Positions 1-32,175 of a stretch of 32,175 nt of DNA are shown piece after piece; position 1 is the first letter of the stretch, and every line of letters starts with the position of its first letter. Origin of the DNA: Phycisphaerae bacterium (GTDB lineage: Bacteria; Planctomycetota; Phycisphaerae; UBA1845). The translations under genes and the position numbers were made by a program. The stretch is taken from NCBI GenBank assembly GCA_030429365.1, contig JAUIEW010000026.1, forward strand, positions 1 to 32,175, in the 5' to 3' direction. Under the pieces are notes generated by a model. The model was not told where the DNA came from. It worked only from the letters and a program-made list of their open reading frames with translations, and did no database searches.

Positions 1-340
1 CATAGAGGATGGCATCTTCCGCACCGACAAATTCGGCGATCTTTTTTTCCAGTTCTTTGTGAATGTCCTGGGTGCCGCAGATAAACCGAACGGAGGAAAG
101 CCCGAAACCATGCGATTTGATCGCTTCAATTCCGGCTTCGATTACGGCAGGGTGAGAGGAGAGTCCCAGGTAGTTGTTGGCACAAAAATTGAGAACCTGT
201 TTGGGTTCGCTCGCTTCAGGGTACGCAACACGAATGTTTGCAGACTGAGGCGTCTGAATCACACGCTCCTGTTTGAACAATCCGGCATCGCGGATCGACG
301 ACAGTTCCTGCTGCAACGCTTCCTGCATTGCCCCGTACAT
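1..340 (-). CDS. kbl: 2-amino-3-ketobutyrate CoA ligase (glycine C-acetyltransferase), N-terminal part, cut by window edge
   Basis: PLP-dependent enzyme that splits 2-amino-3-ketobutyrate with CoA into glycine and acetyl-CoA, the second step of threonine degradation. The minus strand from the ATG at 338-340 reads about 113 residues: an N-terminal helix (MYGAMQEALQQEL), then the family segment NFCANNYLGLSSHP and the stretch SVRFICGTQDIHKELE, both typical of the alpha-oxoamine synthase family. The active-site lysine lies beyond the window. A GGGAGAAG ribosome site sits 4-5 bases before the ATG. It follows tdh by 50 bases on the same strand, the classic tdh-kbl pairing, which supports Kbl over the paralogues BioF and HemA. 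The ORF track does not list it because the frame runs off the edge. Confidence 0.93.
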   Translation of the reverse strand, partial: MYGAMQEALQQELSSIRDAGLFKQERVIQTPQSANIRVAYPEASEPKQVLNFCANNYLGLSSHPAVIEAGIEAIKSHGFGLSSVRFICGTQDIHKELEKKIAEFVGAEDAILY

Positions 341-390
341 GACGCTTCTCCCTTGGTTTGGTTTTCAGACGATGAATCGATTCACCCAGA

Positions 391-1524
391 CTATCGATGT
401 TGAACGGTTCCGTGGTCGCTGACGTCGTCAGCCACCCGCCACGTTGACGCAACTTTCGGTGCACGCGGCGACTGAATCTCGGGGATGAGCACGAGTTTGC
501 ACGCATCGCCCTTGGCCAGCAGTTCCATCGCGTCGTTGATCTCATCGAACACAATGGTCTTGCTGATCAGCGGGGTCAGATCCACGACCTTGTTCGCGAG
601 CAACCAACGGGTCTTGAACCATGTTTCGAAAATCCTGCGACCATTCAGTGCGGTCACGTGCAGATTCTTGAAAATCATGTTCTCCGCGATGTCGATCTCC
701 ACCGGGTCGGCTGGTATGCCGAACAGGACCACGCTCCCGCCATGACGCGCCGCGCGAAACGCGGTATTGATCGCGATGGGCGATCCACTCATCTCCAAGA
801 CAACATCGATCCCGAGGCCTTGATTGGCTTCGAACAATCGATCGACGACATCACCGCCTTCTTTGGGATTGAAGACTTCTGTCGCGCCCATGGTCTTGGC
901 CAGTTGGAGACGATTGTCGTTGATGTCGGTGGCGTAAACGTACGATGCGCCGCTGGCCTTGGCGATGCCGACGCTGAACAATCCAATCGGACCGCAACCG
1001 AGAATCGCCACGCTTTTGCCCGTGATGTCCTGATCGAGCGTCGCGAAAACGGCGTTACCGAATGGCTCTTGAATCGCCGCAATTTCGGCGCTGATCTTCT
1101 CACGATCGTTGAGCCAGATGACTTTTTCTGGGACAGCAACGTATTCGGCAAACGCGCCGTCGATATCGACACCGAGGATGCGCGTACGCGGGCATAAGTG
1201 GGCCTGTCCGGTCCGACATTGGTAGCACATGCCGCACGTGATGTGCGATTCGGCGGAAACGAAATCTCCAACCTGCGTGTGCTCAACTTGCGAACCGACC
1301 TCGACCACCGTACCGGAAAACTCATGGCCCAGCGTCAACGGCGGCTTGATGCGGTTGCGACTCCACGCATCCCATTTCCAGATGTGCAGATCGGTACCGC
1401 AGATGCCGGCTGCCTCGACTTCGACCAAGACTTCATCAGATTTGATTGACGGAATGGGTACGTCTTCAACAGTCAGGCCGCGTTCGCTTTTGGTTTTGCG
1501 AACGGCCCGCATTGTGGTCGGCAT
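391..1524 (-). CDS. tdh: L-threonine 3-dehydrogenase, zinc-dependent
   Basis: Oxidises L-threonine with NAD+ to 2-amino-3-ketobutyrate, the substrate of the adjacent Kbl. It is a medium-chain zinc dehydrogenase: AAGICGTDLHIW carries the catalytic zinc Cys, GHEFSG follows, the structural-zinc cluster is CGMCYQCRTGQAHLC, the Rossmann motif is LGCGPIGLFSVG, and FGIPADPVEID matches the family. The product is about 377 residues against about 341 in E. coli; the excess is mainly a C-terminal tail of about 25 residues (from PEIQSPRAP) that I do not recognise. The ORF track starts at 1533, but GGGGG abuts that ATG and is 9 bases before the ATG at 1524, so the third-codon-later start is preferred. It lies 33 bases after the LolA-like gene and 50 bases before kbl. 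Confidence 0.93.
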   Translation of the reverse strand: MPTTMRAVRKTKSERGLTVEDVPIPSIKSDEVLVEVEAAGICGTDLHIWKWDAWSRNRIKPPLTLGHEFSGTVVEVGSQVEHTQVGDFVSAESHITCGMCYQCRTGQAHLCPRTRILGVDIDGAFAEYVAVPEKVIWLNDREKISAEIAAIQEPFGNAVFATLDQDITGKSVAILGCGPIGLFSVGIAKASGASYVYATDINDNRLQLAKTMGATEVFNPKEGGDVVDRLFEANQGLGIDVVLEMSGSPIAINTAFRAARHGGSVVLFGIPADPVEIDIAENMIFKNLHVTALNGRRIFETWFKTRWLLANKVVDLTPLISKTIVFDEINDAMELLAKGDACKLVLIPEIQSPRAPKVASTWRVADDVSDHGTVQHR

Positions 1525-1557
1525 TTTTGCCATCCCCCAAGTTAGTTGTTGAGCGCC

Positions 1558-2382
1558 TTATTCTCCGGGTGGCTGAGGGCGCTTGGGCTCTGTGGTCTTA
1601 TGATAACCGTCTGTTTCCTTGGGTAAAACAAACGCGCTGTCGGGCAAATCCAGATTGATGCTTTTTTCTGTGAGGTCGCCAAAGTCTGCGACCTTCAGGT
1701 TGGTTCCGGGGGCGTCTTCAACCAGAATTCGCAGGGGCAAATTCAACTTGCGGGAGACGTAGTAGTCGAGTCGCCCATAGTCGCGGGCGAGACCGGACTC
1801 TTCCTTGGGCTTGCAAAGCAGATGGTCACACGCTGCGGGATCACCCGGCTGAGGCGGGATGAGTTTGACCTCAAAATTCTTGAGGATCTGCTCTTTCTTC
1901 TGCCCGAATGGCATGGGGAACGGGGCTTTGTCGAGATCGAAGAAGTCGGCTTGCTCACCGGGTTCGAGGATTTCTCGATCGATGCGGTTCTGACTTTTGC
2001 TGTTGGCTTCGATCAGCCACCGATCGCGGAAGAGATACCAGACCTGTTGGCGGAGCAATATGCCGTCGGCCACCATCTTGTCGAAGGACACCAGAAACAT
2101 CGGATTGGGCTCGGCACGTTTGAATTGGATGGTGCCATAGCGGGTGGTCTCGGTGATGTTCAAGGTGTCTTCAGTTTTGAACTCGACTTTACAGCGGATG
2201 GTTTTGATGTCTTTGCCGGCTTGTTCGAGTCGTTCGAGAATCGCCACGACCTCTGCCGGTGCAGGCTCATTGACTTTTGCCCCTTCCTTGTTCGCGTCGT
2301 TTTGCCCAAACGAAACATTGGGCATCACCAACGCCATCAGGATGGCCAACTTGCAAGCTGCTGTCTTGGATCGGTCGAGCAT
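1558..2382 (-). CDS. LolA-like secreted protein (planctomycete outer-membrane lipoprotein-sorting-like family)
   Basis: A secreted protein of 274 residues with a signal peptide at about residues 1-26 (basic start, hydrophobic LAILMALVMPNVSF, likely cleavage after FGQ). The mature part alternates short amphipathic strands such as YGTIQFKRAEPNPMFLVSFDKMVADGILL in the manner of the LolA/LolB half-barrel, which binds lipid or acyl chains in the periplasm. It ends in a proline-rich tail. Planctomycetes carry many such paralogues, annotated as outer membrane lipoprotein-sorting protein or as uncharacterised planctomycete domains; I cannot tell which family it belongs to. GAGG lies 5 bases before the ATG. 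It is first in a probable three-gene operon with tdh and kbl, with no evident metabolic link to threonine. Confidence 0.72.
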   Translation of the reverse strand: MLDRSKTAACKLAILMALVMPNVSFGQNDANKEGAKVNEPAPAEVVAILERLEQAGKDIKTIRCKVEFKTEDTLNITETTRYGTIQFKRAEPNPMFLVSFDKMVADGILLRQQVWYLFRDRWLIEANSKSQNRIDREILEPGEQADFFDLDKAPFPMPFGQKKEQILKNFEVKLIPPQPGDPAACDHLLCKPKEESGLARDYGRLDYYVSRKLNLPLRILVEDAPGTNLKVADFGDLTEKSINLDLPDSAFVLPKETDGYHKTTEPKRPQPPGE

Positions 2383-3246
2383 CGATACCTCGTTTCACAG
2401 TTTTGTTGAACGGACTCACTCAGGCATTCGCGCCATGTTTGCTTTTATTTCATTCTGAAGCGTTGGGCAAGTGTCGGAGTTCGTCGGGTCATGAATCCCG
2501 TGGGCCGGCTCGCGGTCGTCAGCACGATCGCAGTTGCAAGTTGTTCAGCGAAAGGCCCTTAAGGTTCCCCAGGCAGTCTTGAGCCATGGTCCGCCCTCTG
2601 CTCGCAGGCCAAACTTCGCCGAGCCCAATGCCGTAACGATGGCGGCCTCACCGGCCTGAGGATGCGGGTAGAAAAAACCCAATGGGTTCAAACGCGAGCG
2701 GTGCACCTCGCAACATGCGTTCCGTTGTTTTCAAGCGCAAAGTGGAATCTGCGAAAAAGAAGAAAGCACCCGACATCGTTTGAGGATGCCGGGTGCCTTC
2801 CGGAGGGGAAAGAAGCATCGATAGCTCCGTGGCTTTTGGATCAAGACGGCGCTTAATGTTGCAACTGACAATGAATCGGTCGATCGTCCGTGATCGGCAC
2901 CCATTGGGCGCCCCGAATCGAAACAAGACGTGATTCTCTCGAAAACAAAACAACCAGAAATGCCAGTGCGTATCTCAGCGACCGGGCACATCCTACTGTT
3001 GGCTGCATCGTTGGCAATAGAAAACTCGTATCAAAATTGAATCGACACAGCGCGTTTTTACCTCCACGCCGCGCGCCGTCGCCAACGTATGGATAATATC
3101 CCCCTTTTGCATCGACTCGCATTGATGGATTGGCGCGGACACACCTTTGTTGTTCTTCGTAACCTAGCCATATTCACATCAGTTGTGGCTAACTGCGCAA
3201 ATATGCATTGAAGTGAAGAGTGCGCTGGACGAAGTGTTGGCGACGG
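2383..3246. other. 864-base intergenic region with no convincing gene
   Basis: Lies between the 5' end of the LolA-like gene and the 3' end of lpxA, both on the minus strand. The short ORFs here (2648-2953, 2731-2991, 2853-3122 and others) have no start signals, no recognisable motifs and overlap each other in several frames, so I do not call them. The region should hold the LolA-like/tdh/kbl promoter near 2383-2480. It also holds a minus-strand terminator at 2766-2796, a weak hairpin CCTCA/TGAGG near 2648-2663, and a TAGCCA/TGGCTA hairpin at about 3166-3190 just past lpxA. Confidence 0.6.
2760..2796 (-). terminator. Rho-independent terminator, minus strand, orphan
   Basis: GCACCCGACATC at 2766-2777 pairs with GATGCCGGGTGC at 2785-2796, giving 12 base pairs with one A/C mismatch and a 7-base loop. 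Read on the minus strand, the stem is followed at once by TTTCTTCTTTTT, a good terminator tail; the plus strand has no such run. The nearest annotated minus-strand gene upstream is lpxA, ending about 450 bases away, so this either ends a long lpxA 3' UTR or an unannotated small transcript. Confidence 0.75.
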
Positions 3247-4053
3247 TTATTCAGCGGCGTCCGCGGTCTTGCCGACGCCTTTTCGCCGGCTTGCACCGAT
3301 CCCGCGTTTGCTTTCCGCCAATATGAATTCCAAGAAGCGTTCGCCGGCCTTGGTCTTGGTTGTTTCGACCATCTCTTTCGCAGCGCGCATGAGTTGGCCC
3401 GTCTCGCGAAACACTTTGCGATGAAGGTGGCGCACTTCATCGATTGACTCGCGATCGAAACCGCCCCGCCGCATACCGACCCGATTGATGCCGTGACAGA
3501 AGCAACGATCGGAGTAGGTCAGAAAAGGTGCGGCATCGCGCGTCATCAACGTCGCTCCACTAATCATCGTGTACTCACCGATTCGACCGAACTGCTGAAC
3601 CATGGCCGCTCCACCGAGCACCGCATGATGGAAGATGGTGACATGGCCGGCCAACAACACACCACTCGACATGACCACATGGTCTTCAATCGTGCAGTCG
3701 TGCGCGACATGCGAGTTGGACATGAGCATGCAATCGCTGCCTACTCGGGTGACCGATCCTTCCGAGGTTCCGCGGTGAATGGTCGCGCCCTCGCGAATGA
3801 TCGTCCGATCACCAATCTTGCAAAGGCTCCGCGCCCCTTTGTAACTGTGATCCTGCGGCGGACCGCCCACACATGCGAAAGGATGGATAACACATTCGCG
3901 ACCGATGTCGGTGTCGCCTTCGATGTGTGCATGAGCGCACACGCGTGTGCCCTCGCCGATATGCACGGGGCCATCGATGACGGCATAGGGCCCGACTTCA
4001 ACGTTGTCGTCCAGAGTGGCTTGCTTGTCGATCACGGCGCTTGGATGAATCAT
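3247..4053 (-). CDS. lpxA: Acyl-ACP--UDP-N-acetylglucosamine O-acyltransferase (LpxA)
   Basis: Catalyses the first step of lipid A synthesis, transferring a 3-hydroxyacyl chain from acyl carrier protein to the 3-OH of UDP-GlcNAc in the cytoplasm. Left-handed beta-helix hexapeptide repeats begin at IHPSAVIDKQATLDDNVEVG. The catalytic histidine lies in NSHVAHDCTIEDH, matching the AHDC motif of E. coli LpxA, and LLAGHVTIFHHAVLGGAAMVQQF and the GINRVGMRRGGFDRESI helix segment follow. With the start set at the ATG at 4053 the product is 268 residues (E. coli 262). The ORF track start at 4164 adds 37 low-complexity residues that the family lacks. A GAGAG sequence lies 7 bases upstream. The C-terminal tail is lysine/arginine rich. 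No other lpx gene is adjacent. Confidence 0.9.
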   Translation of the reverse strand: MIHPSAVIDKQATLDDNVEVGPYAVIDGPVHIGEGTRVCAHAHIEGDTDIGRECVIHPFACVGGPPQDHSYKGARSLCKIGDRTIIREGATIHRGTSEGSVTRVGSDCMLMSNSHVAHDCTIEDHVVMSSGVLLAGHVTIFHHAVLGGAAMVQQFGRIGEYTMISGATLMTRDAAPFLTYSDRCFCHGINRVGMRRGGFDRESIDEVRHLHRKVFRETGQLMRAAKEMVETTKTKAGERFLEFILAESKRGIGASRRKGVGKTADAAE

Positions 4054-4618
4054 GGTGACACTCTCGCTGCGTGCGGGTCTTGGATTGCGAATCTCAGCAT
4101 CGACTGAACCGGGCATCCGTGCCCGGCTTGCCTGCGCGTTCGGATTTGAAGGCGCAAAGTCCAATCTTATCCGACACGGCGTGCCCGGGCGAGCAACGGA
4201 CCCCGACGAGGCGATCAGGCATCCTTCGCCAAACCAAGAAACATCTACGACACATTTGACCGTGATTCAATGCGGCCGCTCTCAGAGCTGCCGGAATTCG
4301 AGGGCGCGATTAAACCCTTACTGACAGCGTCGAGAATGGGAGGTTTATCGACAATGCGGACTTCTGTGCCAGGCGGGAGACCCACGCGAGGTACGAAGAG
4401 TTACTTGACTTCGGTGGATCAAATGCCGATACTTAATGGTGCTGTGTAGGCCATCCGATCTCGGAGCGCTTTGGTTGCGCGCCGTGTTCGCACTTGCGTC
4501 GATCTCCAACACGAATAAAAATGAGAAATACACTCGGGCAATAGAGGAATATATGCCTGTTGTCCACACAAATGCATCTGCCCCGATCAGCAAACGGGAT
4601 GGGGCTGGAGGAACTTTA
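4054..4618. other. Divergent intergenic region between lpxA and the pseudopilin gene
   Basis: 565 bases between the two divergent starts. The left part must hold the lpxA promoter (minus strand), which I could not place with confidence. The right part holds the pseudopilin promoter at 4405-4433 and a leader of roughly 180 bases. The ORF-track extensions into this region (lpxA to 4164, the plus ORF from 4436, the minus ORF 4345-4734) do not resemble coding sequence. Confidence 0.6.
4405..4433 (+). promoter_or_regulatory. Sigma-70-type promoter of the pseudopilin gene
   Basis: TTGACT at 4405-4410 (5 of 6 to consensus) and GATACT at 4428-4433 (4 of 6) are separated by 17 bases. Transcription would start near 4440, about 180 bases before the preferred ATG at 4619. 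This supports that start, since the ORF-track start at 4436 would coincide with the transcription start itself. Confidence 0.6.
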
Positions 4619-5671
4619 ATGAATACGAATGCACTCTGTCGCAAAACCAGAAATGGCTTCACGTTGGTTGAATTGCTGGTTGTCGTCTCGATCATCGCAT
4701 TGCTTGTGGCGATTCTGTTGCCGTCACTGAGCAAGGCCCGTCAACAAGCCAAACGGTTGTCTTGCCTGGCGAATATCCGGGGGGTTTCGCAGGCGTCGCT
4801 GACTTACAGTTCTGACGACAGAAACGAGAACTCAATTCCCATCGGCCAGGGTGATGGGACTTACCCCAAGGCGCACTTGGCGTATGCCGGTTTTGGGGGG
4901 AAGAGTGGACTTGGTGTAACAAAGAATGCCAACAACTCGAACTGGAGCGGCAGGCCGACAGTTGAAATCGGTTCTCAGCACCGCCCGCTCAACTACGTGC
5001 TCTACAAGGGACTGAACAGACTTTCGGGGAATTTTGTCGATTGGAACCAGGACACACAGATCGAAGCGCCGAATTTCAAGTGCCCCTCGGACAGAGGGTT
5101 CAGCGGGATGCACATGAAGGGCTGGAAGGATAGCAAGCTCTCGGGGTTTGACTACTTCGGGACGTCGTATTTTGCCAACCCGCTTTTTGTTGCCGCCGCG
5201 AATGAAACCGCTTGGAAATCGAATTCAATGTACCACCGCCCGCTTTCGCGCGTTCCCAATCCAGGCAATACGATCATGTATACGGAATTGGCTACACGCT
5301 ACGCGATCTTCGCCAATAACACCGAAGAATATGATCAGGACGTTTCCGGGTGCTTTTGGCCGTACTCGTGGGGCGACTATACTGCCAAGGGATTTCACAA
5401 GAAAGATTGGAATTTCAACGTGTCGTTTGGTGACGGACACGCCTCCTGGATCAAGCTGAAAGGATATGGCCAGGTCGATATTCCGCAGCACAACATGCCG
5501 CCCGAGTGCCCCAATGGCAAGTGCTCATGCATCCTCGTGCGGGGTCTGGGATGGCAACTTGATACGCTGCCAGGCGACCTGGTGAGCACAATCAAGGCGA
5601 AGAATTCCTCGACCGTCATTGCCCAGACTGATGGCAGCACGCCGAATGAATTTGAAGTTGTGGATTATTAA
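4619..5671 (+). CDS. Pseudopilin-like protein with prepilin N-terminal methylation motif and C-terminal DGH motif
   Basis: A 350-residue secreted or membrane-anchored protein of the type IV/PulG-like family that is hugely expanded in planctomycetes. It has a short basic leader, then the prepilin peptidase site G^FTLVELLVVVSIIALL with the +5 Glu, a hydrophobic helix running into LLPSLSKARQQAKRLSCLANIRG, and a large globular domain. Near the C-terminus HKKDWNFNVSFGDGH resembles the H-X9-DG motif of planctomycete prepilin-processing-associated proteins, but with 11 residues between His and Asp. A cysteine cluster, CPNGKCSC, lies near the end. GGAGG is 7 bases before the ATG at 4619, so the first 61 codons of the ORF-track entry are excluded. 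It has its own promoter and terminator, so it is monocistronic. Its function beyond a likely surface fibre or structural role is unknown. Confidence 0.85.
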   Translation: MNTNALCRKTRNGFTLVELLVVVSIIALLVAILLPSLSKARQQAKRLSCLANIRGVSQASLTYSSDDRNENSIPIGQGDGTYPKAHLAYAGFGGKSGLGVTKNANNSNWSGRPTVEIGSQHRPLNYVLYKGLNRLSGNFVDWNQDTQIEAPNFKCPSDRGFSGMHMKGWKDSKLSGFDYFGTSYFANPLFVAAANETAWKSNSMYHRPLSRVPNPGNTIMYTELATRYAIFANNTEEYDQDVSGCFWPYSWGDYTAKGFHKKDWNFNVSFGDGHASWIKLKGYGQVDIPQHNMPPECPNGKCSCILVRGLGWQLDTLPGDLVSTIKAKNSSTVIAQTDGSTPNEFEVVDY

Positions 5672-5729
5672 CAAATCCAGAACCTCACAAGATGACGGCG
5701 AATGATTCGTCATCTCCATGCAGAATACC

Positions 5730-5766
5730 AAGGCCACCTTGCTTCATTGCGGGGTGGCCTTTCTTT
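5730..5766 (+). terminator. Rho-independent terminator after the pseudopilin gene
   Basis: AAGGCCACCTTGC at 5730-5742 pairs with GCGGGGTGGCCTT at 5749-5761 (13 pairs, two G/U), with loop TTCATT, followed by TCTTTG. It lies 59 bases past the stop codon and ends transcription before the ABC operon. Confidence 0.82.
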
Positions 5767-5895
5767 GTGGGAGACGATTCGTCTAGTTCTCCATGGCACT
5801 CGCCGCTGGCAACCTGTGGGCACCACAATATAGACACAAAGCGATCATTGACCGGTTTGGTGGCCAATGCGTGTTGAGCGGTTAGAATCACCCCA

Positions 5896-6636
5896 ATGTC
5901 CGCGGTTCTACAAGTTAAGGATCTTCGCAAGACGTTTCGTCTTGGGGCCGAGTCCGTTCACGCACTGGACGGCGTTTCGCTTGATGTTCCTGCCGGTGAG
6001 TTTCTCGTCATCATGGGGGCGAGCGGTTCCGGCAAGAGCACGCTCCTGCACTTGATCGGTGGGCTGGACCTGCCGACTTCGGGCGAGATTCTCATCGAGG
6101 GGCAGGACATTGCGGCGATGTCGGACCGCAAACGAACCATGCTCCGTCGATCCCGACTTGGTGTGGTCTTTCAGAATTTCAACCTGCTCCCCACACTGAC
6201 TGCGATTGAAAACGTCGCCCTGCCGTCGCTGATCGGCGGGGGCAACAACGGTTCGGCGCAGACTGTGGCGAAGGAACTGCTCGAATCGGTGGACATGAAT
6301 CACCGCATGCAGCATCGACCGCAAGCGCTGTCCGGCGGCGAGCAGCAGCGCGTGGCGATCGCCCGGGCGCTACTAAACGACCCGGCCCTCTTGCTCGCGG
6401 ATGAGCCGACCGGCAACCTCGATTCGCACCACGCCGAATCCATCTGGACGTTGCTTCGCAAACTCGTTGACGAGCAGCAACGCACCGTCATCGCCGTCAC
6501 GCATGAGCCCATCGGCGCCCGATTTGCCGACCGCATCGTCGTCCTCAAGGACGGCAAGATTGTCGGGACCATCAACGATTCGAGGAACCTGGATGCGACA
6601 CTGGTTGCAACTCGCTACACGGAACTGGCGCGCTAA
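5896..6636 (+). CDS. ABC transporter ATPase, LolD/MacB type
   Basis: Cytoplasmic ATPase of 246 residues that powers the FtsX-type permease encoded next to it. Walker A is GASGSGKST (about residues 41-49), the Q-loop is VVFQNFNLLPTLT, the signature motif is LSGGEQQRVAIARALL, Walker B is ALLLADEPTGNLDS, and the switch histidine is in VTHEP. NLLPTLTAIENVALP and the TGNLDS ending of Walker B are typical of the LolD/MacB/FtsE group. No SD is visible before the ATG. A -10-like TAGAAT at 5883-5888 ends only 7 bases before it, so the message could be leaderless, though no matching -35 is seen. The stop overlaps the permease gene by 44 bases, so translation is coupled. The substrate is not determinable. 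Confidence 0.92.
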   Translation: MSAVLQVKDLRKTFRLGAESVHALDGVSLDVPAGEFLVIMGASGSGKSTLLHLIGGLDLPTSGEILIEGQDIAAMSDRKRTMLRRSRLGVVFQNFNLLPTLTAIENVALPSLIGGGNNGSAQTVAKELLESVDMNHRMQHRPQALSGGEQQRVAIARALLNDPALLLADEPTGNLDSHHAESIWTLLRKLVDEQQRTVIAVTHEPIGARFADRIVVLKDGKIVGTINDSRNLDATLVATRYTELAR

Positions 6637-9502
6637 GCCCGGCCGCACGATCGCGATTGTCCTGGCTGTCATGTTGGGCGTCGGTACGGTGGTCGCGGTT
6701 TCAAGTCTCTACGCCTCGGTCGAAGCCACGATCTCCGAGCAGATCGTCGACAATTGGCTTGGGCATAGCCACATCAGCATCCAATCCCCCAGTGGACATT
6801 GGGGCAGCATCGACGAAGGCATCGCTGCACAGATCGCCAAGATCGAAGGCGTCACCCGCGTCACGTCGCGCTACAAGACCCGCATGCACTTGATCTCTCC
6901 GGTCGATGCGCCCGCACCGGGTGAAGAGATCGACATGACCAACGCCCGCAAAGATCCGATCGACGTCGTCGGGATCGATCCGGCCAACGAGGCGCAATTC
7001 CGCAAACAAAAAGACTTGATTGGCGGCGGTATTCAGCCAACCGATCGCGATGTCATCGTGCTGGAGTCACGTCTGGCGTCCGATTTGAAAATCAATCTGG
7101 GCGACACCGTCTACATTGAAGGTCTGATGACCGATCCGGTTCGGCCCGTCACGGTGTGCGGTATCGCGCCGGGGCGGCGTGTGGCGTTCTTTCAAAAACC
7201 TTCTGTCTACATGCATCTGCGCGACGTCCAGCAAATGCGCCACGAGACAAACCGCGTCTCGGTCATCGATTGCATGGTCGCCAACGACACGCCGGAATAC
7301 ATCGCAGGCAAAGCCGAGGAAATCCGCAACCTCATCCGCCAACAAGGGCAAGGCTACCTCGTCACAACCGCCGGCGCGAAGGTCAACCAATTGCGCGAAG
7401 CACGCAGCGCATCGCACCTGGTGCTCTTGCTGTTTACGTTTGTCACCCTGCTCACGTCATTTTTCATCATCATCACGACGATGAGCATGGGAATGATGCA
7501 GCGGATTCGCATCCTTGGGGCTATTCGATGCATCGGGATGACGCGCAGGCAGTTGGCTGCCCTGGTTTATGCGGAGGTTGTGCCACTGGGTGTCATTGGC
7601 GTCTTGCTCGGCGTGCCGTGTGGGATGTTGATGACCCATGCTGCGGTCGCCTGGGTTCCGCATGTCGAAGACATTGTCCACTCGGTTCGGTTTGGGGCCT
7701 GGGGTATTTGTGTTGCGGTCATCGGCGGTTTAATCACAACGATTCTCGGCGCGACTGCGCTTCTGTCACAGGGGGCAATGGTTTCCCCGCTTGAGGCAGT
7801 CAACTCGCAAGCCAAACCGCAGCGGCATCAAACCATCGTGTTCGCCGCGTTGGCGGGCGCGATTCTCATTGGATTTCACCACGTCTTGATTGCAACGGTG
7901 GAACCATCCAACTGGCTAAGACCGGTCACGCTGTTTGTCGGGACGGCGACGCTTTATGGCGGGTACATGCTGCTCGCCCCGGCGCTGGTCATCCTGGCCG
8001 GCCGACTTGCTTTGATGATTGCAGCCCCCCTGCTTGGTGTCGATCGCAGGCTGGCAGCCGACCAGATATCGCGAGCACCCTGGCGGGCGGCGGGCGTGTG
8101 CTGGACGCTGATGGTCGGTCTGTCGCTGGTGGTTTACGTGTTCGTGCGGGGCGAGAGTATCGTCAATGCGTGGGACTTTCCGACGAAACTGGCGGGCACG
8201 TTCGTTTGGACGACCGATCCATTCGATGCCGACCTGCTCAAGAAAGTCGACACCATCAAGGGCGTTACCGAAACGACACCGCTCAACGACGTGCCCTGTC
8301 GAATCAAGTCGCGGTACTCGTCGCTGCTGAGCTTGTTGAAATCTGAAAGCGTCTTTGCAGCCGGCGATCCCGATACATTCCTCTCGATGGCGAAACTCGA
8401 GTTTCTGCAAGGCGATGCGGATGACGCCCGTGAGAAACTCACGCGCGGCGGCTATATTCTTCTGCCGCCCGAAGCATCGCATTCATTTGGTTACAACGTC
8501 GGCGACAAGGTGCCCATCACGATCGCCAACAAGACGGTCAACTTCGAAGTCGCTGGCGTCGTGCGATCGCCAGCGATGGACATCGCCGTCCAATACTTCC
8601 AAGCCGACAGTTACATGATGCTCGCGTCGAGCAGTTCGGTGCTGGGCACACTCGACGACCTTCGCAAGAACTTCGGTATCGACACGCTGACGATGTTCAT
8701 GATGAATATCGATCTCGAAACATCGCAGCCGCCAGTTGCATTTGATCAACCGGCGAGTCCGCCTGAATCGCGCACGTGGTGGTGGGAACGCATTGAGCAG
8801 TGGTTGCCAATGCTTCCGCTCGACGAAGACGATGTCGATGTGCTCCGTAAAGAGATTGCAGAAATGGGCGATCAGGAGCGCGTGTATTGGGGTCCGGCGC
8901 TTCGGCGCCTCTATCGCGAGCACGTCGCAGCCGTCGATTTTCTGCGCGATCAATGGGTGGAACTGACCCCGGCTGCCCGTTGGGAAATTTATCGCGAACG
9001 AATCGTACTGGAACAGGTTAAGGGAATGATTAAACGTCCCTACGCGCAGACGGGAACGCTTCGCCGCATCAAGCAGGAAATTGATCGCGACATCCGCATC
9101 GCGACGATGGGGATATCAGCCGTTCCAATGATCTCGCTGCTCGTCGCGACGTTGGGGGTGGTCAACCTGATGATGGTCAACGTCACCAGCCGCTCGCGGC
9201 AGATCGCGGTGCTGCGTTCGGTCGGCGCGACCCAATCGCTGATCGCCCGACTGGTCATGGTTGAGGCGCTGGTGCTGGGCTTGCTCGGGTCGCTGATCGG
9301 TGTCGGACTCGGATTGCACGCGGCGTATGCGGGCAACATTCTGATCACCAAACTGCTTGGAATTGAGATTCCGTGGGTGGTTCCGGTCGGGCGGGTGATG
9401 TTTGGCGTGGGGCTGACTTGGCTCGTATGCCTGATCGCGGGGATCAGACCCGCCCTGCGAGCGGCCCGCAGCGACGTGATTTCTGCGATGTCTGCCGCGT
9501 AA
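6593..9502 (+). CDS. Large FtsX-family ABC transporter permease, two-module, about ten membrane segments
   Basis: Membrane partner of the preceding ATPase. The product is 969 residues from the ATG at 6593, which has GAGG 7 bases upstream; the ORF-track start at 6401 would read through the ATPase gene out of frame and is rejected. Order: a membrane helix at about 16-37, an extracytoplasmic domain, three helices at about 274-390 forming the first FtsX core (with MMQRIRILGAIRCIG), four more helices at about 415-521, a second extracytoplasmic domain, and three C-terminal helices at about 842-955 forming the second core (with SRQIAVLRSVGAT). This is the MacB-type mechanotransmission architecture, duplicated in one chain. 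Between about 710 and 833 lies a hydrophilic, Trp- and Glu-rich helical segment (SRTWWWERIEQWLPML onward) just before the last three helices, which I do not recognise from the family. Confidence 0.88.
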   Translation: MRHWLQLATRNWRAKPGRTIAIVLAVMLGVGTVVAVSSLYASVEATISEQIVDNWLGHSHISIQSPSGHWGSIDEGIAAQIAKIEGVTRVTSRYKTRMHLISPVDAPAPGEEIDMTNARKDPIDVVGIDPANEAQFRKQKDLIGGGIQPTDRDVIVLESRLASDLKINLGDTVYIEGLMTDPVRPVTVCGIAPGRRVAFFQKPSVYMHLRDVQQMRHETNRVSVIDCMVANDTPEYIAGKAEEIRNLIRQQGQGYLVTTAGAKVNQLREARSASHLVLLLFTFVTLLTSFFIIITTMSMGMMQRIRILGAIRCIGMTRRQLAALVYAEVVPLGVIGVLLGVPCGMLMTHAAVAWVPHVEDIVHSVRFGAWGICVAVIGGLITTILGATALLSQGAMVSPLEAVNSQAKPQRHQTIVFAALAGAILIGFHHVLIATVEPSNWLRPVTLFVGTATLYGGYMLLAPALVILAGRLALMIAAPLLGVDRRLAADQISRAPWRAAGVCWTLMVGLSLVVYVFVRGESIVNAWDFPTKLAGTFVWTTDPFDADLLKKVDTIKGVTETTPLNDVPCRIKSRYSSLLSLLKSESVFAAGDPDTFLSMAKLEFLQGDADDAREKLTRGGYILLPPEASHSFGYNVGDKVPITIANKTVNFEVAGVVRSPAMDIAVQYFQADSYMMLASSSSVLGTLDDLRKNFGIDTLTMFMMNIDLETSQPPVAFDQPASPPESRTWWWERIEQWLPMLPLDEDDVDVLRKEIAEMGDQERVYWGPALRRLYREHVAAVDFLRDQWVELTPAARWEIYRERIVLEQVKGMIKRPYAQTGTLRRIKQEIDRDIRIATMGISAVPMISLLVATLGVVNLMMVNVTSRSRQIAVLRSVGATQSLIARLVMVEALVLGLLGSLIGVGLGLHAAYAGNILITKLLGIEIPWVVPVGRVMFGVGLTWLVCLIAGIRPALRAARSDVISAMSAA

Positions 9503-9515
9503 CAACCTCAACCAT

Positions 9516-9566
9516 AACATCAATTCCAACATGATGTTACATTGAACGAGGCGGGTTTTCACCGCC
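9516..9566 (+). terminator. Possible weak terminator or tandem hairpins after the permease gene
   Basis: AACATCA/TGATGTT (9516-9522 with 9532-9538) is followed by ATTG, and then GGCGG/CCGCC (9550-9554 with 9562-9566) by CAATTT. Neither has a strong T-run, so a factor-independent terminator is uncertain. Confidence 0.3.
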
Positions 9567-9676
9567 CAATTTCCGGCATTGGCGGATTCAACCCGGGACC
9601 ATTTACGAATAACTCCCCTTTGAACGCGAATTAAAAGGTGAATACGTTGGGTTTGTTCTGACTCGAGGATTCGTCC

Positions 9677-11257
9677 ATGTTTCGCGGTTTACTCCATGCC
9701 AGGCTCAAAGCGGCTGACCAGGCGATTGCCTCAGGACGGCTCGACGACGCCCTGCGCATCACATCCGAACCGGAAATCGCCGCCCACGCCAAGGGTGCCA
9801 AGCTGCGTGCCCGTCTCGCGGAAGCCTTCATCGATCGTGCTCGTGAGCACTACCGAGCCGACCGCTTCACCGAAGCGTTTCTGGCGCTCGGTAAGGCCGA
9901 CCGATGTGATGGGTCGCCGGAGAAGATCGACGAGCTTCGCAAGCAGGTTGCGGCTGTCGCGGATGAGGTTTCGCGTCAACGTACGGAACGACGCCATCAG
10001 GTCGAGTTGGCCAAGCACCGCATCCACGCAGGTTCATTGGCGGCTGGCCGACGCATTCTGGAAAACGCGCCGGAAGGCGAAGAAGAATTCGATCAATTGA
10101 AACGCGAATTGGAATCGCGCGAGAAGCGCGGTGCGGAATTGTTGGCGCAGGCGAAGAAACGTTTTGCGGACGGGCAGCTTGGTGCGGCGATCGATCGGTT
10201 GGCGCGGTCGCGCAAAATCAACGCCCATGATGAAGGTGCGATCCAGTTGGAGCGCGATATTGTCGCGGCAGTCATCAAGGAAGCGCGAAGCGCCCTCGTC
10301 GAAGGTCGACTGGCTCAAATGCGTCACGATCTCGATTTGCTCAATCCGTTGGAATCGGGGCAGGCGGCGAAACGGGAGTTGGCCGAGTGCCTCAATCTGG
10401 CACAAAGCGCATCACGGGCGCTACAAGTCAGCGACTTCGACGAAACCCGCCGACTGACGCAGCGTCTGGCGACGCTTTGTCCGCAGGCGAAATGGACCAA
10501 GCGTGCGATCGACCTGCTCGTCAAGGTGGACGAAAACCTGCTGCAATTGGGCAGCGGACCGCTCGGTGATTTCAATATGAAGGCGCTGGAGAACACGGTC
10601 GCCGTTCCCGCCAACGTGCGAGCGCAGCAACATGCGATGGCCGAGACCATCGGTGTGAACCCGGGCAGCCCGGTGTCGCGATCGCTTGAATCCTTGCATC
10701 TGCTGGTCGACGGCGGTGGAAGCTACTTGATCTTGCGAGACGCGCACGCAAGCATCGGCCGAGCCGCTTCAAATGATCCCGCACAGATTCCGATCTTCTC
10801 CGACCTTGGCGAACGCCACGCGGAAATTGCCCGCGTCGAAGATGACTATTTTCTGATGAGTCCGCACGAAGTTGAAATTGGCGGGCGACGTGGGCGGCAG
10901 CAATTGTTGCGTGACGGCGATCGCGTGGTGCTGGCGCGGCGGGCGAAGTTCACGTTTCGGTTGCCCAACCGTCGCAGCGGAAGCGCCCTGCTCGACATCA
11001 GCGACACGACGAAAATGCCCAACGACGTGCGCAACGTGATCCTGATGCGCGACACGGTGATGATGGGCGGCGGCCAATCGAACCACGTGGTGTGCCCCGG
11101 ACAGGGCGCCAACCTAATTCTGTTTGAACGCGGCGGCGGACTCTGGGTGCGGGGAATGGGGCGACATGAACCGGCAAGTGCCGTGGAATTGGGGTCGCCA
11201 CAGGAGATTTCGGGAATCAGTTTCACGATTCAACCCTGGGCGACGCGAACCATTTGA
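9677..11257 (+). CDS. Helical-repeat protein with one or two degenerate C-terminal FHA-like domains
   Basis: A soluble protein of 526 residues with no signal peptide. Residues 1 to about 330 are alpha-helical with TPR-like A/L/R-rich repeats (for example AKKRFADGQLGAAIDRLARSRKI and EARSALVEGRLAQMRHDLDLL). Residues of about 345-440 look like an FHA domain: ASIGRAASND holds the Gly-Arg pair and GERHAEIARVEDDYFLMS corresponds to the phospho-threonine loop and His, but the usual Ser three residues before the His is Gly. A second FHA-like unit follows at about 455-520 (VMMGGGQSNHVVCPGQGANLILFERGGGLWVRG). FHA domains bind phosphothreonine, and the gene sits 75 bases ahead of a Ser/Thr kinase gene, so it is a likely substrate or adaptor of that kinase (inference). 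GAGGA lies 8 bases before the ATG. Confidence 0.75.
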   Translation: MFRGLLHARLKAADQAIASGRLDDALRITSEPEIAAHAKGAKLRARLAEAFIDRAREHYRADRFTEAFLALGKADRCDGSPEKIDELRKQVAAVADEVSRQRTERRHQVELAKHRIHAGSLAAGRRILENAPEGEEEFDQLKRELESREKRGAELLAQAKKRFADGQLGAAIDRLARSRKINAHDEGAIQLERDIVAAVIKEARSALVEGRLAQMRHDLDLLNPLESGQAAKRELAECLNLAQSASRALQVSDFDETRRLTQRLATLCPQAKWTKRAIDLLVKVDENLLQLGSGPLGDFNMKALENTVAVPANVRAQQHAMAETIGVNPGSPVSRSLESLHLLVDGGGSYLILRDAHASIGRAASNDPAQIPIFSDLGERHAEIARVEDDYFLMSPHEVEIGGRRGRQQLLRDGDRVVLARRAKFTFRLPNRRSGSALLDISDTTKMPNDVRNVILMRDTVMMGGGQSNHVVCPGQGANLILFERGGGLWVRGMGRHEPASAVELGSPQEISGISFTIQPWATRTI

Positions 11258-11332
11258 CCATTTGAGCAGACTCGGGAAATGTCAGTCGGTGTGTTAGAAT
11301 TGGACTGAAGCAAAGAGACGGGAAGGCAACTC

Positions 11333-13753
11333 GTGGCATATACCTTCAAACATGGTGATCGACCGCTGGAAGGGTTCGCGATCCAGCGTGCAGTCGGACG
11401 CGGCGGATTCGGTGAGGTCTACTACGCCGTCAGTGATGGCGGCCGGGAAGTCGCCCTGAAGTATCTCCGCGAAAACCCGCAGGTCGAACTGCGCGGCGTC
11501 GCCCACTGCATCAACCTCAAGAGCCCGCACCTTGTTTCCATCTTCGACGTCAAGAAGAACGACGATGGCGACTACTTCGTTATCATGGAATACGTCTCGG
11601 GTCCGTCCCTTCGCGATCTGCTGATCGCTGAACCCAACGGGCTCGGCCCGCAGAAGGCGGCTTACTTCGTCCGCGAAATCGCCAAGGGGCTTGGGTACCT
11701 GCACGATCGCGGCATCGTTCATCGCGACCTCAAACCCGGCAACATTTTCTATGATGAGGGCTACGTCAAGATCGGCGACTATGGCCTCAGCAAATTCATC
11801 TCCGTGTCGCGACACAGCGCTCAAACCGCAAGCGTCGGCACCGTGCACTACATGGCCCCCGAAGTTGGTTCGGGCAGCTACACGCGCGGTATCGACATCT
11901 ATGCGTTGGGCGTGATGCTTTACGAAATGCTGCTCGGCAAGGTCCCATTTGAAGGCAGCAGCATGGGCGAGGTGTTGATGAAGCATCTCACCGAGCAGCC
12001 GGAAGTCGACAACCTTCCGCAGCCGTTCGGCAAGATCATCCACAAGGCGCTGCAGAAGGACCCGAAGGATCGTTATCAGAGCGTGTACGAATTGATCGAC
12101 GACCTGATGGAAGTCGATGATGTGCGCACGTCGCTGGCGGGTTTCAATCCGGTCAGCCTCAGCGGCGCAACCCGACGGCTGCCGGTTGGCGAGGATTCGC
12201 CCGCGCCTTCGCCAAACCCGTCTCCGCGACAAATCCCACCGCCGCGACCGCGCGGCCAGGTGTTCAATCTTGATGCCGGAAGTCTTCCGCCAGAAATGGC
12301 CAAACGTGTGCAGCGGACCAGCAGCAAGGTCGACAAACGCATGCGCAAATTGGATTCCAAACACGGAATCAAACATTCACCGGCGCCTCAAGTGGAGCCG
12401 CCGAGATTCACCAGACACCATGTGTCTTCTGACGTACCGACGACGAAACGCGAATTTCTTCAGCGGGCGATGCTGGCACTACTGATGGCCGTCTGCCTCG
12501 GATTTGGCGTTGCGATGGTCAACGACATGGGCGAAGCAGGGTACGCTTCTTCGATCATGATGATCGCCGGCATGTCCGGCGGATTGGCGATCGGGGTTCG
12601 GGCATTGGCGCGGGCGTCGCGGAGTCGAATTCAACCCCGCTGGGTCGAGAAGATTTTTCTGACGGTCCCGGTGCTGATATTGGCCGGCCTTGGATCGGTG
12701 CCGCTCACTGATGAGGTGCGGAACGATGATCTTATACTGGCGGTTGTTGGGGCGATGGCTGGGCTGGCGTTGCTGGGCAATTGGCGCAAGCGCATCGACT
12801 CGGGAGCGCGTGGCAAACTTTCGATTGGTTACGCAATTACGGCAGGACTGTTTGCTCTGATCGCGACAGCAATTCTGAGCGACGGACACGAGGACCTCAT
12901 GCTCTTCGCGGCGGGCGTTGCGGCATCGGTATCGCTGGTATTTGAAGCGCTATCGTGGTTGTTCCCGCTGAAGGACTGGATCGCGGGTGTCACGCCGGGA
13001 CTGACTGGTGCGGAAGATGACTGGCGGCGAAATTCTCCCGCTAGTTCAAAAGACGGCGTGGAATGGGAACCGCAGAATCAAAGGTCGATTGAGACCGTTG
13101 CGACCCCAAAACGTCATGCAGATCCTGAGGATTCGGGTCATTCCCATGCGATGCCAGGCGATGAGCGATTCCTCGAACCGGCATCGACGTTCGCAGCGCC
13201 GCAACCGCCATTGCGCTGGCCAGCGACGCGTGTGATCGCGGCACTGCTGGGTTTCGCATGCCTCGTGGGCTTGGTCGGCGCCACGGTGTATATGGCAACC
13301 GGTGAGCCAAGCGGCACCGTCAGCACAACCAACGTCAACGGCGTGTTTGTCCACGAATTTCCGCGTCGGTCGCTGCACGAAAACGAGTTTGTCCCGGCAG
13401 CGATGCTTGCAGCAGGCTGTCTCGGCTTGATGATGTTCGCATTTCGCAAAGTGCGCCGTCATCGCACCCATGGCATTTATGGCGATACCATTCGCCCAAT
13501 CATGAGAACCGTGTTCCTCGTGGGCATAACATACGGTGCTGCGATTCTGCTAAAAGGGCATGGTCCTCATCGTATCGTCCCGGGCAGGACGGTCCTGATC
13601 GTCTCCACCGTGATGTTCATCGTGCTCCTGTTCGTTCGTGGACGCAGCTGGCACGAGAGGCATCGCGAAGACTCCGATGCATCGCCACAACGTGATGGGG
13701 ATCGACAGGACACATTCAACGCAACAAATCCACAACCTACCGAGCAAGTCTAA
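11333..13753 (+). CDS. Membrane-bound Ser/Thr protein kinase with polytopic C-terminal region
   Basis: An 806-residue Hanks-type kinase with a GTG start; GGAAGG lies 6 bases upstream. Kinase domain, about residues 15-260: glycine loop GRGGFGEVY (22-30), catalytic Lys43 in VALKYL, HRDLKPGN (130-137), DYG in place of DFG (149-151), and GTVHYMAPE (169-177). All catalytic residues (Lys, HRD Asp, metal-binding Asp) are present, so it should be active. A proline-rich linker follows (about 280-300), then roughly ten hydrophobic segments between about 375 and 780 split by a hydrophilic stretch near 560-620, and a polar tail. Planctomycete kinases commonly carry such extra membrane modules, whose ligand is unknown. 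It pairs with the FHA-like protein upstream. Confidence 0.9.
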   Translation: MAYTFKHGDRPLEGFAIQRAVGRGGFGEVYYAVSDGGREVALKYLRENPQVELRGVAHCINLKSPHLVSIFDVKKNDDGDYFVIMEYVSGPSLRDLLIAEPNGLGPQKAAYFVREIAKGLGYLHDRGIVHRDLKPGNIFYDEGYVKIGDYGLSKFISVSRHSAQTASVGTVHYMAPEVGSGSYTRGIDIYALGVMLYEMLLGKVPFEGSSMGEVLMKHLTEQPEVDNLPQPFGKIIHKALQKDPKDRYQSVYELIDDLMEVDDVRTSLAGFNPVSLSGATRRLPVGEDSPAPSPNPSPRQIPPPRPRGQVFNLDAGSLPPEMAKRVQRTSSKVDKRMRKLDSKHGIKHSPAPQVEPPRFTRHHVSSDVPTTKREFLQRAMLALLMAVCLGFGVAMVNDMGEAGYASSIMMIAGMSGGLAIGVRALARASRSRIQPRWVEKIFLTVPVLILAGLGSVPLTDEVRNDDLILAVVGAMAGLALLGNWRKRIDSGARGKLSIGYAITAGLFALIATAILSDGHEDLMLFAAGVAASVSLVFEALSWLFPLKDWIAGVTPGLTGAEDDWRRNSPASSKDGVEWEPQNQRSIETVATPKRHADPEDSGHSHAMPGDERFLEPASTFAAPQPPLRWPATRVIAALLGFACLVGLVGATVYMATGEPSGTVSTTNVNGVFVHEFPRRSLHENEFVPAAMLAAGCLGLMMFAFRKVRRHRTHGIYGDTIRPIMRTVFLVGITYGAAILLKGHGPHRIVPGRTVLIVSTVMFIVLLFVRGRSWHERHREDSDASPQRDGDRQDTFNATNPQPTEQV

Positions 13754-13852
13754 AGTCGCAATTCCAACGGCCATACTGTCATTCTGCGGTATTCAGTAGT
13801 TACACACCCAAAACTCACACGTTGATGGACACTGAACAACTGTTTCACCCCG

Positions 13853-13881
13853 TTGCCACGGCCTGATCCATCTGTCATAAT
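13853..13881 (+). promoter_or_regulatory. Sigma-70-type promoter of the helicase gene
   Basis: TTGCCA at 13853-13858 (5 of 6) and CATAAT at 13876-13881 (5 of 6) are separated by exactly 17 bases. The predicted transcription start near 13888 lies downstream of the ORF-track start at 13853, which rules that start out for this transcript. Confidence 0.7.
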
Positions 13882-13978
13882 CGTTCGATTCGGGCGGTGC
13901 TTGCCAGCGCGCACACCGTCCGTCGTGGGTGCAGCCCGGGGGAATTCGTACAATCACCAAAATTCGAGAATGCAGGGT

Positions 13979-16900
13979 ATGGCGAAGCTTCACGGCATCT
14001 GGGTTCGGTCTAGCTTTCATATCTGGGGGGAAAATGCGGCTTTCGATGACGGCGCTGTCATCGCGCCGACGAACGGGCGATCCGTTGCCCATCCCTTTGC
14101 GGTGCCCGTAGACGAGTTGCACGCCGTGGTGGGCGATTTATCACCGGATGGATTGCTGGCGTCCATCGCCCATGAAGACTCGCTGCGACTATGGTTACCG
14201 CAGGAGCTGGGCGCGCCGGTCCCCTCGCAGAAGGCGGTTACGCTGGAAGAGCTGCCGGAAACCGGGACCGGTCAGTCGCTGCGATGCTATCAAGTTCCGT
14301 CGCTTCGATTCATGCCAGCCGACGCGATCGACTTGCTGACATCCCTCCCCTCGTCGCTTCCCGACAACTGCGGTACATCGGTTCAGTATTGGCGGCACCT
14401 CGCGCACTATCTCGTTGAGATGATTCGCCAGCGCCAGTTCTCGCCCCACATCGATGAGGGATCGAATGATTCCTGCACGGCCATATGGCGATTGACGGTC
14501 CAAAGCAAGCAATCGTTGTCTTGGTTGCAGGAGATCGCCGACGCGATGCCGCATGTGTGCCGTTCGCCTGATGGGATCAACGAGCGCGACCGCGATGCCG
14601 CACGACTTGTTGAAAACTTCCTGCACATTTGCGCAGACGGATTGATTCGTCGCAGCCTCGTTCAGGATCCGTTCTTCGATCAGATTCACGAACGGGCGGA
14701 ACGGGAAGGGACATGGGATGTGCGGTGGCTCAGTTCGCTTCTGGGAAATGAGAGCAATCTTCAGGACGGGCCCGAAGGTCGAACCGAGTTCATCGACCAC
14801 GCCCGCTCATGGATCGGCAAGCTCGACAAAGGCCGAACACAGATACCCGCTCGATTGTGCTTCGAATTGCTGGACCCGGCATACGAGGATCAGGATCTTT
14901 CTGAAGACGTGTCCGACGCCGAGGACAAACCGTGGAAGATTCGCTACTGGTTGCAGTCGGAAGACGCGCCGGCCACGCTTCAAGATATATCAGAGGTATG
15001 GGCCGACGACTCCAGCACGCCGTCGCTGATCCGCAACACACTGCAAACGCGGCGTGAAGAAATCGCGCAAAACCTGGCGCGGGCAGCGGAGGTGTTTGCT
15101 CCGATCGAAGCATCGTTGCAAGAGGATCAACCAACCGGTGTCGCGCTCAATGCGTCGCAGGCCCATGTGTTTATTCGCGACGCGGCGACGCTGTTGGAAT
15201 CGCGAGGATTCGGCGTGCGTTTGCCGGAGTGGGCTCGACGATTCGAACGCCAGATCGGATTGCGCTTGCACGTTGCACCGATCGGAGAGCAAAGCGAAAC
15301 AACCTCCAGCTCTGACAATGTGGGGCGAAGTGGTGTTGGACTATCGAGCATCGTTGATTTTCAATGGCGATTGGCGATTGGTGATTCGTCGATCAGCCGC
15401 GAAGAGTTTGAACAACTGCGCAATCAGCAGTCGCCCTTGGTACGCTTTCGCGGCGAATGGGTTTACTTCGACACCGGTGCATCCGCGCAAGCTTCGCAGT
15501 TTCTAGATGCACAATCCACCGGACAGATGACGCTGGGGCAGGCCATCCGGATGGCCGGCGGCGCAACAGATGATGAAATCGACTTGCCCATCTTCGGCCT
15601 CGACGCCGAATCATGGATCGAGCGCTTACTCAACGCGACACCCGATGCAAACCTGGAAAAGCTCGATCAGCCGGATTTCTTCAACGGTACGCTTCGACCC
15701 TACCAGTTGCGCGGGCTGGCTTGGCTGAGTTTCATGCAGCGAGCAGGCATCGGCGCCTGCCTCGCCGACGACATGGGCCTTGGAAAAACGATCCAGCTGA
15801 TCGCCCTGCTGCTTCAGGAACGCCAGAAGAACGAAGCGCTGGGCCCGACGCTCATCTTCTGTCCAATGTCGGTGGTGGGAAACTGGAAGCGGGAACTTGA
15901 ACGATTTGCCAGCGAACTCAACGTGTTGGTCCATCATGGCCCCGAACGTCTGACGGGGGACACTTTCGTCAAGAAGGCCCGGGAATCTGACGCCATCATC
16001 ACGACCTACGCGCTCGGTCATCGCGACCTTGAGACATTGCGTAAGGTCATGTGGCACCGCATCGTCCTTGACGAAGCGCAGAAGATCAAGAACCCCAGCG
16101 CGGCGCAGACCATTGCGATTCGGTCGCTGCCCAGCACACACCGCATCGGACTGACAGGTACGCCGCTGGAAAACCACCTGTCGGAATTGTGGTCGATCAT
16201 GGAGATGCTCAACCCGGGCATCCTGGGAAATGCCGCGGCGTTTCGGCGGCGATTCGCCGTTCCGATCGAGCGCCTGGGCGATACCAACCGTGCGAAGCAA
16301 CTCAAGACGATGATTGGTCCATTCATTCTCAGACGCATCAAGTCCGACCCGGCGGTGGAGTGCGACCTTCCCGAAAAGATGGAGATGCGGGTGTTCTGCA
16401 ACCTGACCGCAGAGCAGGCCAGCCTGTATGAGCGCGTCGTGGCCGAGACGATGTCCACGGTCGAGGCGACCACCGGCATTCGCCGGCGCGGCATCATCCT
16501 TGCGTCGTTGACTCGGCTTAAACAAATCTGCAACCATCCGGTTCATTTCCTTGACGATGGCAGTGAACTCGATTCGCGCAGCGGCAAGTGCGAACGCTTG
16601 GTGGACATGCTTGAAGAAGTGATCTCTGAGAATGACCGGGCGCTGGTGTTCACGCAGTTTCGAAAGATGGGCGACCTGCTCGTGTCGCTGATCAAGAAGC
16701 GCTTGCGGACGGAGGCCATGTTCCTGCATGGTGGAACGACTTCGAAAAAACGCGAACAGATGGTCGATCGTTTTCAGGATCCCAACAGCGACGTGCGCAT
16801 CTTTCTGTTGTCATTGAAAGCCGGTGGTCTGGGCATGAACCTGACGGCAGCCAACCATGTGTTCCACTTTGATCGCTGGTGGAACCCTGCCGTCGAAGAC

Positions 16901-17125
16901 CAAGCCACCGACCGCGCCCACCGCATCGGTCAGACCCGCCGCGTCCAGGTGCACAAATTCGTCTGCATGGGGACGATTGAAGATCGCATCGACAAGATGT
17001 TGACCGAGAAGGTGTCGCTGGCCGACCGGATCGTGGGATCGGGCGACGATTGGATCACCGGTCTGTCGAACGAAGATCTGCACGCACACCTGATGCTGTC
17101 GCGCGAAATCATCGCCGAGATATAG
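13979..17125 (+). CDS. SNF2-family DEAD/DEAH-like ATPase with bacterial SNF2-associated N-terminal region (HelZ-like)
   Basis: A 1048-residue double-stranded-DNA translocase of the bacterial HelZ type. The start [18 protein letters not shown] aligns with the LHG-W opening that I recall for this family, which favours the ATG at 13979; the ATG at 13970 is an alternative. Residues 1 to about 550 are the family-specific N-terminal region. The SNF2 ATPase follows: [18 protein letters not shown], Walker [12 protein letters not shown] (about residue 600), Walker B DEAQ (with Gln in place of His), [17 protein letters not shown], then lobe 2 with [38 protein letters not shown] and [17 protein letters not shown]. 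All helicase motifs look intact. In several genera HelZ is encoded with a SWIM zinc-finger partner; none is visible here. Its physiological role (repair, recombination or defence) cannot be told from the window. Confidence 0.9.
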   Translation: [1048 protein letters not shown]

Positions 17126-17132
17126 TCGAGAT

Positions 17133-17216
17133 AGAACTGTGCCATTGCTCTGTGAGCAGTGCTGGAAGTTGAGAGCGATCGCGCACATTCACTGCTCACA
17201 GAACAGTGGCACTTCT
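17133..17216. repeat. Inverted pair of palindromic repeats between convergent genes
   Basis: GTGCCATTGCTCTGTGAGCAGTG at 17139-17161 is the reverse complement, with two changes, of 17190-17212. The match continues outward with AGAA after a 2-base bulge. Each arm is itself a hairpin: CATTGCTC-TGT-GAGCAGTG on the left and CACTGCTC-ACA-GAACAGTG on the right. No T-run follows on either strand, so although it lies between the convergent helicase and deaminase genes, it looks more like a dispersed REP-type doublet than a terminator. It could still act as a bidirectional transcription barrier. Confidence 0.65.
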
Positions 17217-17238
17217 GTTGCAAATTCCACGACACCCT

Positions 17239-18615
17239 TTATCGAAACTGCTTCGCGACGATTTGGTTGAGATCGAGCGCCAGCTTGCGTTCGTCCTGCA
17301 TGGTCAGTCGGCCTTCATTGACGACGACTTGGCCGTTGACGTACACGCGATCCGCCCGCCCCACATGGCATAGCATCAACGCCGCAAGCGGGTCTTGTGC
17401 AACCGCGCCGGCTAGTGCGATGTCATCGGTGCGATACATCGCCATGTCGGCAGCGAATCCGGGTGCAATTCGCCCCAGTGTCTTGCGTCCCAGTAGCTGA
17501 GCGCCGCCAATCGTCGCGATTCGAAAGGCGTCGGCAGTCGTCATGACCGCGGCTCCCCCACCGACGCGTTGCAGCAGCATCGCCTGACGCGCTTCGGCGA
17601 GCACATGCCCGCCGTCGTTGCTGCTCGAACCGTCCACCCCCAAGCCGACGCGCACGCCTTCACGGAGCAACTGCGGAATCGCCGGCACGCCGCTGCCCAA
17701 GCGCATGTTCGAGCAGGGGCAATGCGCGACCCCTGTCTTCGTTTTCGCCAGCAGTTTGATATCGTCATTCGACAGATGCACGCAGTGGGCAAGGTACACA
17801 TCGTCACCCAGCCAATCGCACTCGGCGAGATAGTCGATCGGTCGTTTGCCGAATCGTTCGAGGCAGTATCGCTCTTCGTCCAAAGTCTCTGCCGCATGCG
17901 TGTGCAACAACACACCGCGCTCGCGGGCGAAGACGGCTGTCTCACGAAGCAACTCGGGACTGATGCTAAATGGCGAGCAGGGCGCAAGGTCGACGCGCAC
18001 CATCGACATCGGATCGGCATCGTGAAACGAATCCACCGCACGGGCGCAGTCGGCTAATATCTCCTGCTCATCCTGCACGCAATCGTCTGGAGGTAACCCG
18101 CCATTCGACTGCCCGACGCTCATGCTACCGCGACAAACATGAATACGCATACCAAGACTGTTTGCGGCTTCCAAAACGCTTTCGACGCGGACGTCGGTGT
18201 TCTGCGGGAAGATGTAAAAGTGATCGCTCGTGGTGGTGCAACCCGAAAGTAATAGCTCGCCAATGCTGACCTGAGCCGCGAGTTTGACGGTGTCATGCGA
18301 AAGGTTGCGCCAGCGCGTGTAGAGTTCGGTCAGCCAGTCGAACAATTCGGCGTTTTGCACGCAGGCCAACCCGCGGGTGAGACTCTGATAAAGGTGGTGG
18401 TGCGTGTTGATGAGCCCGGGAATTACCACGTGGTGCGAACCGTCGAACCGTTCGATGTCGCTACGGCTGGCAAGCTCCCGTTCGACGTCGTTGGTAGGTC
18501 CAACTCGCGTGATCACGTTGGCTTCGAGGATGATGCTGTGATTTTTGAGAACGACGGGATCGTTGTCGACGCAGGTGACGATGGTCGTATCAAATATGTG
18601 CTGGGTCGTGGTCAT
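17239..18615 (-). CDS. 8-oxoguanine deaminase (amidohydrolase superfamily)
   Basis: Zinc-dependent cytoplasmic hydrolase that deaminates 8-oxoguanine to urate, clearing oxidised purine. Metal ligands: NTHHHLYQSLTRG (HxH), HTHAAET, AHCVHLSNDD and GVDGSSSNDGGH (Asp). The segments LLLSGCTTTSDHFYIFP, RGSMSVGQSNGGLPPDD and GVAHCPCSNMRLGSG are, as I recall them, close to characterised 8-oxoguanine deaminases and set it apart from TrzA/AtzB and guanine deaminase. The start is set at the ATG at 18615, giving about 458 residues beginning MTTTQHIF; the ORF-track start at 18678 adds 21 residues that reach into a REP-like repeat. SD is weak (GGCGG). It is monocistronic, convergent with the helicase gene. 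Confidence 0.85.
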   Translation of the reverse strand: MTTTQHIFDTTIVTCVDNDPVVLKNHSIILEANVITRVGPTNDVERELASRSDIERFDGSHHVVIPGLINTHHHLYQSLTRGLACVQNAELFDWLTELYTRWRNLSHDTVKLAAQVSIGELLLSGCTTTSDHFYIFPQNTDVRVESVLEAANSLGMRIHVCRGSMSVGQSNGGLPPDDCVQDEQEILADCARAVDSFHDADPMSMVRVDLAPCSPFSISPELLRETAVFARERGVLLHTHAAETLDEERYCLERFGKRPIDYLAECDWLGDDVYLAHCVHLSNDDIKLLAKTKTGVAHCPCSNMRLGSGVPAIPQLLREGVRVGLGVDGSSSNDGGHVLAEARQAMLLQRVGGGAAVMTTADAFRIATIGGAQLLGRKTLGRIAPGFAADMAMYRTDDIALAGAVAQDPLAALMLCHVGRADRVYVNGQVVVNEGRLTMQDERKLALDLNQIVAKQFR

Positions 18616-18668
18616 GATACCGCCAGCGTAACGCCTCAACGCCGCCAGCGATAGTTCACCGCAGACAA

Positions 18669-18853
18669 GGTGGCCCATCTCCTTTTGGAGATGGGGGAGG
18701 CGATGATTCGTGCTTTTCTTGGTTCTTTAGCTTGGCATAGAGTTCCGGATGCAACAACGCCCCTGCCTGCAATCGATCATCGGTTTCACAAGCGTATCGC
18801 GGCGATTTGGAATTGATCATCGACTCCCCCATGTTCGGAGAACATGGGCCACC
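18669..18853. repeat. REP-like inverted doublet (BIME/MITE-like element)
   Basis: Left unit on the plus strand: GGTGG then CCCATCTCC-TTTT-GGAGATGGG then GGAGGCGATGAT. Right unit on the minus strand: GGTGG then CCCATGTTC-TCC-GAACATGGG then GGAGTCGATGAT. The flanks and outer stem are the same, while the inner stem bases differ in a compensating way (CTCC/GGAG against GTTC/GAAC), so pairing is conserved rather than sequence. A GTGG head followed by a stem-loop, in two inverted copies about 145 bases apart, is the organisation of REP sequences mobilised by RAYT (Y1) transposases. No such transposase is in the window. The element touches the upstream end of the deaminase gene. Confidence 0.7.
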
Positions 18854-18885
18854 CATTTGGGCGCGGTGGATGGGCGCGCAAAAAA

Positions 18886-19105
18886 CGGGTCTCGATCACC
18901 AGGGAAGGGTGGCGAACGAGACCCGAACGGTGGTGGAGGGGTGTGGTGGTCAACGACGGAGGCCGTCGAGACCCTCCACCAACCTGATGAAATCTTTGGG
19001 TCAAGCCGTCGGCTTGGGGAGGAGCGCGATCAATTCGGGCACAACACACCCAAGTAGCTCAAGATCATCCCCACGACTGAGCAAACCGATCGACAAATTC
19101 CAAGC
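18886..19105. repeat. Run of five hairpins next to the REP-like doublet
   Basis: In order: CGGGTCTCG/CGAGACCCG (18886-18894 with 18917-18925, inner CACC/GGTG); GGTGGAGGG/CCCTCCACC (18932-18940 with 18972-18980) enclosing CGACGG-AGG-CCGTCG (18954-18968); CAAGCCG-T-CGGCTTG (19002-19016); and a CAAGC/GCTTG hairpin near 19100. Nested stems of this strength in about 220 bases suggest a structured RNA or a further part of the mobile-element cluster. I see no promoter or T-run that fixes a transcribed strand. Confidence 0.5.
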
Positions 19106-19637
19106 CTGAGCTTGCCCCTTGGATTCCATACTCTCTTAAATTCAATTCCCCTGCGCCAAAGCGCGAGGGACCCACGACATGCGCACACCATGCGCGCATG
19201 AAAAGCCCAAACCACCCCTAACGCAGCGCAATGCCACGTTTCGGCACATGGCACAGCACCAAGACAGCACATGCAATCCGCGCAACATCGGCGCGTGAAG
19301 ACACGTACCCTCTCCGCAAGGGCGCACTTTCAATGACAAGTTGTGGGTAGAAGAATCAGAGAGACCAAAATCGAGGGCGGGCGGATGAAGATTCAAATAT
19401 TATGGTATCGGTACGACTTAGGTATTTTTGGATGAATGGCTGACTAGCATGGTTATGGATATTTGCTCGCCCCAATAACTGCCGGTTCTCTATGATCCAT
19501 CCTTACCGAAGGAAACAGTACCACAGATCGCCATTTTGTCAATGTTTTTTCGGGCTTGTGAGCACTTTCACACCTACTGATTTGTTCGCAAATCGAAATC
19601 AATTGGACGCATATGTCGCAATCAGAATGCGTGAATG

Positions 19638-21140
19638 CTACGGTTGCCAGGTTTGGGCGATGTTGATGGCCGTCAGCAGGCTCTCGGCTTTGTGGAGCGT
19701 CTCGCGGTATTCCGATGACGGATCGGATTCCTCAACGATGCCAGCTCCCACCTGTGCGAAGACTTTCAACTTGCCGTCCGGGGCTTGGGTGATGACGAGC
19801 GTGCGCAGCGCGATGCACGTATCCATGTTGCCAGCGAAGTCGATGTAACCGACGGCTCCCCCGTACGGACCGCGGCGCGTCTTTTCCAATTCGTCGATGA
19901 TTTCCATCGCCCGAATCTTCGGCGCACCACTCACCGTGCCCACGGGAAGTACCGATCGCAGCGCATCGAACGCCGTCTTGCCATCGTCGAGTCGGCCCGC
20001 GAGGTTCGTGCAAATGTGCATGACGTGGGCATAGCGCTCGACATTCATCAACTCTTCGACCTTGACGGTGGTCGGCTTGCAGACGCGGCCGAGATCGTTT
20101 CGCCCCAGATCCACGAGCATGACATGCTCCGCCCGCTCCTTGGGATCGGCGAGCAGTTCGCGTTCGAAACCGAGGTCTTCGATCTCGTTGCGCCCCCGGG
20201 GCCGCGTGCCAGCCAGCGGTCGGTTGGTCACGACGCCATCTTCAACGCGGCAGAGAATTTCCGGCGATGCGCCGACGAGAATCGTCTGCGGCGTTTTGAG
20301 GTAGAACATAAACGGCGAAGGATTGACGGCTCGCAGGGCCCGGTAGATGTCAAACGGTGACGCAGTCGTTTCCACCGATAGCCGCTGCGAAACAACAGTC
20401 TGGAAGATATCGCCCGCCCGGATGTACTCTTTGCAGCGATCGACGATCGATTCGAACTCTTCCTTTTTGAAGGTGCTCTCATACGCCAACGGACTCTGCG
20501 GTTTCGACATTGGCGTGAGCGTCGTCGGTTTTTCTTCGCCGAGCGTTTTGATCACCTGGGCGATTCGACTTTCCGCATCGCGATAAGCCGCATCGACACC
20601 GTCGCGTTTCGGATACGCGAGTGCGACAATTTTGATCAGCTTTTGCACGTGATCGAAAATGACCAGCGTGTCGTAGATACAAAAATGAACGTCGGGCAGA
20701 TCGCGGTCGTCTTTCGGTGGGTTCGGCAGGTTTTCGTAATAGCGGATCACGTCGTAGCCGGCATAGCCGACAGCACCTCCGATGAACCTGGGCAGTTCCG
20801 GCAGGCGCGCGACCGAGAACCCGGAGATGATCTCCTGCAACTTGGCCAGCGGATCGTCGATCGTGCAGGTCTCGGTGCCTTCGGATGAAACATAGGTCAC
20901 ATCGTTGCGCGTCGCCCGGAACTGGGCGGCAGGCTTGGTTGCGAGGAAGGAATATCGGGCGATTTTTTCACCGCCGACCACGCTCTCGAAGAGAAAGGCG
21001 TGTTCTTCATTCTCAGCCAGCCGGGCGAACGCGGATACGGGCGTCAATTGGTCGCTGAGAATGCGACAATAGACGGGCACCATGTCCGCGGACTTGGCCA
21101 GCGCCTCGAATTCAGGCAAAGATGGACTGAGTTCAACCAT
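19638..21140 (-). CDS. trpE: Anthranilate synthase component I
   Basis: Chorismate-utilising enzyme that makes anthranilate, the first committed step of tryptophan synthesis, with ammonia supplied by TrpG. Signs: LESVVGGEKIARYSF-type N-terminal segment (here FLFESVVGGEKIARYSFL, part of the tryptophan feedback pocket), FIGGAVGYAGYDVIRYYE, then the catalytic domain with GDIFQTVVSQRLS, PSPFMFYLKTPQTILVGASPEILCR, RPLAGTRPRGR, ELLADPKERAEHVMLVDLGRNDLGRV, PVGTVSGAPKIRAMEIIDELE and RRGPYGGAVGYIDFAGNMD. About 500 residues from the ATG at 21140; 21158 is an equally possible start, and the track's GTG at 21239 adds a 27-residue low-complexity tail. No SD is clear at any of them. No trpG or other trp gene is adjacent, so the pathway is split. 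A tiny lipoprotein gene lies just upstream. Confidence 0.93.
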   Translation of the reverse strand: MVELSPSLPEFEALAKSADMVPVYCRILSDQLTPVSAFARLAENEEHAFLFESVVGGEKIARYSFLATKPAAQFRATRNDVTYVSSEGTETCTIDDPLAKLQEIISGFSVARLPELPRFIGGAVGYAGYDVIRYYENLPNPPKDDRDLPDVHFCIYDTLVIFDHVQKLIKIVALAYPKRDGVDAAYRDAESRIAQVIKTLGEEKPTTLTPMSKPQSPLAYESTFKKEEFESIVDRCKEYIRAGDIFQTVVSQRLSVETTASPFDIYRALRAVNPSPFMFYLKTPQTILVGASPEILCRVEDGVVTNRPLAGTRPRGRNEIEDLGFERELLADPKERAEHVMLVDLGRNDLGRVCKPTTVKVEELMNVERYAHVMHICTNLAGRLDDGKTAFDALRSVLPVGTVSGAPKIRAMEIIDELEKTRRGPYGGAVGYIDFAGNMDTCIALRTLVITQAPDGKLKVFAQVGAGIVEESDPSSEYRETLHKAESLLTAINIAQTWQP

Positions 21141-21288
21141 GAATTGAATGCTAGCCATCGGGCAGGCGATGGTCAAGCTGGCGTTTGGACCCAGCCCGGG
21201 CGTGTTATCGGGCCCACCCGGCTGATTGTCGAGTGTCACGATGTGTCACTTTGTGCCTGCGAACTCGGGCGACGCGGCGACATTGAAT

Positions 21289-21558
21289 TCATCGGCGGTG
21301 ATTGATGTCGATGTCGACGCCCGGTGCATCAACGAAGACGCCATCGTCGCTGACCTCGACGAAGCCATTTGGAAAGTCAAGGAACACGCCGTCATCGGTG
21401 ACCGCAAGCGCCCCACCGACAAAGTCCACAAACGCTCCGGCTGACGAGAACTCGCCGCGCAGGACCGGAAGGTGCAGCGTACCGTGGCAACCGCTGAACA
21501 ACGTTCCGCCCGCAAGCATCCACATTCCCAGCTTCTTCGTATAAAGTTTGCCAGTCAT
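21289..21558 (-). CDS. Small lipoprotein with DDGVF repeats, unknown function
   Basis: An 89-residue product. The ATG at 21558 has GGAGG 6 bases upstream, a strong site; the ORF-track start at 21609 lacks one. The N-terminus is basic (MTGKLYTKKLG), followed by a short hydrophobic run and a lipobox ending LFSGC, so the mature protein would be lipidated on Cys. The mature part, about 65 residues, is hydrophobic/acidic with a duplicated pattern: VTDDGVFLDFPNGF and VSDDGVFVDAPGV, suggesting short beta-hairpin repeats. It is 50-150 bases ahead of trpE on the same strand and divergent from the PTPS-family gene. I recognise no family. The strong RBS and lipobox argue that it is real. Confidence 0.6.
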   Translation of the reverse strand: MTGKLYTKKLGMWMLAGGTLFSGCHGTLHLPVLRGEFSSAGAFVDFVGGALAVTDDGVFLDFPNGFVEVSDDGVFVDAPGVDIDINHRR

Positions 21559-21723
21559 CACGCGCCTCCATCGGGGGTTGGGGTTACCGCCGATTGTATG
21601 GACCGCCAAATGTCCATGCGACGATCGCCCTACCGTTTTTGGCCTCCAACTGTTTTCGGGATCCGGAATCGGGTATCTTCCTTCAAACGAACTTGATTAC
21701 CAATTCCAAAGAAAGGTCACGCT

Positions 21724-22095
21724 TTGTTTGAAGCATCAGTTGAAGCAACGTTCAGTGCTGCTCATCAGGTTCATTTGCCAGATGGTTCGCTCGAACCCAT
21801 TCACGGGCACGATTGGCATGTCACCGCGACGTTCGCGAGCGAGCAGTTGGACGCGTGCGGGTTCGTGGTCGATTTCATCGCGGCTGAACGTTGTTTGGCC
21901 AAGGTGGTCGAACGCCTCCACCACACCAGCCTCAACGAATGCGAGTTGTTCAGCGGTAAGAATCCGACGGCAGAGATTGTCGCCCAGACCATTTTCGATC
22001 ACTTGGCATTGGACGAATCCATCAGCCCCGCACTTCGGCGCGTCCGCGTCACGGAAGCCCCCGGCTGCTCTGCGACTTACATACTGAATCGCTAA
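21724..22095 (+). CDS. 6-pyruvoyl-tetrahydropterin synthase / QueD family protein, PTPS-III-like
   Basis: A 123-residue T-fold enzyme acting on dihydroneopterin triphosphate. The start is TTG with GAAAGG 7 bases upstream. The zinc ligands are His14 (FSAAH), His27 and His29 (HGH); HHTSLNE (about 66-72) and Glu111 in VTEAPG complete the active-site pattern. QueD and PTPS need a Cys four residues before the HGH; here that position is Leu and the next is Glu24, giving EPIHGH. An ExxHGH motif without the Cys defines PTPS-III, which cleaves the side chain to give 6-hydroxymethyl-dihydropterin and bypasses FolB in folate synthesis. So the usual queD annotation may be wrong. It is divergent from the small lipoprotein gene, and no queuosine or folate gene is adjacent. 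Confidence 0.82.
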   Translation: MFEASVEATFSAAHQVHLPDGSLEPIHGHDWHVTATFASEQLDACGFVVDFIAAERCLAKVVERLHHTSLNECELFSGKNPTAEIVAQTIFDHLALDESISPALRRVRVTEAPGCSATYILNR

Positions 22096-22225
22096 CGGAC
22101 TGGTGGCACTGCATCTATTCCCAAGCGCTGCCAGTACTGTTCAACTCGATTTGAACCAGCCGCCTTGCTCCAATCCGGTCGATGCACCCTGAAAGCTCCA
22201 AGAAGGGTCCAGCGATTGTTTCTGA

Positions 22226-22254
22226 TTGACGATGTTAAACCAGTGAAATAGACT
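22226..22254 (+). promoter_or_regulatory. Sigma-70-type promoter of mcsA-mcsB
   Basis: TTGACG at 22226-22231 (5 of 6) and TAGACT at 22249-22254 (4 of 6) are separated by 17 bases. Transcription would start near 22261, about 58 bases before the preferred mcsA ATG. I saw no inverted repeat here resembling a CtsR operator, but did not have a matrix to test it. Confidence 0.62.
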
Positions 22255-22318
22255 TTTTGAGGCATGGAGCCCGATTCGGGCTGGTTATGCGGTATTGGGC
22301 CTCAGGACCTACAAACCC

Positions 22319-22855
22319 ATGGGTATTCTCTGTCAGTGCTGCAATCAAGCCAACGCGACCGTCCACCTCACGGACATCCAAGCTGGCGGCGAACCAGTCG
22401 AGCGCCATTATTGCGAGGCGTGCGCGGCTCAGGAGGGCATCACCATGAAGCCCCACGAGCCAATCAACACCATGATTGAGAAGTTCGTCAAGATGGTGCC
22501 GGCGATGCGTGATGCGGCTCAGCTGACCTGCCCGAATTGCGGGATCAGTTTTGGCGAGTTTCGAGCCCAGGGACTGTTGGGTTGCCCCGAGGACTATACG
22601 GAGTTTGGCGAGTTGCTGATGCCCTTAATCCGCCGGGCCCACGACGATTGCGATGTCCATCGCGGTAAACGTCCGGGACAGACCAACGACGTCGGAAAGC
22701 TTCGCGTGCAGATCCGAAGTCTCGAGCGCCAACTGGAGGATGCGATCGCCGAGGAGGCATTTGAAGATGCCGCCCGCTTGCGCGATCAACTCAACACGCT
22801 TCGGTCTAGTTATGATGCTTCCAAGCAAAATGATGCGTCGGAGGATGGGGCATGA
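22319..22855 (+). CDS. mcsA: McsA-like zinc-finger protein, activator of the protein-arginine kinase
   Basis: A 178-residue protein beginning MGILCQCCNQANATVHLTDIQ. It has Cys pairs CQCC, CEAC and CPNC, plus Cys in GLLGCPED and DDCDVH, consistent with the zinc-binding modules of McsA. The C-terminal UvrB/UvrC motif is LERQLEDAIAEEAFEDAARLRDQLNTLR (about residues 137-164). In Firmicutes McsA binds and activates McsB, so that damaged proteins are phosphorylated on arginine for ClpCP. The start is moved 8 codons in from the ORF-track TTG to the ATG at 22319, where the conserved Cys region begins; only a distant AGGA is seen. The stop overlaps mcsB in an ATGA arrangement. No ctsR or clpC is adjacent. 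Confidence 0.85.
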   Translation: MGILCQCCNQANATVHLTDIQAGGEPVERHYCEACAAQEGITMKPHEPINTMIEKFVKMVPAMRDAAQLTCPNCGISFGEFRAQGLLGCPEDYTEFGELLMPLIRRAHDDCDVHRGKRPGQTNDVGKLRVQIRSLERQLEDAIAEEAFEDAARLRDQLNTLRSSYDASKQNDASEDGA

Positions 22856-23910
22856 GTGTCGATGACCTGACCGGTCACGTTGGTGAGTGGCTGCGTGGTA
22901 CGGGACCGATGTCCGACATCGTGATCTCTTCGCGCATTCGCCTCGCCCGCAACATCGTCGGCTACCCATTCCTGTCGCGCGCGTCGGGCGATGAAAAACG
23001 TGAAATCTACCGTGCGTTGGCCGACGCCCTTGCGAGCGCCGGATTCGGCAGCAACAGCTTCTTCGTCGATATCGAAAACATCAGCGATGTCGATCGTCAA
23101 ATACTCGTTGAGCGCCACCTCATCAGCCGTCAGCACGCCGAAGGTGAAGGAAGCCGCGGCGTATCGGTTTCGTTGAATGAAACCCACGCGCTAATGATCA
23201 ACGAAGAAGATCACCTCCGCATGCAGGTCCTCAAGAGCGGTCTCCAACTCGAAACGCTTTGGAACGACATCAACATCATCGATGATCGTCTCGCGTCGGA
23301 GATTGAGTTCGCGTTTGACGAACGACTCGGATACCTGACCGCGTGCCCGACCAACGTTGGAACCGGGCTCCGCGTTTCGGTGATGCTGCACCTGCCGGCG
23401 CTGAAGATCACGGGCGAGATTGAAAAGGTGATGCGGGCTGCGAAGGATTTGAAGCTGGCTGTTCGCGGTCTATTCGGTGAAGGGACCGACGCGATCGGCG
23501 ACTTTTATCAGGTGTCGAATCAGGTGACGCTGGGCGTTTCCGAAGAAGAGATCATCGACATGTTCTCGGGGCAGATTATCCCACAGATCGTCGAGTACGA
23601 GCGAGCCGCCCGCGAGGCGCTTTCCGATCAGCGCAGCGTTCAGCTCGATGACAAAGTCTGGCGGGCGTATGGCATCCTCGAGAACGCACGGGCGATGGCC
23701 AGTGAAGAAACCATGTTCTTCCTCTCCCATCTGCGGATGGGCGTCAGCATGGGCCGCTTCAACCAACTCGACATCGGCACGATCAACGAATTGTTCCTGC
23801 AGATTCAACCCGCCCACTTACAGAAGCGAAATGGCGGCAAGCTCAGCGGCGAACAGCGCAGCGTCGCCCGGGCCAACTACCTCCGTCAACGCCTCGGACA
23901 CAACAACTAG
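22852..23910 (+). CDS. mcsB: Protein-arginine kinase McsB
   Basis: A 352-residue member of the guanido kinase (ATP:guanido phosphotransferase) family that phosphorylates arginine residues in proteins, marking them for Clp proteolysis. Motifs: VISSRIRLARNIVGYPF (ATP-binding arginines, about 24-40), INEEDHLRMQ (catalytic Glu, about 118-127), CPTNVGTGLRVSVMLHLP (active-site Cys and nucleotide loop, about 165-182) and RGLFGEGTDAIGDFYQVSNQ (about 206-225). Its length is typical of McsB and the creatine-kinase substrate loop is absent. The ATG overlaps the mcsA stop (ATGA), and GGAGG lies 7 bases upstream, so expression is coupled. The RD-loop and phospho-arginine allosteric site are not verifiable by eye. 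Confidence 0.93.
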   Translation: MSVDDLTGHVGEWLRGTGPMSDIVISSRIRLARNIVGYPFLSRASGDEKREIYRALADALASAGFGSNSFFVDIENISDVDRQILVERHLISRQHAEGEGSRGVSVSLNETHALMINEEDHLRMQVLKSGLQLETLWNDINIIDDRLASEIEFAFDERLGYLTACPTNVGTGLRVSVMLHLPALKITGEIEKVMRAAKDLKLAVRGLFGEGTDAIGDFYQVSNQVTLGVSEEEIIDMFSGQIIPQIVEYERAAREALSDQRSVQLDDKVWRAYGILENARAMASEETMFFLSHLRMGVSMGRFNQLDIGTINELFLQIQPAHLQKRNGGKLSGEQRSVARANYLRQRLGHNN

Positions 23911-23917
23911 CTTTCTA

Positions 23918-24445
23918 CTAGCCTTCCACGCCCGAATTTTCTTCCGGAGTGATGAAGGATCGCGCCTCGATCACGAAGAGGTCAGCCCGTCCCCACGTTC
24001 CAAAAAACTCAATCGGAATCGAATCGACGACCGCGCCCGTCGCACCCACCAATTCGATGCAATCGAGTTCGTCATTCGACCGCACATCCGTCGCCCCACC
24101 CCACGAAATGCTTCGCGGTTTACTACCGCGTTCAAGGAGAACAACGCCCGATTGCCAGAGGACGGCTTCGTTGGGCCGGTTGGTGACGAACCTCCACGTC
24201 ACCAGCACACAAAGACCCAGTATTAGAATCTGATGGGCTTCCCATCGCCCGAAAGAAACTTCCCTGGCTGCGATCGCAAACAGACCGAGTCCCACCACCA
24301 ACAGAAACACCGATGACGGTTTCGATTCGCGAACGGTGCGAAATTCCGCGTTGACCGGCACGCCACATTGGCCACACGCCGTCCCCATGCTTGCATTTTT
24401 GATGACGGCATCGCATACGCGACAGGTTTGGTGGTTGGTGAGCAT
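23918..24445 (-). CDS. Zinc-ribbon membrane protein with PH-like C-terminal part, unknown function
   Basis: A 175-residue protein. The N-terminus holds a zinc ribbon, CRVCDAVIKNASMGTACGQCG, of the kind fused to many bacterial membrane proteins. Two hydrophobic segments follow (VFLLVVGLGLFAIAA at about 45-60 and ILILGLCVLVTW at about 72-84). The C-terminal part, VLWQSGVVLLERGSKPRSISWGGATDV, resembles the first strands of bacterial PH/YdbS-like domains. It ends seven bases from the mcsB stop on the opposite strand and starts 98 bases past mreC on the same strand, where mreD would often be. It is not MreD by sequence. No clear SD. Low information; the family is not named. Confidence 0.6.
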   Translation of the reverse strand: MLTNHQTCRVCDAVIKNASMGTACGQCGVPVNAEFRTVRESKPSSVFLLVVGLGLFAIAAREVSFGRWEAHQILILGLCVLVTWRFVTNRPNEAVLWQSGVVLLERGSKPRSISWGGATDVRSNDELDCIELVGATGAVVDSIPIEFFGTWGRADLFVIEARSFITPEENSGVEG

Positions 24446-24542
24446 GGGGCGTCAATCCGCGATTCTATAGGGTCTCCCTGCAGGCAATGCGAAGCATCAC
24501 GCGCTGGCGGCTTGATTGTAGTGCGAATTGGGGAAACGGGAA

Positions 24543-25487
24543 TTATGGCGTTTGGTCGGAGCTCAGATCAACAACGAAGACCTGCCGAAGATCACTCGGC
24601 GTGATCGCGGGAACAACCTTGAGAACGTAAAGCAATGAGTTTTCGGGATCCTGGCTGATTTCGCTGATGGTCCCGATGGTCATCGATGCCGGCAGGTTGG
24701 GGTCGTCTCGGGATGTAAACACATAGTCGCCGACGCGGATGTTGGTTTCGTCGTCGGTTGATTTGACGTAGTTATGGCTGACATCGCGAATCTCCATGCT
24801 GTCGCTGCCTGTCCCGACGAGCCAGAATTCGCTCGATAGCGGGTAAAACTTGCCGGTGGCAGCTCGGGCGACGAGCACGCGAAGGGCTGTCGATTTGTCC
24901 GTCAGCATCCGCACACGGGCGGAATGGGTCCCCACCTGCTCGACGAATCCAACCAGCGTCTCCGCACGCAGCACCGAATAGCCCTCGCGCACCACATCGG
25001 CATCATCGAGTTGCAGCGAGAAATGATGCGAGGCGACGGCTGAGTCTTCCCGCACGCCGCTCAACGTTCCTGCATTGATAAGCCGCGACTTGCGCCAGGC
25101 GAACGCATCGCCCGCAACAACCCGCGCCGGAATCAAACGCCCCTGCCCCAAGCCACGATCGCGGATCTGCGTGGCGCTGGCGTACGCGTTGGAGAGATCT
25201 TCATAGTCGCCGCTGAGTGAGGCCAATCGATGCTTCAATGCGGCGTTTTCGCGGCGGATTTTCTCGGCGTCTTCTGCGGAGAGGCTCTCGCCTGAAGGTG
25301 TGACCACGTCGGTGACGGCGTCGGCAGATCGTGACGTCCAATCCTGGAAGGGAAGGATGACCTGCACGAGGTTGAGAAACTTTCCAGTCAGTCGGGTGGG
25401 CAACATGAACCCTACCACCGAAATCAAGATCAATACGGTGATGATCGTGCGGCGGTTGTTGGCGTGTTTGCGTTTGCTTCGACTCAT
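24543..25487 (-). CDS. mreC: Rod shape-determining protein MreC
   Basis: A 314-residue bitopic inner-membrane protein that links cytoplasmic MreB filaments to the periplasmic cell-wall elongation enzymes. It has a basic cytoplasmic start (MSRSKRKHANNRR), one membrane helix (about 14-31), a coiled coil (SAEDAEKIRRENAALKHRLASLSGDYEDL, about 70-100), and the tandem beta-barrel region with RLIPARVVAGDAFAWRKSRLINAGTLSGVREDSAV, GFVEQVGTHSARVRMLTDKSTALRV and VGDYVFTSRDDPNLPASMTIGTI. A TCAAAC/GTTTGA hairpin at 25500-25519 sits 12 bases ahead of the ATG and might affect its translation. It follows mreB by 164 bases. No mreD, pbp2 or rodA in the window. Confidence 0.9.
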   Translation of the reverse strand: MSRSKRKHANNRRTIITVLILISVVGFMLPTRLTGKFLNLVQVILPFQDWTSRSADAVTDVVTPSGESLSAEDAEKIRRENAALKHRLASLSGDYEDLSNAYASATQIRDRGLGQGRLIPARVVAGDAFAWRKSRLINAGTLSGVREDSAVASHHFSLQLDDADVVREGYSVLRAETLVGFVEQVGTHSARVRMLTDKSTALRVLVARAATGKFYPLSSEFWLVGTGSDSMEIRDVSHNYVKSTDDETNIRVGDYVFTSRDDPNLPASMTIGTISEISQDPENSLLYVLKVVPAITPSDLRQVFVVDLSSDQTP

Positions 25488-25651
25488 GGATTGAACCGCT
25501 CAAACAACGCGGCGTTTGAAGTTACGGCGCGACCGAAGTTCCTGAATCTCAGGTGCGAACCATCCGTGATTCGCCTTCGTCGCAATGGCATGGTCACCAA
25601 GTTCTGTTGCTTTGGTTGGCCGTTGGCGACTGTAACCGCGGAGCGCATCGC

Positions 25652-26704
25652 TTACAAGTCGTCGATGTCCGAGTCGAGCGTGTCTTTCCACATCGCGAGG
25701 TTTTCGAGATAGATCGCCGTACCGCGAGCGACGCAGCTTAACGCGTCATCCACAACGGTCACACTCAACCCCGTCGAACGCTCCATCACCTCATCCAACC
25801 CGCGAAGCAGCGCGCCGCCGCCCGCGAGGTGAATTCCGTTCTCGACAATGTCTGCGGCCAGTTCGGGTTCAGCTTTTTCCAACGTGCGGATGACGCAGTC
25901 GATGATCTGGCCGATCGGTTCTTTCAAAGCTTCGCAGATTTCCTGGCTTGAAACGATGCTCTTACGCGGCAGCCCGCTGACGAGGTCGCGACCACGGACT
26001 TCACGCTGTTCGTCGACATCGTCGATCCCCACCGAGCCGATCTCGATCTTCAACGCTTCTGCCGTTTGCAAACCGATCATCAGGTTGTACGTGCGGCGCA
26101 TGTGGTTGATGATCGCTTCGTCCATGTCGTCGCCCGCGACGCGAATCGACTCGCACACCGCAATGTCAGCCAGTGACATGATCGCGACTTCGGTCGTTCC
26201 ACCGCCAATATCGACGATCATCGATGCGGTTGGCTCTGCGATGGGAAGTCCTGCGCCGATGCCAGCCGCCATGGGCTCATCGACGAGGAAGACACGTCGC
26301 GCACCGGCACGCTCAGCCGAGTTGTAGACTGCCCGCTTCTCGACGGCAGTGATGCCCGAGGGAACCGCGATGACGACACGTGGGCGGAAGAAGTTGTGGC
26401 GGCCATGGACTTTGCGAATGAAGTAACCGAGCATCGCCTCGGTGATGTCGAAGTCCGCGATGACGCCGTTTTTCAAAGGGCGGATGGCGTTGATGCTGCC
26501 CGGGGTCTTGCCAAGCATCTCCTTGGCGACGAGTCCGACGGCATTACCGTTGTCGAGCACGCGGTTGGTACCACGCTTCACGGCGACGACGGAAGGTTCG
26601 TTCAGGACCACGCCCTCGCCCTTCACGCACACCAGGGTGTTGCACGTGCCGAGGTCGATCCCCATGTCAACGCTAAACATGCCGAGAAGTGAATCGAAGA
26701 TCAC
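25652..26704 (-). CDS. mreB: Rod shape-determining protein MreB (bacterial actin)
   Basis: A 350-residue actin homologue that forms membrane-associated filaments steering lateral wall synthesis. ATPase motifs: DMGIDLGTCNTLVCVKGEGVVLNEPSVVA (phosphate 1), AVPSGITAVEKRAV, FLVDEPMAAGIGAGLP (connect 1), MIVDIGGGTTEVAIMSL (phosphate 2) and IHLAGGGALLRGLDEVM (adenosine). The GTG at 26704 is preferred: AAGGA lies 9 bases upstream, and it yields MIFDSLLGMFSVDMGIDLGT, matching the usual MF-x-L-x-G-x-FS opening with its amphipathic membrane-binding helix. The ATG at 26680 is the alternative, and the ORF-track start at 26773 adds unrelated residues. It is preceded by a 48-residue membrane protein and followed by mreC. 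Confidence 0.95.
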   Translation of the reverse strand: MIFDSLLGMFSVDMGIDLGTCNTLVCVKGEGVVLNEPSVVAVKRGTNRVLDNGNAVGLVAKEMLGKTPGSINAIRPLKNGVIADFDITEAMLGYFIRKVHGRHNFFRPRVVIAVPSGITAVEKRAVYNSAERAGARRVFLVDEPMAAGIGAGLPIAEPTASMIVDIGGGTTEVAIMSLADIAVCESIRVAGDDMDEAIINHMRRTYNLMIGLQTAEALKIEIGSVGIDDVDEQREVRGRDLVSGLPRKSIVSSQEICEALKEPIGQIIDCVIRTLEKAEPELAADIVENGIHLAGGGALLRGLDEVMERSTGLSVTVVDDALSCVARGTAIYLENLAMWKDTLDSDIDDL

Positions 26705-26870
26705 AGGCTTGCATCCTTTCGAGCCTTTAAGGATTTGTTGCAGCGCGAATACGTTGGGCCGCGCGTGCCGCATAGTACCCTAAAACAGCGCGCATGCGTA
26801 GCCAAAATCGTCAAATCAGGCGATTTACGTGATTAAGGAAATGCGACCAAAACGTCAAGACGAGTCGGCG

Positions 26871-27017
26871 TTAAAACGGCATCCAGTTTCCGTACAACGC
26901 TTGAGCGCGCATGCTGGTGAAGACAGTGGCGGCCAACAGGAAGATCGTCGCGACAATCACAAGGACGGTGTACACGTTGCTGTTGGGTCGAAGATCTGAG
27001 GGTCCTGTGTCGGCCAT
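26871..27017 (-). CDS. 48-residue single-pass membrane protein, unknown function
   Basis: Reads MADTGPSDLRPNSNVYTVLV at the start, with one membrane helix YTVLVIVATIFLLAATVFTSM (about residues 16-36) and a short tail ending GNWMPF. GGAG lies 9 bases before the ATG at 27017. The ORF-track entry (79 residues from 27110) includes an implausible upstream segment. It lies between the coiled-coil membrane protein gene (121 bases upstream) and mreB (166 bases downstream) on the same strand. Its size and topology suggest a small subunit or regulator. I do not recognise it; the good RBS and clean helix are the reasons for calling it. Confidence 0.6.
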   Translation of the reverse strand: MADTGPSDLRPNSNVYTVLVIVATIFLLAATVFTSMRAQALYGNWMPF

Positions 27018-27138
27018 GAACTGAAACTCCATATCTATCATGCAGTTAAAAAACTGCGGCTTACTAACCCAACGTGTGAAATCTTTGCGAGCAACATTAC
27101 CGCCCGCCAAATGTCACAGCATTTGTGCCTAACAACAG

Positions 27139-28023
27139 CTAGTTGGCGTAGCCCAGTGCGGGCTCATCCATCACCATGTCCGAGGTACGCGGCATGGTCT
27201 TGGCCCGCATGATTCGACCCGCAGCGAGGCCCGGTTCGACGTCGGAAACTTCAAGGTCGGCGATGTAGTCGCGACCACGGTAGATCACAAAAACCATACC
27301 TTCGCGGACGCCGTCGGCGCTACCCACGCTGATGGTGGCCAGGCTTCCCTGAACTTCGAGGATGCGTCCGCGGATCGGCGTGACCGATGCCGACTTGGTC
27401 GCCGGGCGGACACCCACCATGCTCGTCGATGAAATCGCTTCGGGAGTCGCCGACCGGCTACCACCACCGGCAACCTTGCTTGATTCGTCGCGGAGGATGT
27501 TGATCTGCTGTTCGAGAAGGTGCTGCTTCTGCACAAGGACGACAATCTGAGCGGTTTGCTCGTTGACGCGTTCGTTGAGGTCAAGGTTGCGACGCTCGAG
27601 CTGCATGCTGCGCTTTTCGATCTTGTCGAGTTCGTCGCCGGCTTCCTTCCAACCGGTCTGGGCGACCTGCAACTGGTTGCTCAAGCGACGGGCCAACCCT
27701 TCGGCGTCACCCTTTTCCGCCTTAAGACCTGCGACCGTGTCCTGCAGCTCGGCGATCTCAGCCAACTGCGACGCCTGCACGCTTTCCAACTCGGTGATGC
27801 GATCGTTCTTGGCATTACGCGAATCAAGCCAGGCCGTTTTCTCAGCCGCATGTGCTGCAGACAAACTGCGCATGTGCGTTTCGACAACCTTCAACTCTTG
27901 TTGGTAGTCCTCGGCGAGACTCTTCCAACCCGTGGTATTGGCGACGAAGCTGATGGTCGTCATCGTGAAGGCGATGCTGAAAATAACCATCAAGACGACG
28001 AAGATCTTGGTAAGCGTGCTCAA
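27139..28023 (-). CDS. Membrane-anchored coiled-coil protein with small C-terminal beta domain
   Basis: A 294-residue protein starting at TTG (28021-28023), with AAGGAG 6 bases upstream, giving MSTLTKIFVVLMVIFSIAF. The membrane helix is at about 4-30. A long coiled coil follows (about 40-200; heptads such as LAEIAELQDTVAGLKAEKGDAEGLARRLSNQLQ), then a Ser/Thr-rich linker (SRSATPEAISSTSM). The C-terminal domain, RGRILEVQGSLATISVGSADGVREGMVFVIYRGRDYIADLEVSDVEPGLAAGRI, is like the small beta-barrel at the end of FlgT-like and some MreC-like proteins. The topology (short inside, coiled coil plus beta domain outside) resembles MreC. It heads a five-gene minus-strand run that includes mreB and mreC, so a role in the cell envelope or shape is inferred. 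The ORF-track start at 28131 lacks an SD. Confidence 0.7.
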   Translation of the reverse strand: MSTLTKIFVVLMVIFSIAFTMTTISFVANTTGWKSLAEDYQQELKVVETHMRSLSAAHAAEKTAWLDSRNAKNDRITELESVQASQLAEIAELQDTVAGLKAEKGDAEGLARRLSNQLQVAQTGWKEAGDELDKIEKRSMQLERRNLDLNERVNEQTAQIVVLVQKQHLLEQQINILRDESSKVAGGGSRSATPEAISSTSMVGVRPATKSASVTPIRGRILEVQGSLATISVGSADGVREGMVFVIYRGRDYIADLEVSDVEPGLAAGRIMRAKTMPRTSDMVMDEPALGYAN

Positions 28024-28438
28024 GGGAGTCTCCTTGTTGTCGTTGCTGAATCGCGATTGGCCTGGGCGTTGAAACCGCTGGTCACGAAGCGACCGGAAGG
28101 TTCGCACGCGCTGCACACATTCTGCGATCAAGACATCTGTTCGGGATCGATCCGAATTCGGCGGGATCCGAACAGTTCAACTGGCGATTAAGAATGCGAT
28201 ATCGAACCTGAAAACCCCACCAAATGCGGGCGCAATCCGACAACGCATCGACATTTCTAGCCTACCGAAGGGCGATATGCAACCCCTTTAGATGAAATGA
28301 TATACGGCGATCCATCTGCGGTGTGAAGTGTTCTCGAATCAGCGGAATATTGTAAGGGGAAGTTCGAGGATTGAAGCGAAGTTGGCAGATTGGCTGGTTT
28401 GGTCGGGCGGGATGATCAGCCCAGCCACCCCGGTCCGT
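28024..28438. other. 415-base intergenic region
   Basis: Between the 3' end of pyrC and the coiled-coil gene start (both minus strand). It should hold the promoter for the mreB/mreC run. A GGCTGG/CCAGCC pairing at about 28392-28433 could be a weak pyrC terminator but lacks a T-run. I see no gene or RNA here. Confidence 0.5.
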
Positions 28439-29773
28439 CTATTCGGTGATCCACGGGCAAGATTCGTCGAGGTATACCGGCCGACCCGCGACGATGGTCG
28501 CAACGGCTTTCGCCTTCACCCGCCAACCGTCGAACGGCGTATTGCGCGACTTCGACCGGAAGTCCTCAGCCCGAATCGTCCATTCGCGATCGGGATCGAT
28601 CAGGGTGATGCCAGCCGGCTGCCCCACCGCGAGCGTCCCGCCTTCAAGTCCAAGGATACGGGCGGGGTTCGCCGTCATGCATCGAATCAGATCCGACCAA
28701 CCCAATCCACCCGGCCAAATCAGCGCCTTGGCCGCACATGCGAGCGATGTTTCCAGACCGACGATGCCCATCGGCGCTTTGACGAACCCGGCTTGCTTTT
28801 CCTCAGCCGTGTGCGGTGCGTGATCGGTGACGATGCACTCGATGGTGCCGTCGATGACGCCTTCAATGCACGCCTTCACATCATCGCGCGATCGCAAGGG
28901 CGGACTCATTTTGAAATTCGGATCGGGCGTACCGTCTGCGCCGATGACATCTTCATCGCAAAGCAGCAAATGATGCGGACAGACTTCGGTGGTAGCTGGC
29001 ACGCCGTTTCGTTTGGCGCGGCGGATCATGTCCACCCCGATTGCAGTCGAGATGTGAGCGACGTGATAGCGCGTTTCGGTTTCCACGACGATTCGCAGGT
29101 CGCGTTGAATCATCAGTTCCTCACCGCGCGGATCGTACCCCTGCAAACCCAATCTGGTGCTAGTCAATCCTGCGTGCATGACGCCGCTTTTGGACAGGAT
29201 TTTGAATTCGCAGTGCGGGAACAGCGGCCGATCAATCTCGCGAAGTTTTTCCATCACGTCGCGGCAGACATCATCGTCCTCGATACCGTCGCCGTCGTCG
29301 CTGAACGCCACCACACCGGCGTCTTTGAGCGCATCCATGTCGACGAGTTCGCGCCCCTGCCGCCCCACCGTTGCGGCTGCGATGACCTTGACTCGGCAAA
29401 GGTCGATGTCAGCCGCCCGCTTCATCACGTCTTTGACGACAACCACGTGGTCGAGCGCGGGCGTCGTGTTGGGCATGCAGCAAACGGTGGTAAACCCGCC
29501 AGCCACCGCGGCTTCGCAACCGGTCTGCAGCGTTTCCTTATGTTCACCGCCCGGTTCGCGCAGGTGCACGTGGATGTCGATGAGCCCGGGGCAGGCGATC
29601 AAGCCCGGTTTGGCGATGACGTTTTGGATGCCGTCGGGACGGCGTCCCAATCCGATACCGGCGACCCTGCCGTCGCGAACATGGAGCCAGCCGACCCCAT
29701 CCAAATCAGCCGATGGATCGATGATCCTGGCGCCGTCGATGCAATATTCGCGGGGATAGTGTTGTGCGGGCAT
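28439..29773 (-). CDS. pyrC: Dihydroorotase, class I
   Basis: Cyclises carbamoyl-aspartate to dihydroorotate in pyrimidine synthesis; cytoplasmic, zinc-dependent. 444 residues. Metal ligands: DIHVHLREPGGEHKETLQTG (HxH), the His of FPHCEF, AHIS, and the Asp of VTDHAPHTAEEK. MPNTTPALD is the class I substrate motif, and GFTTVCCMPNTTP and SPPLRSRDDV follow the family. The Lys that is carboxylated in class II enzymes is not expected at the class I site. No SD is visible before the ATG at 29773. It is last in a probable operon with the GNAT gene (43 bases) and the cytochrome gene; no pyrB is adjacent. Some class I sequences are inactive PyrX forms, but the ligands here look complete. Confidence 0.92.
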   Translation of the reverse strand: MPAQHYPREYCIDGARIIDPSADLDGVGWLHVRDGRVAGIGLGRRPDGIQNVIAKPGLIACPGLIDIHVHLREPGGEHKETLQTGCEAAVAGGFTTVCCMPNTTPALDHVVVVKDVMKRAADIDLCRVKVIAAATVGRQGRELVDMDALKDAGVVAFSDDGDGIEDDDVCRDVMEKLREIDRPLFPHCEFKILSKSGVMHAGLTSTRLGLQGYDPRGEELMIQRDLRIVVETETRYHVAHISTAIGVDMIRRAKRNGVPATTEVCPHHLLLCDEDVIGADGTPDPNFKMSPPLRSRDDVKACIEGVIDGTIECIVTDHAPHTAEEKQAGFVKAPMGIVGLETSLACAAKALIWPGGLGWSDLIRCMTANPARILGLEGGTLAVGQPAGITLIDPDREWTIRAEDFRSKSRNTPFDGWRVKAKAVATIVAGRPVYLDESCPWITE

Positions 29774-29816
29774 GGTGACTGGATTTTAGCGACGTTGGGG
29801 AGGATTGCACCCTCGA

Positions 29817-30275
29817 TCAACTGGCCGATCGCGTCCATTCCCAGATTGTTCCGTCTTCAGGGTGCTCGATCGTGCCGGCAAACTCGAACCCCAACTTCTT
29901 GAGAATTGAGTTGGATGCGTTTTTTTCCGGGAGGGTGTTGGCAAAGACCGTCAACGTCGGTTCGTGTTCGTGGGCGATCTCCAGAAGTTTCTGGGCCATC
30001 TGCGTGGCGATACCGCGTCCTTCGAATTCGGGGAAGGTGAAGTAAGCGATCTCGACGCGGCCTTTCTTCGGCGCTGCCGTGAATGCACACGTTCCGACCC
30101 ATTGCATCACGCCAGCCGCATCATTCGCGCAAACCAAGTAGCCTGTCCAGGGTGGATTGAATCCCGCGCGCCCGTAGTGGTCGCGCGTCGAGCCCAAGAC
30201 GCCTGACGCCACCTCGGGCAAATCTTTTGCCGGTTCCGCCAACGAACCATCCTGGCGTATCTCAACGAATTTCAT
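29817..30275 (-). CDS. GNAT-family N-acetyltransferase
   Basis: A 152-residue acetyl-CoA-dependent acyltransferase. The core is GTCAFTAAPKKGRVEIAYFTFPEFEGRGIATQMAQKLLEIA: EIAYFTFPEFEGRGIAT supplies strand 4 and the R/Q-x-x-G-x-G/A pyrophosphate loop, and NASNSILKKLGFEFAGTIEHPEDGTIWEW is the typical C-terminal end. Substrate unknown; the EIAY opening is shared with RimJ/RimL-like and small-molecule acetyltransferases. The ATG at 30275 has GGGGG 5 bases upstream and begins MKFVEIRQDGSL; the ORF-track start at 30398 extends into the cytochrome gene. It lies 25 bases after the cytochrome gene and 43 before pyrC. Confidence 0.85.
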   Translation of the reverse strand: MKFVEIRQDGSLAEPAKDLPEVASGVLGSTRDHYGRAGFNPPWTGYLVCANDAAGVMQWVGTCAFTAAPKKGRVEIAYFTFPEFEGRGIATQMAQKLLEIAHEHEPTLTVFANTLPEKNASNSILKKLGFEFAGTIEHPEDGTIWEWTRSAS

Positions 30276-30300
30276 GCCGGCCCCCGATTGCGTTTGCGCG

Positions 30301-31914
30301 TCAGTCTTTCCGAATGGTCTTGCGAAATGCTTCAGCGCCGCGTTCTTCCAACCATGCTCCGGACTCGTGGCATTCGGTGCAACCCAGGATCGGTCCACCC
30401 GTGTGGCACTGATCGCAACGCATCGTCGCGTGCGGGCCCAAACCGTCCCACATGTCGTGAATCTTCATCGGGTGGTCGAAAATATCCTGCACGAACGTGT
30501 CGCCGGACTTTGAACGATGCAGGAATGTATGGCATACATCGCACTCGGACGAAATCGGTACGCCTTCTGCATTGATGTGTCGGCCGTTATGGCATCGGAA
30601 ACATCCTGGTGAGTTGAGGTGACCAATATTGTTGGGGTACGACTTCCATGTCACGTTCATTGCGGGGAAGACGCTATTGCCGTAAATCTGCTGGGCGGCT
30701 TTCACCGCATTCTTAACCGATTCGGATTGACCGCTGTCGGTCAGATCGGGGTAACTCGTGCGGTAGAAGGCCTCGATCTTGTCTTCGATGGCGGCCATCG
30801 CCGCGTCTCTGTCCGCGTGTTCCTCTGCGAGAACGTTGACGATTTCGCGTTTGACGAATGGCAGCTTGGTATCAATCTTGCCCGCGTCGAGCAGATGGTC
30901 CACCGATTCCTGGGGTGCGCGGAACTCGTGGGCCCCTCGGTTGTGGCAATCCATGCAGTCGAGCCGGCGGCGATGACCGGCGGGCGGTGGCGCATCGTTT
31001 GGCTTGCCGTCGTCGCGGAAGATTGTCGTCTTGCCGGACTCATCCGTGTATTTAACCCAGGGGATCTCCTGCATGTGGTCGTCGATCGCGATGTATTCGA
31101 CATCCTGAAGCATGTGCATGTGGATGCCTTCACTCACCCCAAGGCTCTCGTCCGCACCGCCGGTCTTGAGCAACATCTGCACTTCGTACCGCGTGTTTTT
31201 TTCGTCCGACGAGAAGTGAACAACTGGACGCAACTGATCACCGAAAAATTTCTGCGGCCAATGGCATTGCTCGCATGTCTCGCGGGCCGGGCGCAGTTCG
31301 CTGATCGCCGGCGGAATGGGTTTGGAGTAGCTTTCTCGCCAGACGGCCAGGACCTGCCTAAGACCCGATAGCTTCGATTTGACGAACGGGCTCGCGCCTG
31401 CACCGATGTGACACTCGGCGCACGACACCCGAGCGTGGGGCGAATATGCGTACGTCGTGCCCTGTGGCTCCATCACCGTGTGACAGACGTTGGTGCAGAA
31501 CTGCGCCGACTCGGTGTAGTGGTATCCTTCGTAACCACTGATGCCGAGGATCGGAAGCATGAGAAAGAACGTGACGGCCATGAAAGTCAGACCGAAACGA
31601 ACAGAGATGACGCCCTTGGTCGACGATTTGCGTCGCCGCCTGCGTGTCCAGTAGATCCCGACCGGACAGAGAATCAGTCCACCAATGAGAATGCCCGGCA
31701 AAACAAGATAGCCGAGCACGTCCACGTATGGGTTGTGATCCGGGACGAAGATCGCGAATAGAACGAACGTCATCAACAGGCATAGCGACACCGCAACGAC
31801 CATCAGTCCAAACCACGTGATCATGTTGTTGGACAATTGGACGATTTCGCTTCGAAGTGAAGGTGCGCTGTCCGGAGTTGCGGATTCGACCGAGCTGGTA
31901 TCGTCTGGTGACAT
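30301..31914 (-). CDS. NapC/NirT-type multiheme cytochrome c, eight heme motifs
   Basis: A 537-residue membrane-anchored periplasmic cytochrome likely to move electrons from quinol to periplasmic acceptors. Three hydrophobic segments lie at the N-terminus (about 30-65, 72-90 and 105-130), then heme sites CTNVCH (CX3CH), CAECH, CEQCH, CMDCH, CFRCH, CDVCH, CDQCH and CTECH: eight in all. SAQFCTNVCHTVMEPQGTTYAYSPHARVSCAECHIGAG and ARETCEQCHWPQKFFG match the NapC/NirT-like subgroup I recall from Geobacter-type bacteria, in which the first motif also has an extra residue. C-type assembly needs export, supported by the membrane segments. The ATG at 31914 has GAGG 5 bases upstream. It leads the group with the GNAT gene and pyrC. 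Confidence 0.87.
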   Translation of the reverse strand: MSPDDTSSVESATPDSAPSLRSEIVQLSNNMITWFGLMVVAVSLCLLMTFVLFAIFVPDHNPYVDVLGYLVLPGILIGGLILCPVGIYWTRRRRRKSSTKGVISVRFGLTFMAVTFFLMLPILGISGYEGYHYTESAQFCTNVCHTVMEPQGTTYAYSPHARVSCAECHIGAGASPFVKSKLSGLRQVLAVWRESYSKPIPPAISELRPARETCEQCHWPQKFFGDQLRPVVHFSSDEKNTRYEVQMLLKTGGADESLGVSEGIHMHMLQDVEYIAIDDHMQEIPWVKYTDESGKTTIFRDDGKPNDAPPPAGHRRRLDCMDCHNRGAHEFRAPQESVDHLLDAGKIDTKLPFVKREIVNVLAEEHADRDAAMAAIEDKIEAFYRTSYPDLTDSGQSESVKNAVKAAQQIYGNSVFPAMNVTWKSYPNNIGHLNSPGCFRCHNGRHINAEGVPISSECDVCHTFLHRSKSGDTFVQDIFDHPMKIHDMWDGLGPHATMRCDQCHTGGPILGCTECHESGAWLEERGAEAFRKTIRKD

Positions 31915-32175
31915 CGTAGCCTCTTTGCGTCTTAGACTGAGAACATCAAGACCATGCGCAAATGTGATCTTTCGCACGACGGCAAAGCGCCGGGTCGTCG
32001 GCGATCATTTGCCCCTCAGCTTAAGATTTGCGAAACCGGGGACGATTCAGATTAAACCAACCGCCGCAACGTCGCAATTTCTTTATTCGCTGTTGGGCCA
32101 ACTTCTCTTCGCCCCAGCGAAGTGATCGGCATCAAGTCGATCCCGATTCAGGCTCTGGCGCCGGCAGACTCCCAG
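31915..32175. other. Intergenic region at the right edge
   Basis: 261 bases upstream of the cytochrome gene. It should contain that gene's promoter, which I could not place. Short open frames touch the edge on both strands (a GTG at 32122 plus; a frame ending with TGA near 32132 minus) but are too short to call. Confidence 0.45.

Follow-up and report, generated by a model that had tools for sequence, protein, structure and literature searches.

A probable REP doublet of the BIME-1/REPIN type in a Phycisphaerae genome, and a cognate RAYT transposase in its relatives

Main finding

The stretch of 32,175 nucleotides analyzed here (the window) belongs to contig JAUIEW010000026.1 of a Phycisphaerae bacterium MAG (assembly GCA_030429365.1), and with high confidence its positions 18669-18853 are a REP doublet of the BIME-1/REPIN type, which is a short non-autonomous mobile element. 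Judged from sequence comparison, the hairpin has very probably been spread by a single-strand-cutting transposase which is intact in a sister species. Mobility is supported by the GTGG foot, the covarying stem, the dispersed copies, the heterotypic doublets, the common linkers, the adjacency of RAYT genes and the presence or absence of the element at one locus, while for the chemistry of mobilisation we infer from RAYT/TnpAREP proteins that have been studied.

Structure of the doublet

Two hairpin units of 38-39 nt face inward and measure 185 nt from head to head, the left one on the plus strand (18669-18707, GGTGGCCCATCTCCTTTTGGAGATGGGGGAGGCGATGAT) and the right one on the minus strand (18853-18816, GGTGGCCCATGTTCTCCGAACATGGGGGAGTCGATGAT). 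Both have the layout GGTGG, CCCAT-NNNN, a loop of 3-4 nt, NNNN-ATGGG, then GGAG-N-CGATGAT, with G as the base separating GGAG from CGATGAT in the left unit and T in the right. Units with CCCATG...CATGGG are called G-type and those with CCCAYC...GRTGGG are called C-type. The features are as follows.

18669..18853, no strand, whole probable REP doublet, REPIN/BIME-1-like, with a DNA fold and absent at the same place in genus-mate G409
18669..18707, plus, left REP unit, C-type, covariance model R1 61.9 bits, E 3.8e-13
18669-18673, plus, GGTGG head of the left unit (GTGG foot)
18674-18682 paired with 18687-18695, plus, stem of the left unit, loop 18683-18686
18696-18699 and 18701-18707, plus, GGAG and CGATGAT of the left unit
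18708..18815, no strand, linker of 108 nt, weakly and collinearly like the linkers of contigs C20 and C420 of the same MAG and of relatives
18816..18853, minus, right REP unit, G-type, covariance model R1 60.6 bits, E 8.6e-13
18853-18849, minus, GGTGG head of the right unit
18848-18840 paired with 18836-18828, minus, stem of the right unit, loop 18839-18837
18827-18824 and 18822-18816, minus, GGAG and CGATGAT of the right unit

Each stem has nine perfect pairs, and the inner parts differ as CTCC/GGAG on the left and GTTC/GAAC on the right, exactly as the earlier note had described the two inverted units and their shared motif. The GTGG foot abuts the 5′ side of the 9-bp stem in both units and is kept in alignment A3. 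As single-stranded DNA the whole doublet is predicted to form one long hairpin from which two arm hairpins branch, as in REPINs; the fold has -37.3 kcal/mol and a z of -4.0, with mononucleotide shuffles as the control. No T-run was seen after the window units.

Copies, covariation and spread of the hairpin unit

The exact pattern GGTGGCCCATN{3,25}ATGGGGGAG was matched six times in the 5.23 Mb of the window's own MAG against 0 for the reversed pattern. A relaxed structural scan of the collected loci gave 203 units against 0 in reversed sequences, a figure to be read as a biased density since these loci had mostly been gathered with the unit's own pattern. A covariance model was built from an alignment of 37 distinct units and no more than 150 candidates per genome were scored with it, so that all copy numbers are minima: at least 17 in the own MAG, at least 22-41 in the four genus-mates, from none to at least 117 in the family's other genera, and none found in most of the other families of the order that were sampled. 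REPs usually have more than 100 copies per genome, and the own MAG and its genus-mates fall below this, though their counts are lower bounds. By a crude test, 12 of the 17 own units (17 again being a lower bound) do not overlap any ORF of at least 100 aa; two of the remaining five are the window units, where short ORFs and the choice of an upstream start account for the overlap.

In the alignment of 37 units, 98.5% of the stem cells are paired against at most 65% in slid control structures, 6 of the 9 stem pairs have changes on both sides, and 46 double-change cells were observed where shuffles have a mean of 12.5. The conserved pairing with changed sequence which had been noticed from the two window units alone holds over the family, and a single copy in the genome, which the earlier note had named as evidence against itself, is not what was found.

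A scan of contigs gave at least 112 stretches with the unit pattern, and those forming a true hairpin come nearly all from MAGs of Phycisphaerae or other Planctomycetota. Matches in other phyla mostly lack a hairpin and were set aside as chance, among them those in Meiothermus, Streptomyces, Bifidobacterium and similar genomes; true units outside Planctomycetota were seen in a Gemmatimonadota MAG and in one MAG labelled Alphaproteobacteria. The former (L097, CP070666.1, a chromosome) has one clear G-type unit, a case of transfer or mis-binning, and no cognate RAYT was found for it. The latter (L112/L142/L156; JANQQE, IP29b_bin.190) has RAYT contig coordinates identical with those under G410 of the window's genus and is likely a mislabelled MAG.

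Pairing of units and their linkers

Of 65 close unit pairs at 60-450 nt in the collected loci, 56 are inward-oriented, and 54 of these 56 join one G-type with one C-type unit, where shuffling of the labels gave a mean of 27.8 and a maximum of 44 in 10,000 shuffles. In the own MAG there are four clean doublets (C79, which is the window, C20, C420 and C276), and every one is heterotypic. The count of copies and orientations over the genome which had been proposed as a check of the REP reading therefore came out in its favour, with inverted pairing in the collected loci.

The linkers of OFTM243 are 43-44 nt long and alike among many copies, and linkers of about 119 nt are homologous between C20 and C420 of the own MAG and relatives in the window's genus. 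The window linker has weak collinear similarity to this latter family (z 2.8-5.0 with four members) and is probably a diverged member of it. The enclosed stretch had been given as 130 bases and as a possible separate cargo; it measures 108 nt from tail to tail or 124 nt from GGAG block to GGAG block, and the cargo proposal is unsupported because linkers are homologous between copies (the window's own being only weakly similar) and appear generally to travel with their units. No Rfam match was obtained for the window linker, no separate copy of it was found among the collected sequences, and nothing else marks it as an independent cargo.

The locus in genus-mates

Along the minus strand, trpE is followed by a conserved non-coding stretch with a terminator-like hairpin at its end, and the doublet then lies in the intergenic space between this hairpin and the start of an amidohydrolase gene. 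The mechanically listed amidohydrolase ATG at 18678 falls within a unit, and a start near 18615 suits the relatives better. The same site has one doublet in G407, its linker 19 nt long, and a tandem of two doublets in G410 with linkers of about 20 nt, which makes three of five genus members with a doublet at this place. G409 has no unit and only about 70 nt from terminator to gene, and G408 has a different insert without a doublet. The site of G409 aligns well on both flanks and is not base-exact next to the element, hence the insertion point is approximate. Being present in G407 and G410 and missing in G409 and G408, the doublet is polymorphic within the genus, by gain elsewhere or by loss in G409. 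No target duplication was evident at the site in the genus-mate comparison, as is expected of HUH transposases. The earlier note would have been contradicted by a sequence conserved at one place in related species with neither a RAYT gene nor repeats elsewhere; instead two genus-mates share the site and a third lacks the element, and both repeats and RAYT genes occur elsewhere.

It is also conceivable, and in our estimation unlikely, that mobility is past and the doublet is retained for a local role, in which it would attenuate transcription, stabilise mRNA or insulate the amidohydrolase gene from the terminator upstream. Its position directly upstream of the amidohydrolase start, its strong hairpins and its sharing by three genus members would suit such a role, whereas its lack in G409 and G408, same-site linkers which range from 19 to 108 nt, a single terminator-like match in the region that is no better than shuffles, and the dispersal of the same hairpin unit over many unrelated sites argue for the mobile REP doublet.

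The neighbouring stretch 18876-19130 (minus strand) is an observation in its own right. It is unannotated and non-coding, has a very stable predicted RNA fold of -115 kcal/mol (z -5.4, reached by 0 of 200 shuffles), ends with a terminator-like hairpin and a T-run, and is 84-91% identical in three genus-mates and partial in a fourth. A search of 55 other genomes of the family and order did not recover it, and Rfam gave no match even with the threshold relaxed to E 1; we regard it as a candidate new non-coding RNA.

The cognate RAYT transposase

Matches of Pfam Y1_Tnp in the first ten genomes tested gave three loci with units near. L172 (OFTM182) has a 191-aa gene with one unit on each side, inverted, and its orthologues (59-79% identity) were found in eight further genomes, with units adjoining most of them. 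RAYT loci with adjoining units are L172/L208, L156/L212, L209, L210 and L211, and inverted copies of the window-type unit flank the gene in L172/L208, L156/L212, L211 and others, not in the own MAG. A Y1/TnpA_REP gene between copies of the unit, for which a search had been suggested, is therefore present in related genomes, and the proposal of a REP/BIME element moved by a RAYT is supported by the copies, the inverted pairing and this adjacency.

In further relatives the RAYT is flanked on either side by hairpins that differ from the window type yet match each other (L214, L215, L216, L217, L221, L233, L207 and L183), for example, among the more distant members, GGTGCCCCGCCCTTCAGGGTGGGGGAC at L217 and GGTGGCCCCCATAAC...GTTATGGGGG at L207, with matched stems on both sides. 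The cognate-type RAYTs of L214 and L215 (G406, G009), with re-specified hairpins CCCATCCATCGCG... and CCCAGCTCG... on both sides, are sets useful for recognition studies. At L164/L165/L227 (OFTM182, Dive100_bin1.21) a different RAYT subfamily was noticed, with hairpins of a second family, GGTGGCATGCCCAAGCC...GGCGCGGGCATG, at its borders.

All 11 members of the RAYT set match NF047646 REP_Tyr_transpos (the first member with 81.3 bits against a cut-off of 80) and Pfam Y1_Tnp, and the HxH and Y-x-H-x-N-P residues are invariant across the set. PF01797 alone under-detects the gene (about 23 bits), and the full gene was recovered by protein queries. The best match by sequence profile is PDB 4er8, a TnpAREP (RAYT) bound to its REP hairpin, which is also the best fold match (E 5.8e-8, TMq 0.62) of a predicted model of moderate confidence (pLDDT 73, pTM 0.75).

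The ends of IS200/IS605 elements are hairpins on one strand and not inverted pairs. A MITE derived from such an insertion sequence, with ends moved by TnpA_IS200 and not by a RAYT, would share the HUH-Y1 superfamily and the hairpin ends, and NF033573 transpos_IS200 is weakly matched by 6 of the 11 set members; but the ends of the window's family are inverted, unlike the asymmetric, non-inverted ends of IS200/IS605, and the gene adjoining the units scores above the equivalog cut-off for RAYTs, with 4er8 as its nearest PDB match, which leaves this origin very improbable. A structured RNA family with paralogues that happen to be intergenic would suit the strong stem covariation and is otherwise hardly credible: no Rfam match was obtained, and an RNA gene family would not be expected to form inverted doublets with common linkers or to be associated with a transposase gene.

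Within the genus the cognate RAYT is intact in G407 (UBA1845), and in G410 it is interrupted by an internal stop. G409 has a broken copy together with a divergent 43% relative, and in G408 the gene is represented by a divergent 46% relative. No intact cognate RAYT was found in the window or in the own MAG (95% complete, 455 contigs), where two truncated remnants occur; the description of the doublet as a non-autonomous copy fits for this reason, and because truncated remnants of the RAYT are all that was found, the element in the own MAG is probably a relic or dormant. Two own-MAG loci were rejected as the cognate gene: L177/L276, the second remnant, matches residues 5-69 alone and has no adjoining unit, and L007 (G000:C123, about 650-2800), a Y1_Tnp match, is a short Y1 transposase-like ORF, and the inverted repeat whose copies surround and flank it is another one, which contains AGTAACTGTCCTGACTTATT.

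Comparison with known systems and proposed mechanism

REP doublets or BIME-1 of E. coli and Stenotrophomonas and REPINs of P. fluorescens SBW25 have been described (PMC2817692, PMC3116915). The present family is like them in the GTAG/GTGG foot before the hairpin, the inverted doublets with common linkers, the mostly intergenic position, the RAYT gene flanked by the same hairpins and the matched stem changes. It is unlike them in its sequence, in doublets that are almost always heterotypic, in its spread over a planctomycete (Phycisphaerae-like) family and in its modest copy number (at least 17-117). The G/C heterotypy resembles the two unlike units, Y and Z2, which bound the E. coli RAYT (PMC2817692). 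A GTAG-tagged REP superfamily has been reported in Planctomycetes/PVC with a GTGG variant in O. terrae (PMC3733652); the terminal tetranucleotide, stems of 6-9 bp and the PVC superphylum are shared with it, while GTGG, the CCCAT stem base and the conserved CGATGAT tail set the present family apart. Like the TnpAREP/RAYT subclasses of PMC6006769, the cognate RAYT is a single-domain HUH-Y1 protein with a YxHxNP-like motif, and its gene has canonical GT[AG]G hairpins next to it. Where most of those subclasses have a WQ motif, the cognate set reads WN, WT, WK or other. The set does not belong to class 3, which is marked by a CnGA foot and a Y motif with a final Q.

The defining features of REPs, of REPIN/BIME-1 and of RAYT association that concern sequence, copies, pairing, position and gene linkage were all found, with RAYT association seen in relatives but not at home in the own MAG, where the gene is represented by remnants. 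The kind of element is already known, and no prior description of this hairpin family was found in a partial coverage of the literature on REP, REPIN and RAYT in planctomycetes/Phycisphaerae. Its interesting traits are the near-strict heterotypic pairing and the family-wide spread with hairpins changing in step between genomes.

TnpAREP cleaves and rejoins REPs according to work cited in PMC6006769, and the proposed movement of the doublet follows the REPIN model (PMC3116915). By this analogy a RAYT of HUH-Tyr type would bind each hairpin as single-stranded DNA, the GTGG foot would guide its cleavage, and the doublet would be excised and re-inserted as one unit without target duplication. More tentatively, and with somewhat less than even confidence, we suggest that the RAYT acts on two distinguishable ends, left and right, so that a doublet would be competent only as G-type plus C-type, and that the hairpins are re-specified in step with the RAYT between genomes.

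Significance

It is in Proteobacteria that REPs are best known, and there the sequence tends to be particular to each species. Here one hairpin family and its RAYT can be traced over many genera with compensatory stem changes. The matched changes at the RAYT flanks along with the near-strict G/C heterotypy open RAYT-hairpin recognition to comparative and in vitro study, and make it testable what a difference between the two ends, as with the Y and Z units of E. coli, signifies. If the two-ended RAYT with hairpins re-specified in step is true, these genomes would form a natural series from which hairpin recognition by a RAYT could be read.
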